From positions 1 to 64,000 of the forward strand of contig NZ_QPIE01000006.1 of assembly GCF_003336205.1 (NCBI RefSeq): a DNA stretch of 64,000 nucleotides, in the 5' to 3' direction. The stretch comes from Chryseobacterium lacus (GTDB taxonomy: Bacteria > Bacteroidota > Bacteroidia > Flavobacteriales > Weeksellaceae). Below are positions 1 through 64,000 of this stretch, piece after piece. The stretch's first letter is position 1. Each line of letters begins with the position of its first letter. The position numbers and the translations under genes were made by a program. A model generated the notes under the pieces. That model searched no databases and was not told where the DNA came from. It worked only from the letters and a program-made list of their open reading frames with translations.

Positions 1-112
1 ATAGTTCTCACAGATTTCACAGATTTTCACAGATGAATTTAAAGGAAAAAGGTAAAAGTAAAAGGCAAAAGGTAAAAGTTTAAAAGGGAAACTGGTTAGT
101 TGTTTAAGGAGC

Positions 113-173
113 AAATTTGCTTATTTGCTTATTTGCTTATTTGCTTATTTGCTTATTTGCTTATTTGCTTATT
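113..173. repeat. Octamer tandem repeat (TTATTTGC)n
   Basis: Six perfect tandem copies of TTATTTGC at 121-168 are preceded by the variant AAATTTGC and followed by TTATTGAC. The same octamer and its variants (TGATTTGC, CGAATTTG, TTATTCGC) recur in every long intergenic gap up to about 15.4 kb. Confidence 0.9.
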
Positions 174-236
174 GACGGTTAATCGATTAATCGGTTAATC
201 GGTAATTGTTTAGAGAAAGTAAATGTGTTCGCTCCG

Positions 237-311
237 GTACAAAAGAGGCTGAAATATTCCCCTCCTCCGGAGGGGTGGCATCCGACGAAGGAGGATGACG
301 GGGTGGTTTTT
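237..311 (+). repeat. R1 element, copy 1
   Basis: A full-length copy of the ~75-bp element. It starts GTACAAAAGAGGCTGAAATA, carries the palindromic core CCTCCGGAGG, then GGGTGGCATCCGACGAAGG, and ends GGGGTGGTTTTT. This copy is of the GACGAAGG subtype. Confidence 0.9.
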
Positions 312-336
312 CGCCGGTGAATTTCATGGTCTCTTT

Positions 337-1386
337 TTATGTTTTATCATTCTTCAAGCTCTTATACCAATAGAAAAACGCTTCCGGATTGGTCTTTTTT
401 AACTTGTTCAGTTTGTTGTAGGTTGGGTCTTCAATCAGCCAATCTTTAATTTCTAACGGATTTTTAAACCGTTCTACTTCCTGATTTTCTTTATTCAGTA
501 ATGAAGTCAGATAGGCAACTTTAGATGAAGCTGTTATGGCTTCTTCGATTGAAAAACGGTCAATAATGAAATTCGTAAAGTTCTTAATGCCTAACTGCAG
601 GTGTTTGAACTCGTCTGACTTCATATCTCTTTCTGCTAAGGTATAACAAGCATTCCAAGTGTCTTTCAATACCTCGTCAACATCAATATGTAACTTTCGA
701 TAGCCGATTTCCTCCCGTACCACCCTCGCATAGCTTTCTTTTACCACGTTGAGATTAGTGAGTTGGTCAAACAAGAAGCCTATATCATACAATTGTTTAA
801 TGATTTCGACAGGTCTGTTTTTTGAATACAATATACCTGTGGTTTTGGGTGCAAAAGCGGTTAATTTATCTCCCAAAATAGCCTCGAACGTTGGTAATAC
901 AACCATCGTATTTTCACCCGACGTGGCTAACCAACTATGATTTATCAGATATTCTCTTGTTTCAGGATATGGATTAGGCGTGTAGAGCAAATCTAACAGT
1001 ATCGGTTCTTCGTGGCCATCTACGACACTTTTATAGAAGACCTTAAAATGCCCGAGAGGGGCGTCAGGTGTATGTTTTCGATCGTTATCCTCTTCCCAAC
1101 GGATAAACATTTCCAATTGAGTTACCTTTTCTATGACCTCCTTGATTTTATCTTCTGATTCTTCTGTAATAATGTCAATGTCTATCGAAAACCGTTTCGG
1201 TGTTTCCGTTGCTAAAAGTAAAGCGGTTCCGCCCTTAAACACAAAATTCAGATTATGCAATTGCAATTGCTCCAAAAGTGTTAAAGCGTATATTACTTTT
1301 TCAATCAGTTTTGGGTCAATGCGTTTACCCAACGTGTTTCGTACGTTGGTAATCCATTCTATTGTATGTGACTTTGTATGTATCAT
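337..1386 (-). CDS. AbiEii/AbiGii-type nucleotidyltransferase toxin
   Basis: A 349-residue protein of the AbiEii/AbiGii toxin family (MNT-fold nucleotidyltransferases, toxins of type IV toxin-antitoxin and abortive-infection systems). The family signature is clear near residues 50-75: FKGGTALLL followed by RFSIDIDII, which gives the Gly-Gly turn and the DxD metal-binding pair. Family members are thought to poison translation by nucleotidylating tRNA or protein targets; the target of this one cannot be read from sequence. It is the second gene of a leftward operon, 28 bp after the AbiEi-like gene (1415-2140), in the usual antitoxin-first order. The reading frame is intact and full length for the family. 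It lies between repeat-rich gaps, consistent with a mobile accessory module. Confidence 0.88.
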   Translation of the reverse strand: MIHTKSHTIEWITNVRNTLGKRIDPKLIEKVIYALTLLEQLQLHNLNFVFKGGTALLLATETPKRFSIDIDIITEESEDKIKEVIEKVTQLEMFIRWEEDNDRKHTPDAPLGHFKVFYKSVVDGHEEPILLDLLYTPNPYPETREYLINHSWLATSGENTMVVLPTFEAILGDKLTAFAPKTTGILYSKNRPVEIIKQLYDIGFLFDQLTNLNVVKESYARVVREEIGYRKLHIDVDEVLKDTWNACYTLAERDMKSDEFKHLQLGIKNFTNFIIDRFSIEEAITASSKVAYLTSLLNKENQEVERFKNPLEIKDWLIEDPTYNKLNKLKKTNPEAFFYWYKSLKNDKT

Positions 1387-1414
1387 AATTTATATAGAAT
1401 TGGCATAAGCAAAT

Positions 1415-2140
1415 TTATTTTGCCAAACCTATATTTATCAGTTCATTAATTTCTCTTGCTCTGTTTCTTCGGATAGCATATCTGCGCATTTTTAACTCAT
1501 TTAAAGTGTATTTTTCCACCACACTCCGCATAATAAATTCCTTTTCGCTCTGCTGTGCCGAAAAAAGTGCCGTGTCAATTAGCATATCCACCAATAATTT
1601 TTCCAATGAGGGGATAATGACTTTTTGTTCTTCTATCAAAGGAGCTTCAGAAACCATATTTTTTACGATAACAACACCGTCAAGATTGTTGATATAACGG
1701 TCAAATAGTTCTTCATCGGGATTTAGAAAAATATTTTTCATCGTTTCACTTAGATACCCAAACACTGATTCACAAGCGTCTTTCTCAACTTCTAAAACGA
1801 TATAATGTTTGAATGGCTGATGACGCATAAAATCATGCAACCACACAGTATCCCAGACACAAAAAGCGATATAAGGGAATTCCCGCTTTATCTTATTGAA
1901 TATTCTTTTCAGCGTAGTTGAAATGTTCGGTTGAAAAGATGCATGACGATCCAATTCATAAATCCCTCTGGACGGAGAATGGATAACTCCCTTCTTTTTT
2001 AGCCTGGATAGATACATATTAATGGTATTGTCAGACCAATCAGGAAAATCTTTTTTGATTGAACCGACAAGCTTCTGCTTGGAAAGCCTCTCGTTTCCCT
2101 TGAAATAACGACCAATATATTTTTCTAACGCTGCTGCCAA
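1415..2140 (-). CDS. AbiEi-like antitoxin with winged HTH
   Basis: A 241-residue protein. Residues 1-70 look like a winged helix-turn-helix (LSKQKLVGSIKKDFP, then NTINMYLSRLKKKGVI and a GIYEL wing), as in AbiEi antitoxins, which repress their own promoter. The rest is an alpha/beta domain like the DUF6577/AbiEi C-terminal region, needed in the family for neutralising the toxin. It directly precedes the AbiEii toxin gene with a 28-bp gap, so the two form a type IV toxin-antitoxin operon. The antitoxin identity rests on the HTH and on the partner gene more than on strong sequence landmarks. The start at 2140 (MAAALEKYIGRYF) is the only Met before the HTH. Confidence 0.8.
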   Translation of the reverse strand: MAAALEKYIGRYFKGNERLSKQKLVGSIKKDFPDWSDNTINMYLSRLKKKGVIHSPSRGIYELDRHASFQPNISTTLKRIFNKIKREFPYIAFCVWDTVWLHDFMRHQPFKHYIVLEVEKDACESVFGYLSETMKNIFLNPDEELFDRYINNLDGVVIVKNMVSEAPLIEEQKVIIPSLEKLLVDMLIDTALFSAQQSEKEFIMRSVVEKYTLNELKMRRYAIRRNRAREINELINIGLAK

Positions 2141-2226
2141 AATCTTTTTTACGGCAAATGTACTATTAGTTTATATAAGTTCGGCACAAAATCTATATTT
2201 TATCAAAGTTATATTTTCGGTAGCCA

Positions 2227-2266
2227 GAAAAAATCCCGGGACAGCTCCTTCTAGGGTTGGGGTAAA
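2227..2266 (+). repeat. R2 hairpin element, right arm missing
   Basis: Begins GAAAAAATCCCGGGACAGCT and continues CTAGGGTTGGGGTAAAAT, as in the copies at 6479 and 6773. It runs straight into TCGGTTAATCGG octamers, so the closing CCGGGATTTTT arm is absent. Confidence 0.75.
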
Positions 2267-2366
2267 ATCGGTTAATCGGTTAATTGTTTAGAAAGAGCGA
2301 ATTTGCAAATTTGCTGATGAAAGGTTTAATCGTTTAATCGTTTAGCCAGAGTGAATTTTTCCCTCA

Positions 2367-2441
2367 GTACAAGAGAGGTTGAAATATTCCCCTCCTCCGG
2401 AGGGGTGGCATCCGACGAAGGAGGATGACGGGGTGGTTTTT
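2367..2441 (+). repeat. R1 element, copy 2
   Basis: Full-length R1 of the GACGAAGG subtype, with AAGAGAGGTTGAAAT at its left end. Same orientation as copy 1. Confidence 0.9.
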
Positions 2442-2615
2442 GCTTAGTGACAAAAAACTTCGTTTGTCATTCCGTAGGAAGCTCAACGGTTAACGGCCAT
2501 CTGAATGGCGAATTGATTACTCGATTAAGCGATTAATTGGTTAATCGTTTAGACAGAGTGATTTTGCTGATGAAAGGTTCAATTGGTTAATCAGTTAATT
2601 GTTTAGCCAGAGTGA

Positions 2616-2654
2616 ATTTGCTTATTTGCTTATTTGCTTTTTTGCTTTTTTGCT
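2616..2654. repeat. Octamer tract TTATTTGC / TTTTTTGC
   Basis: Tandem TTATTTGC copies pass into TTTTTTGC variants, then TGATTAAAGG. The 8-bp period is kept across the variants. Confidence 0.8.
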
Positions 2655-2706
2655 GATTAAAGGTTTAATCGTTTAATCGTTTAGCCAGAGTAAATTTTTC
2701 CCTCCA

Positions 2707-2782
2707 ATACAAAAGAGGCTGAAATATTCCCCTCCTCCGGAGGGGTGGCGTCCGACGACAGGAGGATGACGGGGTGGTTTTT
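2707..2782 (+). repeat. R1 element, copy 3
   Basis: Full-length R1 of the GACGACAGG subtype, one base longer than copies 1 and 2, with GCGTCC in place of GCATCC. Confidence 0.9.
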
Positions 2783-2855
2783 TGCTTATTCGCTTATTTA
2801 CAAATTTGCTGAATCGCTCGTTAATTGTTTAATCGGTTAGGTGTTTAGAAAGTGA

Positions 2856-2932
2856 ATTTGCTTATTTGCTAATTTGCTGATTTGCGAATTTGCTGATTTG
2901 CGAATTTGCTTATTCGCTTATTTACAAATTTG
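2856..2932. repeat. Octamer tract, mixed TTGC variants
   Basis: Tandem 8-bp units TTATTTGC, TAATTTGC, TGATTTGC, CGAATTTG and TTATTCGC follow one another in phase, ending shortly before the HigB promoter. Confidence 0.75.
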
Positions 2933-2989
2933 TTTATTGATGATAGCAGAGATTTTTACCATACATTTTAGACTTTGAACAATTTACTC

Positions 2990-3020
2990 TTGTTTCCTAA
3001 AGAAGAAACTTTTACCTTTG
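2990..3020 (+). promoter_or_regulatory. Promoter of the HigB/HigA pair
   Basis: A TTG at 2990-2992 and a perfect TAnnTTTG box (TACCTTTG, 3013-3020) are separated by 20 bp, matching the Bacteroidota -33/-7 arrangement. The start codon follows 22 bp later. Confidence 0.65.
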
Positions 3021-3042
3021 CTTTATCAATAACATTGTTTGA

Positions 3043-3387
3043 ATGGATTCATATAAGTTTCGGGTTGAGTTTTTAGAAGAGGCAAAAAGCTTTTTGGACG
3101 GACTTGATGAGAAATCAAGGAATAAGGTTATTTACAACATCTGGAAAGCCAGAAGCACAAGTGACAAGGAACTTTTTAAGAAACTACAAGACGAAATCTG
3201 GGAGTTCAGAACAAAATATAACAAATCGTATTATCGCCTTTTTGCGTTTTGGGATAAAACTGACAAAATTGACACAGTGGTTATTTCAACCCACGGCCTG
3301 ATTAAAAAGACGGATAAAATTTCCAGAAGTGAAATCGAAAAGGCAGTTAGATTAAGAGAAAAATATTTTAATATTAAAAAGAAATGA
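3043..3387 (+). CDS. HigB/RelE-superfamily toxin (Gp49-like)
   Basis: A 114-residue protein resembling the phage Gp49-like/HigB branch of RelE mRNA interferases. Typical features are the segment KLQDEIWEFRTKYNKSYYRL, then FAFWDKT and VVISTHGLIKKTDKI, a C-terminal helix, and many Lys and Arg. RelE-family toxins cleave mRNA at the ribosome; which residues cut here cannot be fixed by eye. The toxin comes first and overlaps the antitoxin gene by 4 bp (ATGA at 3384-3387), the toxin-first order typical of HigBA and implying translational coupling. A strong-looking promoter lies 22 bp upstream. Confidence 0.87.
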   Translation: MDSYKFRVEFLEEAKSFLDGLDEKSRNKVIYNIWKARSTSDKELFKKLQDEIWEFRTKYNKSYYRLFAFWDKTDKIDTVVISTHGLIKKTDKISRSEIEKAVRLREKYFNIKKK

Positions 3388-3692
3388 AAACATATAGCTT
3401 AGAGGATTTGACCGACCATTACATCGGAAAGAAAGGAACAGAAAAGCGTGACGAATTTGAAAACGAACTTCGTCTTGACCTGTTAGGACAAGCCATTAAA
3501 CAAGCAAGACTGGAACGTCACCTGACACAACAGGAATTAGGAGACCTCGTTGGTGTGAAAAAGGCACAGATTTCTAAGATTGAGAACAGCACAACGGATG
3601 CGAGGCTTACGACTATTCTGAAAGTGTTTGAAGCTTTAGGAGCAAAAGTGAATTTTAATGTAGAACTCAACAATAAAAGAATAGCATACTGA
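3384..3692 (+). CDS. HigA-like XRE-family antitoxin
   Basis: A 102-residue protein with a Cro/C1-type helix-turn-helix at about residues 33-85 (AIKQARLERHLTQQELGDLV, then KKAQISKIENS and LTTILKVFEALG). It should bind and neutralise the toxin encoded just upstream and repress the shared promoter through the HTH. The start codon overlaps the toxin stop codon (ATGA), so translation is probably coupled. The N-terminal ~30 residues (SLEDLTDHYIGKKGTEKRDE) are typical of HigA partners of Gp49-like toxins. Confidence 0.9.
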   Translation: MKTYSLEDLTDHYIGKKGTEKRDEFENELRLDLLGQAIKQARLERHLTQQELGDLVGVKKAQISKIENSTTDARLTTILKVFEALGAKVNFNVELNNKRIAY

Positions 3693-3796
3693 ATAATGCC
3701 TCTTTCTTTTACGGGTTTACAGAAGTGCTGATTGCTGGTTAATTGGTTAATTGGTTAATCGGTTAGTTGTTTAGAAAGAGTGAATTTTTCTCTCCA

Positions 3797-3829
3797 GTAC
3801 AAAAGTGGCTGAAATATTCCCCTCCTCTG
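3797..3829 (+). repeat. R1 element, copy 4 (truncated, joined to R3)
   Basis: The left half of R1 (GTACAAAAGTGGCTGAAATA, then TTCCCCTCCTC) stops inside the palindrome and continues directly as the R3 hairpin. Confidence 0.8.
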
Positions 3830-3880
3830 CGGTGGCTGAGGCTCTCGAAGCCACTGCAGAAGATCGGTTTGCGTTAATGG
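3828..3880 (+). repeat. R3 hairpin element, copy 1
   Basis: Contains the inverted repeat GTGGCT...AGCCAC around GAGGCTCTCGA, followed by AGATCGGTTTGCGTTAATGG. The same element occurs at 11788-11840. Confidence 0.8.
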
Positions 3881-3943
3881 TTAAACGATTAATCGATTAA
3901 TCCTTAGAGGAGCGAATTTGCTTATTCGCTTATTTACAAATTT

Positions 3944-3994
3944 GCTAATGGCTGATGGCTGATGGCTGATGGCTGATGGCTGACTGCTGATGGC
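3944..3994. repeat. Octamer tract (GCTGATGG)n
   Basis: About six tandem GCTGATGG/GCTAATGG/GCTGACTG units. This is a second octamer family with the same 8-bp period as the TTATTTGC tracts. Confidence 0.85.
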
Positions 3995-4018
3995 TTACAA
4001 AGTGAATTTTTCTCTCCG

Positions 4019-4094
4019 GTACAAAAGAGGCTGAAATATTCCCCTCCTCCGGAGGGGTGGCAGCCGACGAAGGAGGATGACGGGGTGGGTTTTT
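4019..4094 (+). repeat. R1 element, copy 5
   Basis: Full-length R1 of the GACGAAGG subtype with GCAGCC and an extra G (GGGGTGGGTTTTT) at the right end. Confidence 0.9.
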
Positions 4095-4135
4095 GATGGT
4101 TAAACGATTAATCGGTTAGTTGTTTAGAAAGTGAA

Positions 4136-4198
4136 TTTGCTGATTTGCTGATTTGCGTATTTGCTAATTTGCGTATTTGCGTATTTGCGTATTTGCGA
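4136..4198. repeat. Octamer tract TGATTTGC / CGTATTTG
   Basis: Tandem 8-bp units TGATTTGC, CGTATTTG and CTAATTTG run in phase to within about 16 bp of the stop codon of the leftward ATPase gene. Confidence 0.8.
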
Positions 4199-4214
4199 CT
4201 TTGGATGATACCAT

Positions 4215-5426
4215 TTATTTCCATTGATTATTGAGAAAACTTCTTAGGTCAATAATCTGAATCCCTTCAACTGAGTTTCCAGAGAAAGTATCCATTGTAA
4301 CCATCATTTTGGGATAATTATCCTTTATCTTTTGCAGATTTCCGAATTCTCTCTCCAGCGTTTTTTCTTCAAGTAAAGTTAAAGCAACCTGAATGTATAG
4401 TTTTTCTCCTTTATTCTCGGCCAGAAAATCTATCTCGTATTCACTAAGTACGCCTGTTTTTACGGTATATCCTTCCACCAAAAGATGATTGTAGACCACA
4501 TTTTCCAATATTTTGCCCCGATCTTCCAGACGATAGCCCCATAAAGCATTGCGGATACCCAAATTCTCAAAATAATATTTTTCCCCTATTTCAAAAAGAC
4601 GCTTTCCTTCTATATCATAGCGCTTTACCTGATGGATCAGAAAAGCATTCGTAAGATGCCGGATATAGAGCTGCACCTGATTAGGGGCAATATTTATTTT
4701 TTGAGACTTCAAAAAGTCGCTGATCTTTTTTGCTGAAAAAATACTCCCTGTATTGGACACTAAAAAGAAAACCAACTGCTCAAGAAACACCGTATTCCGA
4801 ACAGCATACCGATTGATGACATCGCGAAAAACGATGGTAGAATAAATATTTTTAAGATATTCGAAAATAATATGATCCTCAAAAGGAAGGTGCTTTAGAT
4901 AGGGCAATCCACCATACTGAAGATATTTTTCCAACGAATCAGGATCATCTTCTAACTCATGAAACAATAAGAATTCCTGATACGATAAACTATATACCGT
5001 AATCTCAATAGCCCGGCCGCTCAAATGTCCGGAAATATCTCCTGATAAAAGATTCGCATTGCTGCCTGTACAATACAGATCCAGATCAGTATCTAATAAC
5101 AACGACCGAAGGGCAGATTCAAAATCCTGAATATCCTGTATCTCATCTATGAAAACATACGTTTTACTGTTGAGTGATTTGTTTTGCAATACGTATTGAT
5201 GTAGATCTGCTGCATTTTTAATTTCTGAAAAAGCCAAATCTTCTTTATTAATATAAAGGATTTTAGCCCTGGGATGCTCTGCCTGAATAAGCTGCATTAA
5301 CTGAAAGAGGAGATAACTCTTTCCGACCCTTCGCTGTCCGGTAAAACATTTTATCAAACTTTTCCCGATGAAGGGCTGCACCCTGTCAATATAAATCGGC
5401 CGAACAATAGTATCTTGATCAAACAT
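4215..5426 (-). CDS. AAA ATPase with DUF4143-type C-terminus
   Basis: Predicted 403-residue P-loop ATPase. The Walker A motif is GQRRVGKSYLL (near residue 30), Walker B is YVFIDEIQDI, and a TGSNANLLSGD sensor-like segment follows. The C-terminal half matches the DUF4143 layout: a winged-helix region, then an alpha/beta domain with SEYEIDFLAENKGEKLYIQV, which resembles a PD-(D/E)XK core (D, then E-x-K spacing). The biochemical role of this family is unknown; it is common in Bacteroidota accessory regions. I chose the Met at 5426 (MFDQDTIVRPIYIDRVQ), because the 10 residues encoded upstream (PELIITIIIM) look like AT-rich leader. The gene stands alone between repeat blocks. Confidence 0.85.
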   Translation of the reverse strand: MFDQDTIVRPIYIDRVQPFIGKSLIKCFTGQRRVGKSYLLFQLMQLIQAEHPRAKILYINKEDLAFSEIKNAADLHQYVLQNKSLNSKTYVFIDEIQDIQDFESALRSLLLDTDLDLYCTGSNANLLSGDISGHLSGRAIEITVYSLSYQEFLLFHELEDDPDSLEKYLQYGGLPYLKHLPFEDHIIFEYLKNIYSTIVFRDVINRYAVRNTVFLEQLVFFLVSNTGSIFSAKKISDFLKSQKINIAPNQVQLYIRHLTNAFLIHQVKRYDIEGKRLFEIGEKYYFENLGIRNALWGYRLEDRGKILENVVYNHLLVEGYTVKTGVLSEYEIDFLAENKGEKLYIQVALTLLEEKTLEREFGNLQKIKDNYPKMMVTMDTFSGNSVEGIQIIDLRSFLNNQWK

Positions 5427-5542
5427 TATTATAATTGTAATTATAAGTTCAGGCAAATATATAAAAAGTTATCATCATACTTTAAAGTTTGCCTTGATCA
5501 CGAAAGTCGAAGTAAGTGAAAAAGAAATTTGCTGATCCATTG

Positions 5543-5590
5543 TTAATCGGTTAACTGTTTAATCGGTTAATCGGTTAATGGGTTAATCGA
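5543..5590. repeat. Octamer tract (GGTTAATC)n
   Basis: Tandem TTAATCGG/TTAACTGT/TTAATGGG units, the third 8-bp family, directly before R1 copy 6. Confidence 0.8.
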
Positions 5591-5595
5591 TAATC

Positions 5596-5670
5596 GTACA
5601 AAAGTGGCTGAAATATTCCCCTCCTCCGGAGGGGTGGCATCCGACGACAGGAGGATGACGGGGTGGTTCC
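5596..5670 (+). repeat. R1 element, copy 6, upstream of the DUF559 gene
   Basis: Full-length R1 of the GACGACAGG subtype that ends GGGGTGGTTCCTC instead of a T-run. It finishes 41 bp before the DUF559 start codon and forms the left half of an inverted pair with the element at 6145. Confidence 0.9.
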
Positions 5671-5711
5671 TCGATGGTGGTTGAAGTTTTCTTATTTTTA
5701 TCCAAAAAAAC

Positions 5712-6134
5712 ATGGAAATAATAACCCATATCCGCGATATTCCCATTCTGAAACCAACGGCACCCCATTTACCTTATAACAAAAATCTTAAAACTTTACT
5801 TTCAGGTAAACGAAAAGCCGGAATTCTCTGTGAAGTGCTCTTTTGGCAGCAAGTTCATAAGAAAAAATTTTACAAGATTGATTTCGACCGGCAAAGAATC
5901 ATCGGAAATTATATTGTGGATTTCTATGTCAAAAATTTAGGGTTGGTGGTTGAAATTGATGGATGGACTCACGAGGATAAAGTTGAGTACGATCGGCAGC
6001 GACAAAGGGAGTTGGAAAGTCTCGGCCTCAAGGTTTTCAGGATTTCCAATTATGACGTATTGCATCATCTGGCCATTGTTATGAAGGAACTGGAGGATTT
6101 TATTATTCTGCATTATGGTGCAAAAGAAACGTAA
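5712..6134 (+). CDS. DUF559-family nuclease-fold protein
   Basis: A 140-residue protein of the DUF559 family, which shares the PD-(D/E)XK/Vsr-like restriction-endonuclease fold. Visible landmarks are CEVLFWQQVHKKKFYKIDFD, then QRIIGNYIVDFY (conserved Asp), then LVVEIDGWTHEDK (E-x-D with the following H) and LKVFRISNYDVL. The acidic residues are in the expected order, so a metal-dependent nuclease is likely, but no DUF559 substrate is well established. The gene is bracketed by repeat elements: R1 copy 6 ends 41 bp upstream, and an opposite-orientation relative begins 11 bp downstream. That arrangement suggests the gene and repeats travel together. The start at 5712 is the first ATG and gives the usual family length. 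Confidence 0.88.
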   Translation: MEIITHIRDIPILKPTAPHLPYNKNLKTLLSGKRKAGILCEVLFWQQVHKKKFYKIDFDRQRIIGNYIVDFYVKNLGLVVEIDGWTHEDKVEYDRQRQRELESLGLKVFRISNYDVLHHLAIVMKELEDFIILHYGAKET

Positions 6135-6144
6135 AGAAAGGTTG

Positions 6145-6198
6145 AACCACCCCACCGCTTCGCTGACGCAAAACGGCACCCCACCGGAGCAGAGGAAT
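6145..6198 (-). repeat. R1-related element, opposite orientation, copy 1
   Basis: On the minus strand it starts ATTCCTC, has CTCCGGTGGGGTG, then GCGTCAGCG, and ends GCGGTGGGGTGGTT. Its two ends match R1, while the middle is different. It lies 11 bp after the DUF559 stop codon. Confidence 0.75.
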
Positions 6199-6253
6199 GT
6201 ACATTTTTAGGTTTTTTGGGGAAAGAGAATGGGCATTATGGAAACGGACGACC

Positions 6254-6308
6254 AACCACCCCACCGTTTCGCTGACGCTAAACGGCGCCCCTCCATGGGA
6301 GGGGAATT
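6254..6308 (-). repeat. R1-related element, opposite orientation, copy 2
   Basis: Ends match R1 (AATTCCCC and GGGGTGGTT on the minus strand). The core has two hairpins: CCCCTCC/GGAGGGG around a 3-nt loop (6288-6304), and CCGTTT...AAACGG. It is the closest relative of the element at 6145. Confidence 0.78.
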
Positions 6309-6335
6309 GTGACCGCGGGTCAACTTAGTTCTCCA

Positions 6336-6411
6336 GTACAAAAGAGGCTGAAATATTCCCCTCCTCCGGAGGGGTGGCAGCCGACGAAGGAGGATGACGG
6401 GGTGGTTTTTT
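6336..6411 (+). repeat. R1 element, copy 7
   Basis: Full-length R1, GACGAAGG subtype with GCAGCC. It is the first module of a composite unit that is repeated at 6627. Confidence 0.9.
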
Positions 6412-6478
6412 GATGGTTAAACGATTAATCGGTTAGTTGTTTAGAAAGAGTGAATATTGAGATCTGTTCTTGGTAGAC

Positions 6479-6535
6479 AAAAAAATCCCGGGACATCTCC
6501 TTTTAGGGTTGGGGTAAAATAGACCGGGGTTTTTG
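6479..6535 (+). repeat. R2 hairpin element
   Basis: AAAAAAATCCCGGG at the left and CCGGGGTTTTTG at the right form an inverted repeat around ACATCTCCTTTTAGGGTTGG. The arms could form a terminator-like hairpin in either direction, but no gene ends beside it. Confidence 0.8.
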
Positions 6536-6626
6536 CGAATTTGCTAATTTGCGAATTTGCTGATGGCTGATGGCTGATTGCAGATAGCTGATTGCTGATG
6601 GCTTACAAAGTGAATTTTTCTCTCCA

Positions 6627-6704
6627 GTACAAAAAGTGGTTGAAATATTCCCCTCCTTCGGAGGGGTGGCATCCGACGACAGGAGGATGACGGGGTGGAT
6701 TTTT
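6627..6704 (+). repeat. R1 element, copy 8
   Basis: Full-length R1, GACGACAGG subtype, with CTTCGG in place of CTCCGG and GGGTGGATTTTT at the right end. Confidence 0.9.
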
Positions 6705-6772
6705 GATGGTTAAACGATTAATTGGTTAGTTGTTTAGAAAGAGTGAATATCGAGATCTGTTCTTGGTAGACC

Positions 6773-6828
6773 AAAAAATCCCAGGACATCTCCTTTTAGG
6801 GTTGGGGTAAAATGGACCGGGATTTTTG
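6773..6828 (+). repeat. R2 hairpin element
   Basis: AAAAAATCCCAGG and CCGGGATTTTTG arms around the same core as the copy at 6479. The single G-to-A change in the left arm weakens the hairpin. Confidence 0.8.
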
Positions 6829-6901
6829 CGAATTTGCTGATTTGCGAATTTGCGAATTTGCTTATTGACGGTTAATCGGTTAATGGGTTAATCGATTAAT
6901 C

Positions 6902-6978
6902 GTACAAAAGTGACCGAAATATTCCCTCCTCTGGAGGGGTGGCATCCGACGACAGGAGGATGACGGGGTGGTTTTTTT
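6902..6978 (+). repeat. R1 element, copy 9 (variant)
   Basis: R1 of the GACGACAGG subtype with a changed palindrome (CCCTCCTCTGGAGGGG) and AAGTGACCGAAATATT at its left end. Confidence 0.85.
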
Positions 6979-7019
6979 GCTGGTGAATTTTAGAAAGAGC
7001 GAATTCGCTTGTTTACAAA

Positions 7020-7074
7020 TTTGCTTTTTTGCTTTTTTGCTTTTTTGCTTTTTTGCCTATTCGCTTATTCGCTT
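7020..7074. repeat. Octamer tract TTTTTTGC / TTATTCGC
   Basis: Four or more tandem TTTTTTGC units, then CTATTCGC and TTATTCGC, all in 8-bp phase. Confidence 0.8.
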
Positions 7075-7150
7075 CTTTACAAATTTGCTTATTGACGGTT
7101 AATCTTTAGAGGAGCGAATTTGCTCCGGTAGCGTCTGGGGTAAGAAGGGA

Positions 7151-7177
7151 AATAAAAAAAGCGGCCCGGAGGCCGCT
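7151..7177 (-). terminator. Intrinsic terminator of the giant T9SS gene
   Basis: Read leftward: AGCGGCC, loop TCCG, GGCCGCT, then a run of seven T. It lies 25 bp after the stop codon of the 7202-11107 gene. Confidence 0.88.
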
Positions 7178-7201
7178 CATGGTGTCATAAAATTTTACAT
7201 T

Positions 7202-10200
7202 TTATTTCTTAATGACTTTTACTGTTTTTACAGTTCCGTCTTTGTAATCCAGTTTCAGGATGTATAAGCCTGATTTCAGGTCGCCGAGTCTGATCTGAGC
7301 CTGAGGGGAAGCGATGGTTTTCACCATTCTTCCTGAGGCATCGATCACGGAAACAGATTTCAGATCTTTTGCATCAGAAATATTGATCACATCGGTGAAC
7401 GGATTCGGATACACTCTTACGTCCTTCGCATCTGCTTTTATTTCGCTGGTGCTCAGTGCCGAAGCAGTGACCTGAATATCGTCCAGATACAGATAGTATT
7501 CATTCGCATCAGAATACGCATGGAATCCTACATAATATACACCGGAGGTTGTTGGTGTGAAGGTGAGGTTGTTCACACTTACCGCCTGACCCGTCATGAT
7601 GCTCGGATAATCTGCGATCTGTGTTCCTCCGTTCGCCGGTAACATGGCTGAAGGTGATGCTCCGTTTCCTACTGCTACTTTCATTTTTTCTTCAAAGAAA
7701 GTAGAATTATTTCCGTATTTATAGGAAATATAGTACGTAGTTCCGGCAGTCATGTTGATTCCCTGCGTAAAGAACCATGCATCAGCTGCCTGCGTGCTAT
7801 GGTAGGCATACCTCAATACTTGAGAATTGAATCCGGAACTATCGGTAGGAGCCGCTGCGGTAGTCCAGTTGTTTCCGGTACCTCCGTTAGCCACAATACC
7901 ACAGGCTGGCATGGCTGGAACTACAGCATTGTTAAAATTCATTTCATAAGGAACGCCCGTTGCATTACACAACGTTGAGAACGTAGCCACATTCGACCAT
8001 GCACCCTTCTCTGTCGGAGAACACACTGATCTCACCCATACATAATAGGTAGTCGCAGAAGCCATTCCTGTTGTGGTCATTCCTACTGTAGGAGACGTAA
8101 ATGAATTGGATGCATCCAGTACCGTAGACGCCGTAGGAGGCGTAGCTAAAGTACTGTAGTAGATTTCATATCCGCCTGCAGGTGCCGTTGAAGGAGCCGT
8201 CCACATCAGATCTGCACCGTTTAAGGTAGGATTAGACGCAGTAAGTGCTGTAACATCTCCACAACCCGGCACTGGCTCATAGATAACATCATCTACCAGA
8301 ATACTGTAGGCTGGTGCACCGGTGTGCCTTAATGCCAGGGTAGTAATTCCCGCAGGAACTCCTGTAATATTCAGAGAATAATTATCAATGGCTGTATTAC
8401 TGGAAGAAGTATAGGTTCCCAGTGCAGTGAAGGTCGTATGATCTGTCGGATTGGACATATATCCTATTTCCAAGATTCCCCCAGCTGTAAAATTAGCTCT
8501 TGCCTTGAATCTCAACCTGTAATTTCCGGAACTCAGGGTGCTCACCTGAGGCATGGTCACATACACATTGCTGGAACTGCTGTCGCCGTACACATACAGG
8601 GCATTCGGGCTGCTCATGGCAGTACTTGCTTGTACATACGCATTAGCAGACGCTCCTGTAGTCAATTTGGCCCAGCACGATGGAAGAGCGTTAACAGCAG
8701 TTGCGTTAAAATTCTCCGAAAACTCTGTTACCAGAACACATGAAGTAGTAAAGGATGATGATACTGACCACATGCTGAGGTTTCCTCCCCCACAATCTGA
8801 TCTTACCCAAACGTAATAGGTGGTCGCAGGATTTAAACCTGTCAGGGTAGCCGGAGAAGTCGGAGCCGTTACAGAATTGGTTGCATCCAGAACGGTACTT
8901 GCCGTAGGTGCAGTATTTGAGGTACTGTAATACACTTGGTAACCGTTGCCCGGAACTACCGAAGGTGGAGTAAAGGAAATAGAAGCTCCGCCTGTAGTAA
9001 TTGCAGAAACGGTGACTGCCGTGGGTTCTATACACGTTGGCGATTCCATAATAAGAATATCATCAATGTATAAATTATACTGATTGGAATCAGAATAAAC
9101 ATTAAACCCTAAATAATATACACCGGAAACGGAAGGCGTAAAATCATGATACGTCTGAACCGCTGAAGATATATCGGGAACGGCAGTATAATCATGAATG
9201 ACATTGGTTTGTGTAGCAGCATCCTGAGCGGTACCGTAGGTTATTTTCAGCTTTTCGGTATAGCCGGTCGTGTTTTTTGCATACTTGAAGTAGACACGGT
9301 AGCTGGTTCCGGCAGTCAGGTTCACACCACCGGTGTGGAACCACGCATTGGCAGGATTTGAGCTATTGTATATATAGGTCAGCACTTTGGTTGTAAATCC
9401 ATAAGCATTAGGGGAAGAAGTGGTCCAGTTGTTTCCGCTGCCTACATTTTCCCGCACGGTACACACCGGCATCTCCGGTATGGTGGCATTTTCAAAATCG
9501 ATGGCATAAGGCAGCGAAAATGTGGTACACGGTGTCGTTACCATATACGGAATTGACCATGGGCTTTTATCCGATGCCGAACATACGGAACGTACCCAAA
9601 CATAATATTGAGTACCGGATGAAAGGCCGTTGATGGCTGCAAATAACGATGTGGAAGTCGCCGAATTGGTAGCATCCAGTACCGTAGTGGCTGTTGGTGC
9701 GGTATTGGACGTGCTGTAATACACTTCATACCCGTTGGCAGGAGCGGTAGCAGGTGCCACCCAGTTTACAGTTACACTACTGGTGGTGTGGCCTGTAAAA
9801 GTAACTCCGGTCGGAGGGAAACAGGTTGGTGTCGCCTCCCATATTACATCATCCCAATAATAGGATTTATCATCTGAAGGGTTCTTCACAGCAAGTCTGG
9901 CGTTTGCCGGAATGAAGTTGGGAATTACGACAGAATAATAACTGCTGTTGTATGATGTATTGGTAATGTCCAGCGTCTGGAGGTTCACAAAACTACTGGC
10001 ATCTGTGGGATCCGTTACATATCCGACTTCCAAAGCTCCGGGTGCTGTTGTCACTCTCGCTTTAAATTTGAGCCAGTGTGTACCCGCCGCCACGTTGCTG
10101 TATTCAGGAAGCACCACAATAACAGGATTCTGTGAAGTGGACGCATACTGATAAATATTTCGGAGACCTGACGCCGGAGTGGTAGCGGTAATCGTCTGGC

Positions 10201-11107
10201 TTCCGGCATCCGTCGCAGGTACTATTCTTGCCCAACAGATGGGTACGATAGAACCCGTAGCATAAGCATCAAAATTCTCGCTCATCGTCGTTAATGGTGC
10301 ACACATCGTGGTAAAGCTCACGGGACCTACCCAGGCACTTTTAACCGTAGCGGAACACGATGATCTTACCCACGCAAAATAAACGGAGGAAGGAGACAAC
10401 CCTGTAAGATCGGCTGAAGGAGTCATAGAAGTTGTGGAGTTGGTCGCATCCAGTACAGTAGTTGGTGTAGGCGGCGTATTGGAAGTGCTGTAATACACTT
10501 CGTATCCTTCGGCTGGCGCTGTAGAAGCTGCGGTCCAGGAAAGGGATACCGTAGTAAGCCCTGGAGTACCGGCTACTGGCGAAGAAGGCACCCAACAAGC
10601 AGGTGCTGTTACCATCAGGGTATAATCGTGTGCTTCCCCATATCCATCCGTATTACAAGGAACAGGTTGCGAGGAGTAGCGGTTTCCTACCCTCATGCGG
10701 TAGGTTCCCGGTGCTACAGTTCCCGGAATAGTAATGGATCCAGTAGTCGTATTGACTCCGCCTACCGAGGCAGAAGATCCCATAGCAATTAATTCAGGCG
10801 CAGCGTTCGTGAAAATCTGGTCATTATCAAAATCTGCCCAGATCCTTACCTGCTGGCTGCCGAAGTTATGGGTTACCGTAAAGGTATACGGTGTCCCAAT
10901 TTCCAGCGTAATGGTTTGGGAAGTATAATCGCCATACGCTCCCGGAGAGCATCCGGTATTCAGGTGGCTGAATCCAGCTGAAGGAATGGAAAAACTGTTA
11001 ATTTCATCTCCACCTCCACATCCGCTGGCAAAAGCCGGGGTGCAATACTGTGCATTGACCTGCCCTATGAACATGAGCAATGCGGTTAAAAAATAAATTC
11101 TTCTCAT
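7202..11107 (-). CDS. Giant modular T9SS-secreted adhesin-like protein
   Basis: Predicted 1301-residue secreted protein. In order: signal peptide (residues 1-19, ending VNA); a GEVED-type domain (about 55-168, with IWADFDNDQIF and YGEAHDYTLMV); then four repeats of a fibronectin type III domain followed by a jelly-roll 'choice-of-anchor' or cleaved-adhesin-like domain (FN3 near 170, 427, 692 and 948). It ends in a T9SS type A sorting domain (about 1222-1301, VYPNPFTDVINIS ... SGLYILKLDYKDG ... KVIKK). The protein should cross the outer membrane by the type IX system, have the sorting domain removed, and be anchored or released. The FN3 units share segments such as GYEVYYSTSNT and YYVWVRS, which shows internal duplication. 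Binding target unknown. An intrinsic terminator follows. Confidence 0.92.
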   Translation of the reverse strand: MRRIYFLTALLMFIGQVNAQYCTPAFASGCGGGDEINSFSIPSAGFSHLNTGCSPGAYGDYTSQTITLEIGTPYTFTVTHNFGSQQVRIWADFDNDQIFTNAAPELIAMGSSASVGGVNTTTGSITIPGTVAPGTYRMRVGNRYSSQPVPCNTDGYGEAHDYTLMVTAPACWVPSSPVAGTPGLTTVSLSWTAASTAPAEGYEVYYSTSNTPPTPTTVLDATNSTTSMTPSADLTGLSPSSVYFAWVRSSCSATVKSAWVGPVSFTTMCAPLTTMSENFDAYATGSIVPICWARIVPATDAGSQTITATTPASGLRNIYQYASTSQNPVIVVLPEYSNVAAGTHWLKFKARVTTAPGALEVGYVTDPTDASSFVNLQTLDITNTSYNSSYYSVVIPNFIPANARLAVKNPSDDKSYYWDDVIWEATPTCFPPTGVTFTGHTTSSVTVNWVAPATAPANGYEVYYSTSNTAPTATTVLDATNSATSTSLFAAINGLSSGTQYYVWVRSVCSASDKSPWSIPYMVTTPCTTFSLPYAIDFENATIPEMPVCTVRENVGSGNNWTTSSPNAYGFTTKVLTYIYNSSNPANAWFHTGGVNLTAGTSYRVYFKYAKNTTGYTEKLKITYGTAQDAATQTNVIHDYTAVPDISSAVQTYHDFTPSVSGVYYLGFNVYSDSNQYNLYIDDILIMESPTCIEPTAVTVSAITTGGASISFTPPSVVPGNGYQVYYSTSNTAPTASTVLDATNSVTAPTSPATLTGLNPATTYYVWVRSDCGGGNLSMWSVSSSFTTSCVLVTEFSENFNATAVNALPSCWAKLTTGASANAYVQASTAMSSPNALYVYGDSSSSNVYVTMPQVSTLSSGNYRLRFKARANFTAGGILEIGYMSNPTDHTTFTALGTYTSSSNTAIDNYSLNITGVPAGITTLALRHTGAPAYSILVDDVIYEPVPGCGDVTALTASNPTLNGADLMWTAPSTAPAGGYEIYYSTLATPPTASTVLDASNSFTSPTVGMTTTGMASATTYYVWVRSVCSPTEKGAWSNVATFSTLCNATGVPYEMNFNNAVVPAMPACGIVANGGTGNNWTTAAAPTDSSGFNSQVLRYAYHSTQAADAWFFTQGINMTAGTTYYISYKYGNNSTFFEEKMKVAVGNGASPSAMLPANGGTQIADYPSIMTGQAVSVNNLTFTPTTSGVYYVGFHAYSDANEYYLYLDDIQVTASALSTSEIKADAKDVRVYPNPFTDVINISDAKDLKSVSVIDASGRMVKTIASPQAQIRLGDLKSGLYILKLDYKDGTVKTVKVIKK

Positions 11108-11298
11108 AATAAAAACTTTTTTAGATAATGGCTAAATTATATAAAATATATTAAAACGCAAATGGATATTCAAAATTAATTAGAATTTATCATGAACTCT
11201 TCATAAAATAAAGAGCAAAGATGAGGAGATGGCGGCAAAGACAGGCATGACAAATTTGCTGATTAATTGGTTAATCGGTTAATTGTTTAGAAAGAGTG

Positions 11299-11350
11299 AA
11301 TTTGCTGATTTGCTGATTTGCTGATTTGCTAATTTGCTAATTTGCTGATG
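11299..11350. repeat. Octamer tract TGATTTGC / TAATTTGC
   Basis: Six tandem 8-bp units in phase, passing into GCTGATGG at the right end. Confidence 0.8.
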
Positions 11351-11411
11351 GCTGGTTAATCGATTAATCGGTTAGTTGTTTAGAAAGAGCGAATTTGCTA
11401 TATGCGACAGT

Positions 11412-11466
11412 GAAAAATCCCGGAATGGTTACCTTTAGAGTTAGGGTAAACGGACCGGGATTTTTG
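11412..11466 (+). repeat. R2 hairpin element, diverged copy
   Basis: GAAAAATCCCGG and CCGGGATTTTTG arms with a changed core (TTACCTTTAGAGTTAGGG). This copy shows that the arms are the conserved part. Confidence 0.78.
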
Positions 11467-11508
11467 CGAATTTGCTGATGGCTGATGGCTGATTGATATT
11501 TTTCTCTT

Positions 11509-11760
11509 GTTCTTTTGTCTTGACACAAAAGAACCAAAAAGTCAAGACTGGATCTTTTTGCTAAAAAATTCCAATTTCTTTTTATTAAAAATCCGAACTT
11601 GCGCGATAAGATGCCCTCGCTTCGGTTTATACTTTAGTGTCGCGCTTCAGACACCGGATTTTTAGCTGTAGTCCATGTATGCTGTGTGTGTAACAAGAAA
11701 TTGAAATTTTTATTAACGCAAAAAGCTCGTAGGTCGTGGCTTTCCTTTGAGCTTTACGTT
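11509..11760. other. Block of three inverted repeats, possible structured element
   Basis: Three hairpin-forming inverted repeats lie in a row. GTTCTTTTGT (11509-11518) and ACAAAAGAAC (11525-11534) pair perfectly around CTTGAC. TAAAAATCCG (11586-11595) and CGGATTTTTA (11655-11664) pair perfectly, and inside them GCGCGA pairs with TCGCGC. AAAGCTC (11722-11728) pairs with GAGCTTT (11749-11755), extended by AACG and CGTT. No ORF of note is present. It could be a noncoding RNA, a mobile repeat or a gene remnant; the sequence alone does not decide. Confidence 0.5.
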
Positions 11761-11787
11761 ATAATTAAGTGGGTGGAAATAACAGAG

Positions 11788-11840
11788 CGGTGGCTGAGGC
11801 TCTCGAAGCCACAGTTGAAAGATCGGTTTGCGTTAATGGT
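11788..11840 (+). repeat. R3 hairpin element, copy 2
   Basis: Shares the hairpin around GAGGCTCTCGA and the tail GATCGGTTTGCGTTAATGG with the copy at 3828. Here it is not joined to R1. Confidence 0.8.
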
Positions 11841-11970
11841 TAAACGATTAATCGGTTAATCTTTAGAGGAGCGAATTTGCTTATTCGCTTATTTACAAAT
11901 TTGCTAATGGCTGATGACTGATGGCTGATAGCTGACTGCTGATAGCTTACAAAGTGAATTTTTCCATCCA

Positions 11971-12046
11971 GTACAAAAGAGGCTGAAATATTCCCCTCCT
12001 CCGGAGGGGTGGCATCCGACGAAGGAGGATGACGGGGTGGTTTTTT
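11971..12046 (+). repeat. R1 element, copy 10
   Basis: Full-length R1 of the GACGAAGG subtype, very close to copies 1 and 2. Confidence 0.9.
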
Positions 12047-12126
12047 ACTTATTTGCTTATTCGCTTATTTACAAATTTGCTGATGGCTGGTTAATCGATT
12101 AATCGGTTAATCGGTGAGAGGAGCGA

Positions 12127-12240
12127 ATTTGCTTATTTGCTTATTTGCTTATTTGCTTATTTACAAATTTGCTGATCGCTGATTGCTGATCGCTGATTGC
12201 TGATGGCTGATGGCTGATTGCTGATGGCCGATTGCTGATT
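12127..12240. repeat. Long mixed octamer tract
   Basis: TTATTTGC units change, through TTACAAATTTGC, into GCTGATCG, GCTGATTG and GCTGATGG units. Two octamer families meet in one tract about 114 bp long. Confidence 0.8.
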
Positions 12241-12357
12241 AATTGGTTAAACATTTAATCGTTTAAACGATGAATCGATTAATCTCAGCTGATGAAAAAT
12301 ATTCCTTGTTTTATCGCAGGATTGTTCGTAAATTTCAGGTGATAAAAGACCGATATT

Positions 12358-13203
12358 ATGAAAACTATTTTAGTTCCTACCGATTATTCTGATAACTCAA
12401 AAGCTGGATTGAAGTTTGCTCTTCAATGGGCTTCCAGGGAGGAAGTGAAGCTTCTGTTTATGCATGTCCTGCAGGTGAACAGGGAAAGCGGAATGTCTGA
12501 ACAGGAATTCCATCATTTTATTGCCGGAAAAATAAGACACGAAAAACAGGTACTGGAAACTTTTATCCAGACTGTTTTTGCAGAGTTTAACGTACAGCCA
12601 AAGCATTACGCCGTGGAAGTTGTGGAAGGTTTCAGTGCCGACACTTCCCTGCTGGCCTATTGTGACGAGCATCCCGAAATCAGTTATATCTGCATCAGCA
12701 CACGCGGTGCCAGCGGAATAAAAAAAATGCTGGGAACGAACACCGGCAACCTCATTACCACTTCGGAAATTCCGGTCATGGCCGTACCTTTTCATCATCA
12801 GGAAAATGATTTGAACAGGGTTCTATATGCTTCCGACCTGATGGATTACCCTCAGGAAATAGAGAAAGTAATGGGTTTTGCCAGACCCTTGAAAGCGGAG
12901 ATTGAGATTCTGCATTTTTCCTGGCCTTATGAGGATTATTCCGACGATTCTCCATTGCGAAGAGACTATGAATACGGGTTTAAACTGAGTTTTCCAGCGC
13001 ATGATGTGACGCAAAGACTGATGACCAATCTTCATGATGAAATCCGCGAAAAAAGACCTTCGGTAGTGGTCATGTTTACCCATCAGGAAAAGAAATTCTG
13101 GGAAAAGATTTTTTCACCCAGCAAAACGGAACAGCTTTCTTTCCGGCTGGATGTGCCGCTGTTGGTGTTCAGGAAGGAAGGGAAAAATAGAAAAAATGGT
13201 TAG
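12358..13203 (+). CDS. Tandem universal stress protein
   Basis: A 281-residue cytoplasmic protein with two UspA-type domains. Domain 1 (residues 1 to about 145) begins MKTILVPTDYSDNSKAGLKF and ends with STRGASGIKKMLGTNTGNLI, close to the ATP-binding G-x2-G-x9-G-S/T pattern. Domain 2 (about 155-275, from LNRVLYASDLMDYPQEIEKV) has a weaker C-terminal motif. Tandem Usp proteins bind ATP or act as stress-response switches; no partner is encoded nearby. The ATG at 12358 is preceded by a near-consensus -7 box (TAAATTTC). The gene stands alone between repeat blocks. Confidence 0.9.
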   Translation: MKTILVPTDYSDNSKAGLKFALQWASREEVKLLFMHVLQVNRESGMSEQEFHHFIAGKIRHEKQVLETFIQTVFAEFNVQPKHYAVEVVEGFSADTSLLAYCDEHPEISYICISTRGASGIKKMLGTNTGNLITTSEIPVMAVPFHHQENDLNRVLYASDLMDYPQEIEKVMGFARPLKAEIEILHFSWPYEDYSDDSPLRRDYEYGFKLSFPAHDVTQRLMTNLHDEIREKRPSVVVMFTHQEKKFWEKIFSPSKTEQLSFRLDVPLLVFRKEGKNRKNG

Positions 13204-13319
13204 TTGAGTAATCGGTTAATCGTTTAAGGGTTAGCAATTGAGGAAAAGTGAATCTGCTGATTTGCGAATTTGCTGATTAATCGGTTAGTGGTGTAGAAAG
13301 AGTATATGTCTTGTCTCCG

Positions 13320-13395
13320 CTACAAATGTGGCTGAAATATTCCCCTCCTTCGGAGAGGAGGCGTCCGACGACAGGAGGATGACGGGGTGGTTTTT
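13320..13395 (+). repeat. R1 element, copy 11 (variant palindrome)
   Basis: R1 of the GACGACAGG subtype. The core reads CCCCTCCTTCGGAGAGGAGG, so the hairpin arms differ from other copies. It fills the gap between the universal stress gene and the VOC remnants together with TTATTTGC octamers. Confidence 0.85.
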
Positions 13396-13497
13396 GCAAA
13401 TGAATTGTATAATCGGTTAATCCTTAGAGGAGTGAATTTGCTTATTTGCTTATTTGCAAATTTGCAAATTTGCTGATTAATGGGTTAATACGGCTTT

Positions 13498-13593
13498 ATG
13501 CAACTGCGCACCCTGGAAGATCCGGACGGACATACGTGGGAATTATTTTATATGGATATGGCTAAAGGCCAGTGTGAAGAAACCCACCATTAA
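13498..13593 (+). pseudogene. C-terminal fragment of a VOC-family gene
   Basis: An open frame of 31 codons reads QLRTLEDPDGHTWELFYMDM and ends ETHH. The segment DPDGHTWELFYMD is the usual last strand of glyoxalase/VOC proteins. No N-terminal part lies upstream; the frame runs into octamer repeats instead. I read it as a 3' remnant, possibly left when repeats were inserted or exchanged. Confidence 0.7.
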
Positions 13594-13628
13594 ATTTTTA
13601 TGATGAAATCCTTATTAAATAAACTAAA

Positions 13629-14012
13629 ATAGAAATAAAACAAAACGCAGTATGCTGGTTGGAAATCTATGTGGATGACATGGACCGAGCCAGACAATTT
13701 TACAGTACCGTTCTGGGAGTACCCCTTGTGAAGGCTCCGGAAATGGAAGGAATGCCGGACATGCAAATGGCTTTTTTCCCTTGAGTAGAAAACGCTCCCA
13801 ACGCCAACGGAGCTCTGGTGAAAATGAACGGAGTTTCTCCCGGAACAGGAGGAACCCTCGTGTATTTCCAGTGTGATGATTGTGCTGTAGAAGAAAGCCG
13901 CACAGAAGCTGCCGGCGGAAAAGTGGAACAGCCCAAAATGTCGATCGGTGAGTATGGTTTCTGTTCCGTGTGCATCGATACAGAAGGAAACAGATTCGGA
14001 CTGCTTCCATGA
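13629..14012 (+). pseudogene. Broken VOC-family (glyoxalase-like) gene
   Basis: The frame codes a complete VOC domain: QNAVCWLEIYVDDMDRARQF, YSTVLGVPL, then LVYFQCDD and GFCSVCIDTEGNRFGLLP. Two faults are visible. The expected start codon position (13629-13631) is ATA, and an in-frame TGA sits at 13782-13784 after MQMAFFP, where relatives usually have Trp. Both could be single G-to-A changes. The rest of the frame is open to the normal end, so the damage looks recent. VOC proteins are metal-dependent lyases, dioxygenases or resistance proteins; this one's role is unknown. Confidence 0.82.
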
Positions 14013-14087
14013 AATAAAACCTACCGGACCGGAAACCTTTTTTTTCGGGTTAGAAAATTCCCTTTACCTCATCTTAAACTATTTGTT

Positions 14088-15155
14088 ATGAAAACATTAA
14101 AAAAAATTCTTCTTATTCTGCTGGCCATTATTGCCCTTCCGCTGATTGCAGCACTGTTCATCCCCAATCAATCTTCCAGCGAGGGCCAAATCATCATAAA
14201 CAAGCCAAAGCTCGAAGTTTTTGATTATATAAAACAGGTTAAAAATCAAGATCATTTTGGCGTTTGGCAACTTTCAGATCCCGGAATGAAGACCACTTCT
14301 GAAGGCATCGACGGAACAGAGGGTTTCCGATACAGGTGGGACAGCGAGAAACTGGGCAAAGGCGCCCAAGTGATCACCCACATTGTAGAGGGCGAACGGA
14401 TGGAATCGGATATGTTTTTTTTCGATGTCGATGATTCGGCCAGCAAAGCCTACTTCACTACGGAAGAGCAGTCTCCCAATCAAACGCTCGTCAAGTGGGG
14501 AATTTCCTGGAGGACACCTTACCCATGGAACATCATGAATGCTTTTTACAATATGGATGACGACTTTCAGCAGGGACTGAAAAAACTGAAAGAAATTGTA
14601 GAGCAACAGAAAAGCCCAAAGCCGGAAACTACTTTTGCACTCTCCTATTATCAGGAAACCATGGCAAATCTACAAAAGCAGGTGGCAGGCCTGAGCCCGG
14701 ATCAGCTTCATTTTAAACCTGCTGAGAACGCATGGTCGGTAAGCCAATGCCTGGAACATATGGTTGTCACAGAAAAAATGATCTTCGATATGGTTCAGGA
14801 AACGATGAAAAAGCCTGCCAACCCGGAGCGCAGAAAAGATCTTCAGTACACCGATAAGGAGATTATGGCTGCTGCTACTGACCGCAGTAAAAAATACAAA
14901 GCACCGGAAGTTCTTATCGGAAAAGGCAAATTCAACGACCCCGAAACGGCAATCAATGAGTTGAAAAAACAGCGGGCTGTTGTTCTTGATTTTATTAGGA
15001 GAACGCCGCCTGAAGAGCTGAGAAACCGGATCAGCGATGCTCCTTCGGGAGTGGCTGATGCGTATCAGTCCCTGTTGTTCATGGCAGGTCATACCGCAAG
15101 ACATACGCTGCAAATTGCCGAAGTGAAAGCAAGTGCCGGGTTTCCGAAATCTTAA
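14088..15155 (+). CDS. SRPBCC domain fused to DinB-like domain
   Basis: A 355-residue protein. Residues 1-25 form a hydrophobic N-terminal segment (KILLILLAIIALPLIAALFI), likely a membrane anchor. Residues 30-180 look like an SRPBCC/START-like ligand-binding domain (VFDYIKQVKNQDHFGVWQ, RYRWDSEKLGKG). Residues 185-350 match the DinB_2 four-helix family (YYQETMANLQKQVAGLSPDQ, AWSVSQCLEHMV, FMAGHTARHTLQI), with His residues placed for a metal site. DinB-like proteins include thiol-dependent enzymes and uncharacterised damage-inducible proteins. The two domains are in one frame with no frameshift visible. The fusion could be natural, or the result of losing an intergenic stop. The gene follows the broken VOC gene by 75 bp. 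Confidence 0.82.
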   Translation: MKTLKKILLILLAIIALPLIAALFIPNQSSSEGQIIINKPKLEVFDYIKQVKNQDHFGVWQLSDPGMKTTSEGIDGTEGFRYRWDSEKLGKGAQVITHIVEGERMESDMFFFDVDDSASKAYFTTEEQSPNQTLVKWGISWRTPYPWNIMNAFYNMDDDFQQGLKKLKEIVEQQKSPKPETTFALSYYQETMANLQKQVAGLSPDQLHFKPAENAWSVSQCLEHMVVTEKMIFDMVQETMKKPANPERRKDLQYTDKEIMAAATDRSKKYKAPEVLIGKGKFNDPETAINELKKQRAVVLDFIRRTPPEELRNRISDAPSGVADAYQSLLFMAGHTARHTLQIAEVKASAGFPKS

Positions 15156-15259
15156 GAGTAGTTGCGAGGAGAAGCGTGAATGGGAGTGAATGGTGAATGA
15201 GTGAAGGGGTTAAGCGCTTAATCTGTTAGTGGTGTAGAAAGAGTATATGTTTTGTCTCC

Positions 15260-15337
15260 GCTACAAATGCGGCTGAAATATTCCCCTCCTCCGGAGGGGT
15301 GGCGTCCGACGACAGGAGGATGACGGGGTGGCTTTTT
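15260..15337 (+). repeat. R1 element, copy 12
   Basis: Full-length R1, GACGACAGG subtype. It shares the left context GAGTATATGT and TTGTCTCCGCTACAAATG with copy 11 and not with the others. Confidence 0.88.
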
Positions 15338-15424
15338 GCTTATTCACTTATTTACAAATTTGCCGAATAGCCGTTAATCGGTTAATCGGTTAGTTGTTTA
15401 GAAAAAGTAAATGTTTTGTCTCCG

Positions 15425-15490
15425 GCACAAAAATGACCGAAGTATTCCCCTCCTTCGGAGAGGAGGCGTCCGACGAAGGAGGGGGGGGTT
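15425..15490 (+). repeat. R1 element, copy 13 (degenerate right end)
   Basis: Left half and core are recognisable (CCCCTCCTTCGGAGAGGAGG), but the right end has become a G-run (GGAGGGGGGGG). It abuts the stop codon of the POT transporter gene. Confidence 0.75.
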
Positions 15491-15500
15491 ATAGAAGCTC

Positions 15501-17294
15501 TTACCGGATACCGTGCATCAATTTCTTCATGACCGGACTCAGCAGAATAGCGATTAATCCCATTCCCATCGGTACGACCGTAAATATGAGAAAGAAGGTT
15601 CCGATGGAATATTCATTTGAAATTTTATCGATCATTCCACCCATGGCTCCTGCCGATTTCTGCCCTACTGCTATGGCAAGATACCACACCCCGAACATAA
15701 ACCCGATCATGCGCGGCGGCACGAGTTTGCTGACATACGACAGTCCCAACGGCGACAGGCACAGTTCGCCCATGGTATGAAACAAATACGCCAGAATAAG
15801 GAAGATCATGCTCACTTTTGCCGTCATGGCTCCCTGCGGAATTTCCCACGCGCCGTATGCCAGAATACCAAAGCCGATACCCAAAAGGATGAGCCCGAAA
15901 CCGTACTTCATTCCTGCACTTGGATTGTATTTGCTTTCCCACCATTTGGAGAATAAAGGTGCCAAAGAAATAATAAAGAAGGAATTGAGGATCGCAAACC
16001 ACGATGCGTCAATGGTATTGCCCGGTTCGGAAAATTTATTGAACAACCTGAACAGTACCAAAGCCCAAATGCCGATGAAGGTAATTCCCAAAATGATATT
16101 GGAAACGCTGATTCTTTTAAAGGTCTGCCCGAAAAGTTTTAGCAGTACCCATGAAACGATGATGAGCGGAACTGTGGTGAGCAATGCATCGATAATTTTA
16201 AAGATCATAGCGGCAGAACCTTCCAGTTCGCGGTTGGTATAGCTGTCTGCGAAAATGGTCATGGATCCCAATGATTGTTCGAAAGCCATGAAAAAGAACA
16301 CGGTAAACAATCCACAAAAGCACACCGCGATAATTCTGTCACGGGTAATGGCGGAATACCTTGCGATCCGCGAAATGAGCAATATAAGGAAAGATACCAA
16401 TGCGAGCAGCACCACAAAACTGGTTCCGCTCAGGTTTCCTACGGTGAAAGGCAACAGGTTGATTTTTTCAATTTTTTCCAGCGGATCATTAAAAAGATAG
16501 AGCAATCCGCCAACGGCTGAAACAACGATAAGAACATAATCCAGCAGTTTGAAAGGATTTCTTTTGTCCGTAGCTTCGTTCACTACCACCGGGCCTCCTG
16601 CAATATCCGGAATTTCGTCGGCCACATCTTCTGCCTGCAGCATCTTGAGTTGTGACGGAGGCGCACCGATATTTCCAAAAATGGGTTTTGCAAGCCAGAA
16701 CTGAAGGCATCCCAACATCATGAAAATTCCAGCCAGACCGAATCCCCAGGACCAGCCGAAGTTTTCACCCAGATATCCGCACAGCATCATTCCGAAAAAC
16801 GCTCCGGCATTCACACCCATATAGAAAATGGTGTAAGCACCGTCTTTTTTCTCGTTTTTCCCTTTGTACATGGTGGAAATCATGGACGTAATATTCGGTT
16901 TAAAGAAACCTGTCCCAATCACCAGTAAAGCCAATCCAAGATAGAAAAAACCTTTGGTTTCCACCGCCATGGCAGCATGTCCCAGCGTCATGACAACACA
17001 GCCAATGACCACCGCCATACGATATCCCGTAAACTTGTCGGCAATATATCCTCCGACAAGTGGCGTTAAATAAAGAAGTGATCCGTAAGTTCCGATGAGT
17101 GCCAGCGCATTTTCGCGCGGCCATTCCCATCCCGGATTATCGGAGAGCAAACCTGCGGTAAGGAATAATACCAGGAGCACCCGCATTCCGTAGAAGGAAA
17201 AACGTTCCCACATTTCGGTGAAAAACAATACAAATAATGCCGAAGGATGGCCCAACACCTGAGAATCGAAAACAGAACCCTGCTGATTTTGCAT
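15501..17294 (-). CDS. POT/PTR-family peptide transporter
   Basis: A 597-residue proton-dependent oligopeptide transporter of the major facilitator superfamily. The family signature is at the N-terminus: FFTEMWERFSFYGMR (the E-x-x-E-R-F-x-Y-Y-like motif), then GGYIADKFTGYR and GTGFFKPNITSMIS. About 12-14 membrane segments can be seen. It should import di- and tripeptides with protons across the inner membrane. I place the start at 17294 (MQNQQGSVFDSQVLGHPSAL), because the 25 residues upstream (ending FGFSKIKS) are not family-like. The C-terminus ends KKLMHGIR, directly beside a degenerate R1 element, with no clear terminator of its own. Confidence 0.93.
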   Translation of the reverse strand: MQNQQGSVFDSQVLGHPSALFVLFFTEMWERFSFYGMRVLLVLFLTAGLLSDNPGWEWPRENALALIGTYGSLLYLTPLVGGYIADKFTGYRMAVVIGCVVMTLGHAAMAVETKGFFYLGLALLVIGTGFFKPNITSMISTMYKGKNEKKDGAYTIFYMGVNAGAFFGMMLCGYLGENFGWSWGFGLAGIFMMLGCLQFWLAKPIFGNIGAPPSQLKMLQAEDVADEIPDIAGGPVVVNEATDKRNPFKLLDYVLIVVSAVGGLLYLFNDPLEKIEKINLLPFTVGNLSGTSFVVLLALVSFLILLISRIARYSAITRDRIIAVCFCGLFTVFFFMAFEQSLGSMTIFADSYTNRELEGSAAMIFKIIDALLTTVPLIIVSWVLLKLFGQTFKRISVSNIILGITFIGIWALVLFRLFNKFSEPGNTIDASWFAILNSFFIISLAPLFSKWWESKYNPSAGMKYGFGLILLGIGFGILAYGAWEIPQGAMTAKVSMIFLILAYLFHTMGELCLSPLGLSYVSKLVPPRMIGFMFGVWYLAIAVGQKSAGAMGGMIDKISNEYSIGTFFLIFTVVPMGMGLIAILLSPVMKKLMHGIR

Positions 17295-17480
17295 ACTTTT
17301 AATTTTAGAAAAACCGAAAATAAAGAATTTTTTTGGAACAGAAAGAAAGAATGTGGATTTATAAAGCAATGCCTTCCGGTTAAGGGTATCTTACTTCTTT
17401 TGTAAAAAAGATCCCACACCCTTCGTTTCTCAGAAACAGCGGATGAGGGAATATCTTTTTTAGTATTTTTTTAGAGCCTG

Positions 17481-19886
17481 TTAGAATTCAAAAATAAATC
17501 CGAAATACGGCAGCGGTGTTGAGCCGTCATTTTCGCCATAATTCAGCTGATACACCTGATCATTCTGCGGCGCTCCCGGATTGGCAATAATTCCGTTTCC
17601 ATCAGCACCTCTTTCGAGCGCAATAACAGGCAGCCTGCTCGGGCTTTTGGAACCGTAGGCATTCACCACATCAACATAGAAAGTCATCTGCCATTTGCTG
17701 AAGATCCATTTCTTTTCAGCTCTGATGTCGAGCTGATGCACCACATTTCCGCGTTGGGAATTCAACAGCGCGTAATTGGACACCGGCGCGTTGGCAATAT
17801 TCCAGACGTTCACCAGCTGGCTTCTGGCGATGTCGTACGGTGTTTCCGGAAGGCCGGTCTGCATTCTGAACCTTGCGCCAATATTCCAGTTGCGGCTGAA
17901 GTATTTTCCACCTGTAAGGGAAACAATATGGCGACTATCCCAACTGGAAGGCTTCAAACTGCCGTTGATATCACTGAATCTGGAGTGTCCGAAAGTATAA
18001 GATGCGATTCCGTAGAAATCGTTCAGGGTTCTTTTCTGTGCGAGAATTTCAACACCATAGGTTTCCCCCACTCCTCTGCTGTCCAAAGGTTCGGCGCCTA
18101 CTACTCCGAAATCACCGCCCACATTGGCAAGGGAAATCCCGTTGCGAAGCGAGAAAGGATAGTTTTTGTATTTCTTGTAATAGGTTTCTGCCGTGATGCG
18201 CAGGTTGTTTTTTCCGTTAAATTCAATTCCTCCGACGATCTGCTCGTTTCGGATGTATTTCAACGTGTTCTGATTGATGAGATTTCCATTCTGAATAAAT
18301 CCTAACGCCGTATAGGAAGGCAACATGTGGTAGATTCCCCCGTTCAGGTTCAGGGCAAAACGCTCTGCAAAACGATATCTGGCGGAAATTCTGGGTGAAA
18401 ACTGTTCCAGAGGATTGGACGTGAGTTTTGAGTAATCGCTTCCATCGATTCTGAGTCCTCCGGAAAGTTCCAGTTTATTATCAAGCAGTTTCCGTGAACC
18501 CTGCAGATAGAACCCATATTGTGTCAGGTTGAGATCGGAAAGATAGTTATCGATCACCGGGCCGCTCTGGGTAATGATCCGCAAATCAGAATCATTGAAA
18601 TAACGGGCAAAGTTCACGTTCGTTCCGGCACTCAGCTGAAAATCGCCAAGGCGGAAGTTGCGGTCGACACGGATTTTATTTTCACTTTCCTGGGAGTGGT
18701 AACGGGTGAGGAGATTCGCTGGTGTTTCGATATTCCGGTAGTATTTCGTCGCCTTATTGTCCAGCATATTTCTGCTCCAGGTGAAGAGCCAGTTTCCGTT
18801 TTCTGCCAGGTGACGGTATCCGGCGCCAATGGTATAATTCCACTGCGGCGATACGGGAAGTCTTTCAATCAGAGTCTGATTGTTCAGCGTAGCTTTTGCA
18901 TTTTCATTAAATTTAAACTCGTCCAGAGCGCCTAATCCAATGAAATACAATTCATTTCCGTTTTTGAATTTCTTTGAAACCTTGAAAGTGGAATCATAAT
19001 AACTGGGCAGAAACGGCAATCCGATCGCTTTGAAAAGCAACTGGAGATTGGATTTCCTCACGCTGAAAAGCCCGGTCCAGCTTTGGTCTTTAGAAAGCGG
19101 GCCATCGGCCATCAGCTGCATATCATCCAGACCTATCACTGCTTTGTAACCGATTTTATCCTTACGCGCCTGTTTTAAATTAAATTCGAAAAGCGAAGAA
19201 AGCGTTCCGTTGCGTTTGGCGGGAAAAGCTCCGCTGTAGAAATCCACATCTTTAATAAAATCAATGGTAATCAAACCCCGCGGACCGCCGCTCGCTCCCT
19301 GAGTCTGAAAATGATTGATGACCGGAACCTCGATGCCGTCGATATAAAATTTATTTTCTGCTGAACTTCCGCCGCGAATAAAAAGGTCGTTTCGGAAGGT
19401 TGCCGTGGATCCTACTCCGGGGAGGGAAAGAATGGCTTTTGAAATATCACGGTTGGAACCGGCATTTTTCTGCACTTCTTCGCTGGTAATGTTTCGAAGG
19501 GACACCGGGCTTTCCGCTGTTGTTTTGTATACTCTGGCCGTGATGACCACCGTTTCAATTTCCTGTTCACTCGTGGTAGTTTTCTGAAGCCCGATGGAAA
19601 ACGTAAGGTTTTGGTTGGGAACCACGGAAATATCGTTCAGGGAGCCATTCTGATATCCTTCGGCGGAGATCTGAAAACTATAATTTCCTGCGGGCAAATC
19701 CGGTAGCAATACATTTCCTTCACCCGAAAATTCCTGTTTGGAGGAAGTGACTGTAACCGTCGCTGTTAAAGGTTTTTTCGAGAAATCATCAAAAACATTG
19801 ATGTTCAGGCTTCCGGTTTGGGCAGAAAAAATCGCTGCAAAAAATAGTGACAGGATGAATACCGTCCGGGTAAAAAGTGCAGTCAT
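17481..19886 (-). CDS. TonB-dependent outer-membrane receptor
   Basis: An 801-residue outer-membrane protein. A signal peptide (about residues 1-21, ending IFSAQ) is followed by a CarboxypepD-regulatory-like beta-sandwich (about 24-95, GSLNINVFDDFSKKPLTATV), then a plug domain (SREVQ-like region TSEEVQKNAGSNRDISKAIL, FIRGGSSAENKFYIDGIEV) and a long beta-barrel ending in aromatic FIFEF. Substrate unknown; no SusD partner or regulator lies nearby. A perfect leftward -7 box (TAATTTTG on the minus strand, 19910-19917) precedes the start. The POT transporter lies downstream on the same strand, about 190 bp away. Confidence 0.93.
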   Translation of the reverse strand: MTALFTRTVFILSLFFAAIFSAQTGSLNINVFDDFSKKPLTATVTVTSSKQEFSGEGNVLLPDLPAGNYSFQISAEGYQNGSLNDISVVPNQNLTFSIGLQKTTTSEQEIETVVITARVYKTTAESPVSLRNITSEEVQKNAGSNRDISKAILSLPGVGSTATFRNDLFIRGGSSAENKFYIDGIEVPVINHFQTQGASGGPRGLITIDFIKDVDFYSGAFPAKRNGTLSSLFEFNLKQARKDKIGYKAVIGLDDMQLMADGPLSKDQSWTGLFSVRKSNLQLLFKAIGLPFLPSYYDSTFKVSKKFKNGNELYFIGLGALDEFKFNENAKATLNNQTLIERLPVSPQWNYTIGAGYRHLAENGNWLFTWSRNMLDNKATKYYRNIETPANLLTRYHSQESENKIRVDRNFRLGDFQLSAGTNVNFARYFNDSDLRIITQSGPVIDNYLSDLNLTQYGFYLQGSRKLLDNKLELSGGLRIDGSDYSKLTSNPLEQFSPRISARYRFAERFALNLNGGIYHMLPSYTALGFIQNGNLINQNTLKYIRNEQIVGGIEFNGKNNLRITAETYYKKYKNYPFSLRNGISLANVGGDFGVVGAEPLDSRGVGETYGVEILAQKRTLNDFYGIASYTFGHSRFSDINGSLKPSSWDSRHIVSLTGGKYFSRNWNIGARFRMQTGLPETPYDIARSQLVNVWNIANAPVSNYALLNSQRGNVVHQLDIRAEKKWIFSKWQMTFYVDVVNAYGSKSPSRLPVIALERGADGNGIIANPGAPQNDQVYQLNYGENDGSTPLPYFGFIFEF

Positions 19887-19909
19887 AGGTGCTTTTATTT
19901 AAATGTAGG

Positions 19910-19917
19910 CAAAATTA
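19910..19917 (-). promoter_or_regulatory. -7 box of the TonB-dependent receptor gene
   Basis: CAAAATTA on the plus strand reads TAATTTTG leftward, a full match to TAnnTTTG, 24 bp before the start codon. Confidence 0.55.
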
Positions 19918-19958
19918 GGTGATCCTGATGAAATAATAAATATAAAGCACACAGGAAC

Positions 19959-20261
19959 TTATTCGTCGGTTAGGGATTCGTAATTATCGTCAGGATTTTG
20001 AAAGTTTTGGAGGATGCGGACGATATGAAGTGTGTCGTTTTCAATCCTGTAAATAAGCGTGTTGTGTCTTGTAATAAGTATTTTATGATATGGAGTATCT
20101 TCATATTTCTGAAAAACAACAACTCCTTCTATAATGGTTCTTATGCAGTTTTCCAAGGCCACCCCAAAATTCATAAGCACCGTTTCATTCCATTTATATA
20201 ACAGAAAATTTTCAATCGCCTCCAAATCCCGGAATGCGGTTTCGCTGTACTTAATTTGCAT
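19959..20261 (-). CDS. RelE/ParE-family toxin
   Basis: A 100-residue protein of the RelE/ParE toxin superfamily: MQIKYSETAFRDLEAIENFL at the start, then PYHKILITRHNTLIYRIEND and LHIVRILQNFQNPD, the usual last two strands. ParE-like members inhibit gyrase and RelE-like members cut mRNA; which applies here is open. I take the Met at 20261 as start. The ORF extends five codons further, but MQIKYSETAF is the natural family N-terminus and gives an 11-bp overlap with the upstream gene. The upstream gene is its likely antitoxin. Confidence 0.85.
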   Translation of the reverse strand: MQIKYSETAFRDLEAIENFLLYKWNETVLMNFGVALENCIRTIIEGVVVFQKYEDTPYHKILITRHNTLIYRIENDTLHIVRILQNFQNPDDNYESLTDE

Positions 20262-20586
20262 TTCTGTATGCCTCAATTCTTTTCCTCATCCTTTCCATTA
20301 CCTGCTCATGGGAATACACTCTTCCGTTTTTAAAATCTTCTTCCGCTTTTTTCAGTGATTCCAGGATTTCTTCTTTGGTTTCGTTGCGCCATTCTTTTAC
20401 TTCCACGGCTTTGGCGATTTCCAGAAGTTCCTCCGGAGTGAATTTTTTCTCTCTCAGTTTTCTGAAGAAAGTCGGTTTTTTAATGCCCGATTTTTCAATG
20501 ATATAGTTCATTTTGAACGGAGACTCTTTCAGAATCCGGTCGATATTATTCTGTATAAATATGAATTTTTTAATATCCGCTATCAT
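20251..20586 (-). CDS. Antitoxin partner with HTH-like segment
   Basis: A 111-residue protein whose gene overlaps the RelE/ParE-type toxin gene by 11 bp, antitoxin first. Residues 10-70 look like a helix-turn-helix (NYIIEKSGIKKPTFFRKLRE, then FTPEELLEIAKAVEV). The tail is a charged helix (EDFKNGRVYSHEQVMERMRK) similar to antitoxin ends that wrap RelE/ParE toxins. The longer ORF start (TTG at 20619) overlaps a -7 box, so the Met at 20586 is preferred. Identification as an antitoxin depends mostly on the overlap and the partner. Confidence 0.75.
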   Translation of the reverse strand: MIADIKKFIFIQNNIDRILKESPFKMNYIIEKSGIKKPTFFRKLREKKFTPEELLEIAKAVEVKEWRNETKEEILESLKKAEEDFKNGRVYSHEQVMERMRKRIEAYRNAN

Positions 20587-20616
20587 TTCATTTACTTTTA
20601 AAGTCAGTTTATGATA

Positions 20617-20624
20617 CAAATATA
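20617..20624 (-). promoter_or_regulatory. -7 box of the RelE/ParE-type toxin-antitoxin pair
   Basis: CAAATATA reads TATATTTG leftward, a perfect TAnnTTTG match. It lies 31 bp before the chosen start codon and argues against the longer TTG start. Confidence 0.6.
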
Positions 20625-20726
20625 GCTATTTATTGATACCTGAAACATTTATTTTTACCTTGATAAGCTCAATTGATTAAAATTACAGCGTCTCTTTCAA
20701 CACTTTAAGCTTATTACTGCATCTTG

Positions 20727-20879
20727 TTAAAAAAGACTTTCGTCGACAAAATTGGGCATCGTCACTTTTAAGTTCGGTTCTGCTTCCATCGCCCGATTGA
20801 TGGCGAAAATGGCTCCTTCAATTCTCGCCCATGATCTGCGGGAAATTCCGTTGTTCACGTCCCAGAACAGCATTGATTT
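20727..20879 (-). pseudogene. Duplicate of the hutU 3' end (fragment)
   Basis: On the minus strand this encodes KSMLFWDVNNGISRRSWAR, then IEGAIFAINRAMEAEPNLKV, ending TMPNFVDESLF and a stop. It matches the last ~50 residues of the hutU gene at 22039-24024 with only a few amino-acid changes (N to I, K to N, L to M, L to F). The DNA differs at about 17 of 144 positions by my count. No upstream part of hutU is present; homology stops at about 20879. The fragment and the true hutU end bracket the SecD-like gene. Confidence 0.85.
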
Positions 20880-20938
20880 TTTTTCGTTTCTTTTAATTGT
20901 AAGTTAGTAACTAATAGAAAACCATTAGGATTAGAAGA

Positions 20939-22027
20939 TTAGTCAATCGTTAAAGAATTTCTAAAAGTTTCAAACTTTACCAGTTCAAATAATTTTTGCC
21001 AGTTTTCCTCAAATAAATTTCCACTAATGAAAATACCATTTCTGATTTTTGACGATATATTCAGATTAGATATAAATTCAGAATTATCTGCAATAAATAT
21101 TTTTTTTCCAATATTTTGTTCAGAAATATTACTGAAAATTTCTTTTCCTTGGTCATCTGTGAAAATACTTAAATAAAAGTAATTATCTTTATAGATTTCT
21201 TTGTTTTGTTTAAAACTAATATTAAAACCAGTAATAGAATTGACCAAGTTTTTTTCCGAGTTACTGCTTTCACTAACAAAAAACAATTTTGAATAAACAT
21301 CGAAATCTTTGCCATTATCTAACAAAAAGATTGTTTTTTTTGTATCAAGACATTTTGATTGTTGGTATGATTTCTCAAAAAGCTGCGTAAAATCTTTGTA
21401 TACTAAAAGATAGTTTTTCTCTTTTTTCAAATAATTGTTTTCGAACATTTTATAATTTTCTTTAATAAAACAATTTTGAATAACTTCTAATTCATTTTCC
21501 TCAATTGCGTCGTGAAAAGACAATCGGTTTTTTTGAAAAATAATCTTTGCTTTTTTTAACTCTACTTTGTTAGCAAAACTAATTGAAAATTGATTATAAT
21601 CTTTTGTAATAATTTTAAAATCATTGATTGCAGAATCCAGTAATATAGTTTCTAAAAATTCAGAATTATAATTTACTTGGATTGCTTTTTTGAATAGGTT
21701 TAGTAAATTACCATTTTGCATTTCCAATGATAATGAATCATATTGTTTTTTCTCTAAATCTGAAAAATTGTTCTTTTCTTTTATACTAATTTTAAATTCA
21801 TCCTTTAAAACTGTATCCAAAACATTTAAATAATCACTATTAGGTGATTTTTGTATAACAGAGTCAGCTTTTCTGAAAGCATTTAGAACAAATTCATTTT
21901 TTGTATTATTCCGGAAAAAGTTGGAAAGAAAATATTTTTCATTGAATTTCATTTTCAAAACATAATTTGTTTGAGAGAAAAAAACATTGAAAACAAAAAA
22001 TGTACTTAAAAAATATATTTTTTTCAT
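20939..22027 (-). CDS. Secreted SecD periplasmic-domain-like protein
   Basis: A 362-residue protein with a signal peptide (about 1-18, IYFLSTFFVFNVFFSQ). The C-terminal ~65 residues resemble the P1 head subdomain of SecD/SecDF: FTDDQGKEIFSNISEQNIGK, then KIFIADNSEFISNL and ISGNLFEENWQKLFEL, corresponding to the SecD pattern of F-x-x-x-G, a NIGKxxA-like segment and ISGxF. No transmembrane SecD part exists, so this would be a free periplasmic or surface protein. The function is unknown. The gene is much more AT-rich than its neighbours, and the start codon is only 11 bp past the hutU stop codon, so it is probably read through from hutU. It sits between hutU and a duplicate of the hutU 3' end, a sign of insertion. 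Confidence 0.75.
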   Translation of the reverse strand: MKKIYFLSTFFVFNVFFSQTNYVLKMKFNEKYFLSNFFRNNTKNEFVLNAFRKADSVIQKSPNSDYLNVLDTVLKDEFKISIKEKNNFSDLEKKQYDSLSLEMQNGNLLNLFKKAIQVNYNSEFLETILLDSAINDFKIITKDYNQFSISFANKVELKKAKIIFQKNRLSFHDAIEENELEVIQNCFIKENYKMFENNYLKKEKNYLLVYKDFTQLFEKSYQQSKCLDTKKTIFLLDNGKDFDVYSKLFFVSESSNSEKNLVNSITGFNISFKQNKEIYKDNYFYLSIFTDDQGKEIFSNISEQNIGKKIFIADNSEFISNLNISSKIRNGIFISGNLFEENWQKLFELVKFETFRNSLTID

Positions 22028-22038
22028 TAGTAATTGTT

Positions 22039-24024
22039 TTATAACAAACTCTCATCCACAAAATTCGGCAGCGTCACTTTTAAGTTCGGTTCGGCTTCCA
22101 TCGCCCTTTTGATGGCGAAAATGGCTCCTTCATTTCTCGCCCAGCTTCTGCGGGAAATTCCGTTGTTTACATCCCAGAACAACATGGATTTCAGCCTTCT
22201 GCCGGCATCGTCACTACCGTCCAGCAACATCCCGAATCCGCCGTTGATCACTTCGCCCCAGCCTACTCCGCCACCGTTGTGAATAGACACCCAGGTAGCA
22301 CCGCGGAAACTGTCGCCAATAACGTTGTGAATGGCCATATCTGCCGTGAAGCGCGAACCGTCGTAAATATTGGATGTTTCACGGTAAGGTGAATCGGTTC
22401 CGGAAACATCATGATGATCGCGGCCTAAAACCACGGGACCAATTTCTGCGTTTCTAATGGCTTTGTTGAATGCTTCCGCAATTTTCATCCGTCCTTCGGC
22501 ATCCGCATAGAGAATTCTGGCCTGACTTCCGACGACCAGATTATTTTCCTGAGCGCCTTTAATCCACTGGATATTATCCGCCATTTGCTGCTGAATCTGT
22601 TCCGGTGAATTTTTCATCATTTCTTCTAAAATCTCACACGCCATAGCATCGGTTTTTCTTAAATCTTCCGGCTTTCCGCTGGCACAAACCCAACGGAACG
22701 GCCCGAAACCATAATCAAAACACATCGGACCCATGATATCCTGAACGTAACTCGGATACCTGAATTCCCGTCCCAGAGTGGGATTTTCTGCCATCACATC
22801 TGCTCCGGCACGGCTTGCTTCCAATAAAAAAGCGTTTCCGTAATCGAAGAAATAGGTACCTTTTTCTGTATGAAGATTAATCGCGGCGGCATGTCTCCGC
22901 AAACTTTCCTGCACTTTTTCTTTAAACAAATCCGGATTCTCAGCCATCATTTTATTGGAGTCTTCAAAAGAAATTCCCGCAGGGTAATAACCGCCTGCCC
23001 ATGGATTGTGAAGTGAAGTCTGATCCGATCCGATGTCGATTTTCAATCCCTCCTCTGCAAATTTCTCCCAGACTTCCACCACATTTCCGAGATAGGCCAA
23101 GGAAACCGTTTCTTTATTTTTCTGTGCGGTTCGCACTCTTTCTACCAATACCTCTATATCTTCATGAATTTCATCGATCCATTTCTGTTCGTGGCGAATG
23201 CGGGTGATTTTGGGATTCACTTCAGCGCACACGGTAATACAACCTGCGATATTTCCTGCTTTTGGTTGTGCTCCGGACATTCCGCCCAATCCTGAAGTCA
23301 CAAATAAGCCGCCTTTTGGTTCTTTACTGATTTTTCTGAAGGCATTCAGCACGGTAATCGTGGTTCCGTGTACGATTCCCTGCGGACCGATGTACATATA
23401 GCTTCCCGCGGTCATTTGTCCGTATTGTGAAACACCCAGTGCATTGAATTTCTCCCAGTCGTCGGGTTTTGAATAATTCGGGATGACCATTCCGTTGGTT
23501 ACCACTACTCTGGGTGCATCCTTATGCGAAGGGAACAATCCCATCGGATGACCGGAATACATAACGAGAGTCTGTTCATCGGTCATTTCCGACAGATATT
23601 TCATCGTAAGGAGGTATTGTGCCCAATTCTGAAATACGGCGCCGTTTCCTCCATACGTAATCAATTCGTGGGGATGCTGTGCGACGGCGTAATCCAGATT
23701 GTTATGAATCATCAGCATAATGGCTTTTGCCTGTTCTGATTTTCCCGGATATTCGGAAATGGGTCTGGCTTTCATCTCATACTCAGGCCGGAAACGATAC
23801 ATATAAATCCTTCCGTAATCTTCCAGCTCTTTTCGGAATTCCGCTATCAGTTCCGCATGAAATTTTGGTTCAAAATAGCGCAAAGCATTTCTGACGGCCA
23901 GTTTTTTCTCTTCATCAGTAAGAATTTCCTTGCGTTTCGGAGCGTGGTTGATTTGCGTTTCATACGGTTTGGGCTGTGGCAATTCGTTGGGAATACCCTG
24001 TTTTATCTGTTCCTGGAATGTCAT
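22039..24024 (-). CDS. hutU: Urocanate hydratase
   Basis: A 661-residue urocanase, the NAD+-dependent enzyme that converts urocanate to imidazolonepropionate in histidine breakdown. It is the longer form found in Bacteroidota and eukaryotes, about 100 residues more than the ~560-residue type. Landmarks are YGGNGAVFQNWAQYL, SGHPMGLFPSHKDAPRVVVT, TSGLGGMSGAQPKAGNIAGC (NAD site region), and GGVGWGEVINGGFGMLLDGS near the C-terminus. No hutH, hutI or hutG is in the window. An AT-rich gene follows 11 bp downstream on the same strand. Confidence 0.96.
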   Translation of the reverse strand: MTFQEQIKQGIPNELPQPKPYETQINHAPKRKEILTDEEKKLAVRNALRYFEPKFHAELIAEFRKELEDYGRIYMYRFRPEYEMKARPISEYPGKSEQAKAIMLMIHNNLDYAVAQHPHELITYGGNGAVFQNWAQYLLTMKYLSEMTDEQTLVMYSGHPMGLFPSHKDAPRVVVTNGMVIPNYSKPDDWEKFNALGVSQYGQMTAGSYMYIGPQGIVHGTTITVLNAFRKISKEPKGGLFVTSGLGGMSGAQPKAGNIAGCITVCAEVNPKITRIRHEQKWIDEIHEDIEVLVERVRTAQKNKETVSLAYLGNVVEVWEKFAEEGLKIDIGSDQTSLHNPWAGGYYPAGISFEDSNKMMAENPDLFKEKVQESLRRHAAAINLHTEKGTYFFDYGNAFLLEASRAGADVMAENPTLGREFRYPSYVQDIMGPMCFDYGFGPFRWVCASGKPEDLRKTDAMACEILEEMMKNSPEQIQQQMADNIQWIKGAQENNLVVGSQARILYADAEGRMKIAEAFNKAIRNAEIGPVVLGRDHHDVSGTDSPYRETSNIYDGSRFTADMAIHNVIGDSFRGATWVSIHNGGGVGWGEVINGGFGMLLDGSDDAGRRLKSMLFWDVNNGISRRSWARNEGAIFAIKRAMEAEPNLKVTLPNFVDESLL

Positions 24025-24150
24025 ATTCTAAATTAATTTGAGGGCATAAAGATACTAAAATGAATGTACTCCTGTACGGATTCCACCGGATCTCAGAACA
24101 AAATTGGAAGGGAAATTCACCTTTATGTTCCGCTTTTTCGTATAAATTAA

Positions 24151-24158
24151 TATATTTG
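24151..24158 (+). promoter_or_regulatory. -7 box of the DUF5362-like gene
   Basis: TATATTTG, a full TAnnTTTG match, 42 bp before the ATG at 24201. Confidence 0.55.
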
Positions 24159-24200
24159 AATCATAACATTTTTATTTCCGAAACCCATTAAACAAAATCT

Positions 24201-24656
24201 ATGAAAACCAATTTATCCACTGAGAATTCTTTAATTATCAATCAGAACACGTATACGATTTTGCTGGAAGCAGCGCGCTGGAGCCGTCTGATTGCAATTT
24301 TCGGATTTGTCAGCATCGGACTCATGGTAGTGGCGGGAGTGGTTATGGGAACTATTTTTACCAGCATGGGTGTTATGGGAATGCAATCGCTACCGTTGGG
24401 AATTTCCGGCAGCATTCTTACGTTCTTTTATCTTCTGATGGCGGCACTCTATTATTTCCCGATCAAATATCTGTACGATTTTTCCAGAAAGATCAAGAAG
24501 GCATTGTTAGAATCAGACCAGATGCTGATGAATGAGGCATTTCTAAAATTAAAAGCGCACTATCAGTACATCGGCATCCTTATTCTGGTGATGCTTTGTG
24601 TGTACGCTTTCAGTTTATTTGTCGGTTTGATGGGAGCAGTTTTTAATATGGTGTAA
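24201..24656 (+). CDS. DUF5362-like integral membrane protein
   Basis: A 151-residue protein with three to four membrane segments: about 29-55 (LIAIFGFVSIGLMVVAGVVM), 65-92 (ISGSILTFFYLLMAALYYFP) and 122-150 (YIGILILVMLCVYAFSLFVG). A cytoplasmic linker rich in Lys joins the second and third (FSRKIKKALLESDQ). This layout fits the DUF5362 family, whose role is unknown. It is a single gene with its own -7 box, divergent from hutU. Confidence 0.75.
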   Translation: MKTNLSTENSLIINQNTYTILLEAARWSRLIAIFGFVSIGLMVVAGVVMGTIFTSMGVMGMQSLPLGISGSILTFFYLLMAALYYFPIKYLYDFSRKIKKALLESDQMLMNEAFLKLKAHYQYIGILILVMLCVYAFSLFVGLMGAVFNMV

Positions 24657-24812
24657 TATTTCCTCAGCATTTAACTTTCTTTCTATAACTCCTGAAATTT
24701 GTTTTTAAAAGGGAAATATGGTATATTACAGCTGATTCATTTCATCAAACAGAATAATCATTCCAATAGATTTTATTAATTGATATTCATTTTATAATAG
24801 ATGAACCTGTAG

Positions 24813-24820
24813 TATATTTG
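24813..24820 (+). promoter_or_regulatory. -7 box of the peroxiredoxin operon
   Basis: TATATTTG, a full match to TAnnTTTG, 41 bp before the ATG at 24862. Confidence 0.6.
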
Positions 24821-24861
24821 CACTACAAAATTCAAGTATCAACCATAAAAAATATAAAAGT

Positions 24862-25500
24862 ATGTCATTAGTAGGAAGGAAATTTCCAAACATTACCGTA
24901 GATGCAATGTCCGAAATGGGAGACGATTTGAGAATCAACATTCTGGACGAAGCTGTAAAAAACCAACAAAAAGTGCTATTGTTCTGGTATCCGAAGGATT
25001 TTACCTTTGTATGCCCTACTGAACTCCACGCTTTTCAGGAAGCTTTAGGCGAGTTTGAAAAGAGAAACACCAAAGTGATCGGCGCATCGTGCGATACCAA
25101 CGAAGTCCATTTCGCGTGGCTCAATACTCCGAAAGACAACGGAGGAATTGAAGGTGTAACATATCCAATTTTAGCAGATACCCACAGACAGCTTGCGAAT
25201 GCGCTGGGTATTGTAGATCAGGATTTCGATTACGATGAGGAAGGAAATGAACATTTCACAGGATCCAACGTTACGTACAGAGCTACATACCTGATTGATG
25301 AATCCGGAAAAATTTTCCACGAAGCAGTGAACGATATGCCACTAGGCAGAAATGTAAAAGAATTCATGAGACTTATTGACGCGTACACCCACGTTCAGAA
25401 GCACGGCGAAGTTTGCCCTGCCAACTGGGAAGAAGGCAAAGAAGCGATGAATGCGGACAGAAATTCTACCGCAGCTTATTTATCAAAACATTTAAATTAA
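24862..25500 (+). CDS. 2-Cys peroxiredoxin (AhpC/TSA family)
   Basis: A 212-residue peroxiredoxin that reduces hydrogen peroxide and organic peroxides in the cytoplasm. The peroxidatic cysteine lies in FTFVCPTELHAF (about residue 51) and the resolving cysteine in GEVCPANW near the C-terminus, the typical 2-Cys arrangement. A thioredoxin-like gene starts 7 bp downstream and probably supplies electrons. The length and the single TATATTTG promoter fit a highly expressed housekeeping peroxidase. Confidence 0.96.
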   Translation: MSLVGRKFPNITVDAMSEMGDDLRINILDEAVKNQQKVLLFWYPKDFTFVCPTELHAFQEALGEFEKRNTKVIGASCDTNEVHFAWLNTPKDNGGIEGVTYPILADTHRQLANALGIVDQDFDYDEEGNEHFTGSNVTYRATYLIDESGKIFHEAVNDMPLGRNVKEFMRLIDAYTHVQKHGEVCPANWEEGKEAMNADRNSTAAYLSKHLN

Positions 25501-25507
25501 GATTATC

Positions 25508-25816
25508 ATGTATTTGGAATTAACAGAAGACACCTTACAGGAATTGGTGGCACAGCATGAAAAAGTTGCAGTACAGTACGGCGCCACCTGGTGCGGAAAC
25601 TGCAGAATCATGAAGCCCAAGTTCAAGAAACTGGCTTCTGAAAATGAAGATGTGGCTTTCTATTATGTGGATGCTGAAAAGCTTCCTGAAAGCCGGAAAT
25701 TAGCCAAAGTTGACAACCTGCCCACCTTTGCTGTTTTTAAAAACGGACAGCTGGTGAATCAGGTGCAAACCAACCAAGCGGAAAGTCTCAACACATTATT
25801 CAGCGAATTGAAATAA
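25508..25816 (+). CDS. Thioredoxin-like protein (CGNC active site)
   Basis: A 102-residue thioredoxin-fold protein with the active-site motif WCGNC (GATWCGNCRIMKPKF) in place of the usual WCGPC, and the cis-Pro region LPTFAVFKNGQLV. It follows the peroxiredoxin gene by 7 bp, so it is the probable reductant of that peroxidase. It has no signal peptide and is cytoplasmic. A terminator follows, so readthrough to the next gene should be partial. Confidence 0.94.
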   Translation: MYLELTEDTLQELVAQHEKVAVQYGATWCGNCRIMKPKFKKLASENEDVAFYYVDAEKLPESRKLAKVDNLPTFAVFKNGQLVNQVQTNQAESLNTLFSELK

Positions 25817-25822
25817 TCACCC

Positions 25823-25851
25823 AAGGCCTTCCCGAAACGGAGGGCCTTTTT
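25823..25851 (+). terminator. Intrinsic terminator after the thioredoxin gene
   Basis: AAGGCCTTCC, loop CGAAAC, then GGAGGGCCTT and a T-run. The stem is 8 bp or more with one G-T pair. Confidence 0.85.
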
Positions 25852-25867
25852 AAAAAAATATATCAGT

Positions 25868-26119
25868 ATGAAATTACCTGTTATCAGACAATTTTATCAG
25901 CAACAGAGTGCAGAGAATCTGGAGAAAGCAGTGGAAGTATTAGAAAGCTTTTGCGAATTCAGAGGTGCTACCGAGGACGACCTGAACGTGGTTGGCGAAC
26001 TGATCACCAATATGCTGGGCGCGGTGGAAGTTCACGCCAATGTACAAAACGGCATGAGTGAGAAAGACGCTCTCAACGGTTTTGCCCAAAAAGTAATGGG
26101 CAGTATCGACAAAGCCTGA
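25868..26119 (+). CDS. Small conserved protein, DUF6952-like
   Basis: An 83-residue, acidic, probably cytoplasmic protein (MKLPVIRQFYQQQSAENLEK, then EFRGATEDDLNVVGELITNM). I recall this as a Bacteroidota-specific family (DUF6952) found beside thioredoxin and peroxiredoxin genes, but I am not certain of the number. No catalytic motif is visible. It lies 50 bp after the thioredoxin gene, beyond its terminator, and may be part of the same stress unit by readthrough. Confidence 0.75.
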   Translation: MKLPVIRQFYQQQSAENLEKAVEVLESFCEFRGATEDDLNVVGELITNMLGAVEVHANVQNGMSEKDALNGFAQKVMGSIDKA

Positions 26120-26138
26120 CGCTGAAATCTATAAAATA

Positions 26139-26170
26139 AAGCGCTGTCCTGATGAAGAACAGCGCTTTTT
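26139..26170. terminator. Bidirectional terminator
   Basis: AAGCGCTGT and ACAGCGCTT form a perfect 9-bp stem with a T-run to the right and an A-rich left flank. It lies between two convergent genes (DUF6952-like and acyl-CoA reductase) and can serve both. Confidence 0.88.
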
Positions 26171-26187
26171 ATTGAAGCTTATTGAGC

Positions 26188-27222
26188 TTATATCAGTTCC
26201 AGAAACCGCATGGTGTCGGTCTTATCCGCATAATCGGTAAGAGAGGGTTTCTGGGTTTCTCCAAAATAGACCGATTCCATCTCTAATTCCGGCTTTGCCA
26301 CCACGCACTGGATGTTCTCAGTATTTTGTTCCAGAAAATCGTGTACTTCCTGCTGGTTGTTGTACCTTGAGAAGTACAATACGGAAAGCGGACTGAACAA
26401 CTGTGTTTCTTCCTTCATCATCACCACATTATTGTCCCAGAATTTCTCCTGATTCAGCAGGTAAATCGCCTTGTGATAATCGTAATTATTAGCATAACTG
26501 TTATGGTTGATGATGTCACCGAAAGCAGTAAAATTCTCAAAAATCCTGTCGAGAGGAAAATCTTCAGGAATCAGCAACTGTGTCACATTGCGACAGCCCA
26601 TTCCGAAATAGCGGAACACATCTTCTCCCAACAATTTCAGTTCCTCGTCCGTTTCATTACCACTTAGGACCGCCACAGAGGTTCTGTTCTTCCGGATAAT
26701 ACGCTGCGTATCTTTAAAATAATACTCGAGATAACGGGCGGTATTATTGCTGCCAGTCGCAATTACGGCATCATAGTCATGCAGTCTTTCCACCAGTTCA
26801 TATTTTATATTTCCTTCAGAATAGAGGCTCCATTGTTTCAGAATAAAAGGCAACAGCAGCCTGTCTTTGGAAGACATTTTGATCATCGGAATATTTCCGC
26901 TGAGAATAACAGAAAGCACATCATGAAAACCGACGATGGGAATATTTCCTGCCAGAATAAGGCCTACTTTTTTGGGTATTTTCGCAATTCTGTAGTTGCT
27001 GAGCCACGCTTTGATGTTTTCCCTGGTAAGAAGTTGTGCCCACTGTTCCAAAGCGAATTTCACGTTTTCCTGAGTGAACCAGGGATTTTCCTGCTTTGCT
27101 CTCGTGAGCACGGTTTGAAACTCTTCCTGCAATGCAGGTTCTGCAGCCGCTTTATGCAACAGATTTTGTATTTCTTGAAAGGCTTTTATCAGCCCTGAGA
27201 TTTGTTTTTCGGTATCCATCAT
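26188..27222 (-). CDS. LuxC-family acyl-CoA reductase
   Basis: A 344-residue protein of the LuxC/acyl-CoA reductase family, which reduces acyl-CoA or acyl groups to aldehydes with NADPH. Visible landmarks: VGLILAGNIPIVGFHDVLSV (nucleotide-binding region), KMSSKDRLLLPFIL, then ATGSNNTARYLEYYFK and GMGCRNVTQLLIPEDF, whose Cys sits where the catalytic thiol is found. It is free of LuxD, LuxE or luciferase genes, so bioluminescence is not implied. In flavobacteria this gene is usually near a ferredoxin or serC; neither is present here. A -7 box and a leader hairpin precede it. Confidence 0.88.
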   Translation of the reverse strand: MMDTEKQISGLIKAFQEIQNLLHKAAAEPALQEEFQTVLTRAKQENPWFTQENVKFALEQWAQLLTRENIKAWLSNYRIAKIPKKVGLILAGNIPIVGFHDVLSVILSGNIPMIKMSSKDRLLLPFILKQWSLYSEGNIKYELVERLHDYDAVIATGSNNTARYLEYYFKDTQRIIRKNRTSVAVLSGNETDEELKLLGEDVFRYFGMGCRNVTQLLIPEDFPLDRIFENFTAFGDIINHNSYANNYDYHKAIYLLNQEKFWDNNVVMMKEETQLFSPLSVLYFSRYNNQQEVHDFLEQNTENIQCVVAKPELEMESVYFGETQKPSLTDYADKTDTMRFLELI

Positions 27223-27236
27223 CCCTTTTCAGTTGC

Positions 27237-27274
27237 GGAAGACGTTGTGTCTTCCTATTTGCGGTGCAAAGGTA
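27237..27274 (-). promoter_or_regulatory. Promoter and leader hairpin of the acyl-CoA reductase gene
   Basis: CAAAGGTA (27267-27274) reads TACCTTTG leftward, a perfect -7 box. The likely leader holds a perfect inverted repeat, GGAAGAC and GTCTTCC around GTTGT (27237-27255), 15 bp before the start codon, where it could affect translation. Confidence 0.55.
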
Positions 27275-27555
27275 CAGTTTTTTGGATTTGAGAAGCATGA
27301 TGCACAAAAATTGGTAAAGTCAAGCTGACAGGTTTTGAATTTTCAGTCTTCAAATACTTTTCATCATATTGAAAAATATATCCTTCATCATTTTCAGTAA
27401 TGATTCCTGCTACATTATTTATACCTTAATGATTTTATAAATTAACTATACCCGAAAGGGTATATTGAGAAGTGAATAAATTTATTCTTCGTAAAAATGC
27501 AGTGATTTAAGTGTATCGCACTTTCAAGTAAATTGGAGTGTTTTGAATTTGTGGA
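27275..27555. other. Intergenic region upstream of the acyl-CoA reductase gene
   Basis: AT-rich with no gene seen. One perfect hairpin, TATACCC and GGGTATA around GAAA, lies at 27447-27464. It is about 90 bp downstream of the mnmE stop codon, with no clear T-run. Confidence 0.6.
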
Positions 27556-28941
27556 TTACTTTCCGATACAAAACTTAGAAAAAATATTGCCCAAAACTTC
27601 GTCATTGGTGAATTCGCCAGAAATTTCGCCCAGGTGTTCTAAAGCGTAGCGAAGTTCGTAGGCCAAGAGTTCTGTGTGGAAGCTCTGGGTGAGGGCTGTT
27701 TTCACATTGCGGACTGACTGCAGGGATTTCTGTAGTGCTTCGAAATGACGCTGATTGGTAATCACCGTACTTTCGTCTGTTTTCAGGTTTTCGACATAAG
27801 AGGAAAGTTCCTTTTTTAATGTCTCAATTCCGGTCTGGACCTTTGCCGAAATGGGAATAATGGTGGTGGTGAACTCCGGGATTAAAGCATTCGACAATAT
27901 TTGATCGAACTCATTTTCATTACTTTTGCTGAGGTCGATTTTGTTATGAAGTAAGATAACTTTTAAATCCTCGCGCCAGAATTCTTTTACAAAACCAATG
28001 ACTTCTTCAGGCGTCGCATCCCATTCGTCATAGAGGTACAGTAAGATTTTCGCCGTTGCAATCTTCTCTTTTGCTCTCTGAACTCCTATGGCTTCAATGG
28101 CATCGGTGGTTTCCCGGATTCCGGCGGTATCAATAAAGCGAAATGCCGTTCCTTTGATGTGCAAAATCTCTTCGATGGTATCGCGGGTTGTTCCGGCAAT
28201 GTCTGAAACGATGGCGCGTTCCTCTTTCAGCAAGGCATTCAGGAGGGTGGATTTGCCGGCGTTTGGCTTTCCGATAATGGCCACATCTACTCCATTTTTA
28301 ATGGCGTTTCCGTACTGAAAACTTTCCATAAGTGCATTTAATTTTTCTTCCAGCCGGTTCAGGAGCATATTCATGGCGGTACGGTCGGCGAATTCCACAT
28401 CTTCTTCTGCAAAATCCAGCTCAAGTTCTATGAGAGAAGTGAAGTTGAGCAGGTCTCCCCGCAACACAGAAATTTCGTTGGAAATACCGCCTTTTAGCTG
28501 GTTCAACGCCACTTTTCTGGACGCTTCATTTTCACTAGCAATCACATCGGCAATGGCTTCTGCCTGCGAAAGGTCGATTCTTCCATTCATAAAAGCCCGC
28601 ATCGTAAATTCACCGGCTTTGGCCATTCGGGCTCCGTTTTTCATCAAAACCTCCAGAATTTTCCGGGCTATATGCGGAGAACCGTGAAAGGAAATCTCCA
28701 CCGAATTTTCCGTAGTAAAGGTCTTAGGCGCTCTGAACACCGAAACCATCACCTCATCAATCTGCTCGTCACCGTCCTTTATAAACCCATAATGGACTGT
28801 ATGAGAAGCAACTTCTGTAATATTTTTTCCTTCAAAACAACGGTTAACAATCCCTAAAGCTTCATTTCCGGAAACTCTGATAATTCCTAAAGCTCCCACT
28901 CCGTTGGGTGTAGCGAGTGCGCAAATGGTTTCGTAATTCAT
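27556..28941 (-). CDS. mnmE: tRNA modification GTPase MnmE
   Basis: A 461-residue GTPase that, with MnmG, puts a 5-carboxymethylaminomethyl group on U34 of certain tRNAs. The N-terminal folate-binding domain begins MNYETICALATPNGVGALGI. The G domain has GKPNAGKSTLLNALL, IAGTTRDTIEE and NKIDLS, and the protein ends in FCIGK, whose Cys is conserved. I chose the Met at 28941 over the longer frame (28974), because a perfect leftward -7 box lies at 28946-28953, only 5 bp upstream; the mRNA would be leaderless or nearly so. Confidence 0.97.
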   Translation of the reverse strand: MNYETICALATPNGVGALGIIRVSGNEALGIVNRCFEGKNITEVASHTVHYGFIKDGDEQIDEVMVSVFRAPKTFTTENSVEISFHGSPHIARKILEVLMKNGARMAKAGEFTMRAFMNGRIDLSQAEAIADVIASENEASRKVALNQLKGGISNEISVLRGDLLNFTSLIELELDFAEEDVEFADRTAMNMLLNRLEEKLNALMESFQYGNAIKNGVDVAIIGKPNAGKSTLLNALLKEERAIVSDIAGTTRDTIEEILHIKGTAFRFIDTAGIRETTDAIEAIGVQRAKEKIATAKILLYLYDEWDATPEEVIGFVKEFWREDLKVILLHNKIDLSKSNENEFDQILSNALIPEFTTTIIPISAKVQTGIETLKKELSSYVENLKTDESTVITNQRHFEALQKSLQSVRNVKTALTQSFHTELLAYELRYALEHLGEISGEFTNDEVLGNIFSKFCIGK

Positions 28942-28945
28942 GATG

Positions 28946-28953
28946 CAAAAATA
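28946..28953 (-). promoter_or_regulatory. -7 box of mnmE
   Basis: CAAAAATA reads TATTTTTG leftward. It ends 5 bp before the chosen ATG, which rules out the longer annotated frame as the protein start. Confidence 0.6.
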
Positions 28954-29067
28954 GGTTAATTTGCGGATTTGCAAATTTGCTTATTTGCTCAGCTGCTTGC
29001 ATTTTCAGGATTCTGAGGAAGGTTTATAACTTTTGCAGTAGTTGTTCTATGCGATAAAATTCGTGTA

Positions 29068-29075
29068 TATATTTG
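29068..29075 (+). promoter_or_regulatory. -7 box of the 96-residue hypothetical gene
   Basis: TATATTTG, a perfect match, 17 bp before the ATG at 29093. Confidence 0.55.
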
Positions 29076-29092
29076 CGGAAAATTGAAATAAA

Positions 29093-29383
29093 ATGAACGC
29101 TCTTCATCAAATAAAAGCTGACCATATCCTGAATGCGGAAGACCGGGAACTCCTCACTTCACTGAATGATAAATTGAATCTGGAAGTGATTATTATAAAA
29201 GAAGAAAAAATGTTTACCAATAAAAGAGCTTTTAAACAATTGCGCAAAGACCGTTATCAGAAAAATATTCTTTTCAGGTTTGCCAAGCGGCTTCAAAATC
29301 AGTTTGGAGATGAAATTAAGCTGCGCATCATCCGAAAAGACGACTGCCAGAATTTCATTCTTGAAAAGATTAATTTTAACTAA
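29093..29383 (+). CDS. Hypothetical 96-residue basic protein
   Basis: I do not recognise a family. The protein is short, basic and probably alpha-helical in its second half (KRAFKQLRKDRYQKNILFRF, then AKRLQNQFGDEIKLRIIRKD). There is no signal peptide or membrane segment. It has its own perfect -7 box and a strong terminator, so it is likely a real transcription unit. The basic middle could bind nucleic acid; this is only an impression from charge. Confidence 0.7.
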   Translation: MNALHQIKADHILNAEDRELLTSLNDKLNLEVIIIKEEKMFTNKRAFKQLRKDRYQKNILFRFAKRLQNQFGDEIKLRIIRKDDCQNFILEKINFN

Positions 29384-29385
29384 GA

Positions 29386-29417
29386 AAAAGGCCGGTTCAT
29401 GCAGAGCCGGCCTTTAT
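29386..29417. terminator. Bidirectional terminator
   Basis: AAAGGCCGGTTC, a 5-nt loop and GAGCCGGCCTTT form a 9-bp GC-rich stem flanked by A-rich and T-rich runs. It separates the 96-residue gene from the convergent aminopeptidase gene. Confidence 0.9.
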
Positions 29418-29420
29418 TTA

Positions 29421-31193
29421 TTATAATGGTTTTACCTGATCCAGAAACCAGTTTTTTACGTCTCCACTCAGGTCTTCTTCCAGCATTTCCTTGCACCAAG
29501 CGTGGTATCCATTGAGCCAGTTGATTTCATCCTCGCGAAGCAATTCTTTTTTAATCACCGATCTGTCGAACGGGCAAATGGTCAGGGTTTCGAAAGCGTA
29601 GAAAGTGCCGTATTGTGTATTTTCCCATTCTCGGACGGCGATCAGATTTTCGTGGCGGATTCCGTATTCATTTTCCACATAAAATCCTGGTTCATTGGAA
29701 CAGACCATTCCGGGAAGCAGTTCCTGAAAATTCATATCTTTCCGGATGTTCTGCGGCCCCTCATGAACATTCATAAAGCTCCCTACACCGTGTCCTGTAC
29801 CGTGAGCATAGTCTTTTCCTTCGTTCCACAAAGGCATTCTGGCGACTGCATCCAACTGAACTCCGCGGGTTCCTTTTGGAAATCTCACCATAGAAAGGCG
29901 GATCATCCCCTGAAGCACCCGTGTAGAATCTTCCCGGAACTGTTCTGAAGGTTGACCGAGAGACAGCGTTCGTGTTATATCGGTGGTTCCTTCAAGATAC
30001 TGTCCACCGGAATCAATAAGGATCGTCCCCTCATTCGTCACCTCTTTGCAATCTTCTTCTTTTGCGGAATAATGAACAATAGCGCCGTTGCCTTTATATC
30101 CAATAATGCTACCAAAACTTTCTCCTACGAAATTCTTTCCTTGCTGCCTGAATTCTTTCAGTTTTTTTCCGATCGACACCTCGTTCATAGGTTCTTTTCC
30201 AGCATGGGTTTTCAGCCAATGGATAAATTTTACCATCGCTACGCCATCCCGACGCATTACCGTGCGGAATCCCTGAAGTTCCACTTCCGTTTTTCTGGCT
30301 TTCATCAGATTTCCGGGAGCTGCAGCCAGAATGAACGTGTTACTTTCCTGCAGCGCATTGAAAATGGCCTGATTCGTATTCGGAGAAATAAGAATTTTTT
30401 TGTTTTTAATATTATTCAATTCGTCATAAAAGGAATCATAATCATGAACAGTAACGCCGGCCTCTTTCAACTGTGCTTTCGCTTCATCATTCAGTTTGTC
30501 ATTGCCGATAAACAATTGTGTTTCTTCAGAAGACAGGATCAGATATGCTAAAAAAACAGGATTGTACTGCACATCGCTTCCCCTTAAATTCGTGGTCCAC
30601 GCAACATCATCCAACGCAGTGATGATATGTACGTCGGCATTCTGGTCTTTCATTTTCTTTCTGATCATGTCCAGTTTATTGCCAACAGAAAGGCCGGCTC
30701 TTTCTACCGGATGAACAAAAACCTTCGCTGTTTCCTTTTCCTGAACCCGGTTGACCCACAGGTTTTTCAGTAAAGGCTTATTGATTATTTTGATATTCTT
30801 TTCAGCCAGTTGCTGTTCCAGATCGTTCCAGTGCAGATGGGAAGTGGCGAGTGCATTCAGTGCGATGGTGCTGTGGTCAGGAAGTTCCTTTTTCAGCCAG
30901 TCGATATAGTTGGGTGTTCCCTCCACGCCTTCTTTCATCAGTTCAAAATCTGATCCTTCCAATTCCTGAACTGCCTGTACGAAATATCTTCCATCTGTCC
31001 ACAAAGCTGCTTTCTCACGGGTAATAACAACAAAACCTGCGGATCCGGTGAACCCTGATATCCAGGTACGTTCCAGCCATTCTTCCGGCAAATATTCGCT
31101 CATGTGCGGATCTGCAGAAAAGACAATAAAAGCGTCTATATTTTCTTTTGCCATTGCTTCTCTCAGCAATGCTACTTTTTGTTTTGAAGTCAT
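29421..31193 (-). CDS. M24B Xaa-Pro aminopeptidase
   Basis: A 590-residue metallopeptidase that removes an N-terminal residue before proline. The C-terminal pita-bread domain has the metal ligands in order: ILIDSGGQYLEGTTDITRT (two Asp), GTGHGVGSFMNVHEGPQ (His), CSNEPGFYVENEYGIRHENL (Glu) and a last Glu in FETLTICPFD. Two N-terminal creatinase-like domains make it the long form, about 600 residues, as in eukaryotic cytosolic enzymes. No signal peptide; cytoplasmic. Single gene with no clear -7 box. Confidence 0.95.
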   Translation of the reverse strand: MTSKQKVALLREAMAKENIDAFIVFSADPHMSEYLPEEWLERTWISGFTGSAGFVVITREKAALWTDGRYFVQAVQELEGSDFELMKEGVEGTPNYIDWLKKELPDHSTIALNALATSHLHWNDLEQQLAEKNIKIINKPLLKNLWVNRVQEKETAKVFVHPVERAGLSVGNKLDMIRKKMKDQNADVHIITALDDVAWTTNLRGSDVQYNPVFLAYLILSSEETQLFIGNDKLNDEAKAQLKEAGVTVHDYDSFYDELNNIKNKKILISPNTNQAIFNALQESNTFILAAAPGNLMKARKTEVELQGFRTVMRRDGVAMVKFIHWLKTHAGKEPMNEVSIGKKLKEFRQQGKNFVGESFGSIIGYKGNGAIVHYSAKEEDCKEVTNEGTILIDSGGQYLEGTTDITRTLSLGQPSEQFREDSTRVLQGMIRLSMVRFPKGTRGVQLDAVARMPLWNEGKDYAHGTGHGVGSFMNVHEGPQNIRKDMNFQELLPGMVCSNEPGFYVENEYGIRHENLIAVREWENTQYGTFYAFETLTICPFDRSVIKKELLREDEINWLNGYHAWCKEMLEEDLSGDVKNWFLDQVKPL

Positions 31194-31633
31194 ATTACAT
31201 CCATTTTGAGGGTTTAAAAACCTGTTTTAGTTTCATTGAGATCTTTGGTCTTTCAATCATTAAAAAATTAAACAGGCTCTAAAATTACGAAAAAAGAAGC
31301 TTTTGGCTGTCGGAATTTTTTGTTTTGATATAAAATTGATGTGTCGGGAATTATTTATAAAGACTAACCTGAGAGGTTCCTTTACTTAAAAAGGGCACAA
31401 TTTATTAACAGGTCGCAGCTACGCTGCTCGATATTGAAAGAAAACCAATTTTCTACAGGCATTTCGCAGCTACGGCACTTTGAACCTAGGCTCTTTATTA
31501 CAAATAAAAACGAAGTCTTGTCGCCTTATTAAAATTCAGTTTGATGTTTTCGGTTGGGGTCTCTTCCTAATAAGGTTAGAGCAGGAATTGCCAAATATTT
31601 TTTATCTTCGCTACTGCAAAAATGCAAAATAAC
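31194..31633. other. Intergenic region with a small hairpin repeat
   Basis: No gene seen. TCGCAGCTACG occurs twice (31413 and 31464), the first as a GCAGC/GCTGC hairpin. AT-rich promoter-like DNA precedes the thioredoxin-like gene, including TATCTTCG at 31603-31610, one mismatch from the -7 consensus. Confidence 0.6.
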
Positions 31634-32815
31634 ATGAAGAGAATACTCCTCCTCCTTATCGTCACCTTCAGTTTTTCTGGGTTTGCACAAGATGGCATCC
31701 AATTCCGGAAAGAATCTTTCAGCCAGCTTCTGGCGCAGGCTAAGAAGGAAAACAAACTGGTTTTCATCGACGCCATGGCGGTATGGTGCGGCCCGTGTAA
31801 GATGATGGACAAGAATGTGTTTCCACAAAAATCAGTCGGCGATTTTTACAACACCCATTTCATTAACGGGAAATTTGACATGGAAAAAGGCGAAGGCCGT
31901 GAAATTGCTGCGCGATACGGCGTTCAATCTTATCCCACTTTTCTTTTCATTAACGGAGACGGCCAACTGATTTCACAGAATATGGGTTATCTTCCGGAAA
32001 GTACTTTTCTGGAACTGGGACGTGAAGCTGCGGCTGTTAACAGTAAATTCGGCTCGATGAAAGAACGTTTTGAGAAAGGCGAAACCGATCCTGAATTTTT
32101 AATCAACATTATTAAACTTCATTCCAGCACCGATTATGAGTTTGCAAGAAAAGCTTCGGAGCGGTATTTTAAAAATAAGAAAACCAAGGAATTCACTAAG
32201 GATGAAGTCGGTTATCTTCTGTTTTTCGTAAAATCTGTGGACGATGCCAATTACAAAATTTTTCAGGCCAACCGTGAAGCGCTGAATCAGCATTTTACTC
32301 CTCAGACTTTTATCGATTTTGACAACCAGCTTCAGATTCAGAAACTGTGGGAAAATGCCGTTAATACTACAACTAAATCGGTGAACGAAAATCAGTTTCT
32401 GGAAAAAGCCAGTATTTTAGTCGGAAAAGAAAACGCACAACAAATCCTGAATCGACTGAAACTTAATCATTACGAACAAACCGGCCAGTTTGCGGAATAC
32501 GAACGAACCGCACTGGCGCACTATCAAAATCCTGATGCCCACGAAAGCACTGAATTACTGAAAGCAGCGTGGGTTTTTCTAGATAAAGCCAGCACTCCAA
32601 CTTCATTCGCGACTGCGCTGATGTGGGCCGAAAAAACCGTCATGCGTTCAGAAAATCCTGAAAATACATATATTTTAGCACGGCTTTATCAAAAAACCGG
32701 CAAAAATGCAGAAGCGCTAATGTACGCTGAAACCTCAGCACGACTGGCCAAACAAAGAGAAACTGATGCGACTGCCGCAGAACAGCTGATAGAAGAACTA
32801 AAGAAAAACCAATAA
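31634..32815 (+). CDS. Exported thioredoxin-like protein
   Basis: A 393-residue protein with a signal peptide (MKRILLLLIVTFSFSGFAQ) and an N-terminal thioredoxin-fold domain carrying WCGPC (MAVWCGPCKMMDKN) and the cis-Pro region SYPTFLFINGDG. The remaining ~250 residues are helical and repeat-like, as in periplasmic thioredoxin-like proteins of Bacteroidota with TPR-type tails. It should act on periplasmic disulphides. The frame extends four codons upstream (ATG at 31622), but the Met at 31634 gives a better signal peptide. The gene overlaps the next one by 1 nt. Confidence 0.9.
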   Translation: MKRILLLLIVTFSFSGFAQDGIQFRKESFSQLLAQAKKENKLVFIDAMAVWCGPCKMMDKNVFPQKSVGDFYNTHFINGKFDMEKGEGREIAARYGVQSYPTFLFINGDGQLISQNMGYLPESTFLELGREAAAVNSKFGSMKERFEKGETDPEFLINIIKLHSSTDYEFARKASERYFKNKKTKEFTKDEVGYLLFFVKSVDDANYKIFQANREALNQHFTPQTFIDFDNQLQIQKLWENAVNTTTKSVNENQFLEKASILVGKENAQQILNRLKLNHYEQTGQFAEYERTALAHYQNPDAHESTELLKAAWVFLDKASTPTSFATALMWAEKTVMRSENPENTYILARLYQKTGKNAEALMYAETSARLAKQRETDATAAEQLIEELKKNQ

Positions 32816-33444
32816 TGAAGAAAACAATAACTCTTACAGTTTTTTTGCTGCTCTGCACCACTGCTGCCGCACAGGAAAACGTGGAAGTTCCAGAATCTAA
32901 AAAACTATATCTTAAAGCCAATGGTGTATTTCTGCCCGTCGGTATCATCAATGCAGGCGCAGAATATCAGTTAAGTGAAAAAATGACCATTCAGGGCGAT
33001 GTTTTCATCTCGCCATGGAAATCTGTTTTAGGTAAATATGCCCAAATGTATATGCTGGGATTTGATGCGCGGTATTATTTTGAAGGTGCTTTTAACAAAT
33101 GGTATGTCGGAGCCAATATTAGCGGAGCCAAGTTTATTATGCAGAAATGGAACTATTGGAGCGATGGTCCTTATCAGTATGCAGAAAATTCTCCTATTTA
33201 TGTAACTTCGGATCTCTATCAGGACGGCTTCGCTTTTGCATTGGGAGCAACGGTGGGCTACCAGTTCCCTATTAGCGAGCGATGGAATATGGATATTTTT
33301 GCCGGCGGAGGATTTTTCAACAGTTACTATAAAGGCTTTCACAAGACACTGGATGTGCGGTATGATGAAGTAACAGGATGGAATAAAAGCAGCGAATGGA
33401 TTCCGTACCGTGGCGGAGTTATGTTTTCTTACAAATTAAAATAA
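32815..33444 (+). CDS. DUF3575-family outer-membrane protein
   Basis: A 209-residue protein with a signal peptide (KKTITLTVFLLLCTTAAAQ) and an alternating beta pattern of an outer-membrane barrel. Segments such as LKANGVFLPVGIINAGAEYQ, then MLGFDARYYFEG and KWYVGANISG fit DUF3575. The function is unknown. The stop codon of the preceding thioredoxin-like gene overlaps the ATG (TAATG), and the next gene overlaps in the same way, so the three are translated together. Confidence 0.88.
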   Translation: MKKTITLTVFLLLCTTAAAQENVEVPESKKLYLKANGVFLPVGIINAGAEYQLSEKMTIQGDVFISPWKSVLGKYAQMYMLGFDARYYFEGAFNKWYVGANISGAKFIMQKWNYWSDGPYQYAENSPIYVTSDLYQDGFAFALGATVGYQFPISERWNMDIFAGGGFFNSYYKGFHKTLDVRYDEVTGWNKSSEWIPYRGGVMFSYKLK

Positions 33445-33647
33445 TGAATATAAAGAGTACCCGATATTTAATCATCGCCTGTATCACTTTCGTCGTTCTT
33501 TTTCTGATGAATTACATTGGAAATTCTGCAGATGATAAACTGGAACGTGCGCTGATGACAGCAGCAGCCGGAGTAGTGGGCCTGACCGCCGGAATGTGGC
33601 TGGTGTACCGTAACCGGAATGACGATACGCATCAGGATTTCGATTAA
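33444..33647 (+). CDS. Small membrane protein, 67 residues
   Basis: A short protein with two membrane segments (YLIIACITFVVLFLMNYIGN and ALMTAAAGVVGLTAGMWLVY) and an acidic tail (RNDDTHQDFD). No family recognised. The ATG overlaps the stop codon of the DUF3575 gene (TAATG), which settles the start. The longer frame (33396) runs inside the upstream gene and is not used. Confidence 0.78.
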   Translation: MNIKSTRYLIIACITFVVLFLMNYIGNSADDKLERALMTAAAGVVGLTAGMWLVYRNRNDDTHQDFD

Positions 33648-34834
33648 TCAGGATAAACAACGTATTTGGTTCTGATTTTTTCAAAATTTTCCAAATCCCT
33701 TTTCCAAGAAGCTTTAATTTCTTTCTCAGTTTTTCCGGCGATGATCTGTTTGCGCAGTACATCCGTTCCAGCCAGTTTATCGAAAAACAGGTTTTTCAGA
33801 AAGAAACCCTGCTCAGTATTTTTATAATATCGATACGACTTCAGCAACCATTCCAAGTTCAATTCCCGAAGGTCTTCTGAAAAACCCGAAAGGTTTTCGC
33901 CAAAGCAGGTTTGACCGTTGAGGAAAGGATTTTTTGCGCCATAGTTGGGTTTTGGAACAAACTGATATGGCAAACTTTTCGTCCAGGGAGAACCATAAAT
34001 CTGAAACGGCAAATCTGTACCACGACCTACAGACACCTGAGTTCCTTCAAAAAAGCACAGACTTGGATACAGATTTATTGATTGGTCATTCGGCAGGTTG
34101 GGAGAAGGCCTTTCCAGCATTCCGTAGCGTTGTTTTTTGTGATAATTCGCCATAGGAATCAGCGTATATTTAGCTTTCTTTCCCTTTTTCAGCCAATTTT
34201 CTCCATTCACCATTTTTCCATATTCTCCAATAGTGAGCCCGTACACCACCGGAACAGGATGAAGCCCGACAAAACTAGAAAATCCTGATTTTAAGACGGG
34301 ACCGTCGGTATATCCATCGTGAGGATTCGGGCGATCGAGCACCATCACTTCAATTCCTTGTTCTGCGGCAGCTTCCATAACGTAGGTTAATGTAGAAATA
34401 TAAGTGTAAAAACGCACACCAACATCCTGAAGATCAAATAAAATCACTTCAATTCCATAGAGCTGTTCCGGCCTTGGTTTTTTGTTGGCCCCATAAAGAG
34501 AGACAATCGGAATTCCTGTTTTCGCGTCTGTTCCGTTTTTGATATGTTCACCGGCATCGGCATCCCCACGAAAACCGTGTTCCGGCGCGAAAATGGTTTT
34601 GATGTCTACTTTATTTTTTACAAGAAAATCTACAAGATGTGTTTTATCACTCAACAATCCTGTCTGATTCGTAACAATACCGACTGTTTTTCCTTTGATC
34701 AATGGAAGATACAGTTCATGACGATCCGCTCCGGTCTTGAATCCGGTTTTCTTTTCCTGTGATTTTAAACTATTGATTCCTAAAAAAATTAGGGAGATAA
34801 GAAGTAAATTTTTAATTTTGAGGCTTAAACCCAT
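33644..34834 (-). CDS. DUF1343 / NamZ-type exo-muramidase
   Basis: A 396-residue protein of the DUF1343 family, whose characterised member NamZ is an exo-beta-N-acetylmuramidase that cleaves MurNAc from the ends of peptidoglycan fragments. Landmarks: a signal peptide-like start (MGLSLKIKNLLLISLIFLGI), GKTVGIVTNQTGLLS, FAPEHGFRGDADAGEH, VLDRPNPHDGYTDGPVL and FEGTQVSVGRGTDLPFQIYG. It is secreted or periplasmic. The longer frame (to 35056) runs antisense through the next gene, so the Met at 34834 is taken. The start lies 4 bp from the divergent permease start. A 4-bp overlap with the small membrane gene exists at the 3' end (33644-33647). Confidence 0.93.
   Translation of the reverse strand: MGLSLKIKNLLLISLIFLGINSLKSQEKKTGFKTGADRHELYLPLIKGKTVGIVTNQTGLLSDKTHLVDFLVKNKVDIKTIFAPEHGFRGDADAGEHIKNGTDAKTGIPIVSLYGANKKPRPEQLYGIEVILFDLQDVGVRFYTYISTLTYVMEAAAEQGIEVMVLDRPNPHDGYTDGPVLKSGFSSFVGLHPVPVVYGLTIGEYGKMVNGENWLKKGKKAKYTLIPMANYHKKQRYGMLERPSPNLPNDQSINLYPSLCFFEGTQVSVGRGTDLPFQIYGSPWTKSLPYQFVPKPNYGAKNPFLNGQTCFGENLSGFSEDLRELNLEWLLKSYRYYKNTEQGFFLKNLFFDKLAGTDVLRKQIIAGKTEKEIKASWKRDLENFEKIRTKYVVYPD
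34813..34820 (+). promoter_or_regulatory. -7 box of the FtsX-like permease gene, inside the NamZ-like gene
   Basis: TAATTTTG, a perfect match to TAnnTTTG, 18 bp before the TTG start at 34839 and inside the first codons of the divergent gene. Confidence 0.5.
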
Positions 34835-34838
34835 CAGT

Positions 34839-36071
34839 TTGAATTTTCCATTATACTTTTCCAAAAAAATCGCGCTTTCCAAAGATAATAAAAATAACCT
34901 TTCCCGGGTCATTATCTTTATTGGACGGCTTTCCGTGGCATTAGGCATCATTGTTTCCCTGATCACGGTATCGGTAGGTCTTGGCTCCAAGGAAGCGATC
35001 AAACTGCGTATGGCCGATTTCAGCGGACATATCAATATTAAATCCAAACGTTCCAATTCGTCTTACGATTCTTCGGTATTAGATCAAAAAGGATTACAAC
35101 TCAATAAAATAAAAGCACACCCCGACGTTGCCGGAATGCAAGAATACGCTACTGTTTATGGGATTTTGAGAAATGAGCACAACTTTGCAGGAATTGTTTA
35201 TAAAGGAGTCGGGAAAGATTTTGACCATCAGCGTTTTGAAAAATTCCTGATTGCGGGAAAAACCCCTGAGATTACAGAAAAAGGATTTAATTCCGGCGTT
35301 GCCATTTCAGAGAAAATCGCCGGCGACCTACACCTGAAAGTGAAAGACAGCATTGTGGCCATCTTTTCCAAAAACGGACAAGAACAGCCTTTATACCGAA
35401 AATTCGAGGTTACAGGGATCTATAAAACGGATATTAAAATGATTGATGATCAATTCATCATCGGTGATATCAACCATGCGCGCCGTATTTTGGATATGGA
35501 AAAAACGGATGTTGGAGGTATCGATGTTTTTTTGAAAAACGTGAATGATATTGACAAGGATCTTCCTGATATTGAGAAATATACGGGTGTGAAAAACTAC
35601 ACTGAGAAAGCTACAGATAAATATCCTCAGATTGTAGACTGGATCAATATTTTTGACAATAATATCGCTGTAATTATCGTGATTATGCTTGTTGTAGTTG
35701 TGATCAACATTATTATGGTCTTGCTGATTCTCATTATCGAAAGAACCAATTCTATCGGGCTTTTAAAAACGCTGGGTGCTCCTAATACGCAAATCCGGAC
35801 TATTTTCATCAATTATACACTGATGATTATGATTCCGGGGCTTGTTTTCGGGAATTTAATCGGCATCGGACTGTTGGCGATTCAGCATTTCTGGGGCGTT
35901 ATCCGTCTGAATCCTGAGAATTACTACATCAGTGTAGTTCCCGTGGATATGAATCCGCTGATTCCGCTCGTTATTTCAGCAGGAATTCTCATTATTTCAG
36001 GGTTTTCATTGATTTTCCCAAGTTATCTGATTAGCAAAATTTCACCGGTGAAGTCCATCAAATACAATTAG
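34839..36071 (+). CDS. LolC/FtsX-family ABC permease
   Basis: A 410-residue inner-membrane permease of the LolC/LolE and FtsX type. There is an N-terminal membrane segment (GRLSVALGIIVSLITVSVGL), a large periplasmic MacB-like domain (about residues 55-270), then three further segments (IAVIIVIMLVVVVINIIMVL, YTLMIMIPGLVFGNLIGIGL and LIPLVISAGILIISGFSLIF). It probably moves lipoproteins or other lipids, with an ATPase encoded elsewhere. The start is TTG at 34839 (NFPLYFSKKIAL), since the ORF upstream lies antisense in the NamZ-like gene and no Met is nearer. Confidence 0.85.
   Translation: MNFPLYFSKKIALSKDNKNNLSRVIIFIGRLSVALGIIVSLITVSVGLGSKEAIKLRMADFSGHINIKSKRSNSSYDSSVLDQKGLQLNKIKAHPDVAGMQEYATVYGILRNEHNFAGIVYKGVGKDFDHQRFEKFLIAGKTPEITEKGFNSGVAISEKIAGDLHLKVKDSIVAIFSKNGQEQPLYRKFEVTGIYKTDIKMIDDQFIIGDINHARRILDMEKTDVGGIDVFLKNVNDIDKDLPDIEKYTGVKNYTEKATDKYPQIVDWINIFDNNIAVIIVIMLVVVVINIIMVLLILIIERTNSIGLLKTLGAPNTQIRTIFINYTLMIMIPGLVFGNLIGIGLLAIQHFWGVIRLNPENYYISVVPVDMNPLIPLVISAGILIISGFSLIFPSYLISKISPVKSIKYN
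34880..34887 (-). promoter_or_regulatory. -7 box of the NamZ-like gene, inside the permease gene
   Basis: CAAAGATA reads TATCTTTG leftward, a perfect match. It lies 46 bp before the start at 34834 and within the coding region of the divergent permease gene. Confidence 0.5.
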
Positions 36072-36099
36072 ATTTCCGGAGCAACTTATTTTTAAGTAG

Positions 36100-36107
36100 T
36101 ATATTTG
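36100..36107 (+). promoter_or_regulatory. -7 box of the cysteine synthase gene
   Basis: TATATTTG, a perfect match, 18 bp before the ATG at 36126. It overlaps an upstream in-frame TTG, which is therefore not the start. Confidence 0.6.
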
Positions 36108-36125
36108 CAGTTCTATAATTACTAT

Positions 36126-37106
36126 ATGAAATTCGCAAACAATATTCTGGAAACCATTGGAAATACACCAATGGTAAAACTTAATAAAGTATTAGGAGAA
36201 GATTTTCCTGCTTTGGTTTTGGCCAAAGTGGAAACCTTTAATCCCGGAAATTCCGTCAAAGACAGAATGGCGGTGAAAATGATCGAAGATGCCGAAAAAG
36301 ACGGCCGCCTGAAACCGGGCGGAACCATCATTGAAGGAACCTCTGGAAATACCGGAATGGGCCTTGCACTGGCTGCCATTGTAAAAGGCTATCGCTGTAT
36401 CTTTGTTACCAATACCAAGCAGTCTAAAGAGAAAGCTGATGTCCTGAAAGCTCTGGGAGCAGAAGTAGTTATTTGCCCGACCGATGTGGCTCCAGATGAT
36501 CCGAGATCTTATTATTCCGTTTCGCGCAGACTGGCAGAAGAAACGGAAAACGCGTGGTACGTGAACCAATATGACAACCTTTCGAACCGACAGGCTCATT
36601 ATGAAGAAACCGCTCCTGAAATCTGGGAACAGACGGACGGACGACTCACTCATTTCATTGTAGGCGCAGGAACGGGAGGCACCGTCACCGGTTGTGGAAT
36701 GTTTTTTAAAGAAAAAAATCCAAATATAAAAATCATTGGGGTAGATACTTACGGATCCATCCTGAAGGAATATCATGAAACCGGCGAACTGCATCCCGAA
36801 AATGCTTATACGTATATTACCGAAGGTATTGGCGAAGATATTATCCCGGAAAACTATGATATGTCCGTTATCGATCATTTTGAAAAAGTTACCGATAAAG
36901 ACGGCGCACTGTATGCTCGGAAATTAGCCAAGGAAGAAGGCATTTTCTGTGGTTATTCTGCCGGAAGTGCCATTGCCGCTATCAAACAGCTTCAGCATCA
37001 GTTTACCAAGGATGATATCATCGTCGTGTTACTTCATGACCACGGTTCGCGGTATGTTGGAAAAATTTACAACGACGAATGGATGAAGGAACAAGGCTGG
37101 ATTTAA
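36126..37106 (+). CDS. cysM: Cysteine synthase (O-acetylserine sulfhydrylase)
   Basis: A 326-residue PLP enzyme that makes cysteine from O-acetylserine and sulfide. The PLP lysine is in NPGNSVKDRMAVKM, the substrate loop is EGTSGNTGMGLAL, the phosphate-binding glycine loop is GAGTGGTVTG, and YSAGSAIAAI is near the C-terminus. The CysM or CysK subtype is hard to settle by eye; the family in Bacteroidota is usually called CysM. The ATG at 36126 follows a perfect -7 box. A strong terminator lies after the gene. Confidence 0.93.
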   Translation: MKFANNILETIGNTPMVKLNKVLGEDFPALVLAKVETFNPGNSVKDRMAVKMIEDAEKDGRLKPGGTIIEGTSGNTGMGLALAAIVKGYRCIFVTNTKQSKEKADVLKALGAEVVICPTDVAPDDPRSYYSVSRRLAEETENAWYVNQYDNLSNRQAHYEETAPEIWEQTDGRLTHFIVGAGTGGTVTGCGMFFKEKNPNIKIIGVDTYGSILKEYHETGELHPENAYTYITEGIGEDIIPENYDMSVIDHFEKVTDKDGALYARKLAKEEGIFCGYSAGSAIAAIKQLQHQFTKDDIIVVLLHDHGSRYVGKIYNDEWMKEQGWI

Positions 37107-37138
37107 TTCAGTTACTGAACTTATTTTAGACATAAAAC

Positions 37139-37175
37139 AGCCGGGTGATTGCTAATCTCATCCGGCTATTTTATT
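37139..37175 (+). terminator. Intrinsic terminator after the cysteine synthase gene
   Basis: AGCCGGGTGA, loop TTGCTAATC, TCATCCGGCT, then TATTTTATTTTA. A 10-bp stem with one G-T pair. Confidence 0.88.
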
Positions 37176-37195
37176 TTAGTCATTATTCTGTTTGA

Positions 37196-37747
37196 TCAGG
37201 ATTTCGAGAATCCGTTCACCCATTTTTCATAAGCTCCCATCCAGTCTTTCAGGAATTTCTGGGTTTCTTCCACAGCCGTTCCGTCATCGTTCCAGATTTG
37301 TGAAGAATTTCCGATGTATGCTTCAGGCTGCTGCATCAGCGGAACATCAATGAATACAAAAGCCTGGCGAATGTGATGATTGGCCGCCAAACCTCCCAGC
37401 GAACTGATAGAGGAAGTAACTACAGCTCCGGGTTTCCCTGGCCACACCGAACTTCCGTAAGGCCTGGAACCGACGTCAATTGCATTTTTCAGCGCACCCG
37501 GAATCGTTCTGTTGTACTCTGGTGAAACTACCAGAATACCATCCGAATTTTTAATTTTCTGACGGAAATCTGTCCATTCCTGTGGCGGGCTCTGATCGAG
37601 ATCTTCACTGTACAATGGTAAATTTCCGATTTCTATTATTTCCAGATCAAATCCGTCTGATGAAAGGCGGCTCAATTCATTTGCTATTTTTCTGTTAAAG
37701 CTCTCTTTTCTTAAGCTCCCTACTAACACTGCGATTTTTTTTGCCAT
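37196..37747 (-). CDS. NADPH-dependent FMN reductase
   Basis: A 183-residue flavodoxin-like oxidoreductase. The FMN phosphate loop is VLVGSLRKESFNRKIANELS, and SPEYNRTIPGALKNAIDVGS is the conserved second motif. The family reduces FMN, quinones or azo compounds, using NADPH; the true substrate is unknown. It lies 53 bp downstream of the SDR gene on the same strand, so the two may form a small operon. Confidence 0.93.
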   Translation of the reverse strand: MAKKIAVLVGSLRKESFNRKIANELSRLSSDGFDLEIIEIGNLPLYSEDLDQSPPQEWTDFRQKIKNSDGILVVSPEYNRTIPGALKNAIDVGSRPYGSSVWPGKPGAVVTSSISSLGGLAANHHIRQAFVFIDVPLMQQPEAYIGNSSQIWNDDGTAVEETQKFLKDWMGAYEKWVNGFSKS

Positions 37748-37800
37748 AATTTTTATTTTAAAATGTTAAATTATCACTTTGATTTTTACCAAAAAGTTAA

Positions 37801-38592
37801 TCACGAATTACCATAGATATTGCTTTCACCGCCATCGATAGCGATGACCTGACCGGAAATATATCCGTTCTGATCACTTAGGAGAAATGCCACCAATGAG
37901 GCAACATCAGAAGATTTGCCAAGTTTTTTGGTTGGGTTTCGGGAGGCGTATTCATCCTCAGCAGCCTGTGGATTATCGGGATTTACCTCTCTAAAAGCTT
38001 CCGCCACCATAGGCGTTTTGATGGCACCCGGAGCAATGGCGTTGGTCAGAATTCCATATCTTCCGTATTCCAAAGCTGCATTTTTGCTCATTCCGGCCAC
38101 CGCATGTTTCGTGGCTACGTAAGGGGTTTGATTCATCACACCCCGAATACCGCCCACCGAGGCTACATTTACAATTCTTCCGCCGCCGTTTTTCTGCATC
38201 ACCGGAATTACATAACGCAGTCCGTAATAAACTCCCATCAAATTGATGTCCACCACCTTTTTGAATACATTAACGTCATATTCCGTTAATGGAGCCTGTT
38301 TGCCTTCGATACCGGCATTGTTATAAAAACCATCAATTTTTCCGAATTCCTTTACCGTAGCATTCACATACCCTTTCACTGCTTCTTCATTGGAAACATC
38401 AGCCATTACTGTTAAAAATTTTGCATCGGGATATTTCCCTGACAGTTCATCTTTAGCTTTGTTTAATGCATCCTGATTATAATCTACCAACGCTAAGTTG
38501 GCACCTCTTGATGCAAGTTCCTCCGCAGCTGCAAGGCCTAAGCCCATTGCTGCTCCCGTAATAATTACCGTTTTGTTTGTAAAATCTGACAT
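37801..38592 (-). CDS. Short-chain dehydrogenase/reductase
   Basis: A 263-residue classical SDR. The cofactor motif is TGAAMGLGLAAAEELA (T-G-x3-G-x-G), then DVSNEE, NNAGIEG, the catalytic Ser in NVASVGGIRG and YVATKHAV (Y-x3-K). Asp at the end of the second strand (LALVDYN) points to NAD rather than NADP. It resembles glucose-1-dehydrogenase-like or 3-oxoacyl reductase-like members; the substrate cannot be told. It precedes the FMN reductase gene. Confidence 0.93.
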   Translation of the reverse strand: MSDFTNKTVIITGAAMGLGLAAAEELASRGANLALVDYNQDALNKAKDELSGKYPDAKFLTVMADVSNEEAVKGYVNATVKEFGKIDGFYNNAGIEGKQAPLTEYDVNVFKKVVDINLMGVYYGLRYVIPVMQKNGGGRIVNVASVGGIRGVMNQTPYVATKHAVAGMSKNAALEYGRYGILTNAIAPGAIKTPMVAEAFREVNPDNPQAAEDEYASRNPTKKLGKSSDVASLVAFLLSDQNGYISGQVIAIDGGESNIYGNS

Positions 38593-38875
38593 AAAAATAT
38601 TTTGTTTAAAGATGTTGCTTAAAGAATCTGTTCACATGAACTTCTTCTTCTAAGTGTTTTAGTTTTGTATGATGCCTGTTACCTTTTTCTCATCAATATC
38701 ACTAACTAACTTTTCTGTTTTTTAGGGAAAAAGCACAGCAATGAATTTAATTATTGCCACTTTGTTTCTATTGTTTTATGTTTTTCAATGATTATTGGAT
38801 TAAGGAAAAGTAAAATTACATAAAACCAAACCAATTATTCTTCCATAATTTAGCTTTTCTTTTAATGTATGGAAA
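38593..38875. other. Intergenic region upstream of the SDR gene
   Basis: AT-rich DNA with no gene and no repeat element of the R families. It should hold the leftward promoter of the SDR/FMN reductase pair, but I see no perfect -7 box. Confidence 0.5.
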
Positions 38876-38905
38876 CAAAAAAGCCGAAGATCATATTCTC
38901 CGGCT
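38876..38905 (-). terminator. Intrinsic terminator after ychF
   Basis: Read leftward: AGCCGGAGA, loop, TCTTCGGCT, then TTTTTT. A 9-bp stem with one G-T pair, 26 bp past the stop codon. Confidence 0.85.
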
Positions 38906-38930
38906 CTTGTTTTATCTTATTTATTTTCTT

Positions 38931-40022
38931 TTATACATTAAATCTGAAATGCATGATATCGCCATCCTGCACAATATATTCTTTGCCTTCCACGCCCATT
39001 TTCCCAGCTTCTTTCACTTTCGCTTCGGAACCATACCGGATGAAATCGTCGTACTTAATCACTTCGGCACGAATGAAACCTTTTTCAAAATCGGTATGAA
39101 TAACGCCCGCAGCCTGCGGTGCCGTCCAGCCTTGGCCAATAGTCCAGGCACGAACTTCTTTTACTCCGGCCGTGAAATACGTTTGGAGATGAAGTAAATC
39201 GTACGCTTTTCTAATTAATTTGTTAACGCCCGGTTCTTCTAAGCCGAGTTCTTCCAGAAACATCTGTCTTTCTTCGAAGGTTTCCAGTTCGTTGATGTCT
39301 GCTTCTATCTGTGCAGCGAGTACTACTACTTCTGCATTTTCTTTTGCGGCCATTTCTTCAATTTTCGAAATCCATTCATTGCCGTTTTTAATGGAATTTT
39401 CATCAACATTGCACACGTAAAGAATTGGTTTTTTCGTTAAAAGCTGAACCTCATCAATCATCGCCTGAGCGAGATCATTCGTGTGAAACTCTCTTGCATT
39501 TCTTCCGTCTTCCAGAAATTTCTGAAGTGCAAGCAATGTTTCGTAGGCCAGAATATCATCTTTCTTTCCAGACTTGATGAACTTTTTTGCTTTATCTACG
39601 GCTTTTCCTATCGTTTCCAAATCTTTCAACTGAAGTTCGATATCGATAATTTCCTTATCCCGCAACGGATCTACAGACCCTTCCACATGAATGATATTTC
39701 CGTTTTCAAAACATCTTAGCACGTGAATAATCGCTTCACATTCGCGGATGTTGGCAAGAAACTGATTTCCCAAACCTTCTCCTTTTGAAGCTCCTTTCAC
39801 CAGGCCGGCAATATCCACAATTTCTACTACTGCAGGCAGAACGCGCTCAGGATTGACCAGTTTTTCCAGTTCAAAAAGTCGCGGATCCGGCACAGAAACT
39901 GTTCCGATGTTGGGTTCAATCGTGCAGAAAGGGTAGTTTGCCGATTGTGCTTTGGCGTTGCTTAAACAATTAAAAAGAGTTGACTTGCCTACATTCGGAA
40001 GCCCTACAATACCACATTTCAT
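38931..40022 (-). CDS. ychF: YchF/Ola1-type P-loop ATPase
   Basis: A 363-residue member of the Obg family that prefers ATP. The P-loop is [12 protein letters not shown], followed by [11 protein letters not shown] (G2), [16 protein letters not shown] (G3) and the altered G4 VCNVDE that explains nucleotide choice. A TGS domain closes the protein ([20 protein letters not shown] ... [11 protein letters not shown]). It binds ribosomes and is linked to stress and redox control. A perfect leftward -7 box (CAAAGATA at 40091-40098) lies upstream. Confidence 0.97.
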
Positions 40023-40090
40023 AGATGACGAATTAGAATATTCCGGGCTAAGAAAAACGATGTTCCTATGCCCTTTTGTTTTAGTGAGCG

Positions 40091-40098
40091 CAAAGATA
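40091..40098 (-). promoter_or_regulatory. -7 box of ychF
   Basis: CAAAGATA reads TATCTTTG leftward, 69 bp before the start codon. Confidence 0.5.
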
Positions 40099-40181
40099 GT
40101 GATATGGATCGTGACTGGAAAATAAAGATATGAAGGAATGGGGAAATAAATTTCCGCTCTTTATATACCTCATCTTTACCC

Positions 40182-40218
40182 ACAAAAAAAGTCCAGGAAA
40201 TTCCTGAACTTCTTTTTT
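40182..40218 (-). terminator. Intrinsic terminator after the RRM protein gene
   Basis: AAGTCCAGGAA and TTCCTGAACTT form an 11-bp stem with one G-T pair, and the leftward strand continues as a T-run (TTTTTTT). Confidence 0.88.
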
Positions 40219-40234
40219 GGTAAGATATTTAATA

Positions 40235-40558
40235 TTACCAGTCTCTTCTCCGGTCGTTGCCGCCTCTGTTGTAGCCTCCGCCACCTCCGTTTCCACCGAA
40301 GCTTCTTGGCTTCTGCTCTTTCGGACGTGCTTCAGATACATTCAGCACTTTTTGCTTGAATTCCTTTTGATTCAGTTCTTCAATTGCTTTCAGTGCGTCT
40401 TCGTTTTCCGGCATTTCAACGAAACCGAATCCACGGCTTCTTCCCGTTTCACGGTCGGTAATGATTTTTGCTGATTCCACTTCTCCGTAGTTTTCGAAAA
40501 GTGCTTGTAACTCGCTCTCAACTGTATTGTAGTTAAGATTTGAAATAAAAATGTTCAT
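40235..40558 (-). CDS. RRM RNA-binding protein
   Basis: A 107-residue protein with one RNA recognition motif. RNP2 is NIFISNLNYN at the start and RNP1 is GRSRGFGFVEM at about residues 42-52. The tail is Gly/Arg-rich (GGNGGGGGYNRGGNDRRRDW). Such small RRM proteins are common in Bacteroidota, bind RNA broadly, and can act as cold-shock or general post-transcriptional regulators. Single gene with its own terminator. Confidence 0.95.
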   Translation of the reverse strand: MNIFISNLNYNTVESELQALFENYGEVESAKIITDRETGRSRGFGFVEMPENEDALKAIEELNQKEFKQKVLNVSEARPKEQKPRSFGGNGGGGGYNRGGNDRRRDW

Positions 40559-40723
40559 AATAAAAAATTAAAAAAAATTTGATTAAATAGTGGAAATCAA
40601 TTGAACGGACATATGAACATTGATTGAATTTCTCATTAAATAACTGGGTGCAAGATACAATTATATTTTAAATCCGCAGAATTTTTATGTTACGGCAATA
40701 ATAAATCTTCAAGACCCTGGTTC

Positions 40724-41641
40724 TCAACCTATTTGAACTGGAATCAGTTGTTGAGGGAGATACGTTTCGGCAAATATTTTCCTAGCTTCATCCGTGAAAA
40801 CCGACAGATCCTGATAACGGTTGGAAAAATGTCCGAGAATTAATTTCCCAACCTGCGCTTTCCGAGCAATTCTGGCGGCTTCCAGCGCAGTACTATGACC
40901 GGTGTGTTGCGCCATTTCGCTAAGATCGTGCAGGAAAGTAGCTTCGTGATACAGGACATCTACATTCTGAATAATGGGAATGATCTCTTCTGAATAACGG
41001 GTATCACTACAAAAAGCATAGGAAACAGATTTTGTAGGATCGGTGGTCAACACTTCGTTTTTCAACACATAACCATCTTTCAATATAAAATCTTTTCCCA
41101 GTTTCAGATTGTGATAATCGCAGGTTTCAATTTCAGGATATTTTATAATTTCCTTTATATTAAGATGGCGTGGTTTCTGTTTTTCCCGAAAAAGATAACC
41201 ATTACAATAAATTCTGTGTTTCAGTGGAATCGTGAATACTTCTACCCTCTGGTCTTCATAAATTTTTTCTGATTGTTTACTGCTCAGCTCATGATAGATT
41301 ATTTCAAAACCTCGATGGGTTTCCGTCAATCTGAAAATGGTTTCCAACATTTCAGCAATTCCTTTCGGGCCATAAATATGCATCGGCGTTTCGCGCCCCA
41401 ACAGCCGGAAAGAAGCGATAAGCCCGGGCAATCCGAAACAGTGATCGCCATGAAGATGAGAAATAAAAATATGATTTATTTTCGAAAATCTGCTTTTCGC
41501 TTTTCTAAGTTGCACCTGTGTTCCCTCGCCACAATCTATCAGAAAATGCCGTTCCTCCATTTCCAACAATTGAGCTGTAGGTGCAGAATTTACCGTGGGT
41601 ATTGCGGAATTAAAACCGAGAATGGTAAGATGGGTACTCAA
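40724..41641 (-). CDS. rnz: Ribonuclease Z
   Basis: A 305-residue metallo-beta-lactamase-fold endonuclease that trims the 3' end of tRNA precursors. The zinc motif is FISHLHGDHCFGLPGL, with further ligands in YEATFLHDLSEMAQHTGHST and LGHFSNRY. Full length for the short (bacterial) form. The start appears to be TTG at 41641 (STHLTILGFNSAIPT); no ATG lies in frame nearby upstream. It follows rdgB by 62 bp on the same strand. Confidence 0.95.
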   Translation of the reverse strand: MSTHLTILGFNSAIPTVNSAPTAQLLEMEERHFLIDCGEGTQVQLRKAKSRFSKINHIFISHLHGDHCFGLPGLIASFRLLGRETPMHIYGPKGIAEMLETIFRLTETHRGFEIIYHELSSKQSEKIYEDQRVEVFTIPLKHRIYCNGYLFREKQKPRHLNIKEIIKYPEIETCDYHNLKLGKDFILKDGYVLKNEVLTTDPTKSVSYAFCSDTRYSEEIIPIIQNVDVLYHEATFLHDLSEMAQHTGHSTALEAARIARKAQVGKLILGHFSNRYQDLSVFTDEARKIFAETYLPQQLIPVQIG

Positions 41642-41703
41642 AAAATAGTATTTTCTCTATTAACAATTCCGTAAAAATAGGAAAAAAAAGACTACGGCAG
41701 GAA

Positions 41704-42276
41704 TTACAGATCGAAAGCATGGAGAAATTGATCCAGTGCTTTTTTCCGGTGGCTGATTTTATTTTTTTCATCCGGCTGCATTTCGGCAAACGTCATCTGA
41801 AAGCCATCCGGAACGAAAATCGGATCGTAGCCAAAACCCTGAACTCCTTTATTTTCATCCAATAAATTTCCAAATACTTTCCCTTCAAAATAAACCGGGC
41901 CCTGTTCTGTATAATAACACAGCACGGTGACAAAATAAGCTGAACGGTCGGTTTTCCCTTTCATTTCTTCCAGAACTTTCGCAATATTTTTCTGAAAATC
42001 ATGATCTGACGCATATCGTGCGGAATAAATTCCCGGTCTTCCGCCCAATTCATTTACCACCAATCCGGAATCATCGCCCACACTCGGGATTCCGGTCTGT
42101 TCAAAACAATACTGTGCTTTGATGAGCGCATTTTCATGAAAAGAGGTTCCATTTTCTTCAATTTCTTCATTCAGGTGATAATCCGTCAGGCTTTTGACCA
42201 AGAACCGGGAGCCGAGAATCTGCTGAATTTCTTCTTTCTTATGAAGATTATGAGTGGCGAATAAAATTTCTTTCAT
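41704..42276 (-). CDS. rdgB: RdgB/HAM1 dITP/XTP pyrophosphatase
   Basis: A 190-residue enzyme that hydrolyses non-canonical purine triphosphates (dITP, XTP) and keeps them out of DNA. Landmarks: FATHNLHKKEEI at the start, SVGDDSGLVVNELGGRPGIYSARY and GFGYDPIFVPDG. It starts 4 bp after the stop codon of the CPBP protease gene, so the two are translated from one message. Confidence 0.95.
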   Translation of the reverse strand: MKEILFATHNLHKKEEIQQILGSRFLVKSLTDYHLNEEIEENGTSFHENALIKAQYCFEQTGIPSVGDDSGLVVNELGGRPGIYSARYASDHDFQKNIAKVLEEMKGKTDRSAYFVTVLCYYTEQGPVYFEGKVFGNLLDENKGVQGFGYDPIFVPDGFQMTFAEMQPDEKNKISHRKKALDQFLHAFDL

Positions 42277-42280
42277 TTTA

Positions 42281-43120
42281 TTAATTATTATAAGGTGCTG
42301 CTTCCTGAGAACCGTATTTCTTCAACAAAAATCCAAATCCCGCCACCATCAACAATCCGATGGCCAACAGGATATATTCTGAAACCGAAAATGCGTCGGC
42401 AAAACTTTCTGTTCCTGTATATACAATGATTAATGTAGAGCCGAGGTTATTGAAAGCGTGCAATAAAATAGGCATCAGCAGCGACCGAGTTTTTTCATAC
42501 ACCCATCCCAGAACGATCCCCAGCAGCAATGCACCGGCAAATTGCCATGGATTAAAATGTACCAAACCAAAAAGGAAAGCACTGAATAAAATTGCAGGTC
42601 CAGGCTTCATTCCTTTATTAATCAATCCTTTTTGTATAATTCCGCGAAATACAATTTCTTCAAAAACGGGTGCCATCACTACCGCCAAAACAATCATAAC
42701 GGAAATATCGTCGGAAAGCATTTCCATTTGCAGCGAAAACCATTCGTACATCGGACCAAATACGGGTCCGGTAACAGGAATTTGCGAAGTGATAAATTCC
42801 GCTGTCAGCATCATTCCGAACATCAATGGAAATATAATCAGATACGCTTTCAGATCCGGAGAATGCATGGGGAAATTAAGTTTCCTTCCCGTTTCGGGTC
42901 TGCAAATAAAGAAATCAAACGCGAGGATCGCTCCCAACCATAAAACAGCATTGGAAAGTAAAAGAAAAAAGAAGTTATACTGAAGATTCTCGTTCTGCAG
43001 CAACATGAACATGACATTCAGCATCGCCACCGCAAAGGTCGGAATAACAGCACCTGCGATTAAGATGAAAAAGCCCTTCCAATCGAAGGTAAAAACAGGC
43101 ATATTTTTTTCCGGAGCCAT
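42281..43120 (-). CDS. CPBP-family intramembrane protease
   Basis: A 279-residue membrane protein with about seven to eight segments. The CPBP (Abi) motif 1 is EEIVFRGIIQKGL, motif 2 FGLVHFNPWQF and motif 3 LMPILLHAFNN; the paired Glu and the His residues form the active site. Members process prenylated or other membrane proteins; in bacteria some act in bacteriocin immunity. The substrate is unknown. It starts the operon with rdgB. A perfect leftward -7 box lies at 43140-43147. Confidence 0.9.
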   Translation of the reverse strand: MAPEKNMPVFTFDWKGFFILIAGAVIPTFAVAMLNVMFMLLQNENLQYNFFFLLLSNAVLWLGAILAFDFFICRPETGRKLNFPMHSPDLKAYLIIFPLMFGMMLTAEFITSQIPVTGPVFGPMYEWFSLQMEMLSDDISVMIVLAVVMAPVFEEIVFRGIIQKGLINKGMKPGPAILFSAFLFGLVHFNPWQFAGALLLGIVLGWVYEKTRSLLMPILLHAFNNLGSTLIIVYTGTESFADAFSVSEYILLAIGLLMVAGFGFLLKKYGSQEAAPYNN

Positions 43121-43139
43121 TTTTTGATTTGTTTCCGGG

Positions 43140-43147
43140 CAAAGATA
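43140..43147 (-). promoter_or_regulatory. -7 box of the CPBP protease-rdgB operon
   Basis: CAAAGATA reads TATCTTTG leftward, 20 bp before the start codon at 43120. Confidence 0.55.
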
Positions 43148-43216
43148 ACAAACTTTGGATATTGAAGTTTTCTGTTCTCATGTAAAATACCGATTTTTGC
43201 AACCATAAATTTCAAT

Positions 43217-44809
43217 ATGTCAGACCTTATCAAAGAAATACAAAAACGTAAAACCTTCGGTATTATATCGCATCCCGATGCCGGAAAAACCACCCTTACT
43301 GAAAAACTCCTTCTTTTCGGAGGTGCTATTCAGGAAGCGGGAGCTGTGAAATCCAACAAAATAAAAAAAGGCGCTACCTCTGACTTTATGGAAATTGAAA
43401 GACAGAGGGGAATTTCTGTGGCGACCTCGGTTTTAGCATTTGAATATAAAGGATTTAAAATCAATATCCTGGATACACCCGGACATAAGGATTTTGCTGA
43501 AGACACCTATCGTACTTTAACCGCAGTAGATTCTGTGATTGTGGTAATAGATGTGGCCAAAGGTGTAGAAGAGCAGACCGAAAAACTGGTACAGGTGTGT
43601 CGGATGAGAAATATTCCGATGCTGGTATTTATCAATAAATTAGACCGCGAGGGAAAAGACGCTTTCGATTTGCTGGATGAAGTCGAACAGAAACTCGGGC
43701 TTACCGTTACGCCATTATCTTTGCCTATCGGAATGGGTTCAGATTTTCAGGGCATTTATAATATCTGGGAAAAGAATATTGAATTTTTTCTGGAAGAGAA
43801 GAAGCAGAAAGTAGGAACTTCAGTAAAAATTACTGATATTCAGGACGCTGAAGTTGATGAAATGATAGGCTCAAAAGCTGCTGCCACGCTTCGTGAAGAG
43901 TTGGAACTTGTGGAATCTGTTTATCCGGAATTCAACCGGGACGATTATATGGAAGGAAATCTGCAACCGGTTTTCTTCGGCTCAGCCCTCAATAATTTTG
44001 GAGTCCGGGAACTGCTGGATGCTTTTACCGAGATCGCTCCGATGCCGCAGCCCAGGGAATCTGATATCCGACTGGTGCGCCCGGAAGAGAAAGATTTCAC
44101 AGGATTTGTTTTTAAAATTCACGCCAATATGGATCCCAAACATCGGGACCGTCTTGCTTTTGTAAAAATTGTATCGGGAACTTTTAAAAGAAATGAAAAT
44201 TATCTGCTGGTTCGAGAAGGAAAAAAAATGAAATTTTCGGCGCCCAATGCTTTTTTTGCTGATAAGAAAGAAGTGGTGGAAGAAAGTTTTCCCGGTGATA
44301 TTGTGGGGCTTCACGACACAGGAAATTTCCGGATCGGCGACACGCTGACGGCAGGAGAAAAGCTTTCCTTCAAAGGAATTCCAAACTTCTCGCCGGAACA
44401 CTTCCGTTATATCAACAATAACGATCCTCTGAAAGCCAAGCAATTAGCGAAAGGTATTGATCAATTGATGGATGAAGGTGTGGCACAACTTTTCACGCTG
44501 GAAATGAACGGAAGAAAAATCATAGGAACAGTGGGTGCACTACAATACGAGGTCATCCAATATCGTTTAGAGCATGAATACGGTGCAAAATGCACCTATG
44601 AACCGCTCTCCATCCATAAAGCCTGCTGGATAGAAGCGGATGAAAAATCAGAAGAATTTAAGGAATTTGCAAGGCTGAAACAACGATTTATGGCTCGGGA
44701 CAAATACGGACAACTGGTTTTTCTAGCCGATTCTTCATTCACAATTCATATGACTCAGGAGAAATTTCCGAATGTGAAATTGCATTTTATCAGTGAGTTC
44801 AATCAATAA
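43217..44809 (+). CDS. prfC: Peptide chain release factor 3
   Basis: A 530-residue translational GTPase that removes RF1 and RF2 from the ribosome after termination. The G1 motif is HPDAGKTTLTE, followed by RQRGISVATSV (switch region), DTPGHKDF (G3) and NKLD (G4). Domains 2 and 3 follow, and the length is typical. The gene is divergent from the CPBP operon and ends 7 bp before a terminator shared with the next gene. Confidence 0.97.
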   Translation: MSDLIKEIQKRKTFGIISHPDAGKTTLTEKLLLFGGAIQEAGAVKSNKIKKGATSDFMEIERQRGISVATSVLAFEYKGFKINILDTPGHKDFAEDTYRTLTAVDSVIVVIDVAKGVEEQTEKLVQVCRMRNIPMLVFINKLDREGKDAFDLLDEVEQKLGLTVTPLSLPIGMGSDFQGIYNIWEKNIEFFLEEKKQKVGTSVKITDIQDAEVDEMIGSKAAATLREELELVESVYPEFNRDDYMEGNLQPVFFGSALNNFGVRELLDAFTEIAPMPQPRESDIRLVRPEEKDFTGFVFKIHANMDPKHRDRLAFVKIVSGTFKRNENYLLVREGKKMKFSAPNAFFADKKEVVEESFPGDIVGLHDTGNFRIGDTLTAGEKLSFKGIPNFSPEHFRYINNNDPLKAKQLAKGIDQLMDEGVAQLFTLEMNGRKIIGTVGALQYEVIQYRLEHEYGAKCTYEPLSIHKACWIEADEKSEEFKEFARLKQRFMARDKYGQLVFLADSSFTIHMTQEKFPNVKLHFISEFNQ

Positions 44810-44816
44810 ATAAGAA

Positions 44817-44850
44817 AAGAATCCGCTTCAATTGAGGCGGATTCTTTCTT
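44817..44850. terminator. Bidirectional terminator
   Basis: AAGAATCCGCTTC, loop AATT, GAGGCGGATTCTT. A 13-bp stem with one mismatch or G-T pair and T-runs on both strands, between the convergent prfC and T9SS genes. Confidence 0.9.
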
Positions 44851-44867
44851 GAAGTGTTACAAAAAAA

Positions 44868-46544
44868 TTATTTCTTAATGAATTTTGCTGACGCAGAACC
44901 TTGGTCAGTTTCAATTGCGATCAAATAGCTTCCCGGTTTCAGATGACGGACTTCCACCGTATTTCCAGCTACCGGAACGTTCATTTTTCTTCCTGAAAGA
45001 TCGTAAATACTGATGTTTCTCAGCTTGTCTTTTACTTCCACGGTCAAAATATCAGCAACTGGATTTGGATAAATGCTCAGGCTTGGTGATTCCAGTTCTG
45101 TTTCGTGGGTACCCAGTTGTTGTGAAATGCTCACTGTATCAATAAAGACATAATTCGTGGTCGTAATTCCTGTTCTTGCCGGTGTATTATTATGGAAACC
45201 AAGGTAATAATTGCCGGACGTACTTGGAGTAAATTGCACGTTACCCTGAACATAAGTCAAGTTATTATAATCCGGATGATTTGCTAAAATAGTGGCTCCT
45301 GTTCCTGTTTTTGAAGAATTAATTCCCACAGAAAAACTCACTGATGCGGTGGTAGCTGCTGTACTGAAAGTACGGTAATAATAACTGATGTTATAAGTAT
45401 TTCCTGCTTCAAGTTGCAATGGCGGAGAGAAACTCCATGCATTCTGTGCTGTTGTAGCAATAGAGCTTCCTATGAATGAAACAGGAGAATGCGCAAAATC
45501 GTTTGTAGGATCGCCATCCGTAGTATCGTCTTTGTACCAAGACCAACCACCAACATTACCAACAGGATTATTATCCCAGCCCAAATTAAATATAAAAGCT
45601 TGATCTGGAGCAGTCTCAAAATTCATTGAATAGGGAAAAGATGTGATAGGAGCTGAATTGGATGTTCCTACCGTTACTTTTGTCCAAGCACTGTACACGC
45701 CACCGCCGCAGTCTTTTCTTAGGTAAACATCATACGCTTTACCCGGCATCAAACCAGATATAGTTTGAGAAGAGGAAGAAGTGGCCGTTGCTGTAGTTCC
45801 GCCGCTGCCCTGTGTATAGGGAGATATTCCATATTCTATCTGAGCGTTCAAAACTCCAATCCAGCTTATAGTGGCTGAATTATCCGTATATGCGGTCATC
45901 GTTGGGCTAAGCAATGTAGCACAAGCCACTGCTTTTGCCAAAAATGTTTTAGGCCTCCAGTTAGACGCCGTTAAAGTAGTTGGTAGCGCAGAGTTGCTCT
46001 GAGCCCCTTTTAGTCCGCCAGTCAATGTAGTGGAACATAATGCAGTATTCCCTGTTGTAGCAAGAGCACCCGAAGGATTCTGGTATTCAAAAGCTACATA
46101 AAGGCCTCCACCAGTATAAGTGAAATTACTACCGCCTGAAAAAGCGTGAAAAAGTGTGGCAGCAGCGGGAATCGTAATAGATCCGTTACTGGCTTCAGTC
46201 ATTCCGGTTACCGCAGTAGCCCAAGCGGTGCTTTTGTTATTGGCAATATCTGTTGTATTCTGGAGGTAGATTTTGATATTACCACTTATTGGGGCCGTCA
46301 ATGGTATCGTATATTCAAAACCAATTCCTCGAAGTATATCGCCATTCACAAGGCCAGAAGCTGCCATTTCCGTAGCTGTAATCAAGTAAACAGAACGCTG
46401 GTATCTTTGAGATCCCTGTGGTGCTCTTGAATTTGCGGAGGTACTTCCGTTATCCATCAATGCAGTCTGATATTGTAGATCCTGAGCTCCTGCCAGACCG
46501 AAAGCCATTAACCAAATGGCCAGAAAAAATAGTTTACGTTTCAT
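44868..46544 (-). CDS. T9SS-secreted protein with FN3 and jelly-roll domains
   Basis: A 558-residue secreted protein. A signal peptide (MKRKLFFLAIWLMAFGLAGAQ) is followed by an N-terminal beta-rich domain (about 22-200), an FN3 domain (about 205-295, ISWIGVLNAQIEYG ... YDVYLRKDCGG), a jelly-roll choice-of-anchor J-like domain (about 305-475, PYSMNFETAPDQAFIFNLGW ... NYYLGFHNNT), and a T9SS type A sorting domain (LSIYPNPVADILTVEVKD ... GSYLIAIETDQG). It should be exported by the type IX system. The role is likely adhesive, but no enzyme domain is present. The Met at 46544 gives the better signal peptide than 46553. Confidence 0.9.
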   Translation of the reverse strand: MKRKLFFLAIWLMAFGLAGAQDLQYQTALMDNGSTSANSRAPQGSQRYQRSVYLITATEMAASGLVNGDILRGIGFEYTIPLTAPISGNIKIYLQNTTDIANNKSTAWATAVTGMTEASNGSITIPAAATLFHAFSGGSNFTYTGGGLYVAFEYQNPSGALATTGNTALCSTTLTGGLKGAQSNSALPTTLTASNWRPKTFLAKAVACATLLSPTMTAYTDNSATISWIGVLNAQIEYGISPYTQGSGGTTATATSSSSQTISGLMPGKAYDVYLRKDCGGGVYSAWTKVTVGTSNSAPITSFPYSMNFETAPDQAFIFNLGWDNNPVGNVGGWSWYKDDTTDGDPTNDFAHSPVSFIGSSIATTAQNAWSFSPPLQLEAGNTYNISYYYRTFSTAATTASVSFSVGINSSKTGTGATILANHPDYNNLTYVQGNVQFTPSTSGNYYLGFHNNTPARTGITTTNYVFIDTVSISQQLGTHETELESPSLSIYPNPVADILTVEVKDKLRNISIYDLSGRKMNVPVAGNTVEVRHLKPGSYLIAIETDQGSASAKFIKK

Positions 46545-46698
46545 ATTACACAAATTTTAATTAAGTTAGACATATATTGAAGTAAAATTAAATAAAAAAA
46601 ACATTAGTTTAACAAAGTCAGCTAAAAATTCATAAATTAACAGTTTATTGTCATTCTGTATCCTACATAATATCTCTTAACCCGCCATATCACAGACT

Positions 46699-46728
46699 TT
46701 TGTTAATGTGCTGATTTTAGTAACTTTG
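46699..46728 (+). promoter_or_regulatory. Promoter of the lipoprotein hydrolase gene
   Basis: TTTG at 46699-46702 and a perfect TAnnTTTG box (TAACTTTG, 46721-46728) are 18 bp apart. The ATG lies 9 bp after the -7 box, so the leader is very short. Confidence 0.65.
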
Positions 46729-46737
46729 TGCTTAAGT

Positions 46738-47604
46738 ATGATAAAAAAGAGCTTTTTTCACTTTTTGTTGATGCTAACATTTCCACTTCTGTTGCTTTCC
46801 TGCAACACCAAACACCGAATTTGGGTAGGAAAAGGAATGGAACAGAAAATTTTCAATCTGAAATACGGCGAACACCGGAAACAGAATATGGATATTTTTC
46901 TGCCCGCGTATTACACCCCGGATACTCCTGTGGTGTTGCTTATTCATGGTGGTTTCTGGAAATTCGGACGCAAGCAGAAAATGATACAGATACAGAATTT
47001 TCTCCATCGTCACCGTATTCCGACTGTCAATATTAATTACCGTTTGGTAAGCAAAAAACAGAAAATATCTTATCGTGAACAGCTGGAAGATATTGCACTA
47101 TCGATCGAAAAATTTAATTCTTTGTCCCGGAATGCAGGCCTGATGAGTAATCATTATATCCTTCTAGGGGAAAGTTCCGGTGCGCATCTGGCCTTATTAT
47201 ACGGTTACCGAAACCCGAATCAGGTAAAGAAAATTATTTCTCTGAGCGGACCTTCCGATTTTTATACCTCAGGCTTTCTGAACTCAGTCTATTCCAGATA
47301 TACTTCCCCTACGATTGAAGATGTGGTAGGAGAGAAATTCAACAGAAAAAAACTTTCAGAAAAATTCAAAGAAGCGAGCCCTATTTCGCAGGTTGCGGCC
47401 GTTCCTACGCTTATTTTTCAGGGAGATCGGGATGTTTTGGTTCATAAAAGTCAAGGTATTGCTTTGGACAGTGTGCTGACTGCAATGGAAGTACCGCACC
47501 GGTTTATTTTCATGAAAAAAACAGGGCATACACCGCGGCTGTACAGCAAAAAAAAGCGGGATAGTATTATACTTCCCGCTATATTAGATTGGATTCAAAA
47601 CTAA
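46738..47604 (+). CDS. Alpha/beta hydrolase lipoprotein
   Basis: A 288-residue esterase-like protein anchored by a lipobox (LTFPLLLLSC, Cys near residue 21). The fold has the oxyanion segment LLIHGGFWKFGRK (HGG), the nucleophile elbow GESSGAHLALLYG (G-x-S-x-G), the acid in FQGDRDVL and the base His in KKTGHTPRLYS. This fits the BD-FAE/Hsl-like alpha/beta hydrolases acting on ester substrates; the true substrate is unknown. The Met at 46738 is chosen because the promoter overlaps the longer frame. Confidence 0.93.
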   Translation: MIKKSFFHFLLMLTFPLLLLSCNTKHRIWVGKGMEQKIFNLKYGEHRKQNMDIFLPAYYTPDTPVVLLIHGGFWKFGRKQKMIQIQNFLHRHRIPTVNINYRLVSKKQKISYREQLEDIALSIEKFNSLSRNAGLMSNHYILLGESSGAHLALLYGYRNPNQVKKIISLSGPSDFYTSGFLNSVYSRYTSPTIEDVVGEKFNRKKLSEKFKEASPISQVAAVPTLIFQGDRDVLVHKSQGIALDSVLTAMEVPHRFIFMKKTGHTPRLYSKKKRDSIILPAILDWIQN

Positions 47605-47641
47605 CCATCTGTTTACGTTTTACTGAGAAAATTAAACAATT

Positions 47642-48328
47642 CTAAGGTTGATTCGGCATATCCGGTTCTTCATGTTTTCCGAAAACGATTTTGAAAAGTA
47701 CCGGCAATGTGGTAAAAACAATGAGGATGAGGATGATAAGCTCTAAATGTGCTTTCAGATCGATTCCAAATTGGTCTATAAAAAGCTTATCCAGATAATG
47801 TCCGGCAAACACCAGAGAAAAAGACCAAAGAAGTGCTCCCAGAACATTGTCAAGAAAAAAGCGTCCTTTATTCATGCCTACAATTCCTGCCACAATCGGA
47901 ACGAACGTTCTTACAATCGGAAGAAAACGAGCAAGAATAATGGCCAAACTCCCATGCTTAGCGAAAAAATTATGCGCTTGATACAGGTATTTTTTCTTAT
48001 AAAAAAAGTTGTCATTTTTCTTGTAAAGTGCAGGTCCGGCTTTTCTTCCGAACCAATAACCTACTTCATTACCAATGATTGCTGCGGCGGCGATAGAAAG
48101 TGCCAACAAGGTTGTATCGAGAAAGTCGCTGCCTGTGGAACCATACGCGGAACTGATCATTTCGACAGAATAAATTCCGGAAATAAATAAAAGACTGTCT
48201 CCCGGAAGGAAAAAACCTACAAACAAACCTGTTTCTGCAAAAATAATGAACAGTATCAGCCAGTATCCACCAAGCTTAATATAAAATTCAGGATTTAAAA
48301 GATCTTTCCAGCTATCAAAATGCTCCAT
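47642..48328 (-). CDS. DedA-family membrane protein
   Basis: A 228-residue integral membrane protein of the DedA (VTT/SNARE-associated) family, which flips lipid carriers or phospholipids in the inner membrane. Landmarks: ETGLFVGFFLPGDSLLF, NEVGYWFGRKAGPALY, FFAKHGSLAIILARFLPIVR and a Gly-rich segment near the end. A perfect leftward -7 box lies at 48346-48353. Confidence 0.93.
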   Translation of the reverse strand: MEHFDSWKDLLNPEFYIKLGGYWLILFIIFAETGLFVGFFLPGDSLLFISGIYSVEMISSAYGSTGSDFLDTTLLALSIAAAAIIGNEVGYWFGRKAGPALYKKNDNFFYKKKYLYQAHNFFAKHGSLAIILARFLPIVRTFVPIVAGIVGMNKGRFFLDNVLGALLWSFSLVFAGHYLDKLFIDQFGIDLKAHLELIILILIVFTTLPVLFKIVFGKHEEPDMPNQP

Positions 48329-48345
48329 TAATTATCAGATTTGGG

Positions 48346-48353
48346 CAAAAATA
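48346..48353 (-). promoter_or_regulatory. -7 box of the DedA gene
   Basis: CAAAAATA reads TATTTTTG leftward, 18 bp before the start codon at 48328. Confidence 0.55.
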
Positions 48354-48454
48354 ATGTAAATACAGTTTCCATGAAAATAATTAATACTTTTTTAACAACC
48401 CATTTAATAAATGTAAAAGCTGTCAGAAAAAGAAAGATTCAGAATAAAAAATCG

Positions 48455-48498
48455 TGAAAATAAAAAAATCCGTCTCAATTTTTATCATGAGACGGATT
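48455..48498 (-). terminator. Intrinsic terminator of the tRNA gene
   Basis: AATCCGTCTCA and TGAGACGGATT form a perfect 11-bp stem, and the leftward strand continues as TTTTTTTATTTT. It lies immediately after the tRNA 3' end. Confidence 0.92.
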
Positions 48499-48499
48499 G

Positions 48500-48573
48500 T
48501 GGTCCCACCTGGGCTCGAACCAGGGACCACCTGATTATGAGTCAGGTGCTCTAACCAACTGAGCTATAGGACC
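48500..48573 (-). tRNA. tRNA with CAU anticodon (Met elongator or Ile2)
   Basis: The minus strand folds as a cloverleaf: acceptor GGTCCTA/TGGGACC, D arm GCTC, anticodon stem CCTGA/TCAGG with loop CTCATAA (anticodon CAT), and T arm CCTGG-TTCGAAC-CCAGG. No CCA is encoded. A CAU anticodon can mean elongator Met or lysidine-modified Ile2; I cannot separate these by eye. There is no sign of the initiator type. A perfect terminator follows. Confidence 0.92.
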
Positions 48574-48637
48574 CGAAGAACATTTGTTCTTTTGTTGGGT
48601 TGCAAAAATAATCTTTTTTACAGAATTTCAAAACTAA

Positions 48638-49036
48638 TTAAGGCTTTTCTTGGCATAATTCCACCAACACTCCATTGGTAGATTTGGGATGAAGAAAGAC
48701 AACGAGCTTGTTATCAGCACCTTCTTTGGGCTCTTCGGAAATGAAAATAAACCCTTCTTTTTTCAACCGTTCAACTTCTTTTGCGATATTTTCAACCCCC
48801 AAAGCGATATGATGAATACCTTCGCCTCTTTTTTCGATGAATTTTGCGATAGGACTTTCGGCATTGGATGCTTCCAGAAGTTCGATTTTACTCTCTCCCG
48901 TTTTGTAAAATGAAGTCGTGACGCCTTCCCTCTCGACGGTTTCGTGCTTATATGGTTCAGCTCCCAGAAGTTTTGAAAAAAGCAAATCTGCATTTTCCAG
49001 CGATTTCACGGCAATTCCTAAATGTTCTATTTTCAT
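48638..49036 (-). CDS. mce: Methylmalonyl-CoA epimerase
   Basis: A 132-residue VOC-family enzyme that interconverts (R)- and (S)-methylmalonyl-CoA. It begins KIEHLGIAVKSLENADLLFS, with the metal-binding His in IEHLGIAV, then IHHIALGVENI (second His) and acidic ligands in KIELLE and GVLVELCQ near the end. Full length for the family. It is divergent from rbfA, and the two promoters lie back to back. Confidence 0.95.
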   Translation of the reverse strand: MKIEHLGIAVKSLENADLLFSKLLGAEPYKHETVEREGVTTSFYKTGESKIELLEASNAESPIAKFIEKRGEGIHHIALGVENIAKEVERLKKEGFIFISEEPKEGADNKLVVFLHPKSTNGVLVELCQEKP

Positions 49037-49095
49037 ATGTTGTTAAAAAATTAATCTAACTGTTTTGGTTCATCACCGAGACTGTAGATTTCAGA

Positions 49096-49112
49096 CAAAA
49101 GTACTAAATTTG
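49096..49112. promoter_or_regulatory. Back-to-back -7 boxes for mce and rbfA
   Basis: CAAAAGTA (49096-49103) reads TACTTTTG leftward for mce, and TAAATTTG (49105-49112) serves rbfA. Both match TAnnTTTG perfectly and are one base apart. The rbfA ATG at 49117 lies 4 bp after its box. Confidence 0.6.
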
Positions 49113-49116
49113 CATT

Positions 49117-49479
49117 ATGAACGAAAGCAATAGACAGAGAAAAATAGCTCAGATTATTCAGGAAGATTTCGCGGAACTCTTCAGAAAGCAGGCTTCAGAA
49201 AGCAAACAGAATTTTCTGGTATCGGTTTCTGATGCTAAAGTAACTCCAGATCTGGGTATCGCAAGAATTTACCTCAGCATTTTTCCGCAGGAGTTTAGAG
49301 GTCCTGTGATGAAAGAAATAGAAACCAATAAAGCGCAATACCGCAACTATTTGGGACAGAAAATGGCAAAACAGGTTCGTATAATTCCTGATCTTCAGTT
49401 TTATCTGGACACTTCTCTGGACGATGTGGAAAAAATAGAACGCGAACTGCGGGGCGAAGGAGATAATCCTGTTTTATAG
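49117..49479 (+). CDS. rbfA: Ribosome-binding factor A
   Basis: A 120-residue KH-like protein that binds the small ribosomal subunit during 16S rRNA maturation. Landmarks: RQRKIAQIIQEDFAELF, VSVSDAKVTPDLGIARIYLS and the end RIIPDLQFYLDTSLDDVEKI. The ATG is only 4 bp after a perfect -7 box, so the mRNA is probably leaderless. The ABC permease gene follows after 15 bp on the same strand. Confidence 0.95.
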   Translation: MNESNRQRKIAQIIQEDFAELFRKQASESKQNFLVSVSDAKVTPDLGIARIYLSIFPQEFRGPVMKEIETNKAQYRNYLGQKMAKQVRIIPDLQFYLDTSLDDVEKIERELRGEGDNPVL

Positions 49480-49494
49480 CATAAATCTGCCGCT

Positions 49495-50700
49495 TTGAAA
49501 AACACACCTCTGTACATTGCAAGACGTTATCTGATTGCCCGAAAAGGCAGTACAGCGGTTACTTTTATTACCTGGCTTGCCGCAATTGCCATGACGGTGG
49601 CTGTGGCTGCGATGTTCATCATTGTTTCTGTATTTTCCGGATTGGAAGAACTGAACCGGGAACTCATCTCCGACCTTCATGCTGACCTTACCATAAAAAG
49701 CAAATCAGGAAAAACCCTGAAAGATATTCCTGCACTGGAATCTGTCCTGAAGAAAGAGCCGTCTGTTGCAGCATATTCCAAAGTAATTGAGGAAAAAGTT
49801 TATATAGATTATTCCGGCAAAGGGGATATTGCAGTTCTTCGGGGAGTGGATTCTGCTTATACCAGTGTAAATCCTATTCATAAAAATGTTTTTTACGGCA
49901 CTTATCCCAGTTTTAAATATTCCAATGAAGTGCTTATGGAGCACAGCTTGAACAACCGGCTCGCTGTTCCTGTAGGCGACGGACTAGATTTTGCCACGGT
50001 CTTTATGCCAAAAGCAGGAACCGGTCTGATTCAGAAAGAGGAAGATATTTTCAATAAAAAAGATGTGTATGTGAGCGGTGTTTTCTCCGGAAACGATCAG
50101 CTGAACAATTATATTATCGGCCCTATCGAAATCACACAGCAACTCTTGGAACTTCCTAAGAATGCGGCTTATCAAATCGTCATTCAGCTGAAAGATCCCG
50201 CTGCTACAGATAAAATAAAAAAAGAACTTCAGCAGAAACTGGGAAGTCCGTACACCATCACCACGAAAAATGAAGAAAACGCTGCTTTCTGGAAGATGAT
50301 TAACATCGAAAAACTTTTTATTTATCTTATTTTCGGATTGGTCATTCTCATCACAACTTTCAATCTGGCGGGCGCAATTATTATCCTTCAGCTAGACAAA
50401 AAGAACCAGTCGCTATCGTTGATCTCTCTTGGTTTTCCGCTGCATCATCTCCGGCGCACCTATTTCTTTACCGGCCTTCTGATTGTGTTTGCAGGAATTG
50501 TCTCCGGGTTGATTATCGGAACACTCATCTGCCTGCTACAACTGCATACGGGCATTTTCATGGCCAACCCGACCCTTCCTTTTCCTGTGAAAATAGAACC
50601 GATTAATTATGTCTTGGTTACCCTTACAGCGGGAGGTTTTGGATTTGCCGTTTCGTGGTTATTTTCAAAAATTAACAGGAGATATATCATCCGTTCCTGA
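49495..50700 (+). CDS. LolC/E-type ABC permease
   Basis: A 401-residue inner-membrane permease of the LolC/LolE family: N-terminal segment (SRAVTFITWLAAIAMTVAVA type, FIIVSVFSGLEELNRELI), a periplasmic MacB-like domain (about residues 50-265) and three C-terminal segments (YLIFGLVILITTFNLAGAII, FFTGLLIVFAGIVSGLIIGT and VTLTAGGFGFAVSWLFSKIN). It should work with an ATPase in lipoprotein release. The start is TTG at 49495 (KNTPLYIARRYLIARKGS), as no ATG lies between the rbfA stop and the domain start. It is the second such permease in the window; the other is at 34839. Confidence 0.88.
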   Translation: MKNTPLYIARRYLIARKGSTAVTFITWLAAIAMTVAVAAMFIIVSVFSGLEELNRELISDLHADLTIKSKSGKTLKDIPALESVLKKEPSVAAYSKVIEEKVYIDYSGKGDIAVLRGVDSAYTSVNPIHKNVFYGTYPSFKYSNEVLMEHSLNNRLAVPVGDGLDFATVFMPKAGTGLIQKEEDIFNKKDVYVSGVFSGNDQLNNYIIGPIEITQQLLELPKNAAYQIVIQLKDPAATDKIKKELQQKLGSPYTITTKNEENAAFWKMINIEKLFIYLIFGLVILITTFNLAGAIIILQLDKKNQSLSLISLGFPLHHLRRTYFFTGLLIVFAGIVSGLIIGTLICLLQLHTGIFMANPTLPFPVKIEPINYVLVTLTAGGFGFAVSWLFSKINRRYIIRS

Positions 50701-50723
50701 TCTGTTGCCTATTTATTTTTTCG

Positions 50724-50731
50724 TAATTTTG
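50724..50731 (+). promoter_or_regulatory. -7 box of the T9SS endonuclease gene
   Basis: TAATTTTG, a perfect TAnnTTTG match, 26 bp before the ATG at 50757. A TTG at 50705-50707 lies 16 bp upstream of it. Confidence 0.55.
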
Positions 50732-50756
50732 CCGTTTATTTTTTATGTCACTTATA

Positions 50757-52523
50757 ATGAAAAAAATACTCATAGTACTTTTGTTTATTCTGGCTGGGCA
50801 CTATGCCGATGCGCAACCTCCAGCGGGATATTATAATGGGACTGCTACCCTAACCGGTGCAGCCTTGAAAACGAAACTGAAACAAATTATCACCAACGGA
50901 CATTCCGATCAGGGATATAACGGACTCTGGACTGGTTATATGACTACCGACCGTGATTATTTTTATGAAAACGACGGAACTGTTCTCGACATTTATTCAG
51001 AAAACCCTAATGGTCCAGATCCTTATAACTTTACTCCTGGACAAAAACAATGTGGAAATTATTCCAATGAAGGCGACTGTTATAACCGCGAACATATTGT
51101 TCCACAAAGTCTATTTAACGAAGGCAGCCCGATGAAAAATGACATTCATACTGTACGTGCTACCGACGGAAAAGTGAACGGAATGCGAAGCAATTATCCT
51201 TTTGGGAAAGTGGGCAGCGCATCTTTTACTTCCCTCAACGGATCAAAAGTGGGCAGTTCTATTTCCCCGGGATATTCAGGAACTGTTTTTGAGCCTATCG
51301 ACGCTTTTAAAGGTGACGTAGCGAGAATGATTTTTTATTTTGTAACGCGTTATGAAACGCAATTGAGCGGTTTCAATTCCGGAAATATGTTGGGAGGAAG
51401 TGCTTATCCTGGACTTCAAAACTGGCAGCTTCAGCAGCTGATGCTGTGGCACATTCAGGATCCTGTATCCAATGCAGAAATTTCCAGAAATAATGCTTCC
51501 TATACTTTTCAGGGAAACCGGAATCCTTTTATTGATAATCCGCAATGGGTAAATGACATTTGGGGAACACCGGACAGTACGCCCCCAACAGCACCAACAG
51601 CACTAACCGCGACCGGAACTACTACAAATTCTGTTTCGTTAAGCTGGACAGCTTCTACAGATAATATCGCTGTTGCGGCTTATGATATTTATATGAACGG
51701 AACCTACCACTCTACCGTAACAGGAACTTCCGCTAACATTTCCGGACTGACAGCTTCCACTACATATTCTTTTTATGTTATTGCCAAGGATAGTTCAGGA
51801 AACTCCTCCGCTGCCAGCAATACCATTTCTGCTACCACCCTTGCCGGAACTCCGGGAGGAAGTTGCGGTACAGAAGATTTTGAAAATATTCCTACAACAA
51901 ATTCCGGAAGTTACAGCAGCAGAACCTGGACCAACAACGGAATTACTTGGACGGCGACCGATGCCAGAACCGACGAAACTATCAACAACAAAGCAATTAC
52001 CATTCGCAACGGAAGCCTTACCTCTTCCTCAATTTCGGGAGGAATCAGTTCCATCACCTTGACAACGCAGTTGAAATTTTCCGGAAGTGGCGGAAATTTA
52101 AATGTAGAAATCAACGGAGCCAACGTTGGAACCATTCCATACAGCTCAACAGTTACTACAACTACTTTGAGTAATCTGAATATTACAGGAGATGTGGTGA
52201 TTAAAGTTATTCAACCTAACTCTGGAGAACGTGTAGCAATAGATGATCTTACATGGTCATGTTACACCTTAAATACCGCTGAAAACAATGTACAGGAAAC
52301 TATAAAAGTGTATCCTAATCCTGTAGTAAACGGCGTATTGTATGTAAAAGGAAAATATCTCAAGAAAATAATGAGTGCTGAGATTTATAGCTTGGAAGGA
52401 CGTTTGATGCAACGCATTGCGCATCCGTTCAAAACTTCCTCTGAAATCCATCTTAATCATCTTGCAAGAGGAACTTACTTGCTGGTATTAGACGGAAAAT
52501 CTCATAAAATTATTGTTCGATAA
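50757..52523 (+). CDS. T9SS-secreted endonuclease I
   Basis: A 588-residue secreted nuclease. A signal peptide (KKILIVLLFILAGHYADAQ) is followed by an endonuclease I (EndA/NucM-like) domain (about 20-265) with CYNREHIVPQSLFNEGSPMK; the His there is the metal-dependent general base, and DIHTVRATDGKVNGMRSN carries the Asn ligand region. An FN3 domain (about 275-365) leads to a beta-rich segment and a T9SS type A sorting domain (IKVYPNPVVNGVLYVKGKYL ... GTYLLVLDGKS). It should degrade external DNA or RNA, for nutrition or biofilm turnover. A terminator follows. Confidence 0.94.
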   Translation: MKKILIVLLFILAGHYADAQPPAGYYNGTATLTGAALKTKLKQIITNGHSDQGYNGLWTGYMTTDRDYFYENDGTVLDIYSENPNGPDPYNFTPGQKQCGNYSNEGDCYNREHIVPQSLFNEGSPMKNDIHTVRATDGKVNGMRSNYPFGKVGSASFTSLNGSKVGSSISPGYSGTVFEPIDAFKGDVARMIFYFVTRYETQLSGFNSGNMLGGSAYPGLQNWQLQQLMLWHIQDPVSNAEISRNNASYTFQGNRNPFIDNPQWVNDIWGTPDSTPPTAPTALTATGTTTNSVSLSWTASTDNIAVAAYDIYMNGTYHSTVTGTSANISGLTASTTYSFYVIAKDSSGNSSAASNTISATTLAGTPGGSCGTEDFENIPTTNSGSYSSRTWTNNGITWTATDARTDETINNKAITIRNGSLTSSSISGGISSITLTTQLKFSGSGGNLNVEINGANVGTIPYSSTVTTTTLSNLNITGDVVIKVIQPNSGERVAIDDLTWSCYTLNTAENNVQETIKVYPNPVVNGVLYVKGKYLKKIMSAEIYSLEGRLMQRIAHPFKTSSEIHLNHLARGTYLLVLDGKSHKIIVR

Positions 52524-52551
52524 CTTTAAACATCGCAAAAATCATCATCAA

Positions 52552-52578
52552 GGGCTCAGTTTTACTGAGTCTTTTTTG
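52552..52578 (+). terminator. Intrinsic terminator of the T9SS endonuclease gene
   Basis: GGCTCAGT, loop TTT, ACTGAGTC, then TTTTTTG. An 8-bp stem with one G-T pair. The T-run merges with the aroE promoter. Confidence 0.85.
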
Positions 52579-52586
52579 TATTTTTG
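52579..52586 (+). promoter_or_regulatory. -7 box of aroE
   Basis: TATTTTTG, a perfect match, 4 bp before the ATG at 52591. The mRNA is probably leaderless. Confidence 0.55.
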
Positions 52587-52590
52587 AAGG

Positions 52591-53316
52591 ATGAAGCCAC
52601 CAAGAATTTTCGGGCTGATCGGCCGTAATATCTCCTACTCTTTTTCCCAAAAGTATTTCAGCGATAAATTTGACCGTCTAATGCTGGAAGACACCTATCA
52701 GGTTTTTGATCTCAAAGATATTCAAGAAATAGACAAGATTTTCAGAATAGAACGACTTTCCGGGCTGAATGTCACCATTCCTTATAAAGAACAGATTCTT
52801 CCTTACTTAGATGAGCTGAGTGAAGAAGCACAACAAATTGGAGCTGTGAATGTGATCGCGATCCGAAACGGGAAGAAAACCGGATACAATACCGATGCTG
52901 TAGGATTTGAGAAAAGCCTGCTCCTTCTAAAGAAAGATTTTCACAACAGCGCATTAATCTTAGGAAACGGCGGTGCAGCAAAAGCAGTACAGTATGTTTT
53001 CAGACAAATGGATATTCCTTATGAAACAGTGAGCCGGAAAGGAAATCTAAATTTCGAAAATCTCAGTCCGGAGTTTGTTCAACAACGCCGGATTATTGTG
53101 CAGTGTACCCCTGTCGGCACGTTTCCGGCGACGGAAGATTGTGTACCTTTCCCTTTTGAGAGCCTAAGTCCACAACATTTGGTGATTGATCTCATCTACA
53201 ATCCTCCGGTTACGCATTTTTTGAAAAAAGCTGGAATATCCGGCGCCACTACGCTGAACGGCCTCTATATGCTTGAACAACAGGCAGAAAAAGCTTGGCA
53301 ACTCTGGAACCGTTGA
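52591..53316 (+). CDS. aroE: Shikimate dehydrogenase
   Basis: A 241-residue enzyme that reduces 3-dehydroshikimate to shikimate with NADPH. The substrate site is FGLIGRNISYSFSQKYF and LNVTIPYKEQILPYL (the Lys of N-V-T-x-P-x-K), then GYNTDAVGFEKSL, and the nucleotide loop ILGNGGAAKAV. At 241 residues it is shorter than the usual ~270, as is common in Bacteroidota. The -7 box is 4 bp before the ATG, which suggests a leaderless message. Confidence 0.96.
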   Translation: MKPPRIFGLIGRNISYSFSQKYFSDKFDRLMLEDTYQVFDLKDIQEIDKIFRIERLSGLNVTIPYKEQILPYLDELSEEAQQIGAVNVIAIRNGKKTGYNTDAVGFEKSLLLLKKDFHNSALILGNGGAAKAVQYVFRQMDIPYETVSRKGNLNFENLSPEFVQQRRIIVQCTPVGTFPATEDCVPFPFESLSPQHLVIDLIYNPPVTHFLKKAGISGATTLNGLYMLEQQAEKAWQLWNR

Positions 53317-53438
53317 TGCATGCTAAAAAAAGTAAATCCCAAATGAGGTTTCAAAAAAAAATTATTATATTTATTGCCTGATTGTGGCACCATCGCCATA
53401 CTCTGTATATATTGACCTTTATCTCAAAAAGATTTGCT

Positions 53439-55646
53439 ATGATTACGGACCAGCCCAATTCCGAAAACCAAGACATGAACGCTGAAAATAAAGCGGCTCA
53501 ACCGTCAACGTCTGAAAATAAGATCCAACCCAATTCTGAAAATGCTGAAAAAGAGATTTCAGCTCCGGAAGATTCTCAAATAGAAGCTGTTTATGAAGAA
53601 GGAAAAGAAACTTCCAATGAACCGAAGTCTGAAGTTTCTTCTGAAGAAGAACCTGACACTAAACAACCTGAAGAAATTCAGGACAGTTCTGAAAAAGAAC
53701 AGGTTCAGCCAGCATCAGAAAATCAAGAAAACAACACTGAAAACCAAGCTGTTCAACCAATCTCTGAAGATCAAATTCAAACTTCTTCTGAAAATGCAGA
53801 AGAAGAGATTCCGGCTCATGAAGATCCGAAGCCTGAAATGGCGCCTGAAGAGCTGAAGCAAACTTCTGCTGAAGAGAACAAGCTGGAACCGAAATCTGAA
53901 GTTATTTCTGAAGAAAAACCTGTAGCTGAAGAATCTGAAGAAATTCACGAAGCTTTGGAAGACGAACATAAAGAAGACGAACTTTCCGGACTTACTCTGC
54001 CACAGATCATGGAGCGAATGGAACAGCTGATTAATCTAAATAATGCCGGAGCTTACCATAAAAAATTCCACCAACTGAAAGAACATGCTTTCAAAATCAT
54101 TCATGATGAATCTGAAGAGCATAAAAATCAAGCTGCTGATACAGAACTTCCGGAAGAGCGAGTTCATTATGAACACCCTTCTCAGGCCAAACTTTCCGGA
54201 TTAATTTCCATTTTCAGGGAAAAACAAGATGCTTTTCACCAACAGCAAGATGCGGAACAGGCAAAAAATCTGGAACAACGACAAAGTATCATTGAGAGGT
54301 TGAAAAATCTATATACCAATTCGGAACCGGGAGTGAATCTTTTTAAAGAAATCCGGGAAATAAAACAAGAGTGGGGAAATGCCGGACAAGTAGCTAAATC
54401 AGAATTTAAAATACTGAATAACAATTACTTTCATCATCTGAATCAGTTTTATCAGATGCTGGATATGAACAAGGAATATCTGGAACAGGAATACAGCCAT
54501 AATCTTGAGAAAAGACAACATATTATTGAAAGAGCTCAAGAGTTGGAAAAAGAATCTTCCGTACAGAAAGCATTGAACGAACTGCAGTTTCTGCACAAAT
54601 TGTGGAAAGAGGAAGCTGAACCTGTTGCAGAAGAATTCAGAGAAAAAACATGGGAGGTGTTTAAAGAAATTTCTAACAGGATACATGAAAGAAAGAGTGA
54701 GTTGAACGCTCAAATAGAAGCGGAGCAACAAGAGAATCTGGAGAAAAAGAACAACATTATCGAGGAAATTAAGAAACTGGCTTCACCGGAGAAGGAACCC
54801 AATCATCATTATTGGCAAACCGCCATAAAAACTATGGAAGAATTACGGGCCAACTTCCTGAAAACCGGAAATGTTCCCAGAAAAATATCCAATCAGAACT
54901 GGAATGATTTTAAAGAAACCATCCGGAACTTTAATTCCGCTAAAAATGAATTCTACAAAAATCTGAAACACAATCAGCAACACAATCTGGATGAAAAAAT
55001 GAAACTCATCCAAACTGCCAAAGATAATATGCATTCTGAAGATTGGGATACTGCTGTTCCGCTGTTCAAAAAACTTCAGGATGACTGGAAAACGATCGGG
55101 CATGTTCCCAGAAGTATGGCCAATAAAGTGTGGGACGAGTTTCGCGAAGCTTGCAATGTTTTCTTCAACCAATACAGAGCAAAAAACAATGTGCAAAATG
55201 ATAACTGGAAAGAGAATTTTCAGCAGAAAAAAGCACTTCTTGAAGAATTGAAAAACGTGACCGATGAAGAAGGAAGCGTAGAAAAAATAGAACAAATCAA
55301 AACTTCATGGAACAATATCGGGAAAGTACCGAGAGAAAAAATCAGCATCAACTCTGAGTTTAACAAAACCATGAGAGAAAAGATGAAGCTGAACAAAATC
55401 CATGATTATGAACTGAAAGAAGATGGATTGAGCGAAGGTCAAATTACCGATAAAGCCCGAAAAATCAAGAATCAGATTGGAGATCTGGAAGCGGAGATTG
55501 TAAAACTGGAAAACAACATTGGATTTTTTACCAATCCTTCCCGTGAAAATCCGCTTTTGAGAGATACTTACAACACAATTGATCAAAAAAAGGCTCAGTT
55601 GGAATCTATGAAACAAAGCCTTCATCAAATCATTGGAGGCGAATAA
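53439..55646 (+). CDS. DUF349 repeat protein with acidic N-terminal repeats
   Basis: A 735-residue cytoplasmic protein. Residues 1-190 are very acidic and low-complexity and contain two imperfect tandem copies of an ~80-residue unit (SENQDMNAENKAAQPSTSEN and SENQENNTENQAVQPISEDQ as starts). From about 190 the protein is almost all alpha-helical, with several DUF349 domains marked by W-x-x-x-G-x-V-P/A (for example WGNAGQVAKSEF, DDWKTIGHVPRSMANKVWDE and SWNNIGKVPREK). The molecular role of DUF349 is unclear. The Met at 53439 is preferred over 53382. A terminator follows. Confidence 0.9.
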   Translation: MITDQPNSENQDMNAENKAAQPSTSENKIQPNSENAEKEISAPEDSQIEAVYEEGKETSNEPKSEVSSEEEPDTKQPEEIQDSSEKEQVQPASENQENNTENQAVQPISEDQIQTSSENAEEEIPAHEDPKPEMAPEELKQTSAEENKLEPKSEVISEEKPVAEESEEIHEALEDEHKEDELSGLTLPQIMERMEQLINLNNAGAYHKKFHQLKEHAFKIIHDESEEHKNQAADTELPEERVHYEHPSQAKLSGLISIFREKQDAFHQQQDAEQAKNLEQRQSIIERLKNLYTNSEPGVNLFKEIREIKQEWGNAGQVAKSEFKILNNNYFHHLNQFYQMLDMNKEYLEQEYSHNLEKRQHIIERAQELEKESSVQKALNELQFLHKLWKEEAEPVAEEFREKTWEVFKEISNRIHERKSELNAQIEAEQQENLEKKNNIIEEIKKLASPEKEPNHHYWQTAIKTMEELRANFLKTGNVPRKISNQNWNDFKETIRNFNSAKNEFYKNLKHNQQHNLDEKMKLIQTAKDNMHSEDWDTAVPLFKKLQDDWKTIGHVPRSMANKVWDEFREACNVFFNQYRAKNNVQNDNWKENFQQKKALLEELKNVTDEEGSVEKIEQIKTSWNNIGKVPREKISINSEFNKTMREKMKLNKIHDYELKEDGLSEGQITDKARKIKNQIGDLEAEIVKLENNIGFFTNPSRENPLLRDTYNTIDQKKAQLESMKQSLHQIIGGE

Positions 55647-55669
55647 ATTTACATCCTATTAAAAAAAAG

Positions 55670-55698
55670 TGGCGGAGCATCAAGACTTCGCCTTTTTT
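55670..55698 (+). terminator. Intrinsic terminator of the DUF349 gene
   Basis: GGCGGAG, loop CATCAAGA, CTTCGCC and TTTTTT. It lies over the upstream extension of the ribD frame (GTG at 55669), which is why that GTG is not a likely start. Confidence 0.85.
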
Positions 55699-55704
55699 AA
55701 TCCT

Positions 55705-56730
55705 ATGAATCATGATGAAATCTACCTTCACCGGTGTATAGAACTTGCTGAAAAAGCAGCAGGAAACACTTTTCCGAATCCTTTGGTTGGATGTGTTATT
55801 GTGCATAACGGCGTCATTATCGGAGAAGGGTATCATCAACGGGCGGGAAGCCCTCACGCCGAAATTCATGCTATCGCGTCAGTTAAAAATCCAGAACTTT
55901 TGCGGGAATCTACGCTGTATGTTTCCCTTGAACCCTGTTCCCATTACGGAAAAACACCACCCTGCGCTGCGAAACTCGTGGAAATTGGTTTCAAAAGAGT
56001 GGTAATCGGAAGTACAGACTGTAATGAAAAAGTTTGCGGACAAGGTATAAAATTACTGAAACAAGCCGGAATTGACGTAACGACGGGAGTTCTTGAAAAA
56101 GAATGTCGGGAGTTAAACAAAAGATTTTTCACTTATCATGAGAAAAAAAGACCCTACATCCTTCTGAAATGGGCACAGTCTGCAGACGGTTTTATGGACA
56201 AAAATTTCCAGCCGGCAGCAATCTCCGCCCAAATTACCCATCAATATATGCATCAGATGCGCGCCGAGGAACATGCTATTTTAGTGGGAACCAACACTGC
56301 TCTGAACGATAATCCCAGCCTTACAGTTCGTCAGGTTTCGGGGAAAAACCCAATCAGGATTCTTATCGATTTTGATTTGAAAGTTCCTTCTGATTTTAAT
56401 ATTTTTAATGCTGAAGCGAAAACGTTTATTTTCAACTCTGTAAAAGAAATGCAAGAAGGTCATCTTACTTTCATTAAAACAGAAAGACAACATTTTCTGA
56501 AACATCTGATGGCCACTCTCTTTGAGGAACAGATACAATCGGTGATGGTAGAAGGTGGCAGAAACACCCTTCAACAATTTATTGACAGTTCTCTTTGGGA
56601 CGAAGCCGTGGTGATTCATAATGAACACCTACATTTCAAAAAAGGAACAGTAGCTCCGGTTCTGCCCGTTGCTCCTGATGGGAAAAGCGTAATTTCTGAA
56701 AACACGATATATCATTATAAAAATCATTAA
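55705..56730 (+). CDS. ribD: RibD bifunctional riboflavin enzyme
   Basis: A 341-residue deaminase-reductase of riboflavin synthesis. The N-terminal deaminase has the zinc ligands SPHAEIHAI (His-x-Glu) and EPCSHYGKTPPCA (Cys-x8-Cys); the C-terminal reductase has RPYILLKWAQSADGFM and VEGGRNTLQQFIDSSLWDEA. It deaminates the pyrimidine intermediate and then reduces the ribosyl chain. The Met at 55705 is chosen because the upstream GTG (55669) overlaps a terminator stem. No other rib gene is near. Confidence 0.96.
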   Translation: MNHDEIYLHRCIELAEKAAGNTFPNPLVGCVIVHNGVIIGEGYHQRAGSPHAEIHAIASVKNPELLRESTLYVSLEPCSHYGKTPPCAAKLVEIGFKRVVIGSTDCNEKVCGQGIKLLKQAGIDVTTGVLEKECRELNKRFFTYHEKKRPYILLKWAQSADGFMDKNFQPAAISAQITHQYMHQMRAEEHAILVGTNTALNDNPSLTVRQVSGKNPIRILIDFDLKVPSDFNIFNAEAKTFIFNSVKEMQEGHLTFIKTERQHFLKHLMATLFEEQIQSVMVEGGRNTLQQFIDSSLWDEAVVIHNEHLHFKKGTVAPVLPVAPDGKSVISENTIYHYKNH

Positions 56731-56750
56731 TTAAAACTGAAGTATCAGTA

Positions 56751-57353
56751 ATGTATGAATTCACCACAATTGAAACTTCTGTTGATTCCGTTCTTTTAAA
56801 AGAAAAAGGAAGTAAATTTATCGGTTATGCGTTTCCGGTTCATGATGAAAACAGCATGAAAACCTGTCTGGAAGCTGTAAAAACGGAACATCCAAAGGCT
56901 ACACACCATTGTTATGCTTTTCGAATCGGACTTGAAGGTGAATTGCACAGAGCCAACGATGACGGAGAACCTGCAGGAAGCGCTGGACTTCCGATTTACA
57001 ATCAGTTGTTAGCACATGCAGTTACCAATATTCTTCTGATCGTTGTCCGGTATTATGGTGGCACAAAACTCGGTGTTTCAGGATTGGTAAAAGCGTATAA
57101 AGAAACCGCAAAACTGACGTTGGAATCTTCAAAAATTATTACCCGGGAACTTGAGACAGAACTTTCTGCAAGTTTCAGTTTCAGCCAGCAACATCTTATT
57201 TTCACCCTTCTCAACAAAGCCGGAGCGCAGATTATCGAGTTTGAAAGTGAACATAACTGCCGTATCCGTGCCATGGTAAAATTGTCGCAAAAAAAAAGCA
57301 TTTCAGAACAATTGTCCGAAATGCTTCATGTTTCTTTTAGTTTTGCAACTTAA
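56751..57353 (+). CDS. YigZ/IMPACT-family protein
   Basis: A 200-residue protein of the YigZ/IMPACT family, related to the eukaryotic translation regulator IMPACT. The conserved core is SKFIGYAFPV, HPKATHHCYAFRIG, DDGEPAGSAGLPI and VRYYGGTKLGVSGLVKAY. The bacterial function is not settled. It starts 20 bp after ribD on the same strand and overlaps the convergent metallopeptidase gene by 4 bp (57350-57353). Confidence 0.94.
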   Translation: MYEFTTIETSVDSVLLKEKGSKFIGYAFPVHDENSMKTCLEAVKTEHPKATHHCYAFRIGLEGELHRANDDGEPAGSAGLPIYNQLLAHAVTNILLIVVRYYGGTKLGVSGLVKAYKETAKLTLESSKIITRELETELSASFSFSQQHLIFTLLNKAGAQIIEFESEHNCRIRAMVKLSQKKSISEQLSEMLHVSFSFAT

Positions 57354-58039
57354 TCGCTGCTTCTTCCTGTAAGCAGTGAAGCAAAATAAATGAGCTGTGC
57401 AAGCGAACCTAATGCCGCAACAACGTAGGTTCTGGCAGCCCATTTCAAACTGTCCTGAGCGCCTTCATATTCAGCATTATTGGCCAGTGTCCCAGAACTT
57501 CTCAGCCAAGCCAATGCCCGGTTGCTCGCATCATATTCCACAGGTAAAGTAACGAAAGCAAAAAGAGTGGTGACCGCAAATAGGATAACCCCTGCCAGAA
57601 GTAAGGTTTTATTTCCGCTGGTGGCCATCACCAGAATACCAGCCATCAGTACGAACTGAAGAAGCCTAGAAGAAATGTTGACCGCAGGAACCATTTTGGA
57701 ACGAAGTTGCAGCATGGAATATCCTACTGCATGTTGTACTGCATGTCCTGTTTCGTGAGCTGCCACTGCTGCGGCAGCTGCATTTCTCTGCATATAAACA
57801 CCTTCAGATAAATTAATGGTTTTATTTTGTGGATTATAGTGGTCTGTAAGCTGTCCAGGAACAGAGATGACCTGCACATCCTGAATCCCGTTGTCTCGCA
57901 GCATTTTTTCAGCAATTTCTTTTCCGGACATTCCATTCTGCAAATGAACATTCGAGTAATGGGCGAATTTTGAACGGAGCCTGTTCTGTACGATCATACT
58001 TATGATAAAAACAGCTCCGATAATTAAGTAATAACTCAT
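57350..58039 (-). CDS. YugP-type membrane zinc metallopeptidase
   Basis: A 229-residue membrane protein of the YugP family (neutral zinc metallopeptidase). It has an N-terminal membrane segment (YYLIIGAVFIISMIVQNRL), the zinc motif AVAAHETGHAVQHAVGY (HExxH), and two more segments (LLQFVLMAGILVMATSGNKT and LLAGVILFAVTTLFAFVTLP). A conserved segment VEYDASNRALAWL may supply the third ligand region. Substrate unknown. It is convergent with, and overlaps by 4 bp, the YigZ-type gene, and no shared terminator is seen. Confidence 0.92.
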   Translation of the reverse strand: MSYYLIIGAVFIISMIVQNRLRSKFAHYSNVHLQNGMSGKEIAEKMLRDNGIQDVQVISVPGQLTDHYNPQNKTINLSEGVYMQRNAAAAAVAAHETGHAVQHAVGYSMLQLRSKMVPAVNISSRLLQFVLMAGILVMATSGNKTLLLAGVILFAVTTLFAFVTLPVEYDASNRALAWLRSSGTLANNAEYEGAQDSLKWAARTYVVAALGSLAQLIYFASLLTGRSSD

Positions 58040-58126
58040 TGTGTTTGTATAAAATTTTGATTATTTTTTTCTTAACATTTTATGTAAAAACTATGCCAAA
58101 TAAAGCCCATTATGACAAGTTTCAGC

Positions 58127-58134
58127 TATATTTG
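58127..58134 (+). promoter_or_regulatory. -7 box of the GNAT-like gene
   Basis: TATATTTG, a perfect match, 29 bp before the ATG at 58164. Confidence 0.55.
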
Positions 58135-58163
58135 TGTATTGAAATCCAAAAGCCTGAAACATC

Positions 58164-59288
58164 ATGTCCGAGATCTCAGTTATTGAAGTAAAATCCGCCA
58201 AAGAAATGATGGCTTTCATTACATTTCCGATGGAACTTTACAAAAATAACAAAAATTTTGTTCCGCCACTCATTGCGGAAGAGAAAGAAATTTGGAATCC
58301 CCGTCATAATCCCGCTTTACAATATTCTGAAGCGCGACTATATCTCGCCTACAGAGATCAGAAAATCGTTGGAAGAACTGCCGCAATCATTAATTTTAAA
58401 GAAAAAGAAGAACTTGGCATCGATAAAGTCCGGTTCGGATGGATCGATTTTATTGATGACCCCGAGGTTTCGCAAGTGCTGATCGAAAAAATAAAAGATT
58501 TTGCCAGGAAAAAAAACATTCCGAAAATAGAAGGCCCGATGGGATTTACCAATCTGGACAAATCAGGTGTGCTGACCAAAGGTTTCGACCGTTTGGCCAC
58601 CATGATCGGCATTTACAACGCGCCCTATTATGCTGAGCATTTTGAAAAAGCAGGATTAGAAAAAGAGAAAGAATGGGTTGAATATGAGCTGGTATTTCCA
58701 GAACAACTGCCGGAAAAAATCATCAGGTTTAATGATCTCATTCTCCAAAAATATCAACTTAAAGTCCTTAAATTTAATTCAAAGAAAGAAATTCTTCCCT
58801 ATGTAGAACCCATGTTCAAGCTATTGGACGAAACTTATAGACATCTCTCCAGCTATACTCCGATTACGGATGAACAAATTCACACCTACCGTGACAAATA
58901 TTTTAAATTTATTGACAAGGATTACATCGTCGCCATCACAGATTCTCAGGGAAAATTAATTTCGTTCGCCATCACCATGCCTTCGTATTCAAAAGCACTT
59001 CAAAAAGCGAACGGCAGACTGTTTCCTTTTGGTTGGTGGCATCTGTTGCAAGCTGGAAAAAGAAACGACAGAGCAAATTTTTATCTTATTGGCATTCATC
59101 CCGATTATCAGAAAAGAGGGATTACTTCGGTTATTTTTAAAGAAATCTATGAGGTTTTTAAACAAAAAGGAGTGAAATATCTCGAAACGAATCCTGAGTT
59201 GGAAGAAAATAAAGCCATCCAACTTCTTTGGCAAGATTATGAGCCGATAAATCATAAAAGAAGACGAACGTATTCCCTCATACTATGA
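58164..59288 (+). CDS. GNAT-fold protein of unknown function
   Basis: A 374-residue protein. The N-terminal half has the pattern MAFITFPMELYKNNKNFVPP and YLAYRDQKIVGRTAAIIN, and the C-terminal part has RANFYLIGIHPDYQKRGITS, which is the acetyl-CoA-binding R/Q-x-x-G-x-G/A-like segment of GNAT acetyltransferases. GPMGFTNLDKSGVLTKGFDR is a conserved family loop. The substrate is unknown. Its stop codon overlaps the next gene's start (ATGA at 59285-59288), so the two are coupled. Confidence 0.8.
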   Translation: MSEISVIEVKSAKEMMAFITFPMELYKNNKNFVPPLIAEEKEIWNPRHNPALQYSEARLYLAYRDQKIVGRTAAIINFKEKEELGIDKVRFGWIDFIDDPEVSQVLIEKIKDFARKKNIPKIEGPMGFTNLDKSGVLTKGFDRLATMIGIYNAPYYAEHFEKAGLEKEKEWVEYELVFPEQLPEKIIRFNDLILQKYQLKVLKFNSKKEILPYVEPMFKLLDETYRHLSSYTPITDEQIHTYRDKYFKFIDKDYIVAITDSQGKLISFAITMPSYSKALQKANGRLFPFGWWHLLQAGKRNDRANFYLIGIHPDYQKRGITSVIFKEIYEVFKQKGVKYLETNPELEENKAIQLLWQDYEPINHKRRRTYSLIL

Positions 59289-59473
59289 AAAAGCAACTCT
59301 ATATTTATGCCGTTTTGATCGCAATTTTTATCCTTTACAACCAATTTTTTCAGGTAGAGGACGAAAAAACAAACACCATAATCAATATTTTGTTTGCCAG
59401 TTTTCTGTTTCTTTACATTGGATACCTTGCTTTTCTGGCGCTTCGGAAGATTAAAAAAACTTCCCGAAAATAA
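59285..59473 (+). CDS. Small membrane protein, 62 residues
   Basis: Two membrane segments (LYIYAVLIAIFILYNQFF and IINILFASFLFLYIGYLAFL) and a basic tail (RKIKKTSRK). No family recognised. The ATG overlaps the stop codon of the GNAT-like gene, which supports a real, coupled gene. It might be a membrane partner or anchor for that protein, but this is speculative. Confidence 0.75.
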   Translation: MKKQLYIYAVLIAIFILYNQFFQVEDEKTNTIINILFASFLFLYIGYLAFLALRKIKKTSRK

Positions 59474-59562
59474 TTATTTTGAATTATTATAAATTACCTA
59501 AAGCTTATTTTTATCACCTTTGATTTTTAAGGTTTAGATTCTGTTTTTAAGGTAATAATCAT

Positions 59563-59570
59563 TAAATTTG
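59563..59570 (+). promoter_or_regulatory. -7 box of the nuo operon
   Basis: TAAATTTG, a perfect TAnnTTTG match, with about 100 bp of leader before the nuoA ATG at 59675. The leader contains a 15-codon frame starting MECGNDRNKRF (59578), with no evidence of function. Confidence 0.55.
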
Positions 59571-59674
59571 CAGACTATGGAGTGCGGAAATGATAGAAAT
59601 AAAAGATTCATCATTCCGTTCTAAACTTATACTGATGGATAAAATCAGCCATCCCGGAAAGTAAAAAAAAGATT

Positions 59675-60046
59675 ATGAATTTACCTGAAAATTACATTCC
59701 CATTATTATACAGGCAGCTGTAGGGTTGGGTTTTGTATTACTCTCTCTTGCCGGCACTCATTTTCTGGGCCCAAAACAAAGTAAGGCCAAGAATGCTAAG
59801 AATGACACGTTTGAATGCGGAGTGGAAGTAGAAGGCAATGCAAGAACTCCTTTCTCGGTTAAATATTTCCTCACCGCTGTGCTCTTTGTATTATTCGATG
59901 TGGAAATCGTATTCTTCTATCCTTATGCGGTTAATTTCCGGGAATTTGGAATGGAAGGATTTTTAGCGGTTCTTACCTTTGTTTCTGTTTTTTTCCTCGC
60001 ATTTCTTTATGTGTGGAAACGCGGCGCATTGGATTGGGATCGATAA
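59675..60046 (+). CDS. nuoA: NADH-quinone oxidoreductase subunit A
   Basis: A 123-residue membrane subunit of complex I with three segments. Landmarks: the loop KNDTFECGVEVEGNARTPFS, where the conserved Cys sits near the quinone site, and LFVLFDVEIVFFYPYAVNF with the conserved acidic pair in the second segment. It is the first gene of the nuo operon, with nuoB starting 29 bp downstream. Confidence 0.97.
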   Translation: MNLPENYIPIIIQAAVGLGFVLLSLAGTHFLGPKQSKAKNAKNDTFECGVEVEGNARTPFSVKYFLTAVLFVLFDVEIVFFYPYAVNFREFGMEGFLAVLTFVSVFFLAFLYVWKRGALDWDR

Positions 60047-60075
60047 AATTTTAATTTTTAAAAAGAAAAAACATT

Positions 60076-60633
60076 ATGTCAGATAATAAACCAACCGTAA
60101 GAATGGATGCCACTCCACCCGATGGCTTGGAAGGAGAAGGTTTCTTTGCTACTAAATTAAGCAGTGTTATTGGTTTGGCAAGAAGCCATTCACTTTGGCC
60201 ACTACCCTTTGCCACTTCATGTTGCGGTATCGAATATATGGCTTTCCTGAATCCAACTTTTGATGGTGCAAGATTCGGAATGGAAAGAAACTCTTTTTCA
60301 CCGCGCCACGCCGATATGCTGATGGTATGCGGAACTATTTCCAAAAAATTAGGTCCCGTTTTGAAACAAGTTTACACTCAGATGGCAGAACCTAGATGGG
60401 TAGTTGCCGTAGGAGCGTGCGCCAGCAGCGGAGGAATTTTTGACACTTATTCTGTATTACAGGGAATTGACAAAATAATTCCTGTAGATGTATATGTACC
60501 GGGATGTCCGCCAAGGCCCGAGCAAATCATAGAAGGTGTAATGCAAGTTCAGGCACTCGCTCAGAGCGAGAGCATCAGAAGAAGAGATATGCCACAATAC
60601 AAAGAACTTTTAGAATCTTACGGAATACAATAA
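60076..60633 (+). CDS. nuoB: NADH-quinone oxidoreductase subunit B
   Basis: A 185-residue peripheral-arm subunit that carries the last iron-sulfur cluster, N2. The cluster ligands are the adjacent Cys pair in [12 protein letters not shown], the Cys in VGACASSGG and the Cys in [11 protein letters not shown]. Length and motif order are typical of the bacterial subunit. Confidence 0.98.
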
Positions 60634-60661
60634 TTTCAGATTCAACAATCTTGAATTTTGA

Positions 60662-61165
60662 ATGAATAATATGACCAACAAATTTGTTTTAGAAGCCCTC
60701 AGCAGAGAATTTCCCGAAAGCATTCTGCACAGTTCAGAACCTTATGGCATGCTGACCTTGGAAATAAAAAAAGAAGACATCAAAAAAGTGATTCATCACC
60801 TTCGCGATTCTTCTCTGGAATTTAATTTTTTGACAGATGTTACAGGTATTCATTATCCTGAACAGCCGGAAAAGGAATTAGGTGTTATTTATCATCTTCA
60901 CAATATGAAAGAAAATTTCAGAATCCGACTGAAAGCTTTTGCAAAGAGAGAGGAAGCGGAATTTGAAACTCTTACCGATCTGTTTGCAGGCGCCAACTGG
61001 ATGGAGCGTGAAACGTATGATTTCTTCGGAATCATCTTCAAGGGACACCCGGATCTGAGAGTTATTCTGAATATGGAAGACCTTGGGTATCATCCGATGT
61101 TGAAAGAATACCGCCTTGAAGACGGCACCAGGACTGACAAGGATGATAAAATGTTCGGAAGATAA
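60662..61165 (+). CDS. nuoC: NADH-quinone oxidoreductase subunit C
   Basis: A 167-residue peripheral-arm subunit, the 30-kDa type. It has the conserved region NWMERETYDFFGIIFKGHPD and ends LEDGTRTDKDDKMFGR. It is a separate NuoC rather than a NuoCD fusion. The Met at 60671 (MTNKFVLEALSREF) is an equally possible start. Confidence 0.95.
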   Translation: MNNMTNKFVLEALSREFPESILHSSEPYGMLTLEIKKEDIKKVIHHLRDSSLEFNFLTDVTGIHYPEQPEKELGVIYHLHNMKENFRIRLKAFAKREEAEFETLTDLFAGANWMERETYDFFGIIFKGHPDLRVILNMEDLGYHPMLKEYRLEDGTRTDKDDKMFGR

Positions 61166-61188
61166 ATGCTGCACCCAAAGCCAAAATT

Positions 61189-62412
61189 ATGAAAGACAAC
61201 AAATTATCAAATATCATCAGCCAATATTCTTCCGAAGAGCATGTTGACGGACAGTTGTACACCCTGAATTTAGGACCTACGCATCCGGCAACGCACGGTA
61301 TTTTTGAAAACGTCCTTACTATGGACGGCGAAAAAATCCTGCATTCGGAGCAAACTATAGGTTATATACACAGGGCGTATGAAAAAATCTGTGAGCGAAG
61401 AAATTTTGCTCAAATCACCACATTAACAGACCGTATGAACTACTGCTCAGCGCCCATCAATAACTTAGGATGGCACATGACAGTGGAAAAACTCATCGGT
61501 TGCGAAGTTCCAAAACGGGTAGATTATATGAGGGTTATCATGATGGAAATCGCCCGTATTGCAGATCACCTCGTATGCAATGGCGTAACCGCTATGGATG
61601 CGGGAGCTATCACCGGACTCACCTATCTTTTCCGCGAAAGAGAAGCTATTTATGAGTTGTATGAGCAGATCTGCGGAGCAAGAATGACCACAAATATGGG
61701 AAGAATCGGCGGTTTTGAAAGAGATTTTTCTCCAAAATTTCATGAACTTTTGCAAGCTTGGCTCAAAAAATTCCCGAAAATATGGGGCGAATTTTGTGCC
61801 TTGAATGAAAGAAACCGGATTTTTATGGATCGCTGTATCAATGTAGGAGGAATATCAGCCGAAAGAGCTTTAAGCTACGGATTTACAGGGCCAAACCTTC
61901 GGGCAACAGGCGTAGATTATGATGTACGGGTAGCCAATCCTTATTCTTCTTATCAGGATTTTGATTTTATTATTCCGGTTGGAACTTCTGGAGATACTTA
62001 CGACCGTTTTATGGTGCGCCAGCAGGAAGTTTGGGAAAGCTTAAAAATCATTGAGCAAGCTTATAAAAACTTACCTGATGGAGATTTCCATGCAGATGTT
62101 CCCGAATTTTATTTGCCCGAAAAAGCCGATGTTTACAATAATATGGAAGCGCTGATTTATCACTTCAAGATTGTGATGGGTGAAACAGACGTACCGAAAG
62201 GCGAAGTTTATCACGCTGTGGAAGGAGGAAATGGCGAACTTGGATTCTATCTGGTGAGCGACGGCGGCAGATCTCCATACAGGCTGCACTTCAGAAGGCC
62301 GTGTTTTATTTACTATCAGGCTTATCCGGAAATGATCAAAGGATCCATGATTTCGGACGCTATTGTAACCATGTGTTCCATGAACGTGATTGCCGGAGAA
62401 CTGGATGCATAA
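61189..62412 (+). CDS. nuoD: NADH-quinone oxidoreductase subunit D
   Basis: A 407-residue peripheral-arm subunit, the 49-kDa type, that forms the quinone pocket with NuoB. Landmarks: LNLGPTHPATHGIFENVL (the conserved His), TDRMNYCSAPINNLGW, and VEGGNGELGFYLVSDGGRSP near the end. It is separate from NuoC. A 106-bp A-rich gap follows before nuoE. Confidence 0.97.
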   Translation: MKDNKLSNIISQYSSEEHVDGQLYTLNLGPTHPATHGIFENVLTMDGEKILHSEQTIGYIHRAYEKICERRNFAQITTLTDRMNYCSAPINNLGWHMTVEKLIGCEVPKRVDYMRVIMMEIARIADHLVCNGVTAMDAGAITGLTYLFREREAIYELYEQICGARMTTNMGRIGGFERDFSPKFHELLQAWLKKFPKIWGEFCALNERNRIFMDRCINVGGISAERALSYGFTGPNLRATGVDYDVRVANPYSSYQDFDFIIPVGTSGDTYDRFMVRQQEVWESLKIIEQAYKNLPDGDFHADVPEFYLPEKADVYNNMEALIYHFKIVMGETDVPKGEVYHAVEGGNGELGFYLVSDGGRSPYRLHFRRPCFIYYQAYPEMIKGSMISDAIVTMCSMNVIAGELDA

Positions 62413-62518
62413 AGCCGAAAGTCAGAGAAAAAGAAAAAAAATTAAAAAAAAGAAAAAAATTGGACAAAAACTGTAGAGTATATTCTCTTTTGTTCTTTGT
62501 TTTTTAATCTAAATAAAG

Positions 62519-63028
62519 ATGAGCGAAACGATTGCTTTCAAACCTGAAACTTTAGAACAGGTCAATAAAATTATCGCAAGATATCCGGAAGGAAAACAAA
62601 AATCTGCCCTTATTCCGATTCTGCATATAGCACAAGATGAATTTGGAGGCTGGCTGGATGTTCCTGTCATGGATTACGTTGCTGTAATTTTGAATATTAA
62701 GCCCATTGAAGTGTATGAAGTAGCTACTTTCTACACGATGTTCAATATGAAGCCAGTCGGAAAATATGTTCTGCAAGTATGCCGAACCGGCCCTTGTCTT
62801 ACAAGAGGGAGCGAAAAAATCCTGAATCATATCCGTACTCAACTTAACATCAAAGACGGAGAAACAACTGCCGACGGCCTTTTTACGCTGAAACCTGCGG
62901 AATGTCTCGGAGCCTGCGGTTATGCACCAATGATGCAGCTGGGCAAGTTTTATCAAGAAAATTTAACGATTGAAAAAGTAGATGAAATCCTGAATCTCTG
63001 TAGACAGGGTACTTTTGCTTTGGATTAA
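62519..63028 (+). CDS. nuoE: NADH-quinone oxidoreductase subunit E
   Basis: A 169-residue subunit with a [2Fe-2S] cluster. The ligands are C-x4-C in VCRTGPCLTRGSE and C-x3-C in AECLGACGYAPMM, as in the 24-kDa subunit. It forms the NADH-oxidising module with NuoF, whose gene starts 12 bp downstream. Confidence 0.97.
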   Translation: MSETIAFKPETLEQVNKIIARYPEGKQKSALIPILHIAQDEFGGWLDVPVMDYVAVILNIKPIEVYEVATFYTMFNMKPVGKYVLQVCRTGPCLTRGSEKILNHIRTQLNIKDGETTADGLFTLKPAECLGACGYAPMMQLGKFYQENLTIEKVDEILNLCRQGTFALD

Positions 63029-63040
63029 CTGAATAATAAA

Positions 63041-64000
63041 ATGAGTAAAAAACTTTTACTTAAAGACGCTAACGTAGAGGGAATCCGTCATTTCGAGGTG
63101 TACAGAAAGCGAGGCGGTTACGAAGCTCTGGAAAAAGCGTTGAAAATGACTGCCGAAGAAATTCTGGAAGAGGTGAAAATTTCAGGCCTTCGCGGTCGTG
63201 GCGGAGCAGGTTTCCCCACCGGTTTGAAATGGAGTTTCCTTGCGAAACCCGAAGGCGTACCCAGACACCTTGTTGTGAATGCCGATGAATCAGAACCTGG
63301 AACTTTCAAGGATCGTTATTTAATGGAATTTATCCCCCATCTTTTGATTGAAGGGATGTTGATTTCATCCTTTTGCTTGGGTTCTAACACTTCCTATATC
63401 TATATCCGCGGTGAATATACATGGATTACCGACATTCTGGAAGAAGCAATAGAAGAAGCCAGAAAAGAAGGATTCTTAGGTAAAAACATTCTGGGAACCG
63501 GCTTCGACTGTGAGATTTATGTGCAGCGCGGTGCCGGAGCTTACATTTGTGGCGAGGAAACTGCCCTTCTGGAATCTTTGGAAGGAAAAAGAGGAAACCC
63601 AAGGCTGAAACCACCTTTTCCCGCAGTAAAAGGACTTTGGGAACGGCCTACCGTAGTGAACAATGTCGAATCAATTGCGGCAGTAGTTCCTATTATCAAT
63701 ATTACCGGCGAAGAGTATGCTAAAATCGGAGTAGGAAAATCTACAGGAACCAAACTTATTTCAGCTTGTGGAAATATCAATAAACCCGGCGTTTATGAAA
63801 TAGACATGACCATTACTGTAGAAGAATTCATTTATTCAGACGAATACTGCGGCGGAATTCCTAATGGTAAAAGACTGAAAGCCTGCATTCCGGGGGGTTC
63901 TTCCGTTCCTATCCTTCCCGCCAATTTATTGTTGAAAACCATCAACGGCGAACCCAGATACATGAACTACGAATCCTTGGCAGATGGCGGTTTTGCTACA
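63041..64000 (+). CDS. nuoF: NADH-quinone oxidoreductase subunit F (partial)
   Basis: The first 320 codons of the FMN- and NADH-binding subunit; the window ends inside the gene. Visible motifs: the glycine-rich NADH/FMN site GLRGRGGAGFPTGLKW, then NADESEPGTFKDR, IYIRGEY, YICGEETALLESLEG and PTVVNNVES. The [4Fe-4S] cluster cysteines would lie past the window edge. The start at 63041 (MSKKLLLKDANVEGIRHF) is the only ATG near the nuoE stop. Confidence 0.96.
   Translation, partial: MSKKLLLKDANVEGIRHFEVYRKRGGYEALEKALKMTAEEILEEVKISGLRGRGGAGFPTGLKWSFLAKPEGVPRHLVVNADESEPGTFKDRYLMEFIPHLLIEGMLISSFCLGSNTSYIYIRGEYTWITDILEEAIEEARKEGFLGKNILGTGFDCEIYVQRGAGAYICGEETALLESLEGKRGNPRLKPPFPAVKGLWERPTVVNNVESIAAVVPIINITGEEYAKIGVGKSTGTKLISACGNINKPGVYEIDMTITVEEFIYSDEYCGGIPNGKRLKACIPGGSSVPILPANLLLKTINGEPRYMNYESLADGGFAT

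Follow-up and report, generated by a model that had tools for sequence, protein, structure and literature searches.

A DUF559 nuclease gene between inverted copies of a dispersed hairpin repeat: a candidate REP-like unit in Chryseobacterium lacus and its relatives

In this report, we describe a small DUF559 nuclease gene of Chryseobacterium lacus that lies between inverted copies of a hairpin repeat, R1, within the window (the whole stretch of DNA analysed, 64,000 nucleotides in length). Our preferred reading, to which we assign a probability of slightly under 0.6, is that the gene and its flanks form a unit of a two-component system like that of the REPs, with DUF559 in the role of the RAYT transposase. 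In the known systems of this kind ('REPtrons'), the gene of the RAYT (TnpA-REP) enzyme is flanked by inverted, dispersed hairpin repeats (PMC3733652, PMC8266576), and the DUF559 gene likewise lies between inverted copies of a hairpin repeat that also occurs elsewhere in the genome. The initial annotation of this DNA had drawn the same comparison, and three features fit it: a resident gene, inverted repeats that point at the gene, and dispersal of the same repeat. The two systems differ in their enzymes, DUF559 being a PD-(D/E)XK/Vsr-type nuclease and RAYT an HUH tyrosine transposase (Y1, PF01797), and also in their repeats, as R1 is bipartite and has no GTAG tag at its ends. No description of DUF559 together with palindromic repeats was found in searches of open-licence papers.

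Anatomy of the unit and of R1

The unit contains DUF559 as its only gene. Its elements and the nearest dispersed repeat are the following:

5712-6134, + strand: DUF559 (PF04480) nuclease gene, 140 aa, 'IDFDRQRIIGNYIVDFY' clade (Pfam E 3.8e-23)
5615-5668, + strand: upstream R1 (ATTCCCC...GGGGTGGTT), with hairpin 1 (CCCCTCC/GGAGGGG), TG and a variable hairpin 2
6145-6198, - strand: R1-like repeat downstream, the inner of two, in inverted orientation and with a decayed hairpin 1, 10 bp past the stop codon
6254-6308, - strand: R1-like repeat downstream, the outer of two, in inverted orientation and with two intact hairpins, 55 bp beyond the inner copy
6355-6407, + strand: dispersed R1 nearest to the unit, among about 13 + copies at 1-15.5 kb

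Direct reading confirmed the annotated arrangement of one R1 upstream and two opposite-orientation relatives downstream of the gene, the second of these indeed 55 bp further on, at 6254-6308; the distance of the upstream copy to the ATG at 5712 is 43 bp and not 41 bp. By eye, the outer ends of the flanking copies do agree (AATTCCCC and GGGGTGGTT), although the inner - copy carries changes, and their middles are unlike one another, as had been noticed. The CGGGGTGGTT tail of the upstream copy faces the gene. When the elements were folded as single-stranded DNA, the outer - copy lay well above chance (z -3.66; 0/200 shuffles as good), and the folds of the upstream R1 (z -0.81) and of the inner - copy, with its damaged first hairpin (z -0.31), were not significant in comparison with shuffles.

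The window protein scores 81.9 bits against PF04480 (gathering score 20.6), and its AlphaFold model has a mean pLDDT of 91.1. The best structural match of this model is the gonococcal DUF559 structure from Neisseria (3hrl, Z 13.8) and the second-best is the catalytic domain of I-Bth0305I (3r3p, Z 11.3), with E. coli Vsr (1cw0, Z 9.1) ranking just below a mitoribosomal protein. On the basis of this model, the protein is predicted to have the Vsr/I-Bth0305I-type nuclease fold; unlike the case of I-Bth0305I, there is no intron at the window unit. Vsr, the very-short-patch-repair endonuclease, is a mismatch-repair enzyme. Across 64 aligned sequences, D70, E81, and H87 are invariant and E41 and D83 nearly so, and we take these five residues to be the predicted acidic/His catalytic core of DUF559. 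In Caulobacter, genetic evidence indicates that VsrA (CCNA_02930), which shares DUF559, is needed for the SOS response in cells without a cytosine methylase, and a role in TG-mismatch repair has been proposed for it (PMC12907096); repeats go unmentioned in the section concerned. The SOS result suggests that at least one DUF559 member acts on DNA in vivo.

R1 follows the layout AATTCCCCTC[C/T] - loop - [G/A]GAGGGGTG - variable stem - CGGGGTG[G/T], and is a bipartite, non-symmetric element of two hairpins, with hairpin 1 outside and the tail inside. The second hairpin stays palindromic while its letters vary freely. In 43 non-redundant versions (out of 119 distinct second hairpins), the two arms match each other at 5.88 of 9 positions, compared with 3.61 when arms are swapped between versions and a maximum of 4.37 in 500 shuffles. 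Because the arms of hairpin 2 pair better than swapped arms, the changes are compensatory and the shape has been kept. CGTC-tagged REPs, a class of palindromic repeats that 'apparently lack a dedicated transposase' (PMC3733652), were considered as a home for R1 and rejected: their strict shape (CGTC tag, 8-9 bp stem, 4-5 nt loop, CCA-like tail) occurs in the 400-base flanks of 2/61, 0/80, and 0/60 loci, the last two sets overlapping.

A repeat search of the window placed 12 + copies of R1 in one family, including the upstream copy of the unit, and one additional + copy near 3820 in a different family, so the annotated figure of 13 copies pointing the other way is about right. A strict R1 pattern finds 10 + copies in the window and 24 copies genome-wide (20 forward, 4 reverse), against a single match for the reversed control pattern. 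In the window, Rfam at gathering scores returned a single tRNA only. Two DUF559 genes were found in this genome, the window gene and a second one located between formyl-transferase (purN-type) and AICARFT/IMPCHase (purH-type) genes, as identified by Pfam; the second gene is likewise bracketed by inverted R1-kind elements, whose second-hairpin letters differ. The sole PF01797 match of the genome, at C27:246107, is outside the window unit.

Several other features of the region were observed. Runs of 8-base units (TTATTTGC, GGTTAATCG-like) occupy much of the DNA between R1 copies, at window positions 89-200, 2598-2950, 6833-7100, and 11300-12280. The neighbours of the unit, at 3043-3692 and 4215-5456, are a Gp49-like/helix-turn-helix pair, presumably toxin-antitoxin-like, and an AAA_14/DUF4143 ATPase. 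A second DUF559 clade (FRRQHP...YIADFYCHK; L063-L071 of the family, and L053) carries another repeat, CTCCCTTTAGGGTYGGGG, in its flanks; neither of the two DUF559 genes found here belongs to that clade, despite the presence of CTCCCTTTAGGGTYGGGG-related stretches at window positions 2228, 6480, 6773, and 11412.

Inverted flanks and repeats of DUF559 genes in other genomes

To compare flanks independently of any motif, each gene was given a score, the best local match between the 350 bases upstream and the reverse complement of the 350 bases downstream, with a threshold of 14. The family set consisted of 60 loci plus the window, taken from small-ORF matches with weak, partial, and one badly broken match omitted; it also took the second unit of this genome, L122 (outside the family), and the long-ORF loci L117-L120, which were chosen because repeats were already visible there (L120 was not scorable). 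Scores of at least 14 were obtained for 51 of 57 stand-alone DUF559 genes in the family, for 13 of 17 in the sample of the phylum Bacteroidota, and for 37 of 64 in a multi-phylum sample made up of the best 80 among more matches (74 could be tested, and 6 lay too close to the end of a contig), the other 27 of the 64 being without an inverted pair at this threshold. The corresponding figure is 2/55 for size-matched genes of the family genomes, controls that suit the family set best because they stem from the window and 19 loci of family genomes, of which some are homologous. Control ORFs inside the family loci reached a maximum of 14.5 among 82, and those inside the multi-phylum loci gave 4/113 at or above the threshold; in three of these four, R1-type elements surround the ORF (a pair of overlapping ORFs in L188 and a single ORF in L241), and the remaining one is a nuclease gene of PF13366 (L228:415-786, Pfam). 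The expectation that DUF559 genes of other genomes would carry an excess of flanking R1-like repeats was therefore borne out, with a strong excess over controls. Decay of the inner downstream copy leaves the window unit itself with a score of only 14.5, level with the top of the 82 control ORFs; the excess is carried by the gene family, not by the window unit alone.

The same layout occurs in at least eight phyla (taxa by record title). DUF559 domains in long open frames reached the threshold in 0/3 cases in the family, 3/5 in the phylum, and 0/10 in the multi-phylum sample. In Alphaproteobacteria (30 loci, of many more matches in the class), 11 of the 29 testable loci scored at least 14, compared with 14.5% of mismatched pairs, and 18 had no inverted pair. 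Inverted bracketing of DUF559 is thus widespread yet not universal. Searches for relatives in phages and plasmids gave only matches below 60% identity; among four plasmid-collection records inspected, one from Neisseria gonorrhoeae scored 16 and the other three at most 14.5. In the flanks of the gonococcal DUF559 gene (L303), CCCTCTCCC/GGGAGAGGG-like palindromes occur upstream and downstream, some of them as direct repeats, and by eye about 100 bases around it stand in direct repeat.

Within the clade of the window gene, recognised copies stand on both sides in 35 of 49 units, and in 29 of these 35 the nearest copy on each side lies tail-first toward the gene (p 1e-12 on the assumption of independent units); the remaining six break the rule.

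The type of repeat also follows the nuclease. Outside the family, where 60 of 105 tested genes have an inverted pair, the two commonest types are CCCCTCC/GGAGGGG and CCCTCTCC/GGAGAGGG. On the nuclease tree, the GGAGGGG and GGAGAGGG types require 5 changes, and 0/2000 shuffles do as well; the GGAGGGG type accompanies 21/29 proteins with [RK]K[FY]RRQHS[VI]G versus 3/31 others (p 8e-7), p values that are generous because the counts are of sequences rather than of independent events. The tree test left out L307-L336, which overlap with the multi-phylum set, and the protein trees are without support values. By record title, carriers of the GGAGGGG type include Bacteroidota, Betaproteobacteria, Acidobacteria, Nitrospirae/Thermodesulfovibrio, and Akkermansiaceae. 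This match of clade and repeat, drawn from sequence comparison, is the strongest hint of a physical partnership between nuclease and repeat.

Furthermore, the gene and the repeat occur together at the level of whole genomes. Among 148 family genomes, R1 elements are present in 45/47 with a gene of the clade (membership judged by motif) versus 21/101 without (p 3e-19), and the link persists under within-genus permutation (p 5e-5, 87 genomes). At least three R1 copies were counted in 41/47 and 15/101, respectively. The association is partly built in, because each unit brings its own R1 copies, but the excess in gene-bearing genomes remains after two copies are subtracted (p 3e-13). The clade gene is present in 1-2 copies per genome among the genomes compared. 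Both gene-bearing genomes without R1 have short frames (111 and 89 aa), as do two genomes with R1 (G104, 102 aa; G067, 114 aa with a stop). The 21 gene-less genomes with R1 have up to 14 copies; for them, loss of the gene or a different driver has to be assumed.

A RAYT was considered as an alternative driver of R1 and rejected. PF01797, the HUH transposase family, is present in 100 of the 148 genomes, and R1 occurs in 58 of these 100 versus 8/48 others (p 1.5e-6), a weaker association than that with DUF559. The DUF559 link holds with and without PF01797, four genomes (G027, G061, G079, and G125) have the DUF559 gene and repeats with no PF01797 match, and a weak association of PF01797 with R1 remains among gene-less genomes (p 0.013).

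Genomic sites, mobility, and competing explanations

Units of the clade occupy a small number of places, namely the neighbourhood of hutU (three arrangements), the interval between purN- and purH-type genes, and type I restriction genes. At one of the latter (L117, G036:C11), the DUF559 open frame crosses the downstream repeat in frame into a specificity-subunit domain (PF01420), and the repeat may therefore be translated; L118-L120 were placed at type I restriction genes by reading only. On the protein tree, the units of each site cluster together, with several genera per site and patchy presence, and one inversion and two copies at an unassigned location (L098, L109) are nested in the hutU 5' group. 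The inversion is the product that recombination between inverted flanks would give. Moves between sites are few on the tree, which suggests that the unit is not very mobile, and up to 10 DUF559 matches occur in some genomes. Like RAYT/REP pairs or homing genes, DUF559 units occupy few sites and are patchily absent from them, and they do not behave like busy transposons in the genomes compared. Repeated segments of Legionella that contain DUF559 or, separately, GIY-YIG are hotspots of mutation and recombination (PMC12308824); those DUF559 segments come with a transposase, which the window unit lacks, and no link to palindromes is described in the passages on them.

The initial annotation had looked to empty sites for a test, expecting strains without the gene to lack both arms as well. 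Around hutU, gene-free relatives have collinear flanks, and the outcome at six junctions was divided. In G099, AATTCCCATCACATGGAGGGGAATT is left where relatives have about 515-525 bases, and G119 and G126 have similar short palindromes; in these three, the sequence reads as if the outer tips of both repeats had fused. In the other three (G035, G051, and G123), there is no trace of the unit, and the missing stretch exceeds it in length by about 150 bases or more. Some gene-free hutU sites may be deletion scars and others sites that were never occupied. No clean insertion of a solo R1 was found in the comparisons, which gave only a tandem-copy difference (L119/L120) and one near-fit. At two sites viewed closely, solo repeats vary between congeneric species, but the intergenic regions turn over too rapidly for the comparison.

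Under the REP-like reading, the system would consist of a resident DUF559 gene bracketed by inverted bipartite hairpin repeats, with solo copies elsewhere in the genome. The nuclease would recognise the repeat, probably through its hairpins (single-stranded or as a cruciform) together with the conserved tail on the gene side; such recognition is supported by the match between nuclease clade and repeat type. It would then nick or cut at the repeat, and repair of the break would copy the repeat to new sites, slowly, over evolutionary time. Repair may also help to retain or re-establish the bracketed gene. In this way, DUF559 may spread or maintain the repeats, as the initial annotation had suggested.

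The main rival is a homing-type selfish nuclease, in which DUF559 would cleave the gene-free host site (hutU, purN-purH) and be copied in by repair, the repeats serving only as borders or regulatory hairpins. We consider this unlikely, although several observations speak for it: the second-best fold match is the catalytic domain of a homing endonuclease, I-Bth0305I; the units group by site on the protein tree (purN-purH, hutU 5' side, hutU 3' side, type I restriction); the sites are fixed, with patchy presence across several genera and gene-free relatives at hutU; and one unit (L092) lies between remnants of the hutU 3' end. Such remnants are, however, also present at loci without DUF559 (L124, L129, and L141), and homing leaves unexplained both the dispersed solo repeats that rise with the gene and the tracking of nuclease clade by repeat type across phyla. 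The REP-like and homing readings may both hold. With regard to the hutU region itself, the last 25-40 codons of the gene recur as remnants downstream of an intact copy at all four of these loci, adjoining DUF559 or other small genes, and the 3' end of hutU resembles a hotspot of repeated insertion.

It is improbable that the hairpins are simply insulators, serving as bidirectional terminators or as structures at mRNA ends that protect a solitary gene of horizontal origin, and that the nuclease never acts on them. Hairpins do stand on both sides, and REPs elsewhere have been proposed to act in termination and mRNA stability (PMC3733652). However, the 2/55 size-matched genes show that genes of the family genomes are rarely bracketed in this way, the elements are non-symmetric and obey one orientation rule in 29/35 units, and the repeat type tracks the nuclease clade across phyla. 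Chance landing in DNA with many repeats and few genes, of which the first 15 kb of the window are an example, would suit a unit that sits inside a dense R1 cluster and alone scores no better than the best control ORF, but it is highly improbable and largely refuted by the large excess over controls and by the many units elsewhere that lie between housekeeping genes with flanking repeats of their own.

Other small nucleases and wider meaning

Two other groups of small nuclease genes were scored in Bacteroidota. For PF13366 (PDDEXK_3, GxxExxY) genes (L367-L396), 14/30 scored at least 14, compared with 4.75% of mismatched pairs, and the flanks are mostly inverted CCACAGAG-type repeats, also given as AACCACAGAGGNCACAGAG-type. 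For small GIY-YIG genes (L397-L426), the figure is 14 of the 27 testable among 30, compared with 3.25% of mismatched pairs; several have inverted palindromes of the CTGAACTTGTTTCAG (TCATGCTGAACTTGTTTCAGCATC) or CTGAGCTTGTCGAAG type, and a few of the pairs are terminator-like.

A broader proposal, which we offer tentatively, is that small stand-alone nucleases (DUF559, PDDEXK_3/GxxExxY, and GIY-YIG) could each drive their own class of dispersed palindromes across bacteria, and could supply the missing enzymes for many orphan intergenic palindromes (GGAGGGG, GGGAGAGGG, CCACAGAG, and CTGAACTTGTTTCAG types). If confirmed, bracketing by its own palindrome would be a general habit of the small stand-alone nuclease. 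Dispersed palindromic repeats are widespread in bacteria, and several classes, such as the CGTC REPs, have no known enzyme (PMC3733652). A testable nuclease partner would give DUF559 a role and carry the REP/RAYT idea over to an enzyme with an unrelated fold. The origin of orphan repeats would also become a bench question, accessible with a 140-residue protein and a 55-base oligonucleotide. Taken as a whole, the analysis suggests that one type of partnership, that of a DNA-cutting enzyme with repeats scattered over the genome, has been overlooked.
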